A stretch of 64,000 nucleotides of DNA. It comes from Acidimicrobiia bacterium (GTDB lineage: Bacteria; Actinomycetota; Acidimicrobiia; IMCC26256; JAOSJM01). The position numbers and the translations under genes were made by a program. This document shows positions 1 through 64,000 of this stretch, piece after piece (the first letter of the stretch is position 1; each line of letters begins with the position of its first letter). The stretch spans positions 1-64,000 of the forward strand of contig JAOSJM010000001.1 of NCBI GenBank assembly GCA_027494165.1, read 5' to 3'. The notes beneath the pieces were generated by a model. The model was not told the DNA's origin. It ran no database searches and saw only the letters and a list, made by a program, of their open reading frames with translations.

Positions 1-1
1 C

Positions 2-625
2 GACGGCGGAGGCTTCGCGGTGGTCAACTTCGGCGACGCGCCGAAGGGCTCGATCGGCCGGCCGTTCACCCCGTACCGCATCGTGGACGACGCCGACCGC
101 GACCTGCCGGTGGGGGAACCCGGGGAGCTCGTCTTCGAGGTCGACGACGCGAAGCGGCGCCGGGTGGAGTACTACAAGGACCCCGAGGCGTCCGACGCCC
201 GGATCCGCGAGGGGTGGTTCCGCACCGGTGACCTGGTCCGCGCGGACGACGAGGGCTTCCTCTACTTCGTCGACCGCAAGACCGACTCGCTGCGCCGACG
301 GGGCGAGAACATCTCCTCGTGGGAGGTCGAGCGGGAGCTCAACCGCCATCCGGCGGTCCTCGAGTCGGCCGTCTTCGGCGTGCCCTCGGAGCTCGGGGAG
401 GACGACGTGATGGCGGTCGTCGTGCTGCGCGAGGGCCGGACGCTGGCCCCCGAGGAGCTCGTCGCGTTCGCCGAGGAGCGGATGGCCTCCTTCATGGTCC
501 CCCGCTACGTCGAGGTGCGCGACGAGCTCCCCAAGACCGAGACCCACCGGGTCCAGAAGTCCGGGTTGAAGCAGCAGGGCGTGACCGTCGCGACCTGGGA
601 CCGCGAGGCCCGGGCCGGGGCGTAG
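2..625 (+). CDS. AMP-dependent acyl-CoA synthetase/ligase, C-terminal part (5' end outside window)
   Basis: Translation has the ANL C-terminal signature (GWFRTGDLVRADDEGFLYFVDRKTDSLRRRGENISSWEVE, then ...LPKTETHRVQK); frame open from the window edge. Confidence 0.9.
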   Translation, partial: DGGGFAVVNFGDAPKGSIGRPFTPYRIVDDADRDLPVGEPGELVFEVDDAKRRRVEYYKDPEASDARIREGWFRTGDLVRADDEGFLYFVDRKTDSLRRRGENISSWEVERELNRHPAVLESAVFGVPSELGEDDVMAVVVLREGRTLAPEELVAFAEERMASFMVPRYVEVRDELPKTETHRVQKSGLKQQGVTVATWDREARAGA

Positions 626-650
626 GCCGGAGACCCAGGAGGAGGCTGGC

Positions 651-1433
651 GTGGAGCTCCAGGAGGCGATCGGCACGAGGCGCAGCTACCGGTTCCTGCT
701 CCCCCACAAACCGGTCGAGCTGGAGAAGATCCAGAAGATGCTCGAGGCGGCCCGGCTGGCCTCGTTCTGGGGCAACGTCCAGGCCCTGCGGGCGGTGGTG
801 GTGCGGCGTGAGCACGCCTCCGAGGAGGTGATGGACGCGCTGTTCGCGCTCGTGGCCGGGTTCCAGATCCGGCGGGCCCCCGTCGTGATCGTCTGGTACC
901 TGGACTACGCCGCGCTCGACGTGCAGGGCGACCGCCTCGAGGAGCTGGTGCGGGCCCGGGCCCTCGGCGTCGACGAGGACGCGGCGCTGGCGTTCCTCGA
1001 CGAGACGCTCATCCCGTTCTTCGAGGCGGCCATGCCCCACATCAAGCAGACGGGGCTCACCGACCTCGACTGCGGTCAGGGGATCGCCCAGGCCACGCTC
1101 GTGGCCGTCGAACAGGGGTTGGGGACCTGCCTGCTCGGTAGCGCGAAGGCCGAGGATCTGAAGCGCGTGCTGAGCCTGCCCGAGACCGCCAAGGTGCTCG
1201 TGCTCCAGTGCGTGGGCTACCCGGCGGAGACCCGCGAGGCCGGTGGCCAGCGGCCCCGCCTGCCCTTCGAGGAGCTCTACTCGCTCGACGCGTGCGGCAC
1301 CCCTTTTCCGCGCGACCCGGACGTGGTCCAGGACCTCCGGGATTCGAGGATGCTCCAGGAGCCGGCGCCGCTGCCCTGGCGCCAGGAGGAGCTCGACATG
1401 CTCCAGCGGGCCCTCGACCTGCCGGACTTCTAG
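651..1433 (+). CDS. nitroreductase family protein
   Basis: 260 aa, N-terminal ELQEAIGTRRSYRFLLPHKPVELEKIQKMLEAARLAS and GLGTCLLG motif typical of nitroreductase-like flavoproteins; GGAGG upstream. Confidence 0.8.
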   Translation: MELQEAIGTRRSYRFLLPHKPVELEKIQKMLEAARLASFWGNVQALRAVVVRREHASEEVMDALFALVAGFQIRRAPVVIVWYLDYAALDVQGDRLEELVRARALGVDEDAALAFLDETLIPFFEAAMPHIKQTGLTDLDCGQGIAQATLVAVEQGLGTCLLGSAKAEDLKRVLSLPETAKVLVLQCVGYPAETREAGGQRPRLPFEELYSLDACGTPFPRDPDVVQDLRDSRMLQEPAPLPWRQEELDMLQRALDLPDF

Positions 1434-1470
1434 GGCCGGCCCGGGAGGGCGGCCGAGGAAGGGCGTACCG

Positions 1471-2655
1471 ATGATCGACCTCGACTTCGACCTCACCGAC
1501 GAGGAGCGGGCCCTGCGTGACACGGTGCACGCCTTCGCGGCGGAGGTGATGCGCCCGGCCGGGGAGGAGCTCGACAGGCTCCCGGACCCCGCCCAGGTCG
1601 TCGCGCCCGACTCCGTCCTCTGGGAGGTGTTCCGCCGCCACCGGGAGCTCGGGCTCGACGAGATCACCGCCGCGACCGACCTGACGCCCGTGCAACAGGT
1701 CCGGATGCGCTGCATCGTCTCCGACGAGCTGGGCTGGGGCGATGCCGGGCTCGCCATCAGCCTCGGCGTGTCGGGCTTCCCCCGGAACCTGGCGCTCATG
1801 TCGGGCCACCCCGAGCTGATCGAGCGCTTCGGCGGCGGCGACGTGATCGGGTGCTGGCCCATCACCGAGCCCGACCACGGCAGCGACGTCCTCGTGAACT
1901 TCGGCGACCTCTCGTCCCAGCACGGCGCGCCCAACTGCGTCGCCCGCAAGGACGGCGACTCCTTCGTGGTCAACGGCCAGAAGTCGGCCTGGGTCTCCAA
2001 CGGGACCATCGCGACGGCCGCGGCCCTGTTCTGCGCCGTCGACCTCGGCGACGGTCCTGCCGGCATGGGGGCCCTGGTCGTGCCCCTCGACGCGCCGGGC
2101 GTCACCCGCGGGAAGCCCCTCGACAAGATCGGCCAGCGAGCCCTCAACCAGGGCGAGATCTTCTTCCAGGACGTGCGGCTGCCGGCCCATCACCTCGTGG
2201 TGAGCCCCGAGGTGGCGGCCCTGGCCAAGGACATGGTGCTGTGCCAGGCGAACGGGGGGATGGGACTCGTCTTCGCGGGCCTGGCCCGGGCCGCGCTGGA
2301 GATGGCCGTCGACTACGCGAAGGAGCGGGTGCAGGGTGGCGTGCCGATCATCCGGCACCAGAGCGTGCGGGCCCGGCTGTTCGAGATGTACCGCAAGGTC
2401 GCGGCGGCCCGGGCCCTCGCCCGCCACGCGGCGCTCACGACGGCCGTCGCACCCCGCGTGGAGCTGGCCGTGGCCTCGAAGGTGACGGCCACCCAGACCG
2501 CGTTCGAGGTGGCGAGCGGGGCGCTCCAGATCTTCGGGGGCAACGGTCTCAGCCGTGAGTACCCGATCGAGAAGCTGCTGCGCGACGCCCGGGCCTCGAT
2601 GGTCGAGGACGGCTGCAACGAGGTGCTGGGCCTCGTCGCGGCCGAGCGCCTCTGA
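1471..2655 (+). CDS. acyl-CoA dehydrogenase
   Basis: MIDLDFDLTDEERALRDTVHAFAAEVMRPAG..., GGNGLSREYPIEKLLRDARA...EGCNEV-like C-terminus; start placed at ATG 1471 inside the longer ORF. Confidence 0.9.
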   Translation: MIDLDFDLTDEERALRDTVHAFAAEVMRPAGEELDRLPDPAQVVAPDSVLWEVFRRHRELGLDEITAATDLTPVQQVRMRCIVSDELGWGDAGLAISLGVSGFPRNLALMSGHPELIERFGGGDVIGCWPITEPDHGSDVLVNFGDLSSQHGAPNCVARKDGDSFVVNGQKSAWVSNGTIATAAALFCAVDLGDGPAGMGALVVPLDAPGVTRGKPLDKIGQRALNQGEIFFQDVRLPAHHLVVSPEVAALAKDMVLCQANGGMGLVFAGLARAALEMAVDYAKERVQGGVPIIRHQSVRARLFEMYRKVAAARALARHAALTTAVAPRVELAVASKVTATQTAFEVASGALQIFGGNGLSREYPIEKLLRDARASMVEDGCNEVLGLVAAERL

Positions 2656-2659
2656 GCCC

Positions 2660-3880
2660 GTGTCCGAGCGCCGGGTGCCGCTGGGGCGCCTCTTCGTCGC
2701 CAGCGGGACGATGTCCCTGGGTTACGGGTCGATCTTCACCCTCCTCGCCGAGATGCGGGATCGGTTCGGGTTCAGCGAGACCGGCGTCGGCGCCATCGCC
2801 GGGGTGGGGTTCCTGGCCGGGTTCGCGGCCCAGGTCGGCCTGGCCCGCTTCGCCGACCGGGGCCACGCCCGCCGGATGGTGCGGACCGGCCTGGTCACGG
2901 CCTGCGCGGCGCTCGTGTGGATGGCCTTCGCCACCGAGCTGTGGCAGTTCGTCGCCGCCCGCCTCGTGCTCGGCCTCGGCTCGGGGGCCGTGGGACCCGC
3001 GTTGCGGCGGGTCGTGATCGTCAGCGACCCGGAGCGGATCGGCGACAACCTGGGTCGGCTCGCCGCCGCCGAGGTGGGGGGCTTCGTCCTCGGCCCCCTG
3101 ATCTCCGGGGTGCTCGCCCAGGTGGCCGGGTTGCGGGCGCCCTTCGTGTTCCTCGCCGTCTGCTGCGCCCTGCTCCTCTCGGTCGTGGCCCCGGTCGACC
3201 TGACGGTCGGCGGGGTCTCGAGCGAGCGGCGGGTGGCCCGGGCCCTCCTCCGCCGGCCGGCGGTCCTCGCCGGGATGGCCTCGGGGGTCGCCTTCGCGGT
3301 CACCCTCGGGACGTTCGAGTCGGTCTGGGCCGTGCTGCTCACCGACCGTGGGGCGCAGACCTGGTTCATCGGCGTGACGCTCAGTCTCTTCACGATCCCC
3401 ATGGTCGTGCTGGCGCCGTCCGCCGGTCGGTGGGCGCAGCGGTACGGGCCCGTCAGGACCGCGGCGATCGGGATCTCGATCGCCATCCCGTGCACGTTCT
3501 CCTACGGGCTGATCGGGAGCGTGGCCGGCCTGCTCGCCGTGTCGCTGGTGCACGCCTTCGGCGACGCCCTGACCTTCCCCTCCAACCAGGTGGCGGTCGC
3601 CCTGGCGAGCCCGCGGGAGCACCTCGCCTCGGCCCAGGGCATGTACGGAGCGGTGAACACGGTCACCGCCGGCCTGGCGGCCGGGCTCTCGGCCACGGTG
3701 TACGACCACGCCGGACCCACGGTCCTCTTCACCTCGGTCTCGCTGGTGATGGCCGGGGCGCTCGCCGTCGCCGTCGTGCTCGGTCGCGAGCTGCTCGGCC
3801 CTCCGGTCGCTTCCGACGTCACGGGGGTCGGGCCCGAGGGCGAACCGCCGGGGGCCGCGCCGGCCGCCGTCGCGCCGTAG
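2660..3880 (+). CDS. MFS transporter
   Basis: Hydrophobic ~12 TM protein, RFADRGHARRMVRTG loop motif; GTG start overlapping end of preceding gene. Confidence 0.8.
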   Translation: MSERRVPLGRLFVASGTMSLGYGSIFTLLAEMRDRFGFSETGVGAIAGVGFLAGFAAQVGLARFADRGHARRMVRTGLVTACAALVWMAFATELWQFVAARLVLGLGSGAVGPALRRVVIVSDPERIGDNLGRLAAAEVGGFVLGPLISGVLAQVAGLRAPFVFLAVCCALLLSVVAPVDLTVGGVSSERRVARALLRRPAVLAGMASGVAFAVTLGTFESVWAVLLTDRGAQTWFIGVTLSLFTIPMVVLAPSAGRWAQRYGPVRTAAIGISIAIPCTFSYGLIGSVAGLLAVSLVHAFGDALTFPSNQVAVALASPREHLASAQGMYGAVNTVTAGLAAGLSATVYDHAGPTVLFTSVSLVMAGALAVAVVLGRELLGPPVASDVTGVGPEGEPPGAAPAAVAP

Positions 3881-3885
3881 CGACC

Positions 3886-4788
3886 GTGGGGCGCGCGGTG
3901 GAGGATCGTGCGCGCCGGGCCGGTACGGGTGCCCGTCGCCGCTGGAACGGCGACGAGGGCGCGCTGTGGGCCGCCGAGCGGGAGCGCTTCGACCGCATGC
4001 TCGGGCCCCCGGGGGAGGCCCTGCTCGCCGCCGCGGGCCCGGTCGCGGGTGAGTGGGTGCTCGACGCCGGCTGCGGAGCCGGGGCCCTGGTGCTCGAGGC
4101 TGCCCGGTGCGTGGGTCCGTCGGGCCGGGCGGTCGGGCTCGACGTCTCGGCCCTGCTCCTCGACGTGGCCCGCCGGCGGACCGTGGCCGCCGGTCTCCCC
4201 GTGGAGCTGGTGGTGGCCGACGCCGGAGCACCCCCGTTCCGGGCCGGGGTCTTCGACGTGGTGATCAGCCGCTTCGCCGCCAACCTCCTCCCCGACCCGG
4301 CCGCCGCCCTCGGCCGCCTGGCCCGGGCGCTGCGGACCGGTGGCCGCCTCGCCCTCGCCTGCTGGCGGGACCCCGCCGCGAACGACTGGAGTGCCCTGCC
4401 GCGAGAGGCGGTGGCCGCGGTCCTGGGGCTCGCCTCGATCCCCGAGCCCGACGAGCCGGCCGCCTTCGCCTTCGCCGAGGCGGGCCACGTCGAGGAGGTC
4501 CTCGATGCGGCCGGCTTCGAGCACGTCCGCCTCGAGCCCCACGAGGAGCGGCTGTGGGTGGGCGACGACGTCGGGGACGCGGTGGGCTTCTTCGCCGCGG
4601 CCGCCGGTGCCGGGCTGCGGGGGGCCGTCCCGCCGGTCGTCCTCGGCGAGATCCTGGCCACGCTGTCGGACCGGCTGGCCGGCTTCGCCGGCCCCGGCGG
4701 CGTCCGGCTGCCCTCGTCGTGGTGGATCGTCACCGCGTCCCGCGCCCGGGGACCGGTGGGCCCCGGCCGGTCCCCGGAGCGGGGCTAG
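3886..4788 (+). CDS. class I SAM-dependent methyltransferase
   Basis: VLDAGCGAGALVLEAARCVGPSGRAVGLDVS motif I and FDVVISRFAANLLPDPAAALGRLARALRTGGRLAL; exact start uncertain (GTG 3886 or 3898). Confidence 0.8.
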   Translation: MGRAVEDRARRAGTGARRRWNGDEGALWAAERERFDRMLGPPGEALLAAAGPVAGEWVLDAGCGAGALVLEAARCVGPSGRAVGLDVSALLLDVARRRTVAAGLPVELVVADAGAPPFRAGVFDVVISRFAANLLPDPAAALGRLARALRTGGRLALACWRDPAANDWSALPREAVAAVLGLASIPEPDEPAAFAFAEAGHVEEVLDAAGFEHVRLEPHEERLWVGDDVGDAVGFFAAAAGAGLRGAVPPVVLGEILATLSDRLAGFAGPGGVRLPSSWWIVTASRARGPVGPGRSPERG

Positions 4789-4822
4789 CCTGCCGTGACC
4801 GGGTGCGCAAGGGGAAGCCGGG

Positions 4823-5923
4823 ATGAGCGGATCGGGCGAACCGGGGGCGCGCGTCGACGCCGCCGCACTCCGGCGGTTCACGTCGGCGGTGCTCCGGACG
4901 TACGACGTGCCGGTCGAGCACGCCGATCTCACCGCCGAGGTGCTCGTCGCCGCCGACGCCTGCGGCATCGACTCCCACGGCGTCTCCCGCCTCGGCCTCT
5001 ACACGCTGAAGCTCGAGCGGGGGCTGGTGAACCCCCGACCGCGGCCCCGGATCGTCCGGGAGACGGCGACGACCTGTGTCGTCGACGGCGACAACGGGCT
5101 GGGGCCGGTCGCCGCTGTCCTGGCCATGGACTGGTGCATCGAGCGGGCCCGCGACGTCGCGGTGGCCTGCGCCAGCGTCGGGCACGGCAACCACTACGGG
5201 ATCGCCGGCTGGTACGCCCGCCGGGCCCTCCCGCACGCCATGATCGGCCTCAGCCTCACCAACGCCACGTCCCTCGTCGCGCCCACCTTCGGGCGCCGGC
5301 CCCTCCTGGGCACCAACCCGATCGCGGTGGCCGTCCCCGCGGGCCGGGAACGGCCGTTCGTCCTCGACATGGCCACCAGCGCGGTGTCGGCGGGCAAGCT
5401 CCAGCTCGCCATGGCCGCAGGGGAACCCATACCCGAGGGGTGGGCCGTCGACGCCGAGGGCCGCGGCACCACCGACCCGCTCGCCGGGTTCGGCGGCGCG
5501 CTGCTGCCGCTCGGGAGCACGCGTGAGCTGGGCAGCCACAAGGGCTACGGCCTCGCCGTCGTGGTCGACGTGCTCTCGGCGCTGCTGTCGGGGGCCGCGT
5601 TCGGGCCGCACTGCCTCAGCCTCACCTCGGAGCTCGACCAGGTGGCGAACGTCGGGCACTTCTTCGCCGCGGTCCGCGTCGACGCCTTCCGCCCGTTCGA
5701 GGAGTTCACCGCGGCCATGGACGACATGATCCGCGGGTTGCGCGAGGCGCCGCCCGCGCCCGGGCACGACCGGGTCGTCGTGGCCGGCGAGCCGGAGCTG
5801 GACGAGGAGGATCGGAGGGGGCGCGAGGGCATTCCGCTCGACGCCGGGACGGTCGAGTCGCTGCGCGGCCTGGCGGTCGAACGCCGGTGCGAGGACGAGC
5901 TGGGCGCGCTCCTCGGACGGTAG
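4823..5923 (+). CDS. Ldh family oxidoreductase (malate/L-lactate/ureidoglycolate dehydrogenase family)
   Basis: 366 aa; DACGIDSHGVSRLGLYTLKLERGLVNPRPRPRIV and HGNHYGIAGWYARRAL are family hallmarks. Confidence 0.9.
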   Translation: MSGSGEPGARVDAAALRRFTSAVLRTYDVPVEHADLTAEVLVAADACGIDSHGVSRLGLYTLKLERGLVNPRPRPRIVRETATTCVVDGDNGLGPVAAVLAMDWCIERARDVAVACASVGHGNHYGIAGWYARRALPHAMIGLSLTNATSLVAPTFGRRPLLGTNPIAVAVPAGRERPFVLDMATSAVSAGKLQLAMAAGEPIPEGWAVDAEGRGTTDPLAGFGGALLPLGSTRELGSHKGYGLAVVVDVLSALLSGAAFGPHCLSLTSELDQVANVGHFFAAVRVDAFRPFEEFTAAMDDMIRGLREAPPAPGHDRVVVAGEPELDEEDRRGREGIPLDAGTVESLRGLAVERRCEDELGALLGR

Positions 5924-5933
5924 GGCTAGGGTC

Positions 5934-7024
5934 GTGGCGCGTGGCCCGGGGGAGCGACTCGCCGCCGCGCTCGTCACGGTGCTGGCCGCCGCGGCGTGCA
6001 GCGGCTCGGACGGCGGCGGCCCCGCGGCCGACGCGGCCCCGGCGACCACCGCCGGGGCCTCGACCACGACCGCGGTCACGGCATGCGACCCGGCCCGTCC
6101 GGCCCCGTCCGGCCGTGAGCGCCGGACGACGGTCCACGACGGGATCGAGCGCGAGTACACGTTGAGCATCCCCGCGTCGTACGACGGCGCCACGCCCGCG
6201 CCGCTCCTCCTCAACCTGCACGGCTTCGGCGGGACGGCCGACGCCCAGGACGAGCGGACCGGGCTCCCCGAGGCGGGCGGGGCGCGGGGCTACGTGGTGG
6301 TCACGCCCCAGGGCCTGCCGATCTCCATCCCCTCCGGGATCCCCGGCGCCGGCGACGCCGCGCGCTTCGAGGGCATCCCCTTCTGGAACTTCTTCGGATC
6401 GGGCGAGGTGGACTTCGGCGGCGCGGTCCTCCCGGGTGGCGTCGACCCGAGCGAGCTCGGGGCGGACGACGTGGGCTTCCTGTCCGGGCTCCTCGACGAG
6501 CTCGAGGAGGAGCTCTGCGTCGACCCCGACCGCTTCTACTCCACCGGGATGTCGAACGGTGCCGGCATGACCACCACGCTCGGGTGCGAGCTGGGCGAGC
6601 GGCTGGCGGCCATCGCCCCCGTCTCGGGGGTGAACCTCACCGGTCGCTGCCCCGGGGACGCTCCGGTGTCGGTCCTCGCCGTCCACGGCGACGCGGACCC
6701 GGCCGTGGTCTACGAGGGGGCAGCCTGATGGGCTTCCGGCTGGGGAACCCGTCGGTGCCCGGGCGCATGGCGGCCTGGGCCGAGCGTGACGGGTGCGATC
6801 CGGAGTCCGAGACCGACGTGCCCCTCCCGGGGGTCGTCGTGACACGGTGGGTGGGCTGCGAGGACGGCACCGAGGTGGAGCTGTGGACGATCGCGGGCTG
6901 GGAGCACGAGTGGCCGCGGGCGTCGTCGCCCGGGGAGCCGGGTGTGATCGACGCCACCGAGCTCGTCCTCGACTTCTTCGACGACCACCGCCGGGTGGGC
7001 CCGGCCGGACCGGCCGGCCTGTGA
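5934..7024 (+). CDS. extracellular alpha/beta hydrolase, LpqC/PHB-depolymerase-like esterase, frame-interrupted
   Basis: 5934..6728 (lipoprotein-like N-terminus, LLLNLHGFGGTADAQ, SNGAGMT, VLAVHGDADPAVVYEG) continues in another frame (GGSLMGFRLGNPSVPGRMAAWAERDGC...WEHEWP) after G5 at 6716-6720. Confidence 0.8.
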
Positions 7025-7040
7025 CCCGCCGGCCCGGCGC

Positions 7041-7822
7041 TCAGGTGCCCGGCTCGGAGAGCTGGATGACGCCGAAGGTGGCGCCCTGGGGGTCGGTGAT
7101 CACGGCCATCCGGCCCGGGGGATGTCCATCGGCTCGGCCTGGATGGTGCCCCCGTGGGCCCGGGCCGTGGCGACCGCGTCGTCGCAGTCGTCGACCGCGC
7201 AGTACACGAACCAGTGGGAGGGGATCCCCTCCATCGGCGGCTTCATGGCGCCCGCGACCCCCCGGCCGTCGAGCATGAAGGCGGTGTACTCGGTGCCTCC
7301 CATGTCGGCGGTCTCGGCCTTCCAGCCGAGCAGCTGCTCGTAGAAGGCCGACGCCTTCCCGACCTCGGGGGTGAGGAGCTCGTTCCAGGTGAGGGTGCCG
7401 TGCTCGTGGACCAGCTCGGCGCCGATGTGCTGGCCGGGCTGCCAGAGGCAGAGCACCGCACCGGCGGGGTCGGCGACCACCGCCATGCGGCCGGCCTCCA
7501 TGACGTCCATGACCGGCGCGACGACGGTGCCGCCGGCCCGGCCGACCGTGGCGGTCGCCGCCTCGACGTCGGCCACGGTCACGTACGTGCTCCACATCGG
7601 GGGCATGCCCTGGGCCGCCATCTCGGGGGAGAGCTGCATCATCCCGGCCGCGGCCTTCCCGTGGCGGGTGGCCATGACGTAGGGGGTCCCCTGGTCGGTC
7701 GGCTCCTCGGTGTACTCCCAGCCGAAGAGCCGGGCGTAGAAGGACCGGGCGGCGGACGGGTCGGGGGTGGCGAGGTCCACCCAGGACGGCGTGCCGGGGG
7801 CGTGCTCGGTGCGCTCGGGCAT
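7041..7822 (-). CDS. VOC family (glyoxalase/bleomycin-resistance-like) two-domain protein, frame-interrupted near C-terminus
   Basis: MPERTEHAPGTPSWVDLATPDPSAARSFYARLFGWEY ... GGTIQAEPMDIPRAG then GRMAVITDPQGATFGVIQLSEPGT in another frame (~7105-7118). Confidence 0.85.
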
Positions 7823-7854
7823 GACGGTGCTCCTGGGTCGGTGCACCCCGCAAC

Positions 7855-8811
7855 CTACCCCCGGCCCACCGCTCCCGTGGTTCGCCCCCTGACCCGGCGG
7901 GGCACCGGTACCCGCAGCGCCTCGCGGGCCGCGACCACGTCGGGGTGCACGGGCCGGGCCTCGGCCAGGAACGCCTGCTCGTCGGGGTACCGGGACGAGA
8001 AGTGGGTGAGCACGAGACGCCGAGCCCCGGCCTCCCGGGCGATCTCGGCCGCCTGGCGGGCGGTGAGGTGGCCCGTCTCCTCGGCCCGGTCCGCCTCGGC
8101 CTCGAGGAACGTCGACTCGCACACGAGCAGGTCCACGCCGGCGGCGAGCTCGAGCGCGCCCTCGCAGCGGCGCGTGTCCATCACGAAGGCCGCGGCCTGG
8201 CCGGGCCGTTCGACGCTCACGTCCTCGACCGACACCGTGCGGCCCCCCGAGTCGCGGAGCCGTCCCTCCCGGAGGAGCTCCCCGACCGCGGGGCCCTCGA
8301 TCCCCGCCGCGGCCAGCCGGTCGGGCAGGAGGGTCCGGCCGGGCCGCTCTTCGAACCGGTACCCCCACGCCTCCACCGGGTGGTCGAGGAGGCGGGCCGA
8401 CACCACCAGCGGCCCGCTCTCGTCGATCGCGCCCGACCGGGTCACGGGCCGGTACGGGGTGTCCGCCCGGTCGTCGAAGACCGAGGCGTGCCGGAGCCGG
8501 TCGAGGTGCTCCCGGCCCGAGGCGGGGTGGTGGATCGGCACCGGGCGGGTGATCCCGTCGAGCGAGAGGCGCTGGACGATGCCCGGGAGCCCGAGGCAAT
8601 GGTCGCCGTGGAAGTGGGTGATGCAGATCCGGGTCACCCGGCCGACCGGTACCCCGGCGACGGCCATCTGCCGCTGGGTCCCCTCGCCGGGGTCGAGCAG
8701 GATCCCCTCGCCGTCCCACCGCAGCAGGGCGCCGTGGTGGTTCCGGCGGCGGGTGGGCACCTGCGACGCGGTGCCGAGCACGACGAGCTCCCGGGTGGAC
8801 ACGGCGCCCAT
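7855..8811 (-). CDS. rnz: ribonuclease Z-like MBL-fold protein
   Basis: VVLGTASQVPTRRRNHHGALLRWDGEGILLDPGEGTQRQM, ITHFHGDHCLGLPG, LTHFSSRY motifs. Confidence 0.85.
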   Translation of the reverse strand: MGAVSTRELVVLGTASQVPTRRRNHHGALLRWDGEGILLDPGEGTQRQMAVAGVPVGRVTRICITHFHGDHCLGLPGIVQRLSLDGITRPVPIHHPASGREHLDRLRHASVFDDRADTPYRPVTRSGAIDESGPLVVSARLLDHPVEAWGYRFEERPGRTLLPDRLAAAGIEGPAVGELLREGRLRDSGGRTVSVEDVSVERPGQAAAFVMDTRRCEGALELAAGVDLLVCESTFLEAEADRAEETGHLTARQAAEIAREAGARRLVLTHFSSRYPDEQAFLAEARPVHPDVVAAREALRVPVPRRVRGRTTGAVGRG

Positions 8812-9004
8812 TCTCGGTCGCGACCACGGCCACCGGCGAGCGCCGCCGCGCCGCCACATGTGGCCGACCGCGTCCGCTTCGAGGCGGTACGAAGCGTGGC
8901 ACGGTGGGCCGAATCCGTGGCAGAGTGTTGGGACCTTGTGAGCAGATGGTGCGATCCGAGCGCGCCCGGTAGGGTGTCAGGGAGTCGCAACGGGAACGGG
9001 CGCC

Positions 9005-10252
9005 GTGGTGACCATGGAGCGGGAGTCGGGAGCGAGGACGGGACCGTACGGTCGCGACGAGGTCATGCACGCCCTCGTCGTCTCCGCGACCGCGCTGCTC
9101 GTCGAACGGGGACCGGCGGCGGTCTCCGTGCGCGACATCGCCGAGGCGGCCGGCGTCAACCACGCCCTGATCTTCCGGCACTTCGGCTCGAAGGAGGGGT
9201 TGCTGCGCGCGGTCGTCGCCCGGCAGCTCGAAGGTCTCCTCGCCGACTCCCCCGAGGTCGGCGAGGTGCCCGCCGGGCTCGCCTGGATCAGCCGGGGCCG
9301 CACCTACGCCGTCCTGGTGGCGCGCTTCGCCTTCGACGGGTTGGAGGAGCAGACCATGCCCTCCGAGTTCGCCGTGCTGCGTGGGTGGATCGCCCTCCTC
9401 GAGGAGCGTCGCCGTGAGGCCGACGGCCTCGTGCCACCGAGCCCGACGTGCGAGCCCCGTGCGGTGGTGGCCGCCGCCTCGTCGCTGGTTCTCGGCTACC
9501 TCGTCTACGAGCCGTTCCTCCGCGCGACGCTGATGCTCGACGGCGCCGACCTCGACCCGGTCGTCGCCCTGATGGCCCAGTCCCTCCTGGAGCGGGTGAC
9601 CGACCCTCGCCCTGCCGTCTCCGCGCCGCGCCGCCGGGCCCGGCGGGACCCGGTCCCGAACGGCCGGGACCGGGGGACCCGGCCCTACGGGCGGGACGAG
9701 GTGATGGCGGCGGTCCTCGACGCGGCGACCGACCTGTTCGGCCGGCAGGGGCCGGTGGCCACCTCGGTGCGCGACCTCGCCAAGGCGGCCGGCGTGAACC
9801 ACGCCCTGATCTTCCGGCACTTCGGCTCGAAGGAGGGGCTGCTGCGCTCGGTCATGGACCGCCAGGTCCAGATCGTGGTGCCGCGCGCCCGCGAGATCAC
9901 GAGCACCCGTGACGACCTCTACCACCTTGCCCGGGCGTGCCGCACCGAGTCCCGGTACGCCTGGCTGATCGGGCGGGCGGTGCTCGACGGCTACGACCCG
10001 GGGTCGTTCCGGAGCTCGTTCCCGGTCGTCGGCCACCTGCGCCAGGTCCTGCGCAGGGAGGTGGCCGAGGGCGGGGCGTCCTCCTCGCGCGTCCTCGACC
10101 CCGACCACGCGCTGGCCGGCGTCCTGGCGCTCGCGCTGGGATCGGTGATCTTCGAACGGTACCTGCGGGCGGCCACGGGTCTCGACGACAGCGTCGACTT
10201 CGACGCCGTCGTCGCCGACTGCGGCCAGGCCCTCTTCGACCTCGCCCGCTGA
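9005..10252 (+). CDS. tandem (duplicated) TetR/AcrR-family transcriptional regulator, two full TetR units in one polypeptide
   Basis: Two copies of the HTH: SVRDIAEAAGVNHALIFRHFGSKEGLLRAV and SVRDLAKAAGVNHALIFRHFGSKEGLLRSV, ~213 aa apart, in a single 415-aa ORF. Confidence 0.9.
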   Translation: MVTMERESGARTGPYGRDEVMHALVVSATALLVERGPAAVSVRDIAEAAGVNHALIFRHFGSKEGLLRAVVARQLEGLLADSPEVGEVPAGLAWISRGRTYAVLVARFAFDGLEEQTMPSEFAVLRGWIALLEERRREADGLVPPSPTCEPRAVVAAASSLVLGYLVYEPFLRATLMLDGADLDPVVALMAQSLLERVTDPRPAVSAPRRRARRDPVPNGRDRGTRPYGRDEVMAAVLDAATDLFGRQGPVATSVRDLAKAAGVNHALIFRHFGSKEGLLRSVMDRQVQIVVPRAREITSTRDDLYHLARACRTESRYAWLIGRAVLDGYDPGSFRSSFPVVGHLRQVLRREVAEGGASSSRVLDPDHALAGVLALALGSVIFERYLRAATGLDDSVDFDAVVADCGQALFDLAR

Positions 10253-10300
10253 GGGGAGCGGCGGCGGGCCTGGGGACGACCCGGGAGCGAGCCCGACGGC

Positions 10301-10576
10301 TCACCGGTGTCGTGGGTCCGCCCGTCGCGAGGGCCGGCCACGCACGGCCTGGACGACGAGGAGGAGGACGACGGCCCCGAGGACCGAGCCGATGATCCCG
10401 CTCGGCCGCAGGTCCAACCCGTCCCCGGCGACGAGGCTCGCGACGAGGCCGCCGACCAGCGACCCGGCCAGGCCGACGACGAGGAGCTCGCCCCAGCTCG
10501 CGGCACCCCGTCCGACGAGCAGGTGCGCGACCCACCCGGCGAACATCCCCCACACGATGATGACCAAGAGGATCAC
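10301..10576 (-). CDS. GlsB/YeaQ/YmgE family stress-response membrane protein
   Basis: MILLVIIVWGMFAGWVAHLLVGRGAASWGELLVVGLAGSLVGG...GIIGSVLGAVVLL: characteristic Gly-rich 3-TM pattern. Confidence 0.8.
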   Translation of the reverse strand: MILLVIIVWGMFAGWVAHLLVGRGAASWGELLVVGLAGSLVGGLVASLVAGDGLDLRPSGIIGSVLGAVVLLLVVQAVRGRPSRRADPRHR

Positions 10577-10695
10577 GAGGCCTCCTCGGGCGCCCGGGAC
10601 GTCGGCGAACGCCGTGTAACCGAAAGCTTACATCGACACCTCCCGGGGCCGACGGCGGCGGCGGGCCGACGCGGGGTCGGGTAGCCTCACCGGCC

Positions 10696-12396
10696 GTGCT
10701 GGAAGGGGGGTCGTCACCCGCGCGCAGGTCGGCGCCCGGGGCGTGGCGGGTCGGCGAGGTCCGATCCACCCGCCGGGCGTTCCTCGGCGGCCTCCTCGCA
10801 GCCGGACTGGCCGCCTGTGACCGTGGTTCGTCCGGGCGCCTCCTCCTCCTCCTCCTCGGGCGCCCCGTCGTCCGCGAGGCCGGCCACGACGACCAGCCTG
10901 CCGCCGGTCCCCGAGCTCCCCGGTCCTCCCTTCACCCTCGGTGTGGCGTCGGGGGACCCCCTCTCCGACGCCGTCGTGCTGTGGACCCGTCTCGCCCCCG
11001 AACCCCTGGCGGTCGGAGGGGGCATGTCGGGAGCCGAGGTCCCCGTCGAGTGGATCGTGGCCGCTGACCGGGGCCTGCGCGAGGTCGTCTCGGAGGGGAC
11101 GGTGGTCACCGGCCCGGAGGTCGCCCACTCGGTGCACGTCGACGTCGGCGGCCTCGAGCCCGCGACCGGCTACTGGTACGGGTTCCGGATCGGGGACCAC
11201 GCCAGCCCGGTCGGCCGTACCCGCACCGCGCCGGCGCAGGGGTCGCCGCTCCGGCGGTTCCGGTTCGCGGTGGCCTCGTGCCAGGCGTACCAGACGGGCT
11301 ACTACGCCGCCTACCGGCACCTCGCGGGGAGGAGCTCGACGTCGTCTGCTTCCTGGGCGACTACATCTACGAGCTCGAGGCCTCGATCGAGGCCCGGCCC
11401 CACGGCCTGGCCGTCCCGCGCACGCTCGACGAGTACCGGACGTACTACGCGCTCAACAAGACCGATCCCGACCTCCAGGCGGCCCACGCCGCCCACCCGT
11501 GGATCGTCACGTGGGACGACCACGAGGTGGAGGACAACTACGCCGGTCTCCGCCCGGGCCGCATCGGCGGCGGCGAGGAGACCGCAGCCGACTTCCCGGC
11601 CCGGCGGGCCGCGGCCTACCGCGCCTTCTGGGAGCACCTCCCGATCCGGGTCGAGGCCCCCGAGGGCCCCGACCTCACCATCTACCGCAGCTTCACCTTC
11701 GGCGACCTTCTCCAGATGGCGGTCCTCGACACCCGGCAGTACCGCACGCCCCAGCCCACGGGCGAGGGCTTCGGCGACTTCCCCCGGATCCTCGGGGGCG
11801 GACCCCAGCTCCCGGGGGCCTTCGACGAGGCCGCGACCCTCCTCGGCCCCGAGCAGGAGGCGTGGCTCGAGGACCTCCTGTCCTCGTCGACCGCGCGCTG
11901 GAACATCGTCGCCCAGCAGTCGGTGATGGCCGAGGTCGACCGGGCCCCCGACGACCCCGACAAGGGGTTCAGCATGGACTCCTGGGACGGCTACGTCGCC
12001 GCCCGACGGCGGCTCCTCGGCTTCGTCGCCGCGGAGGGGGTCACCAACCTCGTCTCCCTCGGTGGCGACATCCACACGAGCGCGGTCACCGACCTGCGGG
12101 CCGACTACCACGACCCGGCCTCACCGGTCGTGGGCACCGAGCTCGTCGCACCCTCGATCAGCGCCCTCGAGCTCCTACCCGAGGGCTACGCCGAGGGCGC
12201 CCTGTCGGCGCCCCACATCCACCTGTTCGACCCCGAGCGCCGCGGGTACCTGCGCTGCGACGTGGATCGTGACCGCATCCGGGCCGACTACCGGCTCGGG
12301 TCGACGATCCTCGAGCCCACCGCGGCGATCGAGACGGCCAGCTCGTGGGTCATCGGGTCGGGGACGCCGGGCGCCCGGCGGGTCGGCGAGGGCTGA
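10696..12396 (+). CDS. alkaline phosphatase D (PhoD-like) family protein, Tat signal, frame-interrupted twice
   Basis: RSTRRAFLGGLLAAGLAAC (Tat/lipobox), FTLGVASGDPLSDAVVLWTRLAP, DYIYELEASIEAR, VTWDDHEVEDNYAG spread over three frames; breaks near 10831-10840 and G4 11326-11329; paralog at 15889. Confidence 0.85.
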
Positions 12397-12449
12397 CGGG
12401 AGCAGGTCGACGGCGGCCGGCCGCCGCGGCTCGAGCGCGAAGGCACCCG

Positions 12450-13664
12450 TCAGGGGCCCGCCCGGGCCGGCGGGCCACCGAGCCCCGGCCGGCGTGGCGG
12501 GGTCGGCCGGGCGAAGTGGTCCGCGTACCGCGTGAGGACCGGTCCGGCCACGGCCAGGAGGAGCACGTAGGCGGCGACCGTGGGTCCCAGGTCGGGCTCG
12601 ACCGCGGCCACCACGCCGAGCTCGGCGATCACGATCGAGAACTCTCCCCGGGCCACGAGGGACGTGCCGGCCCGCCAGCGCCCCCGGGGCCCGATCCCGG
12701 CCCGCCGCGCCGCCCACGATCCGGTCAGCACCTTGGTGGCCCCGGTCACGACCCCCAGCGCGACCGCGGCGACCGCGGCGGAGGGGAGGTCGCCCGGGTC
12801 GATGCGCAGGCCGAAGAACACGAAGAACGTGGCCGCGAAGAGGTCCCGCAGGGGCGCGAGGAGCAGGCTCGCCCGCGCCTGCACCGGTCCCGACACGGCG
12901 ATGCCCACGAGGAACGCGCCGACCGCCGCCGACACCTGCAGCCGCTGGGCCAGCCCGGCGACGACGAGCGTGAGTCCGAGCACGCCCAGGAGGACCCCTT
13001 CGTCCGACTCGGTGGCGAGCATCCGGGTCACGTGGTGGCCGTGTCGGAGCGCGACGGTGAGGATGACGGCGACCGCGCCCAGGGCGAGGGAGAGCGAGAG
13101 CGCCGCGCTCCCGACGTCGTCTCCCGCCAGGAGCACTCCCACCACCGGGAGGTAGACGGCCATCGCGAGGTCCTCGGTCACGAGCGTCGACAGGACCACG
13201 GGGGTCTCCCGGTTGCCGAGCCGCTGGAGGTCGGCGAGGACCTTGGCCACGACCCCCGAAGACGAGATGTAGGTGACGCCTCCGAGGAGGGCCGCTGCGG
13301 TCGCCGACCACCCGAGCAGCAACCCCGCCGCGAACCCCGGGGTGAAGTTGGCCACGGCGTCGAAGATCCCGGTGGGCAGGCCCGTGCGCAGCCCGGAACG
13401 GAGCTCCTCGGCGGTGTACTCGAGGCCCAGGGCGAGGAGCAGCAGCACGACCCCGATCTCGGCACCGATCTCGATGAACTGCGTGCTCACGTCGAGGGGC
13501 GCGATCCCGCCCTCGCCGAACGCGAGGCCGGCGAGGAGGTAGAAGGGCACGGGGCTGAACCCCACCGCGTCGGCGAGGCGAGCCAGGACGGCGAGGGAGA
13601 ACACGACCGTCCCGAGCTCGACGAGGACGCGCCCCAGCTCGTCGGGCGCGGTGGCCAGGATCAC
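12450..13664 (-). CDS. cation:proton antiporter (CPA2/Kef-type, KhtU-like) membrane subunit
   Basis: 404 aa multi-TM protein, FSPVPFYLLAGLAFGEGG, LLLLALGLEYT, YISSSGVVAKVL; adjacent KhtT-like regulator. Confidence 0.85.
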   Translation of the reverse strand: MILATAPDELGRVLVELGTVVFSLAVLARLADAVGFSPVPFYLLAGLAFGEGGIAPLDVSTQFIEIGAEIGVVLLLLALGLEYTAEELRSGLRTGLPTGIFDAVANFTPGFAAGLLLGWSATAAALLGGVTYISSSGVVAKVLADLQRLGNRETPVVLSTLVTEDLAMAVYLPVVGVLLAGDDVGSAALSLSLALGAVAVILTVALRHGHHVTRMLATESDEGVLLGVLGLTLVVAGLAQRLQVSAAVGAFLVGIAVSGPVQARASLLLAPLRDLFAATFFVFFGLRIDPGDLPSAAVAAVALGVVTGATKVLTGSWAARRAGIGPRGRWRAGTSLVARGEFSIVIAELGVVAAVEPDLGPTVAAYVLLLAVAGPVLTRYADHFARPTPPRRPGLGGPPARAGP

Positions 13665-13668
13665 GTGC

Positions 13669-14148
13669 TCACGCCTTGAGGAGGTCGAGCAGCCTCCGCA
13701 GGCCCTCCGTGCTCCCGGCGGCGACGGCCACGTCCCCCGGCTCGAGGCGCTCCTCGGCCCCGGGGGCCGGGATCGTGGTGTCGCCGCGCACGATGGCGAC
13801 GATGGAGACGCCGGTGCGGGTGTGCACCGCCGACTCCCGCAGGGACCGGCTCGCCCACGCGCTCCCCTCGGTGACCGGGAGCCAGTCGAGCACCAGCCCC
13901 TCGATCTGCAGCATCGAGGCCACGGTCTCGCTCACCTGCGACGCGCCCATGAGGTCGGTGAGGGTGTGCGTCTCGTCGGGATCGAGCCGGATGACGTCGC
14001 GACAGGCGTCGGGGTCGTCGCGGTCGTAGACCAGGAGCTCGCGCCGCCCGGTCCGGTGGACGATCACACCCACCCGTACGCCGTCGCCGGTGACGAAGTC
14101 GTACCGCACGCCGACGCCGGGCAGCGGCGTCTCCTGCACCTCGGCCAT
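13669..14148 (-). CDS. TrkA-C (RCK_C) domain regulatory subunit, KhtT-like
   Basis: 159 aa: MAEVQETPLPGVGVRYDFVTGDGVRVGVIVHRTGRRELLVY ... TIPAPGAEERLEPGDVAVAAGSTEGLRRLLDLL; immediately upstream of antiporter. Confidence 0.8.
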   Translation of the reverse strand: MAEVQETPLPGVGVRYDFVTGDGVRVGVIVHRTGRRELLVYDRDDPDACRDVIRLDPDETHTLTDLMGASQVSETVASMLQIEGLVLDWLPVTEGSAWASRSLRESAVHTRTGVSIVAIVRGDTTIPAPGAEERLEPGDVAVAAGSTEGLRRLLDLLKA

Positions 14149-14199
14149 CGTACGCTCCTCCTGTTCGACGCCTCCACGGAGCAGTGGTGAGCCTCGCGC

Positions 14200-14631
14200 T
14201 CAAGCGGGACGGAAGTGGGTCAGCGCGATCCTCTCGGACAGCGGCTCCAGCTCCACGACCACGGGGAGGTCGAGCGCCAGCTCACCCGGGTCGAGTCCGC
14301 GGAGGTTCCCCACCAGCCGGGGGCCCTCCTCCATCTCCACGACGAGCACCGCGTAGGGGACCTCGCCGGCGAAGGCGGGGTTCGCGGCCCGGTGGGTGAC
14401 CGTCCAGGTGTGGACCCGGCCCCGGCCCGAGGACCGGACCCAGGTGTATCGGTCGGAGCCGCACGTGGCGCACAGGACCCGGGGCGGGTGGCGCCACCGG
14501 CCACAGCCGTCGCACCGCTGGAAGCGAAGCTCCCCGCGGGCGCAGTGGGCGTAGAACTCGGCGTTGAGGCCCTCGGGTCGCGGGACCATCCGGCCGGGGG
14601 TGGTCTCCGGGACGGGCGGGTCGGCGGCCAC
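14200..14631 (-). CDS. Zn-ribbon/OB-fold DUF35 protein
   Basis: ELRFQRCDGCGRWRHPPRVLCATCGS (two CxxC) followed by OB-fold VHTWTVTHRAANPAFAGEVPYAVLVVEMEEGPRLVGNL. Confidence 0.9.
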   Translation of the reverse strand: MAADPPVPETTPGRMVPRPEGLNAEFYAHCARGELRFQRCDGCGRWRHPPRVLCATCGSDRYTWVRSSGRGRVHTWTVTHRAANPAFAGEVPYAVLVVEMEEGPRLVGNLRGLDPGELALDLPVVVELEPLSERIALTHFRPA

Positions 14632-14634
14632 GGG

Positions 14635-15811
14635 CTACCCCTCCCTCGCCAGCACGAGCAGGCTTCCGTCGCCGAGGTCGCCCCAGCCGGTGACCAGGCC
14701 GACCTCGGCGGCGGGGACCTGCGCGGCCCCGGCCTGGTGGCGGAGCTGGCGGACCGCCTCGACCACGTGGTTCATCCCCCACATGTGGCCCTGGGAGAGG
14801 AGGCCTCCGTGCGTGTTGAGGGGGTACCGGCCGCCGAGGGCGATGCGGCCGTCGCGGACGAACTGGCCGGCCTCGCCCCGGCCGCACAGGCCGAGGGCTT
14901 CGAGCTGGAGGAGCACGACGTAGGTGAAGCAGTCGTAGACCTGGAGGAAGTCCATGTCGTGGGGCCCGACGCCGGCCATCCCGAAGGCGCGGGGTGCGGC
15001 GTCGGTGAGCCCGATGTGGAAGAGGTCGGGGCGGTTGGCGATGTCGTCGGCGGGGGACGGGTGGCCCTCGGCCACCCCGAGGATCGTGACCGGTGGGTGG
15101 GGGGAGGTCGCGGGCCTGCTCGGCCGACGTGACCACCACCGCGGCCGCGCAGTCGGTCTCGAGGCAGCAGTCGTAGCGGCGGAACGGCTCGGAGACCCAG
15201 GGGGCGGAGAGGTAGTCGTCCATGGTGAGGCGCCGGCCGGCCATGACGGCCCGCTCGTTGAGGTGGGAGTGCTCGCGGCAGGTGAGGGCCACCGTCCCGG
15301 CGTCGGTGTCCTCGATCCCGTACTGGAGCTTGTAGCGGGTCGCGATCCACCCGTAGAACTGGGCCGCGCTCTGCATGCCGTAGGGGAGGAAGAAGTCGAA
15401 GAGCATGTCGGCGAGCGCCCCGGCGTCGAGGGCGCGCCGGGGGAGGCGGGCCCCGGGCCGGGCCCGGAGGGCCGAGTAGCCGTTCCAGCCGACGACCACG
15501 AGCACGTTGCGGGCCACCCCGCCGGCGACGGCCAGCGCCGCGGCCTGGACGGCGGCGACCGAGCTGGCCCCACCCATGTGCGGCGTGACGGCGAAGGCGA
15601 GGTCCGCGACACCCAGGTTGGCGGCGAGCTCCTCGCTCCACGTGTAGCCGGGCGGCGGGACGATGCCGTCGATGTCGGCCGGGGTGAGCCCGGCGTCGGC
15701 GATGGCGGCCGGCGCGGCCTGGAGCATCAGCTCGACGGGCAGGTGGGGCGAGGGCCGGCCGAAGTCGGTCTCGGCGATCCCCGCGATGGCGGCGCGTCCC
15801 CGGAGGCTCAC
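14635..15811 (-). CDS. thiolase / lipid-transfer-protein-like acetyl-CoA acetyltransferase, frame-interrupted
   Basis: [21 protein letters not shown]...[26 protein letters not shown]...; C-term [28 protein letters not shown]...[17 protein letters not shown] in other frame; break at G6 15099-15104. Pairs with DUF35 gene. Confidence 0.85.
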
Positions 15812-15888
15812 GGCGGCGGATCGTACCGCCCGGCCGTTGGGCACCTCCGCGTCGAGCACGCCCGCGTCTAGGGTCACGGTCCTGGGGA

Positions 15889-17556
15889 GTGGGGGAGGCG
15901 GGTATGGGCACGGGGCGTGACGACGTCGAACACCGGCTCGAGCAGCTCGCGGCCACGAGGCTGAGCCGGCGAGGCTTCCTCGGCGCCGCGGCGCTGGCCG
16001 GGGTCCTCGCCGCGTGCCGTGACGGCGACGGCGACGCCGGGGGCGACGGCGGTGGTGGGATCCGGGGCGGTGCCACCGGGACCACCACCTCCGCGGTGCC
16101 CGAGCTCCCCGTCCCCGAGCTGTCCGGGCCGGCCTTCACGCTCGGGGTCGCCTCCGGGGACCCGCTCGCGGACCGCGTGATCCTGTGGACCCGTCTCGCT
16201 CCCGACCCGATCGCGGGAGGGGGCATGCCGGACCAGGACGTACCCGTGCGATGGCGGGTCGCGACCGACGAGGGCATGGGCGACGTCGTCGCCGAGGGGA
16301 CCGCCGTGGCGAGCCCGGCGTGGGGTCACTCGGTGCACGTCGACGCGACGGGCCTCGAGCCGGGGACCTGGTACTGGTACCGCTTCGCGGTCGGTGACGA
16401 CGAGTCCCCCGTCGGCCGGACCCGCACCGCCCCCGCGGCCGGCGCCACCGGCGAGACGCTGCGGTTCGCGTTCGCCTCCTGCCAGAACTGGGAGTCGGGC
16501 TACTTCGTCGCCTACCGGCACATGGCCGAGGAGGATCTCGACCTCGTCGTCCACCTCGGTGACTACATCTACGAGTACGGGCCGGGTGGCTACGACCCCC
16601 GCCTCCCCGACCGGCGCATGACGCTCGAGGAGCCCTCCGACCTCCTCGGCTACCGGAACCGCTACGCCTTCTACAAGTCCGACCCCCACCTCCAGGCCGC
16701 CCACGCCCGCTTTCCCTGGCTCGTCACCTGGGACGACCACGAGGTCGACAACAACTACGCCGGCGCCATCGACGAGAACGGCACCGACCCGGCCGAGTTC
16801 CTGGCGCGCCGGGCCGCCGCGTACCAGGCGTACTACGAGCACCTGCCGGTCAGGGTCGTCCCACCCGACGGACCCGACCTCACCCTCTACCGGAACATCG
16901 CCTGGGGCGGCCTGGCCGACGTCTTCCTCCTCGACACCCGCCAGTACCGCGACGACCAGGCGTGCGGGGCGGCTTCGGACGTCGGGGCCCGCTGCGACGA
17001 GGCCCTCGAGCCGGAGCGCACGATGATCGGCGCCGAGCAGGAGCGGTGGCTGCTCGACGGCCTGCGGGCCTCGGAGGCGACGTGGAAGGTCCTCGGGCAG
17101 CAGACGATCATGACCGAGTTCAGCCTGCTGGGTCTCTACAACCTCGACCAGTGGGACGGCTACCCGGCGTCCCGCCAGCGGGTCCTCGACATGCTCGCCG
17201 AGGTCGCGAACCCGGTGGTCATCACCGGTGACATCCACGCCAGCGCGGTCGGCGACCTCAAGGCCGACTTCGCCGACCCCGCCTCGGCGGTCGTGGGCAC
17301 CGAGCTGGTGGGCACGTCGATCACGTCGCCGTTCCCGCCGGACTTCGCCGCCGCGGTCGCCGCCGCGCTGGCCGGCAACCCGGTGGTGCGCTACTCCGAG
17401 CTGGAGCACCACGGGTACGTGCGCTGCGAGGTCGACGAGGAGCGGTGGCGGGCCGACTACCGCTTCGTCGACTCGATCGATGACCCCGACGCGGCGATCG
17501 TCACCGCGGCGTCCTTCGAGATCGCCGCCGGCCGTCCCGGCGTCGTGCGGGTCTGA
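15889..17556 (+). CDS. alkaline phosphatase D (PhoD-like) family protein with Tat signal
   Basis: LSRRGFLGAAALAGVLAAC, FTLGVASGDPLADRVILWTRLAPDP, DYIYEYGPGGYDPR, VTWDDHEVDNNYAG, GDIHASAV; intact. Confidence 0.9.
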   Translation: MGEAGMGTGRDDVEHRLEQLAATRLSRRGFLGAAALAGVLAACRDGDGDAGGDGGGGIRGGATGTTTSAVPELPVPELSGPAFTLGVASGDPLADRVILWTRLAPDPIAGGGMPDQDVPVRWRVATDEGMGDVVAEGTAVASPAWGHSVHVDATGLEPGTWYWYRFAVGDDESPVGRTRTAPAAGATGETLRFAFASCQNWESGYFVAYRHMAEEDLDLVVHLGDYIYEYGPGGYDPRLPDRRMTLEEPSDLLGYRNRYAFYKSDPHLQAAHARFPWLVTWDDHEVDNNYAGAIDENGTDPAEFLARRAAAYQAYYEHLPVRVVPPDGPDLTLYRNIAWGGLADVFLLDTRQYRDDQACGAASDVGARCDEALEPERTMIGAEQERWLLDGLRASEATWKVLGQQTIMTEFSLLGLYNLDQWDGYPASRQRVLDMLAEVANPVVITGDIHASAVGDLKADFADPASAVVGTELVGTSITSPFPPDFAAAVAAALAGNPVVRYSELEHHGYVRCEVDEERWRADYRFVDSIDDPDAAIVTAASFEIAAGRPGVVRV

Positions 17557-17563
17557 TCCCCGG

Positions 17564-18076
17564 CTACTCGCAGCGCTCGGGCACGCAGCGTCCCCCGTGC
17601 CGCTCCAGCACCTCGCGGACCTCCTCGGCCCGGCCGTGGGCCCGGACGACGAGGAGGACCTCGCCCTCACCGAGCGGGATGTCGGCCATGTGCTCCTCCT
17701 CGTCGAGGAGCGGGACCTTCGCCAGCACGCCGCCGAACCCGCCCGCGAACGCGCCGCCGATGCCACCGGCGGCCCCTCCGGCCAGGAGCCCGCCGACCCC
17801 CACCGTCCCCACCCCGGGCACGGCGAGGGCGACGATCGCCATGCCGGCGAGGAACCCGAGGGGGACGCCGACGGCGATGCCCCGCTCGACCGCCAGACCC
17901 GTCTCGTGGTCGGCGTCCTCCTCGAACACGACCGTCTGCCCGGGCTCGTGGACGGCCACGCCGAGGTGGTCGTCGGCGACGCCGATCCGCCGGAGCTCCT
18001 CGGCCGCCGCCTCGGCCGACTCGTGGTCGGGGAAGACGGCCGGGAGGTTGTCGTGAACGTGCTGCTGCTTCGCCAC
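17564..18076 (-). CDS. general-stress-protein-17M-like (YflT-type) protein with Gly-rich hydrophobic centre
   Basis: HVHDNLPAVFPDHESAEAAAEELRRIGVADDHLGVAVHE... then glycine-rich hydrophobic segment GLLAGGAAGGIGGAFAGGFGGVL. Confidence 0.6.
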   Translation of the reverse strand: MAKQQHVHDNLPAVFPDHESAEAAAEELRRIGVADDHLGVAVHEPGQTVVFEEDADHETGLAVERGIAVGVPLGFLAGMAIVALAVPGVGTVGVGGLLAGGAAGGIGGAFAGGFGGVLAKVPLLDEEEHMADIPLGEGEVLLVVRAHGRAEEVREVLERHGGRCVPERCE

Positions 18077-18287
18077 CGGGCCTCCTCTCGACGGTCCGTG
18101 GCCGCGATGCTACGGGCCCCGGCGGGACGTCCATCGCGCGCGGGCTCGAGTCTTCGACGGCCGGGGTGCGGCGCGCCGGCGGCCGGGGTGCGGCGGGCCC
18201 GGGACCGCCGGGTGGCGTGACCGATGACGACCCCGTGCGGGCCCTTCGGCCGTACGAGACCGGGCCGAAGACCGTTACCTTCGATGC

Positions 18288-19271
18288 GTGGCGACAGCGG
18301 ACGATCGGGCGGGCGCGGAGGAGCCGCCTGACACGGACCTGACGGAGCACGAGCCGTCGCACCTCGTCTGGCAGGAGATCGAGGTCGAGGGCCGGCCGGC
18401 GCGCTTCGGTTCGGCCGGGGAGGGCCCGCCGGTCGTGTTCCTGCACGGCTGGGGGCTCAGCAACCGGACGTACCGGCGAGCGCTCAAGCGCCTCGTCGAG
18501 CAGGGCGTCCGGGTCTGGGCGCCCGCGCTCCCCGGGTTCGGGGGGACGGCCGATCTCCCCCCGGACCGGTTCTCGCTCGGCGGGTACGCGAGCTGGGTCG
18601 TCGCCTTCCTCGACGCGGTCGGGGTCGGGGAGCCGGTCGTCCTCATGGGTCACTCGTTCGGGGGCGGCGTCGCGATCCAGGTCGCCCACGACCACCCCGA
18701 CCGGGTCCGGTCGCTCGTGCTCGTGAACTCCATCGGGGGTTCCGCCTGGCGCCGCTCGGGCTCGGCCGTGCGCTCCATGGCCGAGCGGCCGCTGTGGGAC
18801 TGGGGCATCCACTTCCCGAGCGACATCCTCCCCCTCGCCCAGGTCCGCCGGGTCCTCCCGGTGATCTTGGCCGACGCCGTCCCCAACCTGGTCCGCAACC
18901 CGCGCGCGGTGTGGGAGGTCGGGCAGCTCGCGCGGGTCGCGGACCTGACGTTCGAGCTCGAGGAGCTCAAGCGGCGGCGCCTGCCCGTGGTCGTGCTCTG
19001 GGGTGAGCAGGATCGGCTGGTGCCCCGGGCGTCGTTCGAGGCCCTCTGCGAGGCTCTCGGAGGACCCGACTGCTACACCGTCGAGGGCAGCCACTCCTGG
19101 CTCCTGGCCGACCCCGACGCGTTCGGCGAGATCATGACCAACGTCGTCGGCGCGGCGAGCCGGGCCCGGGAGGAGGAGCGGCGCGAGCGCCGTCGCCTGC
19201 GGTGGCCCCGGCGGCACCGGCGCCGGGAGCTGGCGTCGGTCGAGCACGCCCGCCCCGGCGACGAGCGCTGA
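18288..19271 (+). CDS. alpha/beta hydrolase
   Basis: VVFLHGWGLSNRTYRRALKRL, MGHSFGGGVAIQVA (nucleophile elbow GHSFGG). Confidence 0.85.
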   Translation: MATADDRAGAEEPPDTDLTEHEPSHLVWQEIEVEGRPARFGSAGEGPPVVFLHGWGLSNRTYRRALKRLVEQGVRVWAPALPGFGGTADLPPDRFSLGGYASWVVAFLDAVGVGEPVVLMGHSFGGGVAIQVAHDHPDRVRSLVLVNSIGGSAWRRSGSAVRSMAERPLWDWGIHFPSDILPLAQVRRVLPVILADAVPNLVRNPRAVWEVGQLARVADLTFELEELKRRRLPVVVLWGEQDRLVPRASFEALCEALGGPDCYTVEGSHSWLLADPDAFGEIMTNVVGAASRAREEERRERRRLRWPRRHRRRELASVEHARPGDER

Positions 19272-19278
19272 GGGTCGG

Positions 19279-20678
19279 TCAGGAGGCGTCCCCGGAGACG
19301 TGCTCGATGCGAGCCGCGGGGAGCCGGATCACGGCATCGACCCCGCCGCCGACGGCCTCGCGCAGCTCTGCCTCGCCGCCGCTCGCGACGGCGAGCTGCC
19401 GGACGATGGCCAGGCCCAGCCCCGAGCCGTGAGGGTCGTGGGAGCCGGCGCTCCGCCAGAAGCGATCGAAGGCCCGGACCCGGTCCGCGGCGGGGAGGCC
19501 CGGGCCCTCGTCGATCACGTGCAGCTCCGCCCACCGGTCCCGCCGGGACACGCCGACGGTCACGGCCGATCCCGCCGGAGCCACCTCGAGCGCGTTGGCG
19601 AGGAGGTTGTCGAGGATCTGCTCCAGCGCGCCGACGACCGCCATGGCCGGGACCGTGGTGCCGGCCTCGACGGCGAGTCGGACCCCTCGCTCCTCGGCCA
19701 GGGGCTCCCAGGCGGACGCCCGCTCACGGGCCTTCGCCGCCACGTCGACGACGCCGCGTTCCGGCCGCGCGCCCTCGGCCCTCGCGACGACGAGGAGTCC
19801 CTCGACGAGCCGTCCCAGACGGGAGGTCTCGTCGACCGCCGCGGTCAGGTCGTCGCGAAGCTGCTCGGGTGCGGCCGACTCGAGGTTCTCGAGCCGCAGG
19901 CGGAGGGCCGTCAGCGGGGTCCGGAGCTGGTGGGATGCGTCGGCGACGAAGGCCTGCTGGGCGCCGAGGAGCTCCTCGAGGCGCGCGGCCATGTCGTTGA
20001 ACCGCTCGGCGAGCGTCCGCAGCTCGGGGGTCCGTGCTCGGCGGGGGCGCGCGCCCGCAGGTCGCCGCCGGCGATGGCGACCGCGGTCGCCTCCAGGGCC
20101 CGGACCGGCCGGGTGACCGAGCGGGCCAGCACGAAGCCGACCACGGCGACGGCGGCGAGCACGACGACGGCGAGCAGCCCGAGGGCGATCCAGTTCCGGC
20201 GGATCCGGTCGTCGAGCTCCTTCGTCGGATAGGTGATCCGTACCGCCCCCCAGACGTTGCCGCCCGACGCCACCGGCACCGCGACGTAGAGCAGGTCGGT
20301 GCCGAGCGTCTCGGAGCTCCGGGTGCCCGAGGCCCGCTCACCCCTCAGGGCGGCCGCGATCTCGGGGCGGGTCGAGAAGTCCCGGGGAGCGTCCTCGGGG
20401 GCGTCCGAGTCCGCGACGCTGATCCCCCGGTCGTCCACGATCACCACCCGCCCGCCCGTCCGGGCCTGGTAGGCCAGGACGTACGGCGCCAGGTCGGCCT
20501 CGACCCCGTGCTGCAGGGTGTCCTCGGCCACCGTGCCGACGACGGTCGCGTCCCGCTCGATGCGCGTGGTGAGCTGCTCCCGCTCCCGGTCGGCGAAGGA
20601 GATGCCCAGGGGCACCTCGAGGACGAGGAGCACGAAGGCCGTGATCGACAGGTAGCTGAGGAGGAGCCGGCGGGTCAT
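19279..20678 (-). CDS. sensor histidine kinase (HAMP-HisKA-HATPase), frame-interrupted
   Basis: N-term MTRRLLLSYLSITAFVLLVLEVPLG...VLARSVTRPVRALEATAVAIAGGDLRARAPAEHGP; C-term ASHQLRTPLTALRLRLEN...DEGPGLPAADR...GSGLGLAIVRQLA; break at G5 20026-20030. Confidence 0.9.
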
Positions 20679-21334
20679 CGGAGCTCGACGAGGCGGAAGC
20701 CGACGCCCCGGACCGTCTCGATCCAGGCCGGGTCGCCGAGCTTCTTGCGCAACGACGCGACGTGGACATCCAGCGTCTTGGTCGGTCCGTACCAGTGGGC
20801 GTCCCAGACCTCCTCGAGGATGCGCTGGCGGTGGAACACCGCGCCGGGATCGGACGCGAGGTGCGCGAGGAGGTCGAACTCCTTGGGGGTCAGCTCGACG
20901 TCCCGGCCGGCGAGCCGCACCCGGTGCGCGCGCCGGTCGATCTCGAGGCGCCCGAGTCGCTGGACCGGGGTGGGTTCGGGGGCCGTCTGGGCCCGGCGCG
21001 AGACGGCCCGGATCCGGGCCACCAGCTCCCGGAGCCCGAAGGGCTTCACGACGTAGTCGTCGGCGCCCAGCTCGAGGAGGACGACCCGGTCCATCTCGTC
21101 GGAGCGGGCCGTCACGACGATGATGGGGACGTCGGAGCGCTGGCGCAGCTCCCGGCAGAGGTCGCGCCCGTCGGTGTCGGGCAGGCCCAGGTCGAGGAGG
21201 ACGAAGTCGACGTCGTCCGTGGCGAGCGCCTCGGCTCCGGTGGCCGCCCGGGTCACCTCGAACCCCTCGCGGGCGAGGCCCTGGCCGAGGGGCTCGGCGA
21301 TGGAGTCGTCGTCCTCGACGATCAGCACCCGCAT
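20675..21334 (-). CDS. OmpR/PhoB-family response regulator
   Basis: MRVLIVEDDDSIAEPLGQGLAREGFEV, LLDLGLPDTDG, LGADDYVVKPFGLREL, winged helix TKTLDVHVASLRKKLGDPAWIETVRGVGFRL; 4-nt overlap with kinase gene. Confidence 0.95.
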   Translation of the reverse strand: MRVLIVEDDDSIAEPLGQGLAREGFEVTRAATGAEALATDDVDFVLLDLGLPDTDGRDLCRELRQRSDVPIIVVTARSDEMDRVVLLELGADDYVVKPFGLRELVARIRAVSRRAQTAPEPTPVQRLGRLEIDRRAHRVRLAGRDVELTPKEFDLLAHLASDPGAVFHRQRILEEVWDAHWYGPTKTLDVHVASLRKKLGDPAWIETVRGVGFRLVELR

Positions 21335-21500
21335 GGTCCCACGCTCGCACGCCCCGAACGGGCCCGGCGCACCGGCCCGCGATCTTTACCGATTCTTGGA
21401 TCCAGCCTGCCCGACGGTTGGGCCGATGCTCCGTAGCGTGGCCCGCAGACGAGCGGACCGTCGAGCACGGACCGTCGAGCACGAGAGCACAGGAGCGACA

Positions 21501-21923
21501 ATGGAGCGCAGAGTCGTCCTCGCCACCGCCGGGGCCATCACCCTCACGGTCCTCGCCGGAGGCACGGCCATCGCGGCCAACCTCGGGATCCTCGACCGTG
21601 AGTCCGAGGACCCGGTCGGAGATCTCACCCCGGTGACCGTGCTCCCCGCCGCCGCGGCCGACGCCTCGACGACCACGGTGCCGCCCGAGGTGGAGGTCGT
21701 CTACGTCGACGAGCCGGTTCCGGCGGCCTCCTCGTCGGCCCCGCCGGGAACGACGGTCGGCAGCGACGGCGTCGCGGTCCCCGGGCCCGTGCCCGTCGAG
21801 CCCTTCGGTGACGACGACGAGCACGACGACGAGCACGAGGCCGAGGACGAGCACGAGGACGAGCACGAGCACGAGGACGAGCACGAGGACGACCACTACG
21901 AGGGTCGTGACGACGATGACTGA
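21501..21923 (+). CDS. small membrane-anchored/secreted protein with acidic His-rich C-terminus
   Basis: N-terminal hydrophobic segment VVLATAGAITLTVLAGGTAIAAN, linker, then GDDDEHDDEHEAEDEHEDEHEHEDEHEDDHYEGRDDDD. Confidence 0.75.
   Translation: MERRVVLATAGAITLTVLAGGTAIAANLGILDRESEDPVGDLTPVTVLPAAAADASTTTVPPEVEVVYVDEPVPAASSSAPPGTTVGSDGVAVPGPVPVEPFGDDDEHDDEHEAEDEHEDEHEHEDEHEDDHYEGRDDDD
21810..21892 (+). repeat. low-complexity GAC/GAG/CAC codon repeat encoding (D/E)nH array
   Basis: Direct reading gacgacgacgagcacgacgacgagcacgaggccgaggacgagcacgaggacgagcac... Confidence 0.9.
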
Positions 21924-22419
21924 CCAGGCCCGCCTGGAGCGCATCCGGCGCCTCCAGGAGCGCCGCGCCACCCGGAGCCCGGCCGATGCCGTGGCGACCG
22001 GTGAACCGGAGCGCGGTGGGCGGCCGGCGACGCCCCGCCCTTCCTCTCCCCGGCGGTCGGGGCGTCGCCGGGCCGCTGCAGCCCGCATCCTGTCCGGCGG
22101 CCTCGCCGTCTCGGCCACCTTCGGCCTCATGGCCGCGATGGCCGTGGCCGAACGCGCCCCGGGCGACGCGGCCACGGTCGAGACCCCCGCGGTGGTCCCG
22201 ATGGCGCTCGCGACGACCGAGGCGACCGCACCGCCTCCGGCGCCCCGCAAGGTCATCCGGATCGTGGTCCGCCGCCAGGCCGCCGCGGGCTCGGCCCCCG
22301 CTCCCGCGACCCCGTCCGTTCGCCGATCCGCTCCCGCGGCCGCGGCGCCCGCTCCGGCCCGGGCGGCGCAGCCGGTTCCCGCGCCCCAGCCGGCGGCGAG
22401 GAGCCGTGGGAGTCGCTGA
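21907..22419 (+). CDS. single-TM Ala/Pro-rich protein, uncharacterised
   Basis: MTDQARLERIRRLQERRATRSPAD...RILSGGLAVSATFGLMAAMAVAE...PRKVIRIVVRRQAA; start overlaps stop of 21501 gene (ATGACTGA). Confidence 0.65.
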   Translation: MTTMTDQARLERIRRLQERRATRSPADAVATGEPERGGRPATPRPSSPRRSGRRRAAAARILSGGLAVSATFGLMAAMAVAERAPGDAATVETPAVVPMALATTEATAPPPAPRKVIRIVVRRQAAAGSAPAPATPSVRRSAPAAAAPAPARAAQPVPAPQPAARSRGSR

Positions 22420-23315
22420 GCGCCGGTTCCGGGCCATGGGGGCCGAGGCGCGGGTCCTCGTCGTCGGGGGAACCGGGCCCGCTCGTCCTCGCCGACCGGG
22501 CCGCGGAGCGGGTGGCGGACCTCGAGGCGCGCTGGAGCCGGTTCCTGCCCGACAGCGAGGTGTCGCGGCTCAACGCCAGCCCCGGCGTGCCGGTCGTCGT
22601 CTCGCCCGACACCTTCGCGCTGGTCGAGCGCGCGGTCGACGCCTGGGGGGTGACGGCCGGGCTCTTCGACCCGACGGTCCTCGCGGCGCTCGAGGCCGCG
22701 GGCTACGACCGCAGCTTCGACCGGTACGCGCCGCGCGAGCCTCGCCCGTCGACCGGTCCGGCCCCGGGCTGCGCCGGCCTCCACCTCGACCCGATCGTCG
22801 GCTCGGTCGCCCTGCCCCGGGGCGTCCGGTTGGATCCCGGCGGGATCGGCAAGGGCCTGGCCGCGGACCTCGTCGCCACCGAGCTGGTCTCCGCCGGGGC
22901 GGCGGGGGCGCTCGTCGACCTGGGTGGTGACGTGCGGGTCACGGGCCGCGCCCCCGATCCGGCGGGCTGGGTGGTGGCCGTGGAGGACCCGTTCGCGCCG
23001 GAGCGCGACCTGGCCCGGGCCGCGCTGGCCGACGGAGCCGTGGCCACCAGCAGCCGCCTGCTCCGGGTGTGGGCCGGTGGCCGCGCTCACCATCTCGTGG
23101 ACCCGAGGACGGGGCTTCCCTCGACGAGCGACCTCGTGGCGGTGTCGGTGGTGGCGGGCGAGGCGTGGTGGGCCGAGGTGCTGGCCAAGGCCGCGCTCCT
23201 CGCCGGCAGCGCCGGCGCGGCGGGGGTGATCGACGCAGGAGGTGCCACCGGGCTGCTGGTCGACGCCGCGGGCCGGCGGTTCGACGTGGGAGGACTCGAG
23301 GAGGTGACGGTGTGA
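22406..23315 (+). CDS. ApbE-family FAD:protein FMN transferase, frame-interrupted near N-terminus
   Basis: FRAMGAEARVLVVG..., RWSRFLPDSEVSRLNASPG, LDPGGIGKGLAADLV, LVDLGGDVRVTG, VATSSRLLRVW..HHLVDPRTGLP; break at G5 22466-22470 (G4 restores frame). Confidence 0.9.
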
Positions 23316-23905
23316 ACCACCTGTCGTGGCACCTCGCCCGCGCCGGCGGGATCGTGGCCTGGGCCCTCCTCGGCCTCGCCACGATCTGGGGCCTCCTGCT
23401 GTCGACCCGGGTGCTCAAGGGGCGCCCGACCCCGGCCTGGCTGCTCGATCTCCATCGGTTCCTCGGCGGGCTCGCCCTCGTCTTCACCGCCGTGCACGTC
23501 GGCGGGCTGGTCGCGGACTCCTACGTCCACTTCGGGCCGGCCGAGATCCTCGTGCCCTTCGCGTCGGGATGGCGGACCGGTGCCGTCGCCTGGGGGGTCG
23601 TGGGTCTCTACCTGCTGCTCGCCGTCCAGCTGACCTCGATGGTGATGCGCCGCCTTCCGCGCCGGGTCTGGCGAGCGGTCCACGGGTCGAGCTTCGTCCT
23701 GTTCCTCGTGGCCGGCCTCCACGGCGCGACGGCCGGGACCGACGCCTCGAACGCGCTGTACCGCTGGGCCTCGGTGGCCGCCGTCATCGCCGTCGTGTAC
23801 CTGACCCTGGTCCGGATCCTGGCACCGCGCCGCCGTGGCCCCCGGGTGGCCACCCCAGCGGTCCGCCGGGTCGCGGACCCGGTGGCGCCGACCCGAGCCG
23901 CCTGA
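23312..23905 (+). CDS. ferric-reductase-like transmembrane protein (di-heme b type)
   Basis: Multi-TM protein with paired His LHRFLGGLALVFTAVH and VHGSSFVLFLVAGLH, HGATAGTDASNALYRW; starts overlapping ApbE stop. Confidence 0.85.
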   Translation: MNHLSWHLARAGGIVAWALLGLATIWGLLLSTRVLKGRPTPAWLLDLHRFLGGLALVFTAVHVGGLVADSYVHFGPAEILVPFASGWRTGAVAWGVVGLYLLLAVQLTSMVMRRLPRRVWRAVHGSSFVLFLVAGLHGATAGTDASNALYRWASVAAVIAVVYLTLVRILAPRRRGPRVATPAVRRVADPVAPTRAA

Positions 23906-23936
23906 GGCCCGCCCTCGCACTCCCGCCCGGGCTCCG

Positions 23937-23957
23937 CTGGCGCGACGGGCGCGCCAG
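23937..23957 (+). terminator. stem-loop (8-bp perfect stem, 5-nt loop) after the ApbE/ferric-reductase cassette
   Basis: CTGGCGCG-ACGGG-CGCGCCAG; no U-tract, so termination is a guess. Confidence 0.4.
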
Positions 23958-23958
23958 A

Positions 23959-24249
23959 ATGCAGATGGCCGCGATCCGGAGGTGCGACACGGGCGAGAGC
24001 AAGGCGTCATGGGACGAGGTGGGCGACCGGTTCGGCGACCTGGGTCAGCGGCTGCGGGGCCACTACGACGGGGCGGGGGCCGACCGGCAGGCCGTGGGCG
24101 ACGCCCTCCGGGCGCTGGGCGACGCGCTCAACCGGGCGGCGACGGCGCTCGGCCAGGCCCTCCGGGACCCCGGGGTCCGCGACGACGCCCGGCGAGCCGT
24201 CGAGCCGGGCCGGTTCCTCTCCGCTCTCGGGTGTCGATACCCCCGCTGA
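23959..24249 (+). CDS. small helical protein, uncharacterised; 3' end runs into palindromic repeat
   Basis: MQMAAIRRCDTGESKASWDEVGDRFGDLGQRLRGHYDGAGADRQAVGDALRALGDALNRAATALGQALRDPGVRDDARRAVEPGRFLSALGCRYPR. Confidence 0.5.
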   Translation: MQMAAIRRCDTGESKASWDEVGDRFGDLGQRLRGHYDGAGADRQAVGDALRALGDALNRAATALGQALRDPGVRDDARRAVEPGRFLSALGCRYPR

Positions 24250-24270
24250 GCGACGGTAGGGACACCCGGG
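24225..24270 (+). repeat. dispersed palindromic repeat, copy 1
   Basis: tctcgggtgtcgatacccccgctgagcgacggtagggacacccggg. Confidence 0.85.
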
Positions 24271-24309
24271 TCGCCTCTTGCCGGCTCTCGGGTGGGTCCG
24301 GTTGGGACC

Positions 24310-24501
24310 TCAGCCCTCGAGGCGCAGGGCCCGGCGCGGGCAGCGCAGCACGGCCTGCTCGGCTCGCTCGCGCAGCTCCGGCGGCACCTCGGGCCGGAGG
24401 ATCTCGAGGACGTCGTCGTCGGTGACGTGGAACAGCTCCGGCACGATCGACTCGCAGACCGCGTTGGCCTCGCAGACGTCGTGGTCCACGACCACCCGCA
24501 T
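24310..24501 (-). CDS. ferredoxin (3Fe-4S type, P450 partner-like)
   Basis: MRVVVDHDVCEANAVCESIVPELFHVTDDDVLEILRPEVPPELRERAEQAVLRCPRRALRLEG: C-x5-C ... CP pattern; directly follows P450. Confidence 0.9.
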   Translation of the reverse strand: MRVVVDHDVCEANAVCESIVPELFHVTDDDVLEILRPEVPPELRERAEQAVLRCPRRALRLEG

Positions 24502-25772
24502 CACGTGCCTCGTCGCTCGGGGGTGAACACGACCGGGAGGCTCTCGACGGGGTGCACGAGCGTCGAGTGTCCGTAGATCGCGCTGGCCCCGGGCGCCATG
24601 CGGATGTCGGGGAGCCGGCGGGCCAGCTCCTCGAACACGACCCTGACCTCCAGGCGGGCGAGGTTCGCCCCCAGGCAGTAGTGGGGCCCGACGCCGAAGG
24701 CCACGTGCGGGTTGGGGTCGCGGTCGACCCGGAACACGTCGGGGTCCTCGAACGCGTCGGGGTCCCGGTTCGCCGACTGGTACAGCATGAGGACCCGTTC
24801 GCCCTCGCGGATCCTCTGGCCCCGCAGCTCGGTGTCGCGCGTGGCCGTGCGCACGAAGCTCAGCACCGGGGACACCCAGCGGATGATCTCGTCGGGCGCC
24901 GTGGCGAACAGGCCCGGGTCGTCGAGCAGGCGCTGCCACTGCGCCGGGTGCTCGCTGAACGCCCGCATCCCCCCGCTGATGGCGTTGCGGGTCGTCTCGT
25001 TGCCCGCCACCACCACGAGGACCAGGAAGATGGCGAGCTCGTCCTCCTCGAGCCGGTCGCTGGACTCCAGCACGCCCTCCTCGGCGGCGGCGACGAGGTT
25101 CGAGACGAGGTCCTCGGTGAGGGGCGGTGGTGTCTCGCCTCGGGCCTCCGCCGCCCGGGCCGCCCGGTAGGCCTCGCGTCGCCCGTCGACCAGGCTGCTG
25201 ACGTACTCGACGTACTCGGCGAAGGCCCGGGCCGCGGCCACGAGCCTCGGGTCGTCGGGCTCGGTGTGGCCGTCGCCGCCCATCATGGCGTCGGACCAGT
25301 GCCAGAACCGCTCGCGGTCCTCCACGGGGAGGCCCATGAGCTCGGCGATCACGATGAGCGGGACGTGGACCGCCAGGTCGGAGACGAAGTCGCACGACCC
25401 GCGCCGGGCGACCTGGTCGATGACCTGGTTCGTGATGTCGCGGATGTGCGGCTCGAGCCGGCGCACCATGCGGGGCGTGAACCCGCGGTTGATGAGACGG
25501 CGCTGCTCGGTGTGCCGCGGCTCGTCGAGTCCGATGAGCGACAGGTCGACCGACAGGTACGGGCGGACCCCTCGACCGGAGCAGAAGATCTCGGGATGGG
25601 TGGACACGTGGACGACGTCGTCGTACCTCGAGACGATCCACAGCCCGTTGCGCTCGTCCCGGCAGACGGGGGCGTGCTCCCGCAGCCACCGGTACGCGGT
25701 GTGAGGGTCGCCCCGGTAGAGCTCGGGGTCGCAGACGTCGATGTCGGGGCGGTCGTCCAGCAGGCTGGTCAT
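24501..25772 (-). CDS. cytochrome P450
   Basis: FLVLVVVAGNETTRNAISGG (I-helix), ExxR region, HVAFGVGPHYCLGANLARLE heme-binding motif. Confidence 0.95.
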   Translation of the reverse strand: MTSLLDDRPDIDVCDPELYRGDPHTAYRWLREHAPVCRDERNGLWIVSRYDDVVHVSTHPEIFCSGRGVRPYLSVDLSLIGLDEPRHTEQRRLINRGFTPRMVRRLEPHIRDITNQVIDQVARRGSCDFVSDLAVHVPLIVIAELMGLPVEDRERFWHWSDAMMGGDGHTEPDDPRLVAAARAFAEYVEYVSSLVDGRREAYRAARAAEARGETPPPLTEDLVSNLVAAAEEGVLESSDRLEEDELAIFLVLVVVAGNETTRNAISGGMRAFSEHPAQWQRLLDDPGLFATAPDEIIRWVSPVLSFVRTATRDTELRGQRIREGERVLMLYQSANRDPDAFEDPDVFRVDRDPNPHVAFGVGPHYCLGANLARLEVRVVFEELARRLPDIRMAPGASAIYGHSTLVHPVESLPVVFTPERRGT

Positions 25773-25812
25773 CGACGCGCCGCCGCGCTCGTGGCGCCGC
25801 TCGGGGCCGGGC

Positions 25813-26948
25813 TCACGCCGGGGCCTTCCGGGCGGCCTGGCGCATCCGCGTCGTGCGGTGCACCGGGTCGGTGTCGAAGCGGGGAAGGACCTCCTTGCCG
25901 AACAGCTCGAAGGAGGAGAGCGCGTCGGCGAGCGAGATCTGGTTCGTGAGCGGGCTGAAGACGAGCTGGTCCACTCCGAGGTCCCGGTACACCTCGACGC
26001 TGCGGGCGCAGTCGTCGGGGCCACCGATCACCAGGGCCCCGGTGGGGGAGAGCTGCTCGACCTGCTCGGGGGTGGGCTCGGGCAGCAGCTCGGGCCACTC
26101 GGGGATGCCCTTGGGTCTGGGGAACGTGTCGAGCCAGCGGACGACCTGGGAGAAGTAGTAGTTCATCCCGATCCTCGACGCGAGGTCGAAGGCGTCGTCG
26201 CGCTCGGGGGCGCAGACCATGTTCGTCACGCAGAGCACGTTGTCGTTGACGTAGTCGCCGACCGGCTCGGCCTCCTTGATGGCCTCCTTGTAGACCCGGA
26301 TGGCCGCCGGGATCTTCGACTTGGCGATCGGCCCGAACGCGAAGCACAGGACGCCCAGACCCATCCGGGCCGCGATCTCGAAGGTCTCGGGGTTCCCCGC
26401 CGCGACCCACATCGGCGGGTGGGTGTCGCCGTAGAGCTTCGGAAGCACGTCGCGCTCGGGCATCGAGAAGAACCGGCCCTCGTGGGAGTAGGGGTGCTCC
26501 CGCCACATCGCGGGGATGGCCCGGATGGCCTCCTGCCACATCTCGCGCGTGGAGTCCCAGTCGGTGACGCCGAACCCGGCCATCTCGGTGGTCGACGAGC
26601 CCCGCCCCGTGCCGAACTCGAAGCGCCCCTCGGTCAGGTGGTCGAGCATCGCCACCTTCTCGGCGACCCGGGCCGGGTGGTTCACCGGGGGGTGATGTTG
26701 ATGATGGCCGACCCGACGTGGACCCGCTCGGTGCGGGCCGCCACGAACGGGAGGTAGACCTCCGGGCACGACATGTGCGAGTACTCGGTGAGGAAGTGGT
26801 GCTCCGAGGCCCACACGTACTTGAACCCGAACTCCTCGCAGCGCACACCGATCTCGACGCTGTCCATGATGCGGTCGTGCTCGAGGCGCGGGTTGGTGCG
26901 AGCCATGGGCTCCGGGACCGCGCCTTGGGCGAAGAAGCCGAACTCCAT
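25813..26948 (-). CDS. LLM-class (F420-dependent) flavin oxidoreductase, frame-interrupted
   Basis: MEFGFFAQGAVPEPMARTNPRLEHDRIMDSVEIGVRCEEFGFKYVWASEHHF...INITP + PVNHPARVAEKVAMLDHLTEGRFEFGTGRGSS...; break at G6 26687-26692. Confidence 0.9.
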
Positions 26949-27028
26949 CTGGTCCCCCCTCGCTGCCGCCCCGACGGCCGTGCTGCACCCGGCCCGGTCC
27001 GGTGACGGCCGGGACCGGGCGGGCAGAA

Positions 27029-27042
27029 TGGAACGTGTTCCA
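27029..27042 (-). promoter_or_regulatory. TetR-type operator matching the KstR consensus TnnAACnnGTTnnA
   Basis: TGGAAC-GT-GTTCCA, ~80 nt upstream of the LLM start, intergenic. Confidence 0.55.
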
Positions 27043-27072
27043 AAACGAGGAGCGTACGGGACATCACCCTTC

Positions 27073-27114
27073 CTGGCAAGCGCTCCCTGGCCAGCGCTCC
27101 CTGGCCAGCGCTCC
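27073..27114 (+). repeat. three tandem 14-mers CTGGCCAGCGCTCC (first copy CTGGCAAGCGCTCC)
   Basis: Direct reading. Confidence 0.9.
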
Positions 27115-27117
27115 CTC

Positions 27118-27166
27118 GTCTCGGGTGTCGCTACCCCCGCTGAGCGACGGTGACGGCACCCGAGAC
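27118..27166 (+). repeat. dispersed palindromic repeat, copy 2
   Basis: gtctcgggtgtcgctacccccgctgagcgacggtgacggcacccgagac. Confidence 0.85.
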
Positions 27167-27179
27167 GGATCGGGCGGGG

Positions 27180-28607
27180 CTACTGGCGTGGCCGGACCGC
27201 GGTGAGGCCGATGGCCCGGATCCCGAGCGCGGCCGCGTCCCCCTCGAAGCGGGCGTCGCCGAACGGCCACACCGACCCGTCGACGCCCTGGATCCAGTAC
27301 CCGTCCCCGGTGGCCGACGCGACGATGCCGGCGGCGTCGGTCCACTCGCACAGGCCGTGGCCCGGGAGCGAGCCGAAGGGGAGGGCGTCCCCGAAGGCGA
27401 ACACGCCGCCGTCCGCGGCGAGCAGCCAGTAGCCGTCGCCGGTGGGGGTGGGGGCCATGGCGACGATGGGCTGGTTGAGGGCGATGGCCCCGGTCGAGCC
27501 GTGGAAGGTGGCGTCGCCGAAGGAGAAGATGCCGCCGTCGGAGGCGACGAGCCAGTAGCCGTCGCCGGTGGGGGTGGGGGCCATGGCGACGATGGGCTGG
27601 TTGAGGGCGATGGCTCCGGTCGAGCCGTGGAAGGTGGCGTCGCCGAAGGAGAAGATGCCGCCGTCGGAGGCGACGAGCCAGTAGCCCTTGCCGCCGGGGG
27701 TGGGGGCCATGGCGACGATGGGCTGGTTGAGGGCGATGGCCCCGGTCGAGCCGTGGAAGGTGGCGTCGCCGAAGGAGAAGATGCCGCCGTCGGAGGCCAC
27801 GAGCCAGTACCCGTCGCCCGTGGGGGTGGCCGCCATCCCTTCGACCGGTCGGTTGAGCCGCATGCCCCCCGTGGAGCCGTGGAACGCCGCGTCGCCGTAG
27901 GTGAAGATGCCGCCGTCGGATCCCAGCGTCCAGTAGCCGGCTCCCGACGCGGCCGACGGTTCCGGATCGGGGTTCTCAGGGAAGGCGCACCGCCCGCCAG
28001 CGGGGAGCCCCTGGGCCAGACGCAGGCTCGTCCAGGGGTTCACGACGGCGCCGGTCGGGTCGTGCATCTCGAAGTGGAGGTGGGGCGCCGTGCCCTCGGC
28101 GTTCCCGCTGTCGCCCAGGTAGCCGACGTGGTCGCCGGCCTTCACCTCGGCTCCCACCTCGATCCCGGGCGCGAAGCGCCACTCGGGCGGGTTGGCGCCG
28201 TCGTCGGTGCCGGGCGTGTCGTTGTTGAGGTGGATGTAGCTGTACTTCCAGCCGTCGGCGCCCTTGATCACCATCATGTTGCCGGCCGTGTTCCCCGAGT
28301 CCTCCCGGACGTAGGTGACGGTCCCGTCGACGGCGGCGAGCAGGCGCTGGAGCTTGGTGCCCATGATGTCGGTGGCGCCGTGGATCTTCGTGCAGCCGGA
28401 GCGGCAGGAGTGGAAGTCGTCGCCGTAGCTCACCGGGCCCTCGACGGGGAAGTGGATCCGGTGGAACGCGGGCTCGGGCAGCAGGGCCGGCCGGGCGAGG
28501 GCCGCCCGGCCCGGTGCGGCGAGGGCGGCGGGCGACGGCGCGCCGAGCGCCGCGGTCACGGTCGCGGCGAACACGGCGACGAGCGTCGCGAGGCGGCGAG
28601 GGGGCAC
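27180..28607 (-). CDS. secreted M23-family metallopeptidase with C-terminal 42-aa propeller-like repeats
   Basis: Signal peptide; M23-like HGATDIMGTKLQRLLAAVDGTVTYV...GTAPHLHFEMHDPTG; repeats GYWLVASDGGIFSFGDATFHGSTGAIALNQPIVAMAPTPTGD. Confidence 0.9.
   Translation of the reverse strand: MPPRRLATLVAVFAATVTAALGAPSPAALAAPGRAALARPALLPEPAFHRIHFPVEGPVSYGDDFHSCRSGCTKIHGATDIMGTKLQRLLAAVDGTVTYVREDSGNTAGNMMVIKGADGWKYSYIHLNNDTPGTDDGANPPEWRFAPGIEVGAEVKAGDHVGYLGDSGNAEGTAPHLHFEMHDPTGAVVNPWTSLRLAQGLPAGGRCAFPENPDPEPSAASGAGYWTLGSDGGIFTYGDAAFHGSTGGMRLNRPVEGMAATPTGDGYWLVASDGGIFSFGDATFHGSTGAIALNQPIVAMAPTPGGKGYWLVASDGGIFSFGDATFHGSTGAIALNQPIVAMAPTPTGDGYWLVASDGGIFSFGDATFHGSTGAIALNQPIVAMAPTPTGDGYWLLAADGGVFAFGDALPFGSLPGHGLCEWTDAAGIVASATGDGYWIQGVDGSVWPFGDARFEGDAAALGIRAIGLTAVRPRQ
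27435..27830 (-). repeat. near-identical intragenic 126-bp tandem repeats (about 3 full copies)
   Basis: The string gatgggctggttgaggg recurs at 27465, 27591 and 27717 (exactly 126 bp spacing). Confidence 0.95.
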
Positions 28608-28737
28608 GGGTCTCCTCGGGTCGCAGGGTCTCCCGGGGGGTATCGGCGCCGCCGGCCCGGGGGCTTGACCCGACCTCCCGGGTGCCTCCACCCCCGCCGG
28701 GTGGGGCTCGCGACACCCGGGTCGCGCGCTATCCTGG

Positions 28738-28753
28738 GTTACCAACCGGTAAC
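28738..28753 (+). promoter_or_regulatory. TetR-type inverted repeat upstream of acyl-CoA dehydrogenase
   Basis: GTTACC-AACC-GGTAAC, 69 nt upstream of ATG 28822. Confidence 0.45.
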
Positions 28754-28821
28754 TTCAAGTCCTCAACTGTCCTCGACAGACGGCGGGAACGCCCGTCCCG
28801 ACCCGTCCGAAGGAGGCCGAG

Positions 28822-30000
28822 ATGGCCGAGTTCTCCCTGGACCTCAACGAGGATCAGCTCCAGATCCAGAAGTGGGTCCACGACTTCGCCGAGAACGTCG
28901 TGCGCCCCGTGGCCCGCGAGTGGGACGAGCGCGAGGAGACCCCCTGGCCCGTCATCGAGGAGGCGGCCAAGGTCGGCCTCTACTCGCTCGACTTCGTCGC
29001 CAACGCCTTCGCCGATCCCACCGGTCTCACCCTCCCCCTCGTGATGGAGGAGATGTGCTGGGGCGACGCGGGGATCGCGCTCTCGATCTTCGGCACCACG
29101 CTCGGGGTCTCGGGGATCGTCGGCAACGGCACCCCCGAGCAGATCGCCGAGTGGTTGCCCCAGTGCTTCGGCACCCCCGACGACATCAAGCTCGCCGCCT
29201 TCGCCGTGAGCGAGCCCGACGCCGGCTCCGACGTGAGCTCGTTGCGGACCCGGGCCGTCTACGACGAGGCCAGGGACGAGTGGGTCCTCAACGGGGTCAA
29301 GACGTGGATCACCAACGGTGGCATCGCCGACGTCCACGTCGTGGTCGCCTCGGTCGAGCCCGAGCTCAAGGCCCGGGGCCACGCGAGCTTCGTGATCCCG
29401 CCCGGCACCCCGGGCCTCGGCATGGGCCAGAAGTTCCAGAAGCACGGCATCCGGGCCAGCCACACCGCCGAGGTGATCCTCGACGACGTGCGGGTCCCGG
29501 GGAGCTGCCTGCTCGGCGGCAAGGAGAAGCTCGACGAGCGCCTCGCGCGGGCCCGCGAGGGCGAGAGCACCAAGACCCAGGCCGCGATGAGCACCTTCGA
29601 GGCCAGCCGGCCGATCGTGGGCGCCCAGGCCCTCGGCATCGCCCGGGCCGCCTACGAGTACGCGCTCGACTACGCCAAGGAGCGCACCCAGTTCGGCCGG
29701 CCGATCATCGAGAACCAGGCCATCGCCTTCAAGCTCGCCGACATGAGGATGGAGATCGACGCCGCCCGTTTGCTCGTGTGGCGGGCGTGCTGGATGGGTC
29801 GCACGGGCAAGACCTTCGAGGCCGGCGAGGGCTCGATGTCGAAGCTCAAGGCCGGCGAGGTCGCGGTCTGGGCCACCGAGCAGGCGATCCAGATCCTCGG
29901 CGGCTACGGCTACACCCGGGACCACCCGGTGGAGCAGTGGCACCGCGACTCGAAGATCTACACGATCTTCGAGGGCACCTCGGAGATCCAGCGCTTGCGG
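28822..30000 (+). CDS. acyl-CoA dehydrogenase (C-terminus disrupted)
   Basis: Strong SD ggagg; MAEFSLDLNEDQLQIQKWVHDFAENVVRPVAREWDER...ILGGYGYTRDHPVEQWHRDSKIYTIFEGTSEIQRL; no stop before entering next gene. Confidence 0.9.
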
Positions 30001-30706
30001 CGGCCGGGCGACCCACCGAACCTCCCGGGCTGCCGGCGTCCCGCAAGCCGACGTACGACCTCGTCGGCCTCCTGCGCGACGCCGGCGCCGTGCTCGCCCG
30101 GGCCGACGACGTCGTCGCGGTGTGGGGCGCCACCGCGCCGACCCGGCCGAGCGCGAGGCGGTGATGGCCGTGGTCGCCCGGGCCAACGAGTGCCGGTGGT
30201 GCAGCTTCGTCCATCGCACCTGGGCTCGCGAGGTCGGGCTCGACGCCCGCGAGCTCGAGGCCGCCGTCGGGCTGCGCTGGGAGGACCTCGACCAGACCCG
30301 GCGGACCCGCCTGGCCTGGAGCTGGGCCCGGAGCGTGTCGGCCTTCGGGGCCGTGCCGACCTCGGTGGAGCGGGCGGCCCGGGCCGAGCTCGATGCTCGG
30401 GAGCGTGACGACCTCGATCTCGTCGCGCGGGTGATGACGATCGCCAACCGGGCGGGCAACAGCCTCGACACGATCCTCGCCCGCCTCGCTCGCCGTCCCT
30501 CCGGTCGGAGGCTCACTGCGGGTGAGGCCGTCGCCGGGGTCGCGTTCGCCGCCAGCGTCGTGCCCGCGCTGGGTACGTTCTCGGTGCTCTGGCGACGCGC
30601 CCCGTGGTCGATCGCCCGGGACTTCGTCGCGTTCTCGAGCGCCTTCGCCGCCGAGGTCGCGGGCGAGGCCGGCCCGGCACCGGTGCCGCCTCCGGCCCGG
30701 CGCTGA
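30001..30706 (+). CDS. AhpD/carboxymuconolactone-decarboxylase-like protein, frame-interrupted
   Basis: LPASRKPTYDLVGLLRDAGAVLARADDVVAVWGAT (one frame) + DPAEREAVMAVVARANECRWCSFVHRTWAREVGLDARELE (another); CxxC (CRWC). Confidence 0.65.
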
Positions 30707-30736
30707 GCGAGGGGCTCGGAGGAGGCGGCTGCCCGG

Positions 30737-31801
30737 TCAGGGGTGGTCCCCTCCGGCCTCGTCCCGGTCGACGACGGCGTCGACGAGGCCCCAGCGGAGG
30801 GCGGTCGGTGCCGGGATGGTGTCGCCGGCGAGGGCGAGGTACGCGGTCCGGTGGCGCCCGATGCGGGCCGGGATGCTCGCCGTGCCGCCCGCGCCCGGGA
30901 TGAGCCCCATCGCCACCTCGGGGAGACGGAACGTGGCGTCGGGGGTGGCGAGCACCCGGGCGCAGAAGGCGGGAAGCTCGATCCCCGCGCCCACGCAGCT
31001 CCCGTGCACGACCGCGCCGGCCCGGTCGCCGAGCGCGTGGAGCAGGAGACCGGGGGCGCGGCTCGTGCGGATCCCGTGGGCCGTCACGGGGTCGCGGGTG
31101 GTCCCGAACTGCGACAGGTCGCCCCCGCTGCAGAACGACGGGCCGGTGGAGCGCAGCAGGACGAGCGGGGGCTCGGGGAGCGAGACGAGGGCTCGCAGTA
31201 CGCCGACGAGCGCGTCGCGGGTCGCCGCGTCGTACGCGTGGTGGACGTCCGGCCGGTTCAGCGTGATCGTCACGGTGGTGCCGTCGTCGGAGACGAGGAC
31301 GGGCTGGTCGGCGGGGCGGTGCTCGCGTGGGGGCTGGGCCTGCACCCACGCCGCGAACTCGGGGCCGGCGAGGAGCATGGAGTACGCGAAGGACTCGGCG
31401 GCGACCGCCTCCTCGACGTCGAGCCGCGACCCGAGCCGGAGGACCTCCACGAGGGTGGTCGCCGCCTGTGGTGTCGTCGCGCACGCTGCCGCGATGCGCC
31501 CGACCGTGCCGGCCGGGTCGTCGGTGCGGACCCACCCCGGTGGCTCGGTGTCCCCGCCGGTGAGCAGGACGTCGAAGGCCTCGGGGGCCGGTGCGTCGGC
31601 GGCGACGTGCTCGGCCCAGCCGAGGAACACCCGGGGGGTGGTGGGCCGGACGGCCGGGAGTCGGTCCCAACCTTCACCGTCGCCGAGGTGGACCATGACG
31701 AGCGGCGACGCGTGCTCCGTCACCGGGCGCTCGAGCGCTTCGGGGTCCGCGCGGAGCTCCCGGAGCTGCGCGACCGACAGGGTCTCGGAGCCGTGATCCA
31801 C
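30737..31801 (-). CDS. enoyl-CoA hydratase/isomerase family protein with N-terminal extension
   Basis: VTITLNRPDVHHAYDAATRDALVGVLRAL, GPSFCSGGDLSQFG, GSCVGAGIELPAFCARVLATPDATFRLPEVAMGLIPGAGGT. Confidence 0.85.
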   Translation of the reverse strand: MDHGSETLSVAQLRELRADPEALERPVTEHASPLVMVHLGDGEGWDRLPAVRPTTPRVFLGWAEHVAADAPAPEAFDVLLTGGDTEPPGWVRTDDPAGTVGRIAAACATTPQAATTLVEVLRLGSRLDVEEAVAAESFAYSMLLAGPEFAAWVQAQPPREHRPADQPVLVSDDGTTVTITLNRPDVHHAYDAATRDALVGVLRALVSLPEPPLVLLRSTGPSFCSGGDLSQFGTTRDPVTAHGIRTSRAPGLLLHALGDRAGAVVHGSCVGAGIELPAFCARVLATPDATFRLPEVAMGLIPGAGGTASIPARIGRHRTAYLALAGDTIPAPTALRWGLVDAVVDRDEAGGDHP

Positions 31802-31817
31802 GGGGTTCCTCGCCGGA

Positions 31818-33320
31818 TTGTGCAACGGACCGACCTCAGTGCACGCTGTGACCGTGGCACGACCGCTGGCCGGGTGGACGCTGTCGGCGGCCGGGGACGG
31901 GACGGCCCAAGCGTACGCCGCGCGGCTGCTCGAGGAGCTCGGCGCCCGGGTCGTGACCGATCGCGACGCCCCCGACGTCCGCGGAGCGCTCGCGCCCGGG
32001 GAGCGCGGCGGAGCGCAGACCGCCTCCGACCACGAGATGTGGGCCGCGAGCGGGGCGATGGCGCTCACCGGCGAGGAGGACGGCGCGCCACGCTCGCCGG
32101 GCTGGCCGGTCGCCTCGGCCATGGCCGGCGCGGCGAGCGTGCTGGAGCTGCTCACCGGGTTCCTCGGTGAGTGTGTCCGGGTCGACGGGCCCGCGCTGCT
32201 CGGGGAGCGTGCCGCCCACTCGGGCCTGGGCCGCCGGGGTGCCGTGTCGCCGGGCGGGTCGTGCCGGCTCGTGCGGTGCTCCGACGGGTGGGTCGCCGTC
32301 AACATGGCCCGTCCCGACGACGAGGCGATGGTGCCCGCCTGGCTGGGCTGCCCCGTCGAGGGGGACACCGGAGCGGTCCTGGCCCGAGCCGTCGCCGGGC
32401 GCGAGGCGCACGCGCTCGAGGAGCGAGCGGCGATGCTCGGCCTCCCGGTGGCCCGGCTGGGTTCGCCCGAGGACGTGGCCCGCGACGACCAGGGTCGCGC
32501 CCGGGGGCAGCCGTGGCCGGTGGCCCCGCTCCGGTTCGAGGGCGGAGGAACCGGCGGGGGTCCCGCCCGGCCGGCTCGTCCCCTCGTCGTCGACCTCTCG
32601 TCGCTGTGGGCCGGGCCGCTCTGCGCGAACCTGCTCGGGGCGGCCGGCGCCCGCGTCGTGAAGGTCGAGAGCACGGACCGGCCGGACGGCGCCCGTCGCG
32701 GGCCGCCCTCGTTCTTCGACCTGCTCCACGCCGGGCACGATTCGGTGGCGCTCCCCTTCGACACCGACGACGGCCGGCGGGTGCTGCGGGCGCTGCTCGG
32801 CCGGGCCGACGTGGTGATCGAGTCGTCGCGGCCGCGCGCGATGGAGCAGCTCGGGATCGACCCCCGCGAGCTGGCGGCCACCGGGGTGACCTGGGTGAGC
32901 ATCACCGCCTTCGGGCGGACCGGGCCCTGGTCGAACCGGGTCGGCTTCGGCGACGACGTGGCGGTCGCCGCCGGTCTCGTCGCCGGGCCGGCCGACGCCC
33001 CGTTGTTCTGCGGCGACGCCGTCGCCGATCCGATCGCGGGTCTCCACGCCGCGGTGGGCGCCGTCGCGTCGCGACTGGGCGGTGGCGGGCACGTCGTCGA
33101 CGTCTCGATGCGCGAAGCGGTGGCGTCGGCGCTCGCCCCCGGACGCTCTCCCGAGCTCGTCGCCAGACGCGACCGCGAGGGATGGGTGCTGGACGTCGCC
33201 GGGCGGCCGGTCCCGGTCGCGCCGCCCCGCTCGCGCCCGGCCTCGGGCCGGGCGCGCCCGCTCGGGTCCGACAACGACCGCGTGGTGCGCGAGCTCACCG
33301 GGACCGACCCGTGGCGCTGA
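31818..33320 (+). CDS. CaiB/BaiF (family III) CoA-transferase
   Basis: VVDLSSLWAGPLCANLLGAAGARVVKVESTDRPDGAR, ADVVIESSRPRAMEQLGIDP, GVTWVSITAFGRTGPWSNR. Confidence 0.9.
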   Translation: MCNGPTSVHAVTVARPLAGWTLSAAGDGTAQAYAARLLEELGARVVTDRDAPDVRGALAPGERGGAQTASDHEMWAASGAMALTGEEDGAPRSPGWPVASAMAGAASVLELLTGFLGECVRVDGPALLGERAAHSGLGRRGAVSPGGSCRLVRCSDGWVAVNMARPDDEAMVPAWLGCPVEGDTGAVLARAVAGREAHALEERAAMLGLPVARLGSPEDVARDDQGRARGQPWPVAPLRFEGGGTGGGPARPARPLVVDLSSLWAGPLCANLLGAAGARVVKVESTDRPDGARRGPPSFFDLLHAGHDSVALPFDTDDGRRVLRALLGRADVVIESSRPRAMEQLGIDPRELAATGVTWVSITAFGRTGPWSNRVGFGDDVAVAAGLVAGPADAPLFCGDAVADPIAGLHAAVGAVASRLGGGGHVVDVSMREAVASALAPGRSPELVARRDREGWVLDVAGRPVPVAPPRSRPASGRARPLGSDNDRVVRELTGTDPWR

Positions 33321-34708
33321 TCCTGCGCGATGTCGAGGTCGCCGGAGAGGTCGTCGACGTCACGGTCAGCCAGGGGCTCGTGCGGGAGGTCCGGCCCGGG
33401 CTCAGCCCTTCGGGCGGCGACGACCTCGTCGACGGGCAGGGTGGCGCGCTGCTCCCCGGTCTCCACGACCATCACCTCCACCTGCTGGCCCTGGCGGCCG
33501 CCCAGTCGTCGGTCCGCTGCGGGCCGCCGGAGGTGGCCACCCCCGACGAGCTGGCGACGGCGTTGCGCGCCGCGGTCCGTGATCCCGTCCCCGGGGGGTG
33601 GGTGCGGGGGGTCGGCTACCACGAGAGCGTGGCCGGGTTGCCCGACCGTGACGTGCTCGACGCGTACGTGGCGGCGGTACCCCTGAGAGTCCAGGACCGG
33701 ACCGGCCGGCTGTGGGTGCTCAACAGCGCGGCGATCGAGCGCCTCGGCCTCGAGTCCGCAGACGACGCGTGTATCGAGCGGGACGCGAGCGGGCGGGTGA
33801 CCGGGAGGATCTGGCGGGGCGACGACCTCCTGCGGGAGCGGCTCGGATCCCCACCTCCGGACCTGTCGGTGGTCGGCTCACGGCTCGCCTGCTGGGGCGT
33901 GACGGGCGTCACCGACGCGACCGCCACCAACGACGGGACGAGCGTCGGTCTCCTCGCCGGGGCCCAGCGCACGGGGGCCCTGCCCCAGCGGGTGCGGGTC
34001 ATGGGTCCGCACGGGCTCCGGTTCGACGCCGGCGATCGGCTGGTCCCGGGTGAGGTCAAGGTCCTGCTCGACGAGGACCGCCTGCCCTCGGTCGAGGAGC
34101 TCGGCGCCGTCGTGCGGTCGGCCCACGGGTCGGGCCGTCGCGTCGCCGTCCACTGCGTGACGGCCGCGCAGCTCTTCCTCGCCGTGCAGGCCTTCGAGGA
34201 GGCCGGGGCCCGAGCCGACCGGATCGAGCACGCCAGCGTCGTCCCGGGTGCCGCGGTCGGCGATCTCCGGAGGCTCGGGTTGCGGGTCGTGACCCAGCCC
34301 GGCTTCGTCGCCGAACGTGGCGACCGTTACCGCCGTGACGTCGACGAGCACGACCGGGGCGACCTCTACCCCCTCCGTCGTCTGCTCGCCGCGGGAGTCG
34401 GCGTCGGCGGCTCGACCGACGCCCCGTTCACATCGCCCGATCCGTGGGCGGCCATGCGTGCCGCCGTCGACCGGCGGTGCCGCGACGGCGCGGTGCTGCT
34501 GCCCGGCGAGCGCCTGGCCCCCGCCGAGGCTCTCGGGCTGTTCCTCCGCCATCCCGACGACGTCGGCCGGATCCGACGGGTGGAACCCGGAGCTCCCGCG
34601 GACCTCGTGCTGCTCGGGGCGCCGCTGGGCGTCGTGCTCGAACGTCTCGTCGCGAGCGACGTGGTCCTGACGATGGTCGGGGGCGAGGTGATCCACGACG
34701 CCCGCTGA
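33311..34708 (+). CDS. YtcJ-like metal-dependent amidohydrolase
   Basis: LLPGLHDHHLHLLALA, VAVHCVTAAQ, RIEHASVVP, GGSTDAPFTSPDPWAAMRAAV. Confidence 0.85.
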   Translation: MALILRDVEVAGEVVDVTVSQGLVREVRPGLSPSGGDDLVDGQGGALLPGLHDHHLHLLALAAAQSSVRCGPPEVATPDELATALRAAVRDPVPGGWVRGVGYHESVAGLPDRDVLDAYVAAVPLRVQDRTGRLWVLNSAAIERLGLESADDACIERDASGRVTGRIWRGDDLLRERLGSPPPDLSVVGSRLACWGVTGVTDATATNDGTSVGLLAGAQRTGALPQRVRVMGPHGLRFDAGDRLVPGEVKVLLDEDRLPSVEELGAVVRSAHGSGRRVAVHCVTAAQLFLAVQAFEEAGARADRIEHASVVPGAAVGDLRRLGLRVVTQPGFVAERGDRYRRDVDEHDRGDLYPLRRLLAAGVGVGGSTDAPFTSPDPWAAMRAAVDRRCRDGAVLLPGERLAPAEALGLFLRHPDDVGRIRRVEPGAPADLVLLGAPLGVVLERLVASDVVLTMVGGEVIHDAR

Positions 34709-34732
34709 ACGGGCCGGCGGCGGCGGTGGGTC

Positions 34733-34770
34733 CCTGAGCCGGTGGAGCCGGCGTGGCCGGCGGGCTCAGG
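34733..34770. terminator. stem-loop between convergent genes
   Basis: CCTGAGCC ... GGCTCAGG with nested CCGGC/GCCGG; no U-tract. Confidence 0.45.
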
Positions 34771-35227
34771 ACCTCGGGGTCACGACGAGGACGGTGCCCT
34801 GGGCGGCCGAGGCGAGGCGACCGTCGTTCGTCACCTCGACCCGCACCACCGCCGTGCGGCGGGTGAGCGACAGCACCGTGGCCTCGGCTCGCAGCGCCCC
34901 CTCGCGGACGGGGGCGAGGTAGTTGACCTTGAACTCCGTGGTGGCCGCCCAGGCGCCCTGCTCGATGAGCGGGTAGAGGACGCAGCCGAGGACGTGGTCG
35001 GTGACGGCCGCGAGGACCCCGCCGTGGAGGTTGCCGAACGGGGTCAGGAGCTCGTCGCGCACCGCCGCCTCGGCCACGAGCCGGCCCGGGGTGATGGCGG
35101 TGATGCGCAGGCCGAGGAAGCCGACGAGCCCGCCGGTCTCCGCACCGTGCGCGGCCACGAGGCCGTCGGCGGTCTGCTGGTCGAAGCGCTCGAAGGCCGG
35201 GACCGGCGCGCCGTCCGTCGACGTCAT
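34766..35227 (-). CDS. PaaI-family thioesterase (hotdog fold)
   Basis: LLTPFGNLHGGVLAAVTDHVLGCVLYPLIEQGAWAATTEFKVNYLAPVREG. Confidence 0.9.
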   Translation of the reverse strand: MTSTDGAPVPAFERFDQQTADGLVAAHGAETGGLVGFLGLRITAITPGRLVAEAAVRDELLTPFGNLHGGVLAAVTDHVLGCVLYPLIEQGAWAATTEFKVNYLAPVREGALRAEATVLSLTRRTAVVRVEVTNDGRLASAAQGTVLVVTPRS

Positions 35228-35323
35228 GGCTGCCCTCCTCGCCGGCTGGTCCCGGCCAGCCTGCCACGCGTCGCAGCGACCGCTCCGCCCCGTGCCGTGC
35301 GCCGCGCACCGGCGGGGCGTAGG

Positions 35324-35339
35324 CTGACGTATGCGTCAG
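35324..35339 (+). promoter_or_regulatory. TetR-type inverted repeat upstream of P450
   Basis: CTGACG-TATG-CGTCAG, 53 nt upstream of ATG 35393. Confidence 0.5.
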
Positions 35340-35392
35340 GTCGAGCGGGGAGCCGACCGTCACCCGCCTCCCCGCGAGAGGGGGGAACGCCG

Positions 35393-36598
35393 ATGGAGCC
35401 CGATGCCCGCACCGTCGAGATCCTGACCCTGGAGCGGCTGGACCCCGAGGTCTCCCGGAACCCCCAGCCCTTCTACAAGAAGGTGCGCGACCAGGCCCCG
35501 GTCATACGCACCGAGGGGAGCGTCTCGCTGGCGCGCCACGAGGAGATCGAGCACGCCCTCCGCCACCCCGAGGTGTACTCCTCGGCGATGGGGGCGATCG
35601 GCCTCGGGAACGTGCGGCCGCTCATCCCGCTGCAGATCGACCCGCCCGACCACAAGAAGTACCGCAAGCTCCTCGACCCGCTCTTCGCGCCCCGCCAGAT
35701 GGCGAACCTGGAGGGCGACGTCGTGAAGCTCACCAACGAGCTCATCGACGCCTTCGTCGGGAGGGGCGAGTGCGAGCTCAACGGGGAGCTGGCGGTGCCG
35801 CTCCCCTGCACCGTCTTCCTCCGGCTCCTCGGCCTGCCCCAGGAGGATCTCGGCCTGTTCCTCCGGTTCAAGGACGACATCATCCGACCGGGCGGCGGGG
35901 CGCTCGACCCCTTCGACACCGAGGCGTCCGACCGGATCCGGCGGGAGACCGGCCAGGAGATGTACGCGTACTTCGAGCGGATGCTCGACCAGCGCGAGCA
36001 CGACCCCCGCGACGACCTCCTGACCCGGTTCCTGCACTCCGAGGTCGACGGCGAGCAGCTCACGCGCGAGGAGATCCTCGACATCCTGTTCCTCTTCCTG
36101 ATCGCGGGGCTCGACACCGTCACCGACACCCTCGACTGCTCGTTCGCCTTCCTCGCCCAGCACCCCGACCACCGGCGCCAGATCGCGGAGGACCCGTCGA
36201 TCATCCCCTCGGCGGTGGAGGAGCTGCTGCGGTGGGAGACGCCCGTGCCGGGCGTCGTCCGGATCGCCACCCGCGACACGACGATCGGCGGCTGCCCCGT
36301 CCACCAGGGCGACATCGTGTCGGTGATGATCGGCTCGGCCAACACCGACGAGACCTTCTGGGAGCGAGCACACGAGGTCGACTTCCGCCGCGACCCCAAC
36401 CCCCACCTGGCCTTCGGCGGCGGGGTCCACCGCTGCCTCGGCTCGCACCTGGCCCGCCTGGAGCTCCGGGTCGCCATGCGCGAGTGGCACCGGCGCATCC
36501 CCGAGTACCGGCTGCCCGACGGCGTCGAGCTCGAGTACACCCCGGCGTTGCGCCAAGTCGAGCACCTGCCCCTGGTGTTCGACCGGGTCGTGGCCTGA
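35393..36598 (+). CDS. cytochrome P450
   Basis: LFLFLIAGLDTVTDTLDCSF, EELLRWETPVPG, HLAFGGGVHRCLGSHLARLELRVAM heme motif; gagagggggga upstream. Confidence 0.95.
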   Translation: MEPDARTVEILTLERLDPEVSRNPQPFYKKVRDQAPVIRTEGSVSLARHEEIEHALRHPEVYSSAMGAIGLGNVRPLIPLQIDPPDHKKYRKLLDPLFAPRQMANLEGDVVKLTNELIDAFVGRGECELNGELAVPLPCTVFLRLLGLPQEDLGLFLRFKDDIIRPGGGALDPFDTEASDRIRRETGQEMYAYFERMLDQREHDPRDDLLTRFLHSEVDGEQLTREEILDILFLFLIAGLDTVTDTLDCSFAFLAQHPDHRRQIAEDPSIIPSAVEELLRWETPVPGVVRIATRDTTIGGCPVHQGDIVSVMIGSANTDETFWERAHEVDFRRDPNPHLAFGGGVHRCLGSHLARLELRVAMREWHRRIPEYRLPDGVELEYTPALRQVEHLPLVFDRVVA

Positions 36599-36637
36599 AC
36601 CGGGCCGGGGACCCGGCCGGGCTCCGACGGCGTGCGG

Positions 36638-37486
36638 TCAGCCGCCGAGGTGCTCCCGCACGAGGGCTGCGCCGCGAGCCGTGTCCTCCTGGAGGAGGAA
36701 GTGGCCGCCCTCGACGAGGACGAGGGGGACCCCGGCCCGCTCGGCCTGCCAGCGGAACATCTCGTTCGGGAGCGACGTCGACCTCCCGGCCAGCACCACG
36801 ACCTCGGTCGAGAGGTCGGCCAGGTGGTCCCAGGCGCCACGTCCCCCCACGGGGGTCGGGGCCATCTCGAAGAGCGCGGCCTCCGTCTCGGGCCGGCAGG
36901 CCAGCTCGACCGTGCCGTCGCCACGCTCCACCGTGCCCCAGGCCACGTAGGCCTCGAGCGCCTCGGGGGCCAGCTCCGAGAGCGGCGCCCGCTTCGAGTA
37001 CGCGGCGACCATGCTGGCCCGGTCGGGCCAGACCGCCCGCCGCCGGCGGGCCCCCTCGGCCAGGGGGTTGGAGCGGGCGATGTCGGGGACGTCCGGCACG
37101 GCGATGGCCTCGCACAGGAGCGCGCGACGCAGCAGCCCGGGGCGGGCCCGGTCGAGCAGGACGGTCACCCCGCCTCCCAGCGACTGGCCGACGGCCACCG
37201 CCTCCGTGACCCCGAGGGCGTCGAGCACCGACGCCGCGTCGGCGGCCATCTCGGTCCAGGCCAGGCCCTCGGGATCGTCCGGGACGCCGGTCCCGCCGTG
37301 GCCCCGCAGGTCGACGGCGATCGGCCGGTAGGGGCCGGTGAGCACGCGGGCCATCGGCTCGAACAGGCCGGCGCAGAAGCCGTTGGGGTGCAGGAGCAGG
37401 AGCGGCTCGCCGTCGCCACCCCAGTCGAGCACCCGGATCGTCAGGCCGCCACGGCAGATCCGGTGGACGGTCGGCCCGGGGGTCAC
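36638..37486 (-). CDS. alpha/beta hydrolase
   Basis: LLLLHPNGFCAGLFEPMARVL, VDLRGHGGTG, VGQSLGGGV. Confidence 0.9.
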   Translation of the reverse strand: MTPGPTVHRICRGGLTIRVLDWGGDGEPLLLLHPNGFCAGLFEPMARVLTGPYRPIAVDLRGHGGTGVPDDPEGLAWTEMAADAASVLDALGVTEAVAVGQSLGGGVTVLLDRARPGLLRRALLCEAIAVPDVPDIARSNPLAEGARRRRAVWPDRASMVAAYSKRAPLSELAPEALEAYVAWGTVERGDGTVELACRPETEAALFEMAPTPVGGRGAWDHLADLSTEVVVLAGRSTSLPNEMFRWQAERAGVPLVLVEGGHFLLQEDTARGAALVREHLGG

Positions 37487-38190
37487 GGAGCCACCTCCGG
37501 GGACGTGACCGCGGAGGCGTCGACGGCGACGAACAGGCCCTCGGCCTCGACGAAGCGGGTCGTGCCGTGGGTGCCGGTGCACTCGATGATCAGCTTGCGG
37601 CCGTCACGCTCGCGCAGGCGGGCCCGGAGCTCGAGCTCCTCGCCGACCGGCGTCGGGGCGAGGAACGTGATCGAGAGGCGGCCCGTGTAGCCGAAGGCGC
37701 CCACCACGCCCAGCACGTAGGTCATGGCCTCGTCGACCATGGCCGAGACGATCCCACCGTGGGCTCGACCGGGGGGTCCTTCGTGGGCCGGGCCGAGCTG
37801 GACGCGCCCCACCACCTCCTCGCCCTCGCGAGCGATGCGCAGCCCGACGCCCAACGGGTTGAGCCGACCGGAGACGATCGACTCGGGGAGGAGGTCCAGG
37901 GCTCCGTCCTCGGCCGCGCTCGTCGCCGTCATGGCGTCGTCGATCGCCGCGAAGAAGCGGGCGTGCCTGGCCTCCAGGTCCGCCGTCGTGCGGGCCGGGG
38001 CGGCCTCGATCTCGGGGAGCAGGGCGGCGATCCGCTCCCGCACCCGCGCGAGCAGCTCGGGTCCGGGCCGGTGCTCCACGAGGGCGTGGCCGAGGTTCCG
38101 GACGGTCTCGGCGACGGCCGCCCGGGCCTCGGTCGCCGGGTCGTCCCGGGAGTCGTCGGGCCCGGGGACCTCGCCGGAGTCCCGGGTCAC
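37483..38190 (-). CDS. PaaI-type thioesterase
   Basis: GPPGRAHGGIVSAMVDEAMTYVLGVVGAFGYTGRLSITFLAPTPVGEELELRARLRERDGRKLIIECTGTH. Confidence 0.9.
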   Translation of the reverse strand: MTRDSGEVPGPDDSRDDPATEARAAVAETVRNLGHALVEHRPGPELLARVRERIAALLPEIEAAPARTTADLEARHARFFAAIDDAMTATSAAEDGALDLLPESIVSGRLNPLGVGLRIAREGEEVVGRVQLGPAHEGPPGRAHGGIVSAMVDEAMTYVLGVVGAFGYTGRLSITFLAPTPVGEELELRARLRERDGRKLIIECTGTHGTTRFVEAEGLFVAVDASAVTSPEVAP

Positions 38191-38885
38191 GGGGCTCCGG
38201 TCTCCTCGGCGCCCCGGAAGGCCGCCAGGTCGACCTCGACGAAGAGGCCCTCGCACTCCACGAAGCGGGCGCCGGCGTGGGTTCCCTCGCACTCGATGTG
38301 GAGCCGGCGACCGTCGCGCTCGCGCAGGCGGGCCCGGAACTCGATCTCCTCGCCCATCGGCGTGGGCGCGAGGTAGGTGATCGACAGCGTCCGGGTGAAG
38401 GCCACCCGGCCGAGGATCGGCATCACCGAGCCCATCACCTCGTCGACGATGGCCGACACGATCCCGCCGTGCGCCCGTCCCGGAGCCCCCTGGAACGCGT
38501 GGCCCAGCGTGACCCGGGCGACGGCCTCGTCGCCCTCGCGACGGATCCGCAGCGCGATCCCCATCGGGTTCGCGCTGCCCGAGACCACGGAGTCGGAGAA
38601 GAGGTCCATGCTCTCGCCTTCGGCGAGCACGGGCTGGCTCCCGGGGCTGAGGAACGCGCCGAGGAAGCGCTCGTCGCCCGTGAACCGCTCGGCCTGGGTC
38701 CGGCGAGGGGCCCGCTCGACCTCGGGGAGGACGGCGATGGCGAAGTCGGTGATCCTGGCCACGACCCCGGCGTCGGCACGGTGGCCCACCAGGGCGTGAC
38801 CGAGGCGACGGAGCGCGTCGGCCGCCTCGACGCGACCGGCGGGTGGGGCCTCGGACGGGGACGGTTCCGGTTCGAGCGTGCTCAC
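38187..38885 (-). CDS. PaaI-type thioesterase, tandem paralog of the 37483 gene
   Basis: GAPGRAHGGIVSAIVDEVMGSVMPILGRVAFTRTLSITYLAPTPMGEEIEFRARLRERDGRRLHIECEGTH. Confidence 0.9.
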   Translation of the reverse strand: MSTLEPEPSPSEAPPAGRVEAADALRRLGHALVGHRADAGVVARITDFAIAVLPEVERAPRRTQAERFTGDERFLGAFLSPGSQPVLAEGESMDLFSDSVVSGSANPMGIALRIRREGDEAVARVTLGHAFQGAPGRAHGGIVSAIVDEVMGSVMPILGRVAFTRTLSITYLAPTPMGEEIEFRARLRERDGRRLHIECEGTHAGARFVECEGLFVEVDLAAFRGAEETGAP

Positions 38886-38936
38886 GGCACGAGTTCCTAC
38901 CGCACGGGAACGCTCGCCGTCCTCTCGGGACCGGGC

Positions 38937-39581
38937 TCAGCCGGGCTGCCCGGGGTCGCCGGGGCGGAGGGGCGTGACCGCACCGACCGGGTCGGGCTCG
39001 TCGTCGGAGCGGACGCCCCGCAGGCCGAACCACGTCATCTCGGCGAGCCACGCGGCGAGGCGGTCGGGATCCTCCTCGGCCGTGGGATCGTTGAGGGCCC
39101 GCCGGCTCGTCGACTCGGCCATCCCGACGATGGCGTGCGCGAGCACCCGGCGGTGCTCGGACGAAGCGTCGATCTCGATGAGCGTCGTGATCTCGTCGAC
39201 GACCTGGCGCAGCCAGCGGTCGGCCACCTCGGCGAACTCGGGGTCGTTGCGCACCGAGGCGCCGAACAGCAGGCGGAAGGACGTGCGGTTCCCCATGACG
39301 TAGCGGAAGTACGCCGCGAAGCCCAGCTCGACCCGGCCCCGGCCCGTCTCGGCCCGCCCGGTCCCGCTGCGGACCGCCCGCAGGAGCTCGCCTCCCACGT
39401 CTTCCAGCAGCTCGAGGTAGAGGGCCCGCTTCGACGGGAAGTGCTGGTAGAGGACGGGTTTGGTGACCCCGGCGGCGTCGGCCACGTCGTCCATGGACGT
39501 CGCGTGGAACCCGCGCTGGCCGAACACGTCACGGGCGACGTCGAGGAGCTGGCGGCGGCGTTGCTCGGCCGGGAGGCGCAT
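38937..39581 (-). CDS. TetR/AcrR-family transcriptional regulator
   Basis: MRLPAEQRRRQLLDVARDVFGQRGFHATSMDDVADAAGVTKPVLYQHFPSKRALYLELLE. Confidence 0.95.
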   Translation of the reverse strand: MRLPAEQRRRQLLDVARDVFGQRGFHATSMDDVADAAGVTKPVLYQHFPSKRALYLELLEDVGGELLRAVRSGTGRAETGRGRVELGFAAYFRYVMGNRTSFRLLFGASVRNDPEFAEVADRWLRQVVDEITTLIEIDASSEHRRVLAHAIVGMAESTSRRALNDPTAEEDPDRLAAWLAEMTWFGLRGVRSDDEPDPVGAVTPLRPGDPGQPG

Positions 39582-39644
39582 GGCGTCCGGAGGCTACACG
39601 GCCCCCGGCCCGGCGCGCCCCGGGCGAGCGTGGCCGGTCCGGGC

Positions 39645-40751
39645 CTACGAGTACTTGATGACCGAGCGGGCGACGTCGCCGGAACCCATGGCCTCGAAGG
39701 CGCTGTTCACGTCCTCGAGCGCGATCTCCCGCGAGATGAGCTCGTCGAGCATGAGCTCGCCCTCCATGTAGAGGCGGGCGAGCTTCGGGACGTCGCGGTG
39801 CACGTTGGACGAGCCGTACCAGCAGCCCTTCACCGTCTTCTCGGCGAAGACCAACCCGAAGGCGGCCGGCGTCGTGAAGTTGGTCTCGATCGTCGGCACG
39901 CCCACGAGGATGGTCTGGCCTCCCCGCCGGGCCATGTTGAAGCTCTGCTCGATGGTCTGCTCGAGGCCGATGACCTCGAAGCTCACATCGGCGCCGCGGC
40001 CGCCCGTGAGCTCCATGACCTGGGCCACCGGATCGCCGGCACCGGCGTTCAGGGTGTCGGTGGCCCCGAACTGCCGGGCCCGCTCGAGCTTGCCATCGAC
40101 CATGTCGACGGCGATGATCCGCTCGGCGCCGGCGTGACGGGCGCCCTGGATCACGTTGAGGCCCACGCCGCCGCAGCCGACCACGGCGACGCTGTCACCC
40201 TGGCGGATTGAGGCGGTGTTGACGGCGGCGCCGAAGCCGGTGAGCACGCCGCAGCCGATGAGCGCGGCCTGCTCGAGCGGGACGTCGGGGTCGATCTTGA
40301 CCGCCCCGATCGCCGGCACGACCGTCTCCTCCGAGAAGGTCCCGGCGGCGGCCATCTGGAGGACGGGTTGGCCTTGGAGGAGGAAGCGGGACGTGCCGTC
40401 GAGCAGCCCGCCCGTGATGAGCGCCGCCGACCCGACCTCGCACAGCTCGCCCTGGTCCCGCTCGCAGAAGTAGCAGGTGCCGCACTGGGGCACCCAGGAG
40501 ATGACGACGTGGTCGCCGACCGCGAGGTGCTCGACCCCCTCGCCGACCTCGACGACGGTCCCGGCCCCCTCGTGGCCGAGCACGGCCGGGACGGGCTGCA
40601 GGAGGGTCCCGTTCTGGACCGACAGGTCGGAATGGCACACGCCCGAGGCCCCCAACCGCACGCGTACCTCGCCGGCCTTCGGCGCCTGGAGCTCGAGGTC
40701 GAGGATCTCCAACGGCTTGCCGATCTCGCGGCACACGGCGGCCTTGGTCAT
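39645..40751 (-). CDS. zinc-dependent (class III/NDMA-dependent-like) alcohol dehydrogenase
   Basis: GVCHSDLSVQNGTLLQPVPAVLGHEGAGTVVEVGEGV, CGTCYFCERDQGELCE zinc loop, GDSVAVVGCGGVGLNVIQGA. Confidence 0.95.
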   Translation of the reverse strand: MTKAAVCREIGKPLEILDLELQAPKAGEVRVRLGASGVCHSDLSVQNGTLLQPVPAVLGHEGAGTVVEVGEGVEHLAVGDHVVISWVPQCGTCYFCERDQGELCEVGSAALITGGLLDGTSRFLLQGQPVLQMAAAGTFSEETVVPAIGAVKIDPDVPLEQAALIGCGVLTGFGAAVNTASIRQGDSVAVVGCGGVGLNVIQGARHAGAERIIAVDMVDGKLERARQFGATDTLNAGAGDPVAQVMELTGGRGADVSFEVIGLEQTIEQSFNMARRGGQTILVGVPTIETNFTTPAAFGLVFAEKTVKGCWYGSSNVHRDVPKLARLYMEGELMLDELISREIALEDVNSAFEAMGSGDVARSVIKYS

Positions 40752-40887
40752 CGCTGTCTCCCCCTGGTCGGGTCGCTGGTCCGCACAGTCAACCCCACGG
40801 GCGGCGACCCCGCCAGCCGACCCCGGGTGCGGCTCTCGCGCCCCTCCGTCCCGTGCGTCCCGGGAGTGTTCACCGCCAGATCGTCGG

Positions 40888-40933
40888 TCTCGGGTGTCCG
40901 TGCCCCCGCTGAGCGACGGTAGGGACACCCGAG
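40888..40933 (+). repeat. dispersed palindromic repeat, copy 3
   Basis: tctcgggtgtccgtgcccccgctgagcgacggtagggacacccgag. Confidence 0.9.
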
Positions 40934-40948
40934 TCGGCGGGACGCGGG

Positions 40949-40993
40949 TCTCGGGTGTCTGTACCCCGCTGAGCGACGGTAGGGACACCCGAG
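40949..40993 (+). repeat. dispersed palindromic repeat, copy 4 (tandem with copy 3)
   Basis: tctcgggtgtctgtaccccgctgagcgacggtagggacacccgag; partial arm gacccgagtcgg follows at 41011. Confidence 0.9.
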
Positions 40994-41058
40994 TCGGCGG
41001 ATCGTGGGGAGACCCGAGTCGGCAGGGAGCCGGCGGGCGAGCCGGCCCGGGACGGCCG

Positions 41059-41316
41059 TCAGCGCTCGTGCCCGGACTCGCGGTCCTCCCGCTCGGCGGC
41101 CCGGATCCCGTACCCGAGGACGATCGGGACCGGCAGCACGACGATCGCCACCACGAGCGCCACCACCGCCACGTCCACGAGGACGGCCGGGAAGCCCGTG
41201 GCGAACCCCACGCCGAAGGCCACGATCGCCACGAGCAGCGCGGTCCACCCAACTCGCTTCGCCTGGCGCACCCGCCGGGCGATGCGGGCGCGCCGCGCCC
41301 GGACCGGATCGCTCAT
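41059..41316 (-). CDS. small 2-TM membrane protein
   Basis: MSDPVRARRARIARRVRQAKRVGWTALLVAIVAFGVGFATGFPAVLVDVAVVALVVAIVVLPVPIVLGYGIRAAERED. Confidence 0.7.
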   Translation of the reverse strand: MSDPVRARRARIARRVRQAKRVGWTALLVAIVAFGVGFATGFPAVLVDVAVVALVVAIVVLPVPIVLGYGIRAAEREDRESGHER

Positions 41317-42391
41317 CGCCACCCCACGGACCGGAAGGCGGCGTCGATCCGACCGGGCAGGTCGGGGAGCGCGCAGTGCCGGCGGGCCACGTCCAGATTG
41401 TGATCGAACCGGGCCGGGTCGGGGTCCCGAAGGCGCTCGGCCACGGCACGCGGCTCGTCGACGAACAGGACCTCCAGCCCCCAGGCCAGCAACTCCTCGA
41501 GCACCGGGTACCGGGCCACCGCGATCGGCCGGCGGGCGGCCACCGACTCGATCACGGGGTTGCCGAACCCCTCCCAGGTCGACGGGAACACGACGAGATC
41601 GCAGGCCGCGTAGGCGTCGGCCGAGCTCGCCGCCCGCCCCCGGGTCACCGGCACCGGGGCCCGGGCCAGCCTCGCGTCGAGCGCGGGGCCGTGGCCCTCC
41701 TCGGCCGGGCCGGTGAGCCAGTAGCGCACCGGGCGGGCGCCGAGCAGGTCCGCTAGCTTCGCAGCGAGGCGCAGCCCGGTGGGCACGTCCTTGCGGGGGA
41801 TGGCCCGCACGGGGTGCAGCAGCACCACCTCGTCGTCGCGGAAGCCGAAGGCCCGGCGGGTGCCGATGCGGTCGCCCGGCGGGGCGTCGAGGTCGAAGTG
41901 GTTCGGGATCGTCACCGCCTCGATGCCCCGGGCGGCGAGCTGGCGGCGGCTGAGGTCGTTGATCGTCACGTGGAGCCAACCGGCCCCGTCGGGCGGGAAC
42001 CCCTCCACGCCCGCGGTCCGCTCCCGCTGCCAGGCCAGGTCGTGGTGGTGGAGCACCACCCTCCCCGGAAAGCTCCCGAGCGCCGCGGCCGCCGCCCTCG
42101 CGGCGGGGGGGTTCAGAGGGAGCGAGCAGAGGTTCTCGACCACGACCAGCTCGGAGCCGGCGAGGGCGCCGAGGACCTCGCCGGAGTCGGCCGGCGGCGC
42201 CCCTCGGCGGGTTCGATGGCCAGGGCCGGGATGACGCGATCGTCGCGAGCGGCCCGGCCGGCGATCTCGCCGGCCACGCGGCGGACGTCGAAGCCGAGCT
42301 CGCCGAGCGCCCAGGCCCACTTGTGCGCCTCCACCGAGACGCCATCGGTGCCGCCGAGGCGGTAGGAGAGGACCGTGGCCACGGACTTCAT
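41313..42391 (-). CDS. GT4-type glycosyltransferase, frame-interrupted
   Basis: MKSVATVLSYRLGGTDGVSVEAHKWAWALGELGFDVRRV...; C-term LLHPVRAIPRKDVPTGLRLA, DLVVFPSTWEGFGNPVIESVA; break at C4 42200-42203. Confidence 0.85.
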
Positions 42392-42454
42392 TCGCGCGCA
42401 CCGGCCCCCAGGGCCCCGTGCGCTCCGGGGGCGGGCACGGGCACGCGGGCGCGG

Positions 42455-43123
42455 TCAGGCCAGCCGGGCGAGCCGCCGGTTCGTCGCGTCGAGGACGGCC
42501 CGGGCGACGGCGTCGGCTTCGTGGTGCTGGCGGACCACCGCGGACCCTGACACCACCTCCTCGCTCGGGGGCACGACGAAGACGACGGTGACGACCGCGA
42601 CGTCGTGGACCCCGACCCGCACGATCTGGGCGCTCTCGACGTCGACGGAGGCGGCGGCCGGGTCGAGCTGACGGAGGGCGTCGAGGGTCGCGAAGGCCAC
42701 CAGCCGGTGCCGGCTGGCCGAGGCGATCGAGCCCTCCGCGAAGCCGACCGTCTCCTCACCCTCGTGCGCCAGCGTGACCCGCACCAACGACCGGAGGCCG
42801 CTCGTCTCGGGGTTGATGCCGACGATGACGGGGCGGAACGACGGCCCGCCCGCGGGCGCTCCCTCGCCGTCGCCCCCGCCGAGCTGCACCACGGAGACGA
42901 TGCGCCGATCGAGCTCCAGCCCGAACGAGGCGAGGGCCACCGACTGCACGTCCCGGACGACCTGCTTGGCCGGTTTGCCCGGTTCGGCGAGCACGTGGAC
43001 CTCGACCGGGCGCCCCTTCTCGTCGGCGACGATCCGGGCTGCCTGGACGTCGGGGAGGCGGCACAGCTCGCGCTCGATGTCGTGGAGGTCCAACGGGGCG
43101 TCCGCGGCGCGCAGGTACTCCAT
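42455..43123 (-). CDS. uncharacterised protein, 222 aa
   Basis: MEYLRAADAPLDLHDIERELCRLPDVQAARIVADEKGRPVEVHVLAEPGKPAKQVVRDVQSVALASFGLELDRRIVSVVQL...; clean ORF with no indel. Confidence 0.75.
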   Translation of the reverse strand: MEYLRAADAPLDLHDIERELCRLPDVQAARIVADEKGRPVEVHVLAEPGKPAKQVVRDVQSVALASFGLELDRRIVSVVQLGGGDGEGAPAGGPSFRPVIVGINPETSGLRSLVRVTLAHEGEETVGFAEGSIASASRHRLVAFATLDALRQLDPAAASVDVESAQIVRVGVHDVAVVTVVFVVPPSEEVVSGSAVVRQHHEADAVARAVLDATNRRLARLA

Positions 43124-43409
43124 GTCCGAGCCTTCCTTCCGTGGAGGTCTTCAGCATAGGCTCCGGCACGCGATGGCCGGGGTGATGCTCGACGTGGGTG
43201 CTCCCCGGCCGGGATGCCGGCCCTCGGCCCGGAGCGAGCGGCGTCGGGGGTTGCGCTCCGTGCATCGCTCCGTGAAACTAGTGGTGCTGATGTTGGAGAT
43301 GAGCCGCTTGTGGCTTGTGTGTCGGTCGTGAGGTGCACCCCGAGCCTCGTCCCCGACCGGGGAGGGCGCGGCGCCTCAGGTGCGCCCCGCACCCGGCCGA
43401 TGGAGAGGT

Positions 43410-43426
43410 GGGCACCCGGGGTGCCC
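43410..43426 (+). other. compact GC hairpin in HD-gene leader
   Basis: GGGCACC-CGG-GGTGCCC, flanked by gaga/tctc. Confidence 0.5.
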
Positions 43427-43468
43427 TCTCGGGCCGCGTCACTGAGGAGGGAGCCAAGGATTCGCTGA

Positions 43469-43491
43469 CTGGACCAAGACGGCAAGGCCTC
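43469..43491 (+). repeat. left arm of 23-nt inverted repeat
   Basis: ctggaccaagacggcaaggcctc; 22/23 complementary to 43688-43710. Confidence 0.85.
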
Positions 43492-43577
43492 GGCACGCGA
43501 CATCCGGAGCGGAGCGGAACCCACCCCTGCCCGTAGCAGCGGCGGACGGTGGTCGACACCGTGAAGGGGGTCTTCCC

Positions 43578-43670
43578 GTGAAGAAGGTCTACGTCCGGAT
43601 CGCTCTCCTGGCCACGAGCGTCATGGCGATGCTGCTGGCCGGTGGTGCTTGGGGCGCTTGGCGCCGGTAG
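43578..43670 (+). CDS. 30-aa single-TM microprotein
   Basis: GTG start with gaaggggg SD 7 nt upstream; MKKVYVRIALLATSVMAMLLAGGAWGAWRR*. Confidence 0.5.
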   Translation: MKKVYVRIALLATSVMAMLLAGGAWGAWRR

Positions 43671-43687
43671 TGCCTGGCTGATCCGCT

Positions 43688-43710
43688 GAGGCCTTGCCGT
43701 CTCGGTCCAG
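43688..43710 (+). repeat. right arm of 23-nt inverted repeat
   Basis: gaggccttgccgtctcggtccag. Confidence 0.85.
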
Positions 43711-43724
43711 ACGAGGGACAGCTC

Positions 43725-45071
43725 GTGCGACTTCAACGACCTGATCGCCTGACGGTCTTCTGCGTCGGTCTGGCCATGGTGGGCCTCTCCGTCGTGCTGT
43801 TCTTCGCGCTCGCCGATCCCCTGCCGGCAATGGTTCCGCTGGTCGTGTTCGCCTCGCTCCACCTCTTCGCCGAGCACCACGAGGTCGTCCTGCCGACCGG
43901 ACAGAGCCTGAGCGCCGGCTTCATGCTCGTCATGGCGTCCGTCGTGGTCTTCGCGCACGAGAGCTCGCCACTGGGCCCCGTGCTCGTGGGGATGAGCACC
44001 GCTCTGTACCTTCCTCACCTGCGGTCCTTCGAATGGCGCAAGATCGGCTTCAACCTGGGTGACTCGGGCCTCGCCGCGCTCGCCGCGGCCCTCGTCTACC
44101 ACTCCGTGCCCCACCAGTTCACCGAGTCGCCAGGGGGAGCCCTGTTGGTCGCGGTTCCGGCGGCGCTGGCGTGCGCCACGGTGAATCTGGTCCTGCTGAG
44201 CATGGTCATCGCGATGGCCTACGATCGGCCGTTGCGGGGGGTGTTCCGGGAGTACCTCGACTCGTACGTACAGATCGTGCCGTTCGCCCTGCTCGGGGTG
44301 TTCCTCGGCCTGCTCTACCGCGACGTCGGAGCGGCGGTCGTCCCGCTCTTCGTCGTCCCGATCCTCATCGCCCGCCAGACCTTCGGGGCGTCCCTCGACC
44401 TGCGCGGGGCCCACGAGGCAACGGTCCGCACGCTCATCCGCGCCCTCGAGGCCAAGGACGCCTACACGGCCGGGCACGCCGAGCGGGTGGCCCGGTACGC
44501 GCAGTACGCCGGCGAGGAGCTCCGCTTCCCGCCCCGGCGGCTCGAGCGTCTGCGCTTCGCGGCCCTCATGCACGACGTCGGCAAGCTCGTCGTCCCCAAC
44601 CACCTCCTCAACAAGCCGGGCCGTCTCACCCCCGAGGAGTTCGAGCGGGTCAGATCCCACGAGGCCGTCGCGGTGGAGATCCTCGGGCGCATCGACTTCC
44701 TCCGTCCGGTCACGCCGAGCGCCTCGGGGAGGTTCAGCCGCTACGAGCCCGGTGACGACACGAACCCGGTCGAGCCGTACATCGTCTCGGTGGCCGACGC
44801 CTACGACGCCATGACCTCGACCCGGGCCTACCGCAAGGCGCTGTCGCAGGACGTCGCCTTCGCCGAGCTGCGGGACAAGGCCGGCACCCAGTTCCACCCG
44901 CAGTGCGTCGAGGCGCTCATCGCGGCAGTCGAGCGTCGAGGGGAGCACCACGGGGCCGGGTGGGAGGCCGAGGTGCACGAGTTCGAGGTGGCGCCGCCGG
45001 AGGCCGGGACGGGCTCGGCCGGGCTCGGCGACCTCGACCTCGACGCGGGCCGGAAGGCGGCGTCGCGGTGA
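43725..45071 (+). CDS. membrane HD/HD-GYP-type phosphohydrolase
   Basis: Multi-TM N-terminus; EAKDAYTAGHAERVARYAQYAGEEL, LRFAALMHDVGKLVVPNHLLNKPGRLTPEEFERVRSHEAVAVEIL, VSVADAYDAMTSTRAYRKALS. Confidence 0.9.
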   Translation: MRLQRPDRLTVFCVGLAMVGLSVVLFFALADPLPAMVPLVVFASLHLFAEHHEVVLPTGQSLSAGFMLVMASVVVFAHESSPLGPVLVGMSTALYLPHLRSFEWRKIGFNLGDSGLAALAAALVYHSVPHQFTESPGGALLVAVPAALACATVNLVLLSMVIAMAYDRPLRGVFREYLDSYVQIVPFALLGVFLGLLYRDVGAAVVPLFVVPILIARQTFGASLDLRGAHEATVRTLIRALEAKDAYTAGHAERVARYAQYAGEELRFPPRRLERLRFAALMHDVGKLVVPNHLLNKPGRLTPEEFERVRSHEAVAVEILGRIDFLRPVTPSASGRFSRYEPGDDTNPVEPYIVSVADAYDAMTSTRAYRKALSQDVAFAELRDKAGTQFHPQCVEALIAAVERRGEHHGAGWEAEVHEFEVAPPEAGTGSAGLGDLDLDAGRKAASR

Positions 45072-46273
45072 ACCGGTCCCAGCGGCTGCGCACCTGGGTC
45101 GTCGCGGCGGCCGGCGCCACGACCGCCGCCGTGGCCGCGATCGCCGACCGCGACGGTCCCTGGAGCGGGCTGATCCTGCTCGGCCTCGGAGTGGTCGCCG
45201 GCGAGCTCCTGGAGCTGAACCCGGGGAACCGTCCCCGGCTCCCGCTGTCGCACGCGGTCGTGCTCGTGCTCCTGCGGGTGGGGACGATCGCCCAGGTCGC
45301 GGTGGTCGTCGGCGCCGGCCAGGTGGCGGCCTTCGCCGTGCGGGCGCGGCCCGAGGGCCGCCGGGCCCGCACGGCACTGCTGGGTCAGCGCCTCGTCGCG
45401 GCCGCGGCCGCGCTCGCCGCCTACCACGGGGTCGTGGACCACGTCCGCTTCGGCGACCGGCGCTGGTCCGTGCTCCTCGCCCTCGGGCTCGCCGGCCTCG
45501 CCCAGCTCGCCGTCGACGAGGTCGCCCGCCTGGTCCCGGCCCGCCAGCTCCGTGTTCCGCTGCGGGGACGCTCGGCCGAGCTCGCCCTCGTCACCAGCGG
45601 GATGCTCATGGCGGTCGGCTACTCGGGCGTGGACGGGCGGGGCGGCATGGGGCTGTGGGGACCGCTGCTCTTCTCGGTGCCCCTCCTGGCCGCCTGGTAC
45701 TCCTTCGAGCAGCTCGACTCCATCCGCACGACCTACGGGCAGACGATCCGGGCCCTCTCGGTCGTGCCCGAGCTCGGTGGCTTCGCACGGGCGGGGCATG
45801 CCGAGCGCGTGGCCGATCTCGCCGTGACGCTGGCGAGCGAGCTCGACCTTGGTCGCCAGGAGACCGAGCAGCTCGCCACCGCGGCGCTGCTCCACGACAT
45901 CGGCACCGTGTGCCTCGACGACCCGGAGGTGCTCGGCCGTCCCCACGAGCGGCCCGAGGTGGCCGAGGCGGGGGCCACGCTGCTGCGCTCCACCGAGTAC
46001 CTGTCCCGGGCGGGGGACTACGTCGCCGCGGAGCCCCTCCCGCACCGGCCCCGTGGCGCCGAGGCGCTTCCCGTGCCCGACACGACCCTGCTGTGCGGGC
46101 AGATCCTCAAGGTCGCCACCGACTTCGACGATCTGGCCGCCGGTCGACCGGAACAGACCCTGGTCGCGATCGAGGCCCTCTACTCGAGCCCCGGCTACGT
46201 CTACGACCCGCGGGTCCTCGCGGCGCTCGAGCGGATCCTGCGCCGGCGGGGCCTGGTCGGCACCCGCGCGTAG
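45068..46273 (+). CDS. membrane protein with degenerate HD domain, paralogous to preceding gene
   Basis: GHAERVADLAVTLASELDLGRQETEQLATAALLHDIGTVCLDD (HDIGT instead of HDxGK); GTGA overlap with upstream stop. Confidence 0.85.
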   Translation: MNRSQRLRTWVVAAAGATTAAVAAIADRDGPWSGLILLGLGVVAGELLELNPGNRPRLPLSHAVVLVLLRVGTIAQVAVVVGAGQVAAFAVRARPEGRRARTALLGQRLVAAAAALAAYHGVVDHVRFGDRRWSVLLALGLAGLAQLAVDEVARLVPARQLRVPLRGRSAELALVTSGMLMAVGYSGVDGRGGMGLWGPLLFSVPLLAAWYSFEQLDSIRTTYGQTIRALSVVPELGGFARAGHAERVADLAVTLASELDLGRQETEQLATAALLHDIGTVCLDDPEVLGRPHERPEVAEAGATLLRSTEYLSRAGDYVAAEPLPHRPRGAEALPVPDTTLLCGQILKVATDFDDLAAGRPEQTLVAIEALYSSPGYVYDPRVLAALERILRRRGLVGTRA

Positions 46274-46299
46274 CCCGGGCCCGACGCCGGGAGCGACGC

Positions 46300-47279
46300 T
46301 CAGCGCCGACGGGTCGCGGCGGAGTCGTGCCCCTCACGCTCCCGTACGGTCGCGCCGGGAGGCGGCGTGATCGGGCGCGCGCCGGTCTCCCCGGCGCCGT
46401 CCTGGTGCTCCGCAGGGCGGCGCCCGCGCCGCGACGCTCCGCGCGCGTCCGCCGGCAGGTCGTAGGGGGTGAGGTCGGGGGTCCGGGCTCCACCACCGGC
46501 CGGACGGGCCGGAGGTGGCGGACCGCGGTGCGCCGGACCGCCCGGCGCGGGGGAACGGTGCCCGGTACGGGGGCCTCGGAGGCGGTGACGCGTGGTGCCG
46601 GGGGTCGCGTGCCACCCTGGTCGACGTCGTCGCGGAGGTCGATGACCTCGACGGGCTCGGGCTCCACCACCTCGGCGGCGACCTCCGCCGCCTCCGGGCC
46701 GGCGGAGCGGTCCGAGACGACGGCGCGTGCCCGGCCCGCGCGGCGGCGAGGACGGCGGCTGCCCCAGAAGGCGACGTCGACGAGGCCCACCGCCAGCACG
46801 AGGTCACCGAACGAGATCACGGCGTCGAGGGGCTCGGGCAGGACGATGATGTCGCCCAGCGAGGGGAGCAGGTCGTCGGGTTCCTCGGGCCGGTGCTTGA
46901 CCGTCCGCTCGACGTCCTCCTCCACGACCGTGCCGTCGGTCAGGGCCCGCTCGGGGACCTTCGTGGGCATGCCCTGGTTGAGGCCGATCACGAGGGCGTT
47001 CATGGCGATCCCGATGGCCACGATCGCCATCCCCCGGATCCGCAGGTTCAGCAGGCAGAAGCCCAGGATCAGGGCGTAGGAGAGGAGCAGCAGCGCCAGG
47101 CCGACGTCACCGATCCGATCGGCCGGGAGCTCGACCCACTCGAGTCCGAGTTGGACCCCGAGCGCGACGAACAGGAACCCGAAGGCCCGGAACGGAAGCT
47201 CCGCCAGCGCACGGAAGCTGCCCCGGGTGGCCACCACCGCGAGAACGGCGACCCCCATGGCGATCGCCAGGACACCCAC
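46300..47279 (-). CDS. DUF5317-like membrane protein, frame-interrupted near C-terminus
   Basis: MGVLAIAMGVAVLAVVATRGSFRALAELPFRAFGFLFVALGVQLGLEW...NALVIGLNQGMPTKV; restoring one C at C5 46477-46481 gives ...PDLTPYDLPADARGASRRGRR... ending at 46300, which no longer overlaps the HD gene. Confidence 0.75.
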
Positions 47280-47362
47280 GCGACCACCGTACCCACTCGT
47301 CGCCGCGCGCCGCGGGACCGTCCTAGCATTCCCCGCGTCGGGAGGCCGAGAGGGGAGCGCTC

Positions 47363-48139
47363 GTGGAGGAGCTGCGCTACGAGGTCGACGGGGCCGTCGC
47401 CCGGGTCACCATCGACCGGCCCGAGCGCCGCAACGCCCTGTCGTTCGACGTCATGGAGGGCCTGGCGGGGTCGTTCCGCGCGGCCGGGGCCGACGACGCC
47501 GTCCGGGTCGTCGTGCTCACGGGGGCCGGCGACAAGGCGTTCTGCGCCGGGGCCGATCTCACGGGCATCGCCGAGACGGGGAGCGCGGCGGCCGCCCACG
47601 AGGGACGCGGCCTCCTCGCCGATCTGTTCCGCCAGATGTGGGGGTTGGGCAAGCCGATCGTGGCCCGGGTCCGGGGCTACGCCCTGGCCGGCGGCTTCGG
47701 CCTCGCCATGGCCTGCGACCTGGTCGTGGCCGCCGACGACGCGGTGTTCGGGACGCCCGAGATCGACGTGGGGCTCTGGCCCTACATGATCACGGTCCCG
47801 CTGCTCCGGGTGCTGCCGCCCCGCCAGGCCTACGAGCTGATGGCCACCGGGCGCCGGGTCGACGCCGGCGAGGCGCTCCGCCTCGGGCTCGTCAACCGGG
47901 TCGTGGCGGTCGACGAGCTCGACGGGGCCGTCGACGAGCTGGCCGGGCAGCTCGCCTCGAAGTCACCGCTCGTCATGCGCTGGGGTCGGGAGAGCTTCTA
48001 CCGGGCGCAGGGCATGTCGCCCGACGACGCCCTCGCCTACCTGCAGACGATGCTGAGCATCACCAGCTACACCGAGGACGCGGCCGAGGGCGTGGCCTCC
48101 TTCGTGGAGAAGCGGACGCCGGAGTGGAAGGGTCGCTGA
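47363..48139 (+). CDS. enoyl-CoA hydratase
   Basis: VTIDRPERRNALSFDVMEGL, KAFCAGADLTGIAE, ALAGGFGLAMACDLVVAADDAVFGTPEIDVGLWP. Confidence 0.9.
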   Translation: MEELRYEVDGAVARVTIDRPERRNALSFDVMEGLAGSFRAAGADDAVRVVVLTGAGDKAFCAGADLTGIAETGSAAAAHEGRGLLADLFRQMWGLGKPIVARVRGYALAGGFGLAMACDLVVAADDAVFGTPEIDVGLWPYMITVPLLRVLPPRQAYELMATGRRVDAGEALRLGLVNRVVAVDELDGAVDELAGQLASKSPLVMRWGRESFYRAQGMSPDDALAYLQTMLSITSYTEDAAEGVASFVEKRTPEWKGR

Positions 48140-48168
48140 GGGCCGGGCGCCCGAGGAGAGGAGCACGC

Positions 48169-49758
48169 ATGAGCAGGTTGCCGGACTCGGGAGCCGGAGG
48201 CGACGTCCACGAGTGGGTCCCCCTCGTCGAGGACCTGGCCGAGCGGCGCGAGCGGGCCCTCGGCATGGGTGGCCCCGAGCAGGTCGAACGGCAGCACTCG
48301 ATGACCAAGCTCACGGTGCGCGAGCGCCTCGACCTCCTGCTCGACCCGGGCACGTGGGTGGAGTACGGGCAGCTCGCCGACCACATGGATCCGGGCCTGG
48401 GCGACCGCTACCTGGCGGCGGACGGCGTCGTGTGCGGCGTCGGCGAGATCGACGGCCGGCGGGTCGTGGTCGTCGCCTACGACTTCACCGTGATGGCCGG
48501 GTCCATGGGCGCCGTCGGCGAGCACAAGGTGTCACGCATGCGCGAGCTCGCCGTCCGCCAGCGCATCCCGATCGTGTGGCTGCTCGACTCCGCCGGGGCC
48601 CGCATCCAGCAGGCGGCCGGCTCCACCTTCGCCGGTGGCGGGGCCCTGTTCCGCGAGCAGGTGACGATGAGCGGGGTGGTCCCCCAGGTCGCGGCCATGC
48701 TCGGCCACTGCTCGGCGGGGACCGCGTACATCCCCGCCCTCGCCGACTTCGTGCCGATGGTCAAGGGCACGTCGTCGATGGCCCTGGGCGGGCGCCACCT
48801 CGTGAAGGCCGCCGTGGGCGAGGACGTCACCGAGGAGGAGATGGGCGGCTCGGCCGTCCACACGAAGGTCTCCGGCGTCGCCGACCTCGAGGTGGCCGAT
48901 GACCGCGAGTGCCTGGAGACCGTCCGCCGGTACCTCGGCTTCTTCCCGTCCCACAACCAGGAGGCGCCTCCCGTCGCGGAGTGCTCCGACCCGGTCGACC
49001 GGAGCGTCGCGGAGCTCTACGACATCGTCCCGACGGCGCCGCGCCGCGCGTACGACATGCGCAAGGTCGTGAAGGCGGTCGTCGACGACGGCGACTTCTT
49101 CCCGATGAAGCCCGAGTGGGCCAAGAACGTGGTCACCGGCCTGGCCCGGATCGGCGGACAGCCGGTGGGCGTCCTCGCCAACCAGCCGATGGTGCTGGGC
49201 GGGGCGCTGGATGTGAACGCGGCCGACAAGGCGGCCCGGTTCGTGTGGCTCTGCGACGCCTTCGGCATCCCGCTCGTGTTCCTCCACGACGTGCCCGGGT
49301 TCATCGTGGGCTCGGCGGTGGAGAAGCAGGGGATCATCCGCCACGGGGCCAAGATGCTCTTCGCCATCTCCGAGGCCACCGTTCCCAAGGTCAGCGTCGT
49401 CATGCGCAAGAGCTACGGCGCGGGCTACTTCGTGATGAACGGCACCGCCTACGAGGCCGACCACATCGTCGCCTGGCCCACCGCCGAGATCTCGGTGATG
49501 GGCCCCGACGGCGCGGTCAACATCATCTTCCGCAAGCAGATCGAGGCGGTGCCCGAGGAGGAGCGTGCGGCCAAGCGCCTGGAGCTGGCCGAGGAGATCC
49601 GCAAGACGATCGACCCCTACATCGCCGCCGGCCACGCCCTCGTCGACGACGTCGTGGACCCGGCCGAGACCCGGCTCGCGATCTGGCGGGGGCTGCAGCT
49701 CGCCCGCACCAAGCACGTCGACCGCCCGTGGCGCAAGCACGGGGTGCTCCCGGTCTGA
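48169..49758 (+). CDS. acyl-CoA carboxylase carboxyltransferase (beta) subunit
   Basis: KLTVRERLDLLLDPGTWVEYGQLADHMDPG, RQRIPIVWLLDSAGARIQQAAGSTFAGGGALF, VPGFIVGSAVEKQGIIRHGAKMLFAISEATVPKVSVVMRKSYGAGYFVMNG. Confidence 0.95.
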   Translation: MSRLPDSGAGGDVHEWVPLVEDLAERRERALGMGGPEQVERQHSMTKLTVRERLDLLLDPGTWVEYGQLADHMDPGLGDRYLAADGVVCGVGEIDGRRVVVVAYDFTVMAGSMGAVGEHKVSRMRELAVRQRIPIVWLLDSAGARIQQAAGSTFAGGGALFREQVTMSGVVPQVAAMLGHCSAGTAYIPALADFVPMVKGTSSMALGGRHLVKAAVGEDVTEEEMGGSAVHTKVSGVADLEVADDRECLETVRRYLGFFPSHNQEAPPVAECSDPVDRSVAELYDIVPTAPRRAYDMRKVVKAVVDDGDFFPMKPEWAKNVVTGLARIGGQPVGVLANQPMVLGGALDVNAADKAARFVWLCDAFGIPLVFLHDVPGFIVGSAVEKQGIIRHGAKMLFAISEATVPKVSVVMRKSYGAGYFVMNGTAYEADHIVAWPTAEISVMGPDGAVNIIFRKQIEAVPEEERAAKRLELAEEIRKTIDPYIAAGHALVDDVVDPAETRLAIWRGLQLARTKHVDRPWRKHGVLPV

Positions 49759-49793
49759 TCCCGCCGCGGACGCCCCGGCTACGATGCGCCGCC

Positions 49794-50012
49794 ATGGCCG
49801 AGATCCGGGCGGAGATCACCGCGAACGTGTGGCAGGTCGTCGTCGAGGAGGGTCAGCTCGTCGCCGAGGGCGACGAGCTCGTGATCCTCGAGTCGATGAA
49901 GATGGAGATCCCCGTGGCGACCGAGGTCCCCGGCGTCGTGCGCGAGCTGCACGTCGAGCCCGAGGACGTCGTGCAGGAGGGGGACCTCATCGCCGTCATC
50001 GACGAGTCCTGA
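49794..50012 (+). CDS. biotin carboxyl carrier-type protein (72 aa)
   Basis: MAEIRAEITANVWQVVVEEGQLVAEGDELVILESMKMEIPVATEVPGVVRELHVEPEDVVQEGDLIAVID; biotinylation motif ESMKME. Confidence 0.95.
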   Translation: MAEIRAEITANVWQVVVEEGQLVAEGDELVILESMKMEIPVATEVPGVVRELHVEPEDVVQEGDLIAVIDES

Positions 50013-50025
50013 TGGTCGCGAGTCC

Positions 50026-50813
50026 GTGATCCGCTGGGAGGTCCGCGGCCAGGTCGGCCTCGCCACGATGGATCGGCCGGAGCGGCGCAACGCCCTCGAC
50101 GCCGGGCACTGCGACGAGCTGCGGGACCACCTCGAGGGCTCCCACGACCTGCGGGCCGTGGTCGTCACCGGGTCCGGCGACCGTGCCTTCTGCTCGGGAG
50201 CCGACCTGGCCCGCCGCACCGAGGACACGGGAGGAGGGATCGAGCACGGCGGGGGCGACACCTTCCGGCCGGCCTTCGAGGCGATGCTCGACGCGATCGA
50301 GGACCATCCGTCCCCGGTGATCGCGGCCGTGAACGGCGCGGCCCTCGGGGCGGGGATGCAGCTCGCGGTGGCCTGCGACCTGCGGGTGGTGTCGTGGTCG
50401 GCGACCTTCGGGATCCCGGCCACGAAGCTCGGTGTGATGATCAGCGCCCGCAACGTCCAGCGGCTCGCCCAGCTCGTGGGGCTCGGGCCCGCCCACGACC
50501 TGCTCGTGACGGGCCGGACCGTCCACGTCGAGGAGGCCTCGGCGATCGGGCTGGTGCACCGGGCGGTCGAGGAGGTCCACCACGCGGCGCTGCACTGGGC
50601 GGAGGAGATCGCCCAGCTCGCGCCGCTCTCCGTCCGGGGGCACAAGCGCGCGCTGAAGCTGCTGGCCCGGGCCGGCGGCCTGCGTGGCGACCTCGACCCG
50701 GCGGCCCTGGGGGAGATCGCCGAGCTCGAGGCGGCGGCGTTCGCCAGCGAGGACCTCCAGGAGGGCCTGGCCGCGTTCGCCGAGAAGGCGCGCCGCGCTT
50801 CCAGGGCCGCTGA
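50026..50813 (+). CDS. enoyl-CoA hydratase, frame-interrupted near C-terminus
   Basis: MDRPERRNALDAGHCDELRDHL, RAFCSGADLARR, GAALGAGMQLAVACDLRVVSWSATFGIPATKLG; expected terminus FAEKRAPRFQGR* lies in other frame. Confidence 0.9.
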
Positions 50814-50844
50814 CCCCCCACCCGTCTCCGGGATGGCGCGGTTT

Positions 50845-50866
50845 CGGGGTCCTGGACCCCGTTTCC
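50845..50866 (+). terminator. intrinsic-terminator-like hairpin
   Basis: CGGGGT-CCTGG-ACCCCG followed by TTTCC, between convergent genes. Confidence 0.55.
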
Positions 50867-50940
50867 GCACCAACCCGGCGAGGGGAGGGGGCCGCCGGCG
50901 TCGGGCAGGGACGGCCCGGGGGGGGGGGAGGCGGCCGAGG

Positions 50941-52341
50941 TCAGGGCTCGGCGGGGAACCAGCTCCCGTGGAACCCGAACGGCACGCGCCGCGGCATGTG
51001 GATCCGGGCCACCGGCCCGCCCGCCACGTCACGGGCGTCGAGCACGACGACGTCGCTCGTGTCGTGCTCGGCGTCGTACACGAACGAGACCAGCCAGCCG
51101 TCGTCCTCGGCGGTGCCGCCGGGGTCGGGCGCGAACACCGGCTCCCCGACCACGTGTCCCGCCCCGAACGAGCACACGGCCCGCTCGCCGCGCTCGAGGT
51201 CGTGGCGGACCACCGCGTCGAAGGCGCCGAAGCCGGTCGAGGGCCCGGTGATCGCCCCGACGTACCCGTAGCGGTGCCGGCGCCCGGCCCGGCGATCGTC
51301 GATCCGCGGGAAGTCCGAGGGGAGGTCGTCGAGCTGCTCCCAGGAGGCCGTGCCGGACCCGAGGTCCACCGTGAAGCGGCCGAGACGCCCGTTGGCCCCC
51401 TCCGGCGGGGGACCGTCGCCGAGGCCGATGTCCATGTCCTCCATCCGGCAGGCGTCGACGTGCACGTGAGAGCCCTCGGTCCAGGCGTTGAGGAAGTGGA
51501 AGACGTAGCAGGGATCGACCTCGCACCACACCACGTCGCGAGCGTCGCCGTCGCGGGGCATGACCCCGAGGCGGGCACCGAGCTCGGGGCGCCAGCTCAG
51601 CATCTCGCCCCCGGCGGCGAAGCCCTCGAGGTCGAAGACCGCCGGTGCGTCGAGGAACACCACGTGCTCGGCGGTGACCACGAAGTCGTGCATCATCACC
51701 GGCGCCGGGAGCTCGAGGTCGACGTGGCGCGTGAGCTCCCCTGCGGCGTCGACCACGTAGTACCGGAGGAACGGCGGGAGGGCCGAGTACCCGAAGAACA
51801 GCAGCTCGCCCGAGTCGGGGTCGATCTTGGGGTGCGCGGTCATGGCGCCGAGGAGCCGCCCGCCGAAGTCGAAGGGACCCACGGTCGCGAGCTCCGGGTT
51901 CACCTCGGTCGGCGGCCCGGCCTCCCAGAGTGCCAGGATCCGCCCGGCGTGGCGGATCACGTGGGTGTTCGCCACGTTCTTCATCGGGCCCGCGTCGCCG
52001 ACCACGTCGGGCCCGGGGAAGTCGGCGTCGGCCATCCCCCCGTAGAGCGCGCGCCGGGCCCCGATCTCGGCCATCAGCCCGGCGCTGCGGATCCAGCGGT
52101 TCCGGTACGACGCCCGGCCCTCGTCGAGGGATACGGCGTGCAGCATCCCGTCGCCGTCGAAGATGTGGTAGCGGCCCTTGGGCTCGAACATCGGGTTCGG
52201 CCCGTTGCGCACGAAGGTTCCCCGGAGGGCCCCCGGGATCTCGCCCGTGACGGCGAGCTCGGCCACCTCGAGCTCGTCGTCGACCGGGGCGTACACGCCG
52301 GCGAGGAACGGGCTCCGCCGGGTGTTCGAGACCTGAGCCAT
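50941..52341 (-). CDS. carotenoid oxygenase family protein
   Basis: NTRRSPFLAGVYAPVDDELEVAELAVTGEIPGALRGTFVRNGPNPMFEPKGRYHIFDGDGMLHAV; MTAHPKIDPDSGELLFFGY; MMHDFVVTAEHVVFLD. Confidence 0.95.
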   Translation of the reverse strand: MAQVSNTRRSPFLAGVYAPVDDELEVAELAVTGEIPGALRGTFVRNGPNPMFEPKGRYHIFDGDGMLHAVSLDEGRASYRNRWIRSAGLMAEIGARRALYGGMADADFPGPDVVGDAGPMKNVANTHVIRHAGRILALWEAGPPTEVNPELATVGPFDFGGRLLGAMTAHPKIDPDSGELLFFGYSALPPFLRYYVVDAAGELTRHVDLELPAPVMMHDFVVTAEHVVFLDAPAVFDLEGFAAGGEMLSWRPELGARLGVMPRDGDARDVVWCEVDPCYVFHFLNAWTEGSHVHVDACRMEDMDIGLGDGPPPEGANGRLGRFTVDLGSGTASWEQLDDLPSDFPRIDDRRAGRRHRYGYVGAITGPSTGFGAFDAVVRHDLERGERAVCSFGAGHVVGEPVFAPDPGGTAEDDGWLVSFVYDAEHDTSDVVVLDARDVAGGPVARIHMPRRVPFGFHGSWFPAEP

Positions 52342-52418
52342 CGGAGTCCCCCCTCGCTCGGCCCGCCCGCCGGTCCCGGTCCGGTGGGCTCACGCCGAAC
52401 TGTACCGGGTGGCCCTCC

Positions 52419-52868
52419 TCAGGGGAGCCGCTCGGCCCGCCTCGCCGCCACGAGGCGCGCCACCGCCCAGACCGCCGCCAGCGACCAGACCACGGCGAGG
52501 ACCGTGAGCGTGGCGGTGCCGTAGTCGAGCGGCTGGATGGTCGGGTTGCCGGTCTTCTCGGCCGTGCCCCGCAGCGGGGCCCACGCCACCAGCAGCACGA
52601 GCCCGGTGCCCACCAACCCGGCCTGCACGGGAGGTCGCCAGGGAGCGGGGACGAGCCGCCCGAGCAGCACCCCGAGCAGCACGACCGCCGGGGCGAGGAG
52701 GAGGTCGTGGAAGAGGTCGAGGCCCACGAGCCACGCCGCCCATCGCAGGCGCTCGCCGCCGTCGAGGTCGGACACCGCGCCGGCGACGCCGAAGACCATC
52801 GTCCCGCCCCCGACGACCAGGGCGGCCCAGAAGAGCGGGCCGTACCGCGACGACCCGGACCTGCTCAC
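52419..52868 (-). CDS. small 4-TM membrane protein
   Basis: Hydrophobic protein RYGPLFWAALVVGGGTMVFGVAGAV...; GTG overlaps stop of upstream Mo-oxidoreductase. Confidence 0.75.
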   Translation of the reverse strand: MSRSGSSRYGPLFWAALVVGGGTMVFGVAGAVSDLDGGERLRWAAWLVGLDLFHDLLLAPAVVLLGVLLGRLVPAPWRPPVQAGLVGTGLVLLVAWAPLRGTAEKTGNPTIQPLDYGTATLTVLAVVWSLAAVWAVARLVAARRAERLP

Positions 52869-54041
52869 CGGACCTCCAGGCGGCCGACCCACTTGGTCTG
52901 CATCACCCCGGGCCGGTTCGGTCCGATGAGCCGCACCGGGAAGCCGTGCTCGAGGTGGAGCGCCTCGCCGTCGACCTCGAGCGCGAGGAGGGTGTCGCGG
53001 TCCCGCGCGTGGTGGCGGTCGAGCTCGGAGGTGCGCTGGCGCGGCCGGGGTTGGAGCGACACGACGGTCACCTCCGCGTCGGGCCGGGCCCCGGCCCGGT
53101 CGAGGAGGTCGCGGACCCGGACGCCCCGCCAGCGGGCCTCGGCGCTCCAACCCTCGACGCAGGCGATCGGCAGGGTGGCCTCGTGCTGGGGCAGGGCGCG
53201 CAGGTCGTCGAGCGACAGCTCCAGCGGGCGCTTCGCGCCGGGCCCGTCGATGACGAGCCGGTACGCCGGATCACGGGCCAGCTCGACCACGCCGGCGGAG
53301 CGGGCGGTGCGGTTGACGGGGAACCCCTGCGGGCCGACGTCGGGACGGCGGGGCGCGAGGAGGGCGAGCCGGCGGAGGGGGTGGAACGTCTGGCCCACGG
53401 TGAACACGGTGAGGAGCGCAGCGCTGCCGAACACGGTGGCGAGGAAGCCCCGGCGGTCCATCCCCCGCCCGCGGTCGGGGGTGGCGCGAGGAGGTCCCGC
53501 CGACCCCGACCGAGAGCCGAGCGGGTCGCGGCGGCCTTGGCGCCCACGTGGACCACGAGGGCACCGATCGTGACCCACGCCGCCCAGTAGTGGCCCTCCC
53601 GGAAGCCGAAGCCCCAGGGCCGCCAGATGTTGACGTTGGAGAGGCCGGTGAACAGCAGCAGGAGGCCGCCGCCCACGAGTGGCAGCAGGCTGATCCGCTC
53701 GAGCGCGTGGGCCACGCTCGTGAACGGCGGCCAGGCGAAGAGCTTCGGGAAGACCACCCAGAGCTTGGCGAGCAGCAGCGGGATGCTGGCGATCCCGGCG
53801 GCGACGTGGAGCCCCTGGGTGAACCGGTAGAGGCCCGCGGGGCGGGGCGGCCAGTGGAACCAGTCCGGGGGTCCTGGATCAGGTGGGAGACGAGGCCGGT
53901 GACGAAGCACACCGAGAACGCCACGCCGAGGGCCACGCCGAGCACGGCCGCGATCCGCTCGTCGTGGAGCCGGCTCGTGAACGCGCCCTCGCGGAAGGGA
54001 GGGATCGGAGGCGGCGCGGGCCAGCGGAGCCGCCGGCTCAC
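52865..54041 (-). CDS. membrane (cytochrome b-like) + molybdopterin-dependent sulfite-oxidase-like protein, frame-interrupted twice
   Basis: FTSRLHDERIAAVLGVALGVAFSVCFVTGLVSHLIQDP / PDWFHWPPRPAGLYRFTQGLHVAAGIASIPLLLAKLW / MDRRGFLATVFGSAAL...PIACVEGWSAEARWRGVRVRDLLDRAG; breaks at C5 53462-53466 and G5 53867-53871. Confidence 0.85.
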
Positions 54042-54702
54042 GGCCCGGCCCTCCCGCCCGGGGGCCGGTTCGGCGGGGCGTCGAGGCGGGCGAACCAGCG
54101 GCCCCCCGCCACCCAGGCGTGCACGAGCCCCAATCCGGCCCGGCGGGCCAGGCCGGCGAGCTCGCAGGCCGCCACCCGCCGGAGGTGGAACCACGGACCG
54201 GCGGAGCCGTCCACCTCCAGGCGGACCCGCTCGGGCGCGGCCCGCCGGCCCGGAGCCTCCACCTCGACGAGGATCCGTCCCCCGGGCGCAGGAGGGCCGC
54301 GACGCGGGCCAGCAGGGCGACCGGGTCGCCGCCGATCCCGATGTTGCCGTCGAGGAGGAGCGCGGTGCCCCACCGTCCCGCACCGGGGAGCGGGTCGAAC
54401 ACCGACCGTTCCAGGACCGTGGCCCCTCGGCGGCGCGCGACGGCCGCCACGTTCGGGGTGACGTCGATCCCCATGGCCACGACGCCCTGCTCGGCCAGGG
54501 CGAGCACGTGGCGGCCCGGACCGCACCCGACGTCGAGCACGGGTGGTGCCACGTGGGCGAGGAGGGCCAGCTCCTCGGCCGACGCCGGCGCGAACCAGCG
54601 CTCGACCGGGTGCCGGTGGACCGGTCTCCCGTCGGCGCCGACGAGGCGGGGCCGGGTCGGGCCGGCCGGCCCGGCGTGGACGATCGGGGGCCGGCCGGTC
54701 AC
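54038..54702 (-). CDS. class I SAM-dependent methyltransferase, frame-interrupted
   Basis: PPVLDVGCGPGRHVLALAEQGVVAMGIDVTPNVAAVARRRGA; C-term GRILVEVEAPGRRAAPERVRLEV; break at C5 54279-54283. Confidence 0.85.
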
Positions 54703-55367
54703 GGCCGCCCGCCGGGAGGAGCGGGCTCGGCGGGTCCGCCGACGGCGACGAGCGCGGCCGCGAACCTCGACGAGGGTGCCTCGCGGGCCACGGCCCGGGC
54801 GTCGTCGATCCGGTCGACGTCGCGCAGCACCGGGAGGCGCGCGACGCGAAGGCCCAGCCGCCGCAGCCGGTCGAGCTGGCACGCCCCCGTGCGGTCGGTG
54901 CTCATCGGGACGCCGAGGAGAGCGGTCGGGTCGGGCTCGCGCAGCCCGAGCGCCCAGAAGCCGCCGTCGGCCGCCGGCCCGAGCACGGCGTCGACCCGCC
55001 TCGTGAGGCGGCGAGCGCAGCCGGCGAGCAGGTCCGGCGTCACCTGGGGCGTGTCCATCCCGACGAGGAGCGCGGGGCCGTCCACCGCGGTGAAGGCCGA
55101 GGCGAGCCGCTCGTCGAGGCCCTCACCGCGCTGGGGCACGACCTCGACGCGGTCGGGCAGCCAGGGGCCCGGCACGCCGGCGAGGGCGAGGACCCGCCGG
55201 CGCGCCGGCGTCGCCGCCACCGCGGCCAGCGTGTCGGCGAGCGAGGCCCGGGCGAGGCGCGCGGCCTGCTCGGGGGTGCACGGCGGGCACAGCCGCGTCT
55301 TGGCCCGGCCCGGCTCCGGAGCCTTGGCGATGACGAGCAGCGTCACGTCGTCCGGTGAGAGCCTCAC
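54699..55367 (-). CDS. DUF2064/TIGR04282-type glycosyltransferase-like protein
   Basis: LLVIAKAPEPGRAKTRLCPPCTPEQAARLARASLADTL, LLVGMDTPQVTPDLL, DAVLGPAADGGFWALGL. Confidence 0.9.
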   Translation of the reverse strand: MRLSPDDVTLLVIAKAPEPGRAKTRLCPPCTPEQAARLARASLADTLAAVAATPARRRVLALAGVPGPWLPDRVEVVPQRGEGLDERLASAFTAVDGPALLVGMDTPQVTPDLLAGCARRLTRRVDAVLGPAADGGFWALGLREPDPTALLGVPMSTDRTGACQLDRLRRLGLRVARLPVLRDVDRIDDARAVAREAPSSRFAAALVAVGGPAEPAPPGGRP

Positions 55368-55395
55368 GGTGACCCCGCGGTGCCGGCCCTGACGG

Positions 55396-56037
55396 TCACC
55401 GCAGGACCGCCGCCATGTCGCGGACCGCCCGCAGCGTCCCGCGGACCGTGCCGGTGACCTTCGAGCGCCCCACCCGGGGGGCGTAGGACACGTCGACCTC
55501 GTGGATGCGCCACCCGGCCCGGCCGGCCTTCAGGACCATCTCGAGCGGCCAGCCGAATCGGCGGTCGGCGAGGCCGAGGGCCAGCAGGGCGTCCCGGCGC
55601 GCGGCCCGCATCGGGCCGAGATCGGTGAGCGGCGCACCGGTCGCGTGCCGGATCCGGTGGGCCAGGTACCGGTTGGCGAGGCGCGCGTGGACCGGCCACG
55701 CGTCCCGGGCCGCGTGCCGGGCGCCGAGCACGAGGTCGGCCCGCCCGGACTCCACGGGCCCGGCCACCCGGGGGAGGTCGCCGCCGTCGAGCGAGCCGTC
55801 GCAGTCCATGAAGCAGACGACGTCGGCGGTGGCGGCGAGCAGGCCGGCCCAGCAGGCGGCGCCGAAGCCGCGGCGGGGCTCCTCGACCACGCGGGCCCCG
55901 AGCGTCCGGGCGACGTCGCCCGACCCGTCGGCGGAGCCGTTGTCGACGACGATCGGCGTGTAGCCGGCGGGCAGCCCGGCGAGGACCCCCGGGATGGCCG
56001 CCTCCTCGTCGAGCACCGGCAGCACGACGTCGGGCAC
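55396..56037 (-). CDS. family 2 glycosyltransferase
   Basis: [80 protein letters not shown]. Confidence 0.95.
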
Positions 56038-56151
56038 GGTTGCCGAGGCTAACGATCGGCGGGCCCGTCCGGAGGGCGTCTCGGCTTACGATTCGCGAAA
56101 GTCGCCGGCGGCCACCGGCCCGCTTCGGGAGGCGCCGGTACAGTCGGCCCC

Positions 56152-57501
56152 GTGGTGACGACCGACGTCGCGGCGCGCGCGCCGTCGAGCGGCGCCGCCG
56201 GCCGGACGGGCCGGGCGGCGATCGCGTGGTCCGTCGTGGCGCTCGGGGCGTGGGCCCTGCTCCTCGTCGTCGCCCGGCTCTGGGGACGGGCGCTGCTCGA
56301 CGACGGGCACGTGCTCCGACTCGGGGCCCCGCCGCTCGTCGGCTGGGACGACTGGCGGCCGTCGGTCCGACTCCTGGCCCCGCTCGCGGCGGCAGCCCTG
56401 GTCGTGCTGGTGGGTCCGCGACTCGCCTCCCGCCGGCCGTGGCGGGTGGTCCTGGCCGGGGCGGTCGCGGCCACGGCGCTGTGGGCCGTAGCGCTGGCCC
56501 TGGTCGACGGGGTCGAGGGGATCACCCGACCGCTCGTGCTCCCCGGCGACGAGTACCTGCTCGACGTCCCGTCGGTGGGCTCGGCCGGGGACTTCCTGGC
56601 CTCGTTCACCGACGAGATCGACGGCTACGTGACCCACGTGCGGAGCCACCCGCCCGGCATGCTGCTCCTGCTGTGGTCGATGGACCGGATCGGGCTGGGG
56701 GGCACGGGCTGGGCGGCCGTCCTGTGCATCGGTGGCGGGGCGATGGCCGTGGCCGCCGTCCTCGTCGCGCTGCGCGACGTCGCCGGCGAGCGCCTGGCCC
56801 GCGCCGCGGCCCCGTTCGTGGTCCTCGCCCCGGCCGCCCTCTGGATCGCCACCACGGCCGACGCCTTCTTCGCCGGGGTGGGGGCCTGGGCGGTCACCCT
56901 CCTCGTCCTCGCCACCGGCCGGCGCGACGGGCGCGGCGACCTCTACGCCGTGGGAAGCGGCCTGCTCTTCGGCGCTGCGCTCATGCTCTCCTACGGCCTG
57001 GTCCTGCTCGCGCTGCTGCCGGGTGCGGTCGCGCTCCACCGTCGCCGGGTGCGCCCCCTCGTGCTCGGTGCCGTCGCGGCCGTTGCCGTGCTCGCGGCCT
57101 TCGCGGTGGCCGGGTTCTGGTGGCCCGAGGGGCTGAGGGTGACCCGGCGCGAGTACCTCGAGAGCGTGGCCCGGACCCGTCCCTTCCGCTACTTCGTGGT
57201 CGCCAACCTGGCCGCGTTCGGTCTGGCGCTGGGCCCCGCCGTGGCCGTGGGCCTCGCCCGGCTGCGCGAGGCGCGCGTGTGGCTGCTCGTCGGTGCGGCC
57301 CTGGTGGCGGTCGTGGTCGCCGACCTCAGCGGCATGTCCAAGGGGGAGGTCGAGCGCATCTGGCTGCCCTTCGCCCTGTGGGTGCTGCCGGCGGGTGTGG
57401 CGCTCGCGGTCCGGCGGCCGGCCGTCGCCGTCCGGGGTTGGCTCGCCCTCCAGGCCGGCGTCGCCCTGCTCGTCCAGACCGGCGTCCGGACGAGGTGGTA
57501 G
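56152..57501 (+). CDS. multi-TM protein, possible lipid-linked (GT-C-like) glycosyltransferase
   Basis: About 10 TM segments; [36 protein letters not shown] motif seen in GT-C-type proteins. Confidence 0.6.
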
Positions 57502-57506
57502 CGGGC

Positions 57507-58204
57507 GTGGGCACGGAGCCGGTGACCCGGGTCCTCGTGGTGGAGGACGATCTCACGGTCGCCGAGGTCGTCACCCGCTACCTGGAGCGGGAGGGGTTCC
57601 GGGTGGAGGCCGTGAGCGACGGGCTCGAGGCGGTGCGGCGAGCCACCGAGACCCTGCCCGATCTCGTGGTGCTCGACCTGATGCTGCCGGGTCTCGACGG
57701 GCTCGAGGTGTGCCGGCGGCTGCGGGCGCTGGCGCCGGTCCCGGTCGTGATGCTCACGGCGCGGGGAGACGAGGACGATCGCGTCGTCGGCCTGGAGCTG
57801 GGGGCGGACGACTACGTCGCCAAGCCGTTCTCGCCCCGCGAGCTCACCGCCCGGGTGAAGGCGGTGCTCCGCCGGGCCCGGGGCCGCTGCAGCCGGTGGT
57901 GAGCGGGACGGTGATCGAGGCGGGCGACCTGGAGATCGACGTGGGCGCCCACGAGGTGCGTCGCCGGGGTGAGCCGGTGGCCCTCACCGCTCGCGAGTTC
58001 GAGCTGCTCGCCTTCCTGGCCCGCCACCCGCGCCGGGCCTTCCGCCGGGAGGAGCTGCTGGAGCACGTGTGGGGGTACACGTACGGCGACACCTCGACGG
58101 TCACCGTGCACATCCGCCGGCTCCGCGAGAAGGTGGAGGACGACCCGTCCGCACCGAGGAGGATCACGACGGTATGGGGAGTCGGGTACCGCTTCGACGA
58201 CTGA
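57507..58204 (+). CDS. OmpR-family response regulator, frame-interrupted
   Basis: [67 protein letters not shown] / [52 protein letters not shown]; break at G4 57880-57883. Confidence 0.9.
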
Positions 58205-59411
58205 GCCGGCCCGCGCCGCTGGTGTCGGCCGTGCTCGTCGCGGGCGGCCTGCTCACGGCGGGCGTGGCCGCGGCGGCGTCGATGCCGGGGTGGGACGTCG
58301 TGCAGCTCGCGGGGACCGCCGCCGGAGGCGCCGTGGTGGCCGGCGTGCTCGGGACGCTCGTGCTGCACGCCCTGCGGGGCCGGTCGGTCGCGGTCCAGAT
58401 GGTGACGGTCGCGCTCACCGCGCTGGCGGCGGTCGGGGTGGGAGCCTGGGCGGCGGCCCGGGCCATGTTCCTCTCCGACCACGACCTGTCCGCGCTCGGG
58501 GTGGTCCTGGCCGCGGCAGGAACCGTGGCGGTGGCGGTCTCGCTCGTGCTCGGGGCCCGGGTGGGGGCGGCGAGCCATGCGCTGGTGGCCGCGGCTCGCC
58601 GGATCGGCGACGGCCGGCCGGCGACCGTGCCCGGGGCGGGCGCTCCACGGGAGCTGGCCCGGCTGGCCGGGGAGCTCGAAGAGATGGCCGACCACCTGGC
58701 CGAGTCGCGCCGGCGGGAGCGGGCCGTCGAGGCGTCTCGGCGCGAGCTCGTGGCCTGGGTGTCGCACGACCTCCGCACGCCCCTGGCGGGGATCCGGGCC
58801 ATCGCCGAGGCGCTGGAGGACGGCGTCGTGACCGACCCGGCGACCGTGGCGCGCTACCACGCGACGCTGCGAGAGGAGGCGGAGCGGCTCGCGGGTCTCG
58901 TCGACGACCTGTTCGAGCTCAGCCGCACCCAGGCGGGGGTGCTCCGGCTGGAGCTGGAGCGGGTGTCGCTGCGCGACCTCGTGTCCGACGTCCTCGCGGG
59001 GGTCGCGCCCGTCGCCCGGGCCAAGGGGGTCCGGCTCGAGGGACGGGTGCACGGGCCGACGCCCGAGCTGGCGGTCTCCGCCCCCGAGCTGCTGCGGGCC
59101 CTGCGCAACATCCTCGAGAACGCCATCCGCCACACACCCGGCGACGGGACGGTGGTGGTGGAGGCCGGGGTGGAGGACGACCGGGCGTTCGTGTCGGTGG
59201 CCGACACGGGCGGGGGGATCCCGAGGCGGATCTCGAGCGGGTGTTCGAGGTGGCGTTCCGGGGCGACCCGGCCCGCACCCCCGGCGGCGGCGCGGGGTTG
59301 GGGCTGGCGATCGCGCGCGGCCTCGTCGAGGCGCACCGGGGCGAGATCACCGTCCGCAACGAGGACGGCGGGTGCTGCTTCACCGTGCGCCTCCCCCTCG
59401 ACGGGGCGTGA
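58174..59411 (+). CDS. sensor histidine kinase, frame-interrupted
   Basis: AWVSHDLRTPLAGIRAIAEALEDG; RNILENAIRHTPGDG; VADTGGGIP / EADLERVFEVAFRGDPARTPGGGAGLGLAIARGLVEAHRG; break near 59220-59222. Confidence 0.9.
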
Positions 59412-59441
59412 CGGCGGGCGGTGGGCTCCGGACGTCCGGGG

Positions 59442-59534
59442 TCAGGGGCGCCAGTAGACGAGCACGGAGGTCAGCACGACACCGGCCGCGGTCCCCCACA
59501 GGAACGTCGCCACCCCGTCGAGCCGCCCGCGCAC
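59442..59534 (-). CDS. 30-aa single-TM microprotein
   Basis: SD GGGAGG 6-7 nt before GTG; MRGRLDGVATFLWGTAAGVVLTSVLVYWRP*. Confidence 0.5.
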   Translation of the reverse strand: MRGRLDGVATFLWGTAAGVVLTSVLVYWRP

Positions 59535-59776
59535 GTTGCCGCCTCCCTGCCCGCCCGGCCGCTTGCGCCGGCCCCCGGCCAGCCTAACGACCACGCTGCG
59601 CGTCCAGTGGGACACTCGGAGTGATCCACCCGGTCGGGAGGAGGGTGCACGAGGGGGCGCGGACGCCCGAACGCCCCGGAGCCGGGGCAAGCGGGACGCC
59701 CGGTGACCGCGCTCCCCGCTCGCCCGGACGCGCAGCGCGCGAAGGACCCGAGCAGGCCCGGCCGGCGGACTCCGGG

Positions 59777-61522
59777 CTACATGAGGCCCATGCTGCCGAC
59801 GTTGCGGAGGAGGTCCGAGAGCACCTCGGGGTCGGTGCGCACGTTGACCACCGCGGGCCCGCCGCTCCCGAGGGCCCGGCCGAGCGCGGGGCGGAGCTCG
59901 TCGAGCGTGTCGACCTGCTCGCCGTGGCCGCCGAGGGCCGCGGCCAGGAGGTCGTAGCGGGTGTCGGCCAGCTCGCTCGCCACCCGGCGCCCCGGCCCGA
60001 ACCAGGCGTCCTGCTCGTGGCTCACGTCGCGCCAGCCGCAGTTGTTCGAGACGACGCACACGACCTGGAGGCCGTGACGGACGGCCGTGTCGAGCTCCAT
60101 GGCGCTGAGCCCGAACGCCCCGTCGCCGGCGAAGACCACCACCGGCTCGTCGGGTCGCGCGGCCGCGGCGCCGAGGGCGAACGGGAGCCCCACCCCGAGC
60201 GTGCCGAGCGCGGTCGTGGTGGACAGCAGACGCCCCGGCGCCTCCGCGTACATGTAGGCGAGTCCCCAGGTGAGCGCGTCGCCACCGTCGGCCACGAACG
60301 TCACTCGCTTGCCCACGGCCTCCCGCACGAAGGCGACCGTCTCGCGGACCGCGGCCCCGGCGTGCACCCGGGGCCCGCGGTGCTCGTCGATCTGCCGGTC
60401 CCACGTCGAGACCATGAAGGCCGTCAGGTCCCGGGCCTCGGCCAGCCAGGCGTCCCGGCCGGGCGGGCTCCGGCGCCAGGCGTCGGCCAGGTCGGCCACG
60501 ACCCGCCGGACGTCGCCGACGAGGGCGAGGTCGGGGCGGCGGTTCCCCCCGATGCGCTCGGGATGGATGTCGACCTGGATCACCGTCTGGCCCGGCGCGA
60601 ACAGCGGGGCGGTGCCGAAGCTCACGTTGGCGTTGAAGGCGCTGCCGAGGACGAGCACGACGTCGGCCGAGGCGAGGGCGGCGCCGGCGTGCACGAGGGT
60701 GCCGAGGCACCACGGGTGCGAGTCGGGCACGGTGCCTCGCGCGGCGCTCGTGGTGGTGACCGGCATGCGGGCCACCTGGGCCAGGCGGGCCAGGTCGTCG
60801 CCGGCACCCGACCAGAAGACCCCGCCGCCGGCGAGAACGATCGGGCGCTCCGCCCGCTCGAGGATCTCGAGGGCGGCCTCGATGTCCTCGGGGGCGCCCG
60901 CGGGGCTCGGGATGGTGGCCGGGTACCCGTCGGCGATCTCGGGATCGGGCGGCGCGGCACGGGCGGAGAGCACGTCCTGGGGCACCTCGAGGTAGACGGG
61001 GCCGGGCCGGCCCGCGCGGGCCTGGTACAGCGCGTCGGCGACGACCCGGGGGAGGCGGGCGGTCTCCAGGCAGGTGATCGCGTGCTTGGCGACCGGCGCG
61101 GCGATCGCCCGCTGGTCGACGTCCTGGACCGCCCCCCGACCGCTCATGGCCAGCCCGGTGCGGCCGGCGACGAGCACGAGCGGGAGGCTCCACACGCCGG
61201 CGTCCACCAGGCCGATCACGGCGTTGGCGAAGCCGGGCCCGGCCGTGACCGCCGCGACGCCGGCCCGGCCCGTGGCGAGCGCCCACCCCTCGGCGGCGAG
61301 GGCTGCCGCGCCCTCGTGCCGGTGGTCCACGACCCGGATGCCGGCCCCCCGGCATCCGTCGAGCAGCGGGACGATGTGCCCGCCGCAGAGCGAGAAGACG
61401 GTCTCGACCCCGGCCTCGCGCATCGCCCGGGCCATGAGGAGGCCACCGTGGGGAGCCTCGGGGTCCGCGGTCGGGGTCGCGGTCGTGGCAGGGGCGGCCG
61501 GCGTCGGGCTGAAGTCCGGCAT
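59777..61522 (-). CDS. thiamine-pyrophosphate-dependent enzyme (acetolactate synthase/oxalyl-CoA decarboxylase-like)
   Basis: VETVFSLCGGHIVPLLDGCRGAGIRVVDHRHEGAAALAAEGWALATGRAGVAAVTAGPG; VVVFAGDGAFGLSAMELDTAVRHGLQVVCVVSNNCGW (ThDP motif). Confidence 0.95.
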   Translation of the reverse strand: MPDFSPTPAAPATTATPTADPEAPHGGLLMARAMREAGVETVFSLCGGHIVPLLDGCRGAGIRVVDHRHEGAAALAAEGWALATGRAGVAAVTAGPGFANAVIGLVDAGVWSLPLVLVAGRTGLAMSGRGAVQDVDQRAIAAPVAKHAITCLETARLPRVVADALYQARAGRPGPVYLEVPQDVLSARAAPPDPEIADGYPATIPSPAGAPEDIEAALEILERAERPIVLAGGGVFWSGAGDDLARLAQVARMPVTTTSAARGTVPDSHPWCLGTLVHAGAALASADVVLVLGSAFNANVSFGTAPLFAPGQTVIQVDIHPERIGGNRRPDLALVGDVRRVVADLADAWRRSPPGRDAWLAEARDLTAFMVSTWDRQIDEHRGPRVHAGAAVRETVAFVREAVGKRVTFVADGGDALTWGLAYMYAEAPGRLLSTTTALGTLGVGLPFALGAAAARPDEPVVVFAGDGAFGLSAMELDTAVRHGLQVVCVVSNNCGWRDVSHEQDAWFGPGRRVASELADTRYDLLAAALGGHGEQVDTLDELRPALGRALGSGGPAVVNVRTDPEVLSDLLRNVGSMGLM

Positions 61523-61656
61523 GGCGACCTCCTCGTGCCCCCGACCCCCTCGGGCCCTCGGGCGGGCCAGCCCCCGCCCGACCCGGGCGGACCCGGCGGA
61601 CGTGACGAGATCAGCCTTCCGCCTCGGGGGCCCCGGCGCAAGGGCCGCCAGGGTCG

Positions 61657-61866
61657 TCAGTCGTCCTTGAGCGCGACCGCGTTGGGCGTGACGTGCATCC
61701 GCGGCTCGAAGGCCTCGACCTCGACGTGGCGCTCGTGAGGAGCGAAGCGCTCGTGGAGCTCGCCGACGCATCGCCGGCACGGACCGGCGAAGCGCATGAG
61801 GGCAGGTTCGCCGCAGCGCAGGCACGGCATCTCGACGGGCTCCAGCTCCTCGACGGCGTCGATCAT
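61657..61866 (-). CDS. small zinc-ribbon protein
   Basis: MIDAVEELEPVEMPCLRCGEPALMRFAGPCRRCVGELHERFAPHERHVEVEAFEPRMHVTPNAVALKDD: CxxC...CxxC. Confidence 0.7.
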   Translation of the reverse strand: MIDAVEELEPVEMPCLRCGEPALMRFAGPCRRCVGELHERFAPHERHVEVEAFEPRMHVTPNAVALKDD

Positions 61867-61949
61867 CGGTCGGCTCCTCGGCTCGGGTGCCCAGCATGGC
61901 GCGCGCGGTCCGTCCGTTGGTGGTTCGAAGGCTCGCGCCGAGCCCGGCT

Positions 61950-62135
61950 TCAGCCCCGGCCGTCGGCCTCCCCGCCCTCCTCCAGCACGACGTCGAGGCG
62001 CTCGAGGCAGTCCTCGCAGCGGTAGGCCACGACCTCGCCGGGCTCGAAGCCCTCCGGGGGAGGGTAGGTGAGGCGGTGGGCGACCCCGCCGCACTCCACG
62101 CAGACGATGGTCTCGGGGACGTCCATCGCCCGCAC
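61950..62135 (-). CDS. small zinc-ribbon protein
   Basis: MDVPETIVCVECGGVAHRLTYPPPEGFEPGEVVAYRCEDCLERLDVVLEEGG: CxxC...CxxC. Confidence 0.7.
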   Translation of the reverse strand: MRAMDVPETIVCVECGGVAHRLTYPPPEGFEPGEVVAYRCEDCLERLDVVLEEGGEADGRG

Positions 62136-62196
62136 GGTAGACGGGACCGTGGCCGGCCGGCCGTAGCGGGGGTCTTCCCCGCGCGGGAAGGGCCGT

Positions 62197-62212
62197 TCAG
62201 CGATCTCTCAGC
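62197..62212 (+). promoter_or_regulatory. TCAGC direct repeats with 11-bp spacing (possible response-regulator box)
   Basis: TCAGCGATCTCTCAGC just upstream of the response regulator. Confidence 0.3.
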
Positions 62213-62233
62213 CGGATGGCCCACACTGGGGTG

Positions 62234-62905
62234 ATGCGAGTGCTGCTCGTCGAGGACGATCGGGCCGCACGTGACGCCCTGGTGCGGGGTCTGCGGCTCG
62301 AGGGCTACGACGTCGACGCGGTGGCGAACGGCGAGGGGGCGCTGGAGCAGCAGGCGGCGGCGCCGGCCGACGCGATCGTGCTCGATCTTCGCCTCCCCGA
62401 CCTTGACGGGCTCGAGGTCTGCCGGCGGTGGCGGAGCCAGGGGGACCGGACCCCGGTGCTGATGCTCACGGCGCGCGACGCCGTGGCCGAGCGCGTCGCG
62501 GGCCTCGACGCGGGGGCCGACGACTACCTGGTGAAGCCCTACGCCCTGCCCGAGCTGACGGCCCGGCTGCGCGCGCTGCTCCGCCGGACGGCCGAGCCCG
62601 AGGGCGAGACGCTGCGCTTCGCCCACCTCTCCCTGGACCCCGGGACCCGCGAGGTCCGCTGCGGCGACCGGCTCGTCGAGCTCACCCGCACCGAGTTCTC
62701 CCTGCTCGAGCTGTTCCTCCGCAACCCCCGCCAGGTGCTGCCCCGCCACGTCATCTTCGACCGGGTCTGGGGCTACGACTTCGGGCCCCGGTCGAACTCG
62801 CTCGAGGTCTACGTCGGCTACCTGCGCCGCAAGACGGAGGCCGGTGGCGAGCCCCGGCTCATCCACACGAGCCGGGGTGTGGGCTACGTGCTGCGCGAGC
62901 CGTGA
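62234..62905 (+). CDS. OmpR-family response regulator (MprA-like)
   Basis: [89 protein letters not shown]. Confidence 0.95.
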
Positions 62906-64000
62906 GCCTGCGCGTCCGTCTCACCCTGGTGGCCGCGGCCGCGGTGGCCGTCGCGGTGGCCGGGGCCTCTCTCTTCGCCTACCGGGCGACCCACCGGGAG
63001 CTCCTGCGCGAGGTCGACGAGAGCCTCGTCGAGCGGGTCGAGGCCCTCGCCGGCTTCCGGCCCGGCCCGGCGCGGCGCGACCCCGTGGACCCGGCCCGGT
63101 TCCCGACGCCCCGGTTCGGGGCCGCCGGTGGCTTCGCCCAGGTCGTGCTCGACGACGGGCGGATCCTCGTGGCCCCGGGCAACGACGAGCTGCCGGTCTC
63201 CGAGCAGGCGCTGGACGTGGCGTCGGGGACCGGGGGTCGGCTGCTCGAGGACGTGCAGGTCGACGGCGACCGGGTGCGGGTGCTGACCGAACCGTTCGCG
63301 GAGGGCGTCGCGGTACAGGTGGCCCGGCCCTCGACGAGGTCGACGCCCTGCTCGGCCGGCTCCGCTGGCTCCTCGCGGGGCGACCGTCGCCGGGGTGGTG
63401 CTCGCGGCCGGGCTGGGGCTGGTCGTGGCGCGAGCCGCGCTCCGGCCCGTCCACCAGCTCACGGAGACCGCGGAGGAGGTCACCCGGACCCTCGACCTCG
63501 CCCGCCGGATCGACGTCGCCGGCCGTGACGAGCTGGCCCGTCTCGCCGCCAGCTTCAACACGATGCTCGCCGCCCTCCAGGCGTCGGTCGACGCCCAGCG
63601 CCAGCTCGTGGCCGACGCGTCCCACGAGCTACGGACCCCCCTCACCTCGCTGCGGACCAACGTCGACGTCCTGGCCCGGGCCGACGAGCTCGATCCCGAG
63701 GAGCGCGACCGGCTGCGTCGCGATGTCGACGGGCAGATCGCCGAGCTGGCCGGCCTCGTCGGCGACGTCATCGAGCTCGCCCGCGAGGGGGAGCCGGTGC
63801 GGGTCACCGAGGACGTGCGCCTCGACGAGCTCGTGGCGATGGCGGTCGAGCAGGCCGCGTTCCACTGGCCCCAGGCCCGCTTCGACACCGACCTGGATCC
63901 CGTGACCGTCCGTGGTGTCCCCGAGCGGCTCGAGCGGGCGGTGGCCAACCTGCTCGACAACGCGGGGAAGTGGAGCCCGCCAGACGCGCCGGTCGAGGTG
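62902..64000 (+). CDS. sensor histidine kinase, partial (continues past window), frame-interrupted twice
   Basis: [101 protein letters not shown]; breaks near 63328-63330 and G4 63377-63380. Confidence 0.9.

Follow-up and report, generated by a model that had tools for sequence, protein, structure and literature searches.

The window analysed in this work is a 64,000-nt stretch of DNA from an Acidimicrobiia bacterium with a high-GC genome (75% GC in the window). It carries two tandem genes for HD-domain proteins, HD1 and HD2, preceded by a leader region in which a long-range inverted repeat, designated P1, encloses a short open reading frame (microORF) with a Shine-Dalgarno (SD) sequence of its own. 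The coordinates of these features are listed in Table 1.

Table 1. Features of the HD operon and its leader in the window
Feature	Position	Strand	Basis and remarks
Promoter-like sequence TTGC-N17-GAAACT	43251..43279	+	Conserved; predicted start near 43286
Orphan SD-like sequence GAGGAGGGAG, 5' of P1	43444..43453	+	Anti-SD energy; start codon absent behind it
P1 left arm	43469..43494	+	Inverted repeat; CTGGACCAAGACGGCAAGGCCTCGGC
Invariant motif AGCGRAGCG	43508..43516	+	Core alignment; here AGCGGAGCG
Hairpin P3 region, loop (T)AGCGR	43521..43552	+	Stem strength compared with flank shuffles; weak in the window copy
MicroORF SD, AAGGGGG	43564..43570	+	Direct reading
MicroORF, GTG start, 30 aa	43578..43670	+	MKKVYVRIALLATSVMAMLLAGGAWGAWRR; conserved family; looks like a single-helix membrane microprotein
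P1 right arm	43685..43710	+	Inverted repeat; GCTGAGGCCTTGCCGTCTCGGTCCAG
HD1 local SD, GAGGGA	43713..43718	+	Anti-SD energy -6.8 kcal/mol
HD1, membrane N-terminus and HD_5 domain	43725..45071	+	Pfam HD_5 1e-20, HD 9e-14; sub-threshold MASE9
HD2, second HD protein	45068..46273	+	Pfam HD/HD_5; direct reading; start overlaps HD1 stop (GTGA)

The HD_5 domain of HD1 recalls the HD-GYP phosphodiesterases of cyclic-di-GMP, as does the finding of GGDEF-EAL in its place in one relative. Unlike those enzymes, however, HD1 and its relatives in the order lack the HHExxDGxGYP segment (alignment A2), and HD1 is not placed among the HD-GYP proteins. A segment similar to HHExxDGxGYP (HHHEYFNGAGYGD) is kept in the translated relative at locus L043.

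A gene on the minus strand (42455-43123) encodes a protein that has no match in Pfam or NCBIfam and whose C-terminus reads ..AVLDATNRRLARLA. A gene with a similar C-terminal end (..ATLDAINRR) immediately precedes the leader, in co-directional orientation, in Bacillota and Coriobacteriia; for this reason, the gene at 42455-43123 seems to be an old neighbour of the leader that is divergent in the window.

Pairing and strand of the inverted repeat

A first-pass annotation of the window had described two arms, 43469-43491 and 43688-43710, complementary at 22 of 23 positions, and had placed the end of the right arm 14 nt before the GTG start codon of the HD gene. Both statements are right: the arms are present and extend to 26 nt with 24 complementary positions, separated by 190 nt, and the GTG is found at position 43725. 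The short ORF with its own SD announced between the arms was also found. P1 is the top-scoring 26-nt inverted repeat of comparable spacing in the 64-kb window, where the runner-up reaches 21/26, and 100 dinucleotide shuffles yielded no match to a P1 arm at three or fewer mismatches. Each arm has a single occurrence in the 4.4-Mb draft genome, so that a check for arms recurring genome-wide as element termini returned no second copy. Because no other copy of the arms occurs in the genome and synteny is conserved, the end of a DNA element is excluded, and mobile-element or MITE ends were ruled out on the uniqueness of the arms. A hairpin that had been reported at 43410-43426 does exist (7 bp) but is not part of the conserved element, as a mere 46-68 nt separates the promoter-like site from the left arm in some relatives, and the promoter-to-arm distance ranges from 46 to 220 nt in many loci.

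The pairing of P1 is conserved and covaries. When 26 sequences of the order were aligned, compensatory changes were found in 22 of the 26 P1 pairs, and 91.7% of the cells were paired, compared with 35-51% when the whole structure was slid by 1-3 columns. Cells changed on both sides numbered 149 in that alignment, against 56 in shuffles, and every measure lay above 500 shuffles. Among 25 Clostridia sequences, 88.9% of the P1 cells were paired (22-48% in slid structures), with compensatory changes in 10 of 12 pairs. The sequence of the arms differs by lineage with pairing retained: other Acidimicrobiia families have wholly different arms that still pair, as in GTCTGCTGCCCAAGC/GCTTGGGCAGCGGAC. 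In a comparison with 60 shuffles per locus that covered 26 loci outside the order, P1 beat all shuffles in 12 loci and nearly all in most of the others; at L042, L060 and L171 it did not stand out from the 60 shuffles made of each. Conservation and covariation of the arms, which were checked in relatives as far as possible, are thus both present, with compensatory changes in homologues, and they uphold the earlier proposal that the HD operon has a structured leader RNA built around a genuine microORF.

P1 cells include 45 G-U combinations on the plus strand and 22 A-C combinations. Because of this asymmetry, and because the SD and the ORF lie on the plus strand, action of the structure as a sense RNA is favoured. 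The first-pass annotation had left the choice open between an RNA switch, an antisense transcript and DNA element ends. Sense RNA is the part of that choice that is retained, with the promoter-like site as a further point in its favour; an antisense transcript is disfavoured by the same asymmetry and by the strand of the SD and ORF, and DNA ends were discarded.

Strict retention of pairing, and not of arm sequence, would also suit a processing stem that, as in pre-rRNA, RNase III would cut, separating the HD mRNA from a stable and short message for the microprotein. P1 is long, near-perfect and sequence-variable, and flanks a fixed-size insert in two phyla; pre-rRNA processing stems are likewise long-range inverted repeats around an RNA segment of fixed size. 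Here, however, the enclosed segment is coding and has invariant motifs near the start codon. Processing would leave the AGCGRAGCG motif, the P3 loop motif and a hairpin at the microORF SD (see below) unexplained, and P1 has only about 13 bp in some copies. On balance, we regard this explanation as unlikely.

Distribution, linkage to HD genes and the nested microprotein

Among 61 relatives, 42 had the HD1 protein. A long-range repeat with a loop of 182-206 nt and an ORF of 28-31 aa lies upstream in 27 of 30 loci of the order, the exceptions being L004, where the right arm can be recognised by eye, L029 and L030. At L029 and L030 the leader is absent and the promoter-like site is found directly at the HD start, as if a natural deletion of the leader had produced a nearly leaderless HD mRNA. 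Covariance model R1 picked up this leader in 38 of the 58 genomes searched within the order; in the class sample it had matches in 60 of 395 genomes, although the weak ones are in part not the element (e.g., L175 and L177). An HD-seeded scan of contigs listed mostly distant HD proteins, and among the matches listed the same layout was seen in Bacillota (L037, L042, L044, L045, L048, L050 and L064) and in Coriobacteriia (L088).

A model of the RNA core in which HD was not used matched 58 of 300 sampled genomes of one Clostridia-group phylum (the phylum of a Clostridiales MAG), and the RNA-core search also matched many Actinomycetota families. With the sequence-only core model, R2, noise from coding sequences is interspersed among the hits above about 1e-6, which were left out of the Actinomycetota counts. 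A co-directional HD gene lies immediately downstream in 52 of the 57 loci fetched by the RNA core (28 from Actinomycetota and 29 from the Clostridia group), and two of the five loci without it are at contig ends. The leader, mostly in one copy per genome, is present through Acidimicrobiia, other Actinomycetota and Clostridia-group Bacillota. At L159 (475-2988, minus strand), leader and microORF precede a membrane protein with a similar N-terminal domain and a GAF-GGDEF-EAL output. The unit formed by leader and microORF therefore tracks the membrane domain and not the HD domain as such, and its gene content suggests that it is probably linked to c-di-GMP-type signalling.

Linkage to HD genes bears on a further explanation. 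A small hydrophobic peptide whose mRNA has its 5' and 3' parts joined in a long-distance helix brings to mind a type I toxin-like or dual-function RNA, in which a self-folded mRNA for the peptide would be controlled in trans and the HD gene would be a mere neighbour. However, the element is mostly single-copy, an HD gene adjoins it in the great majority of loci (52/57) and in two phyla, and no antisense partner was identified. We consider such a role highly improbable.

Some lineages have the genes and lack the AGCGRAGCG motif. In Chloroflexota the pair of microORF and HD gene exists, mostly without AGCGRAGCG, and at L035 and L146 microORF and HD gene are likewise retained in its absence. Since, in addition, L029 and L030 keep the HD gene without a leader, the leader RNA is not indispensable. 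At the Chloroflexota loci L242, L272, L274-L276 and L278, the microORF is located directly 5' of a membrane HD gene and the motif is missing; at another locus of this phylum, L277, both AGCGAAGC and a repeat resembling P1 (CAAACCGGCGGGGG/CCCCCCGCCGGTTTG) are present.

Related microORFs were also observed in another Actinomycetota group (L184, L188, L191, L195 and L203), without AGCGRAGCG and without a co-directional HD gene. Upstream, these loci have another pattern in common, with CTAC..GAA..GTAGG, CTTGTCGGCC and CCCCCGATAGT, that is possibly a second RNA element; Rfam searches gave no match at L184 and L188.

The microprotein is 24-34 aa long across leaders (28-31 aa in the order), with the consensus MKK..VR.....SSLAALLLAGGA..W(R/K), and had no match in Pfam or NCBIfam. 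Divergence of the order microORFs by codon position (0.36/0.23/0.56) and a dN/dS of about 0.42 indicate that its sequence is under purifying selection. At L147 and L150, the microORF is found alone, without the RNA element and away from HD genes. Its existence away from both the RNA and HD makes it a protein in its own right, more than a leader peptide. A 236-aa ORF that resembles a sigma factor is located between the microORF and a membrane-domain gene at L147.

Layout of the leader and access to ribosome sites

The common order of elements, from 5' to 3', is P1 left arm, AGCGRAGCG, P3 hairpin, SD, microORF, P1 right arm and membrane HD-domain gene. The P1 loop measures 164-229 nt across leaders, and the right arm usually lies 15-60 nt past the microORF stop. 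Most order relatives have a promoter-like sequence, TTG-N19/21-GARACT (TTGC-N17/18-GARACT), upstream of the leader, and the left arm would therefore be transcribed; a strict match to the sigma-70 consensus is absent from the window site. In order loci such as L015, repeated 9-nt steps (CTGATGTGGTTGATGTGGTTGAAGTG and the like) were noticed in the 30 nt that directly follow the GARACT box, and may perhaps form a regulator site. A leaderless upstream ORF behind the promoter (MLEMSRLWLVCRS in the window) was considered and rejected, as its peptide is unconserved and frequently one codon long.

The orphan SD found 5' of P1 is strong in the order: in 26 loci, its mean anti-SD energy is -11.6 kcal/mol against a background of -6.0 kcal/mol (p=3e-7), and a start codon follows it in almost none of them. 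The SD at the HD start of the order is weak (mean -4.6), and L018, L026, L011, L023 and L010 have nearly none. A split ribosome site would be an appealing explanation of both traits in part of the order, as formation of P1 would bring the orphan SD next to the SD-poor HD start. Precedents exist in genes 38 and 25 of phage T4, where the distance from SD to start codon is shortened by an RNA structure lying between them (PMC3014915). The T4 structures are small, however, while the structure considered here spans about 240 nt and has an ORF inside. The effective spacing would be 18-19 nt in L011, L013, L018 and L026 only, and 23-116 nt elsewhere. In Clostridia, moreover, the orphan SD is absent (anti-SD energy -4.6) and the HD SD is strong (-9.3). 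A conserved functional spacing is thus missing (18-116 nt overall), and a split site was discarded as a general mechanism. It would be lineage-specific at most, given that its spacing suits just four loci and that the orphan SD is missing from Clostridia, and as an account of P1 we find it quite improbable.

The core lies between the P1 left arm and the microORF. Every position of AGCGRAGCG other than R is invariant across Actinomycetota and Bacillota in a core alignment of 37 sequences, and the motif lies 63-90 nt from the microORF start. In 75 of 78 sequences, the P3 stem around the AGCG loop is stronger than in shuffles of the flanks (p=3e-14). The order alignment also showed a pairing between AGCG and CTGCT of the ORF, which was dropped, as Firmicutes ORFs were found by inspection to lack CTGCTG.

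The microORF SD is strong in Clostridia (mean anti-SD energy -11.2 kcal/mol). In many copies read by eye, the bases just ahead of the start codon are the complement of the strand that directly follows P3, which would leave the SD in the loop. At L088, also read by eye, a hairpin GAGAAGACC..GGTCTTCTC that would sequester the SD could form around AAGGGG, overlapping the 3' strand of P3. In Firmicutes copies read in the same way (e.g., GATATAGCC..GGCTATATC at L045), it is the strand behind AGCGRAGCGG that would pair with the one close to the SD. Overlap of these alternative pairings with P3 or with the SD suggests that P3 and the SD hairpin may constitute a switch.

The first-pass annotation had suggested that P1 could occlude the ribosome-binding site of the HD gene. 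This is not general: the distance from the arm to the HD start varies between 7 and 104 nt in the order, and the HD SD is usually outside P1. In Clostridia, the strong SD of the HD gene is usually its own and lies 3' of P1. With distances and local SDs so variable, general occlusion was rejected, and, as the distance between P1 and HD varies, no single output mechanism can be recognised for all loci.

Behind the 3' arm of P1, a U run is found in part of Clostridia (e.g., GTCGGCCCTTTTTTTTA). Such a run would be expected if P1 were a transcription attenuator that ends transcription before HD and is modulated by microORF translation. The narrow U-run pattern fits just 7 of 25 Clostridia sequences, however; the window has no U run behind the arm and no terminator-like site was found there, and a loop of about 190 nt would be long in an intrinsic terminator. 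Attenuation is, in our opinion, a very improbable explanation. In one Clostridia clade (L249, L255, L259, L263, L265 and L270), P1 (AAAAGGGCCGAC/GTCGGCCCTTTT) is followed by U-rich sequence, and the arrangement resembles a terminator with a very long loop.

A candidate cis-regulatory RNA around a nested gene

The earlier statement that no riboswitch consensus fits the leader agrees with our searches: Rfam 15 gave no match at the leader in the window and 20 relatives at gathering thresholds, nor in 22 relatives at an E-value threshold, and a known riboswitch was thereby rejected. A 2017 survey reportedly comprised 224 candidate RNAs. No description of the leader was found in the open-access literature searched, and an earlier account may exist outside Rfam. 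Altogether, the leader looks like an undescribed conserved cis-regulatory RNA.

Its closest likenesses are with riboswitches and other Cis-reg leaders of Rfam. As in riboswitches, a conserved, structured, aptamer-like core is found (P1 and P3 are conserved and AGCGRAGCG is invariant). Conserved unpaired nucleotides and a multi-helix domain before a signalling gene are further shared traits, and the candidate SD hairpin seen by eye in many copies may be another. The differences lie in the lack of an Rfam 15 match and in the presence of a complete conserved gene inside the closing helix. Another comparison is offered by the downstream-peptide motif of cyanobacteria, a nitrogen-linked structured RNA wholly 5' of a conserved short ORF of 17-100 aa (PMC2864571). 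Both systems tie a structured RNA to a conserved short ORF. In the leader described here, however, P1 encloses the ORF, a membrane HD gene follows, and there is no Rfam match to the motif.

The reading that we prefer, with a probability of roughly 60%, is that the region acts as a cis-acting leader RNA timing the translation of the microprotein and of HD. The core formed by AGCGRAGCG and P3 would be a sensor or a protein-binding site, and its state would decide whether the SD of the microORF is free. P1 would set the amount of HD protein relative to that of the microprotein, and the microprotein may be a partner or regulator of the membrane domain of the HD protein. A more specific and rather doubtful proposal is that the leader represents a candidate riboswitch class of Clostridia and Actinomycetota, in which the repeated AGCGR motifs would bind a signalling molecule and thereby switch translation of the nested microprotein and of the membrane HD protein that the microprotein would control. 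Given HD and GGDEF-EAL as target genes, a cyclic dinucleotide would suit as candidate ligand.

It is unusual for the closing helix of a leader RNA to hold a gene. The leader joins a structured RNA absent from Rfam, a conserved membrane microprotein and membrane HD-domain signalling proteins. If the switch envisaged above were true, it would provide a direct handle on what the HD proteins sense, as well as on the proportioned expression of a nested gene and its neighbour.
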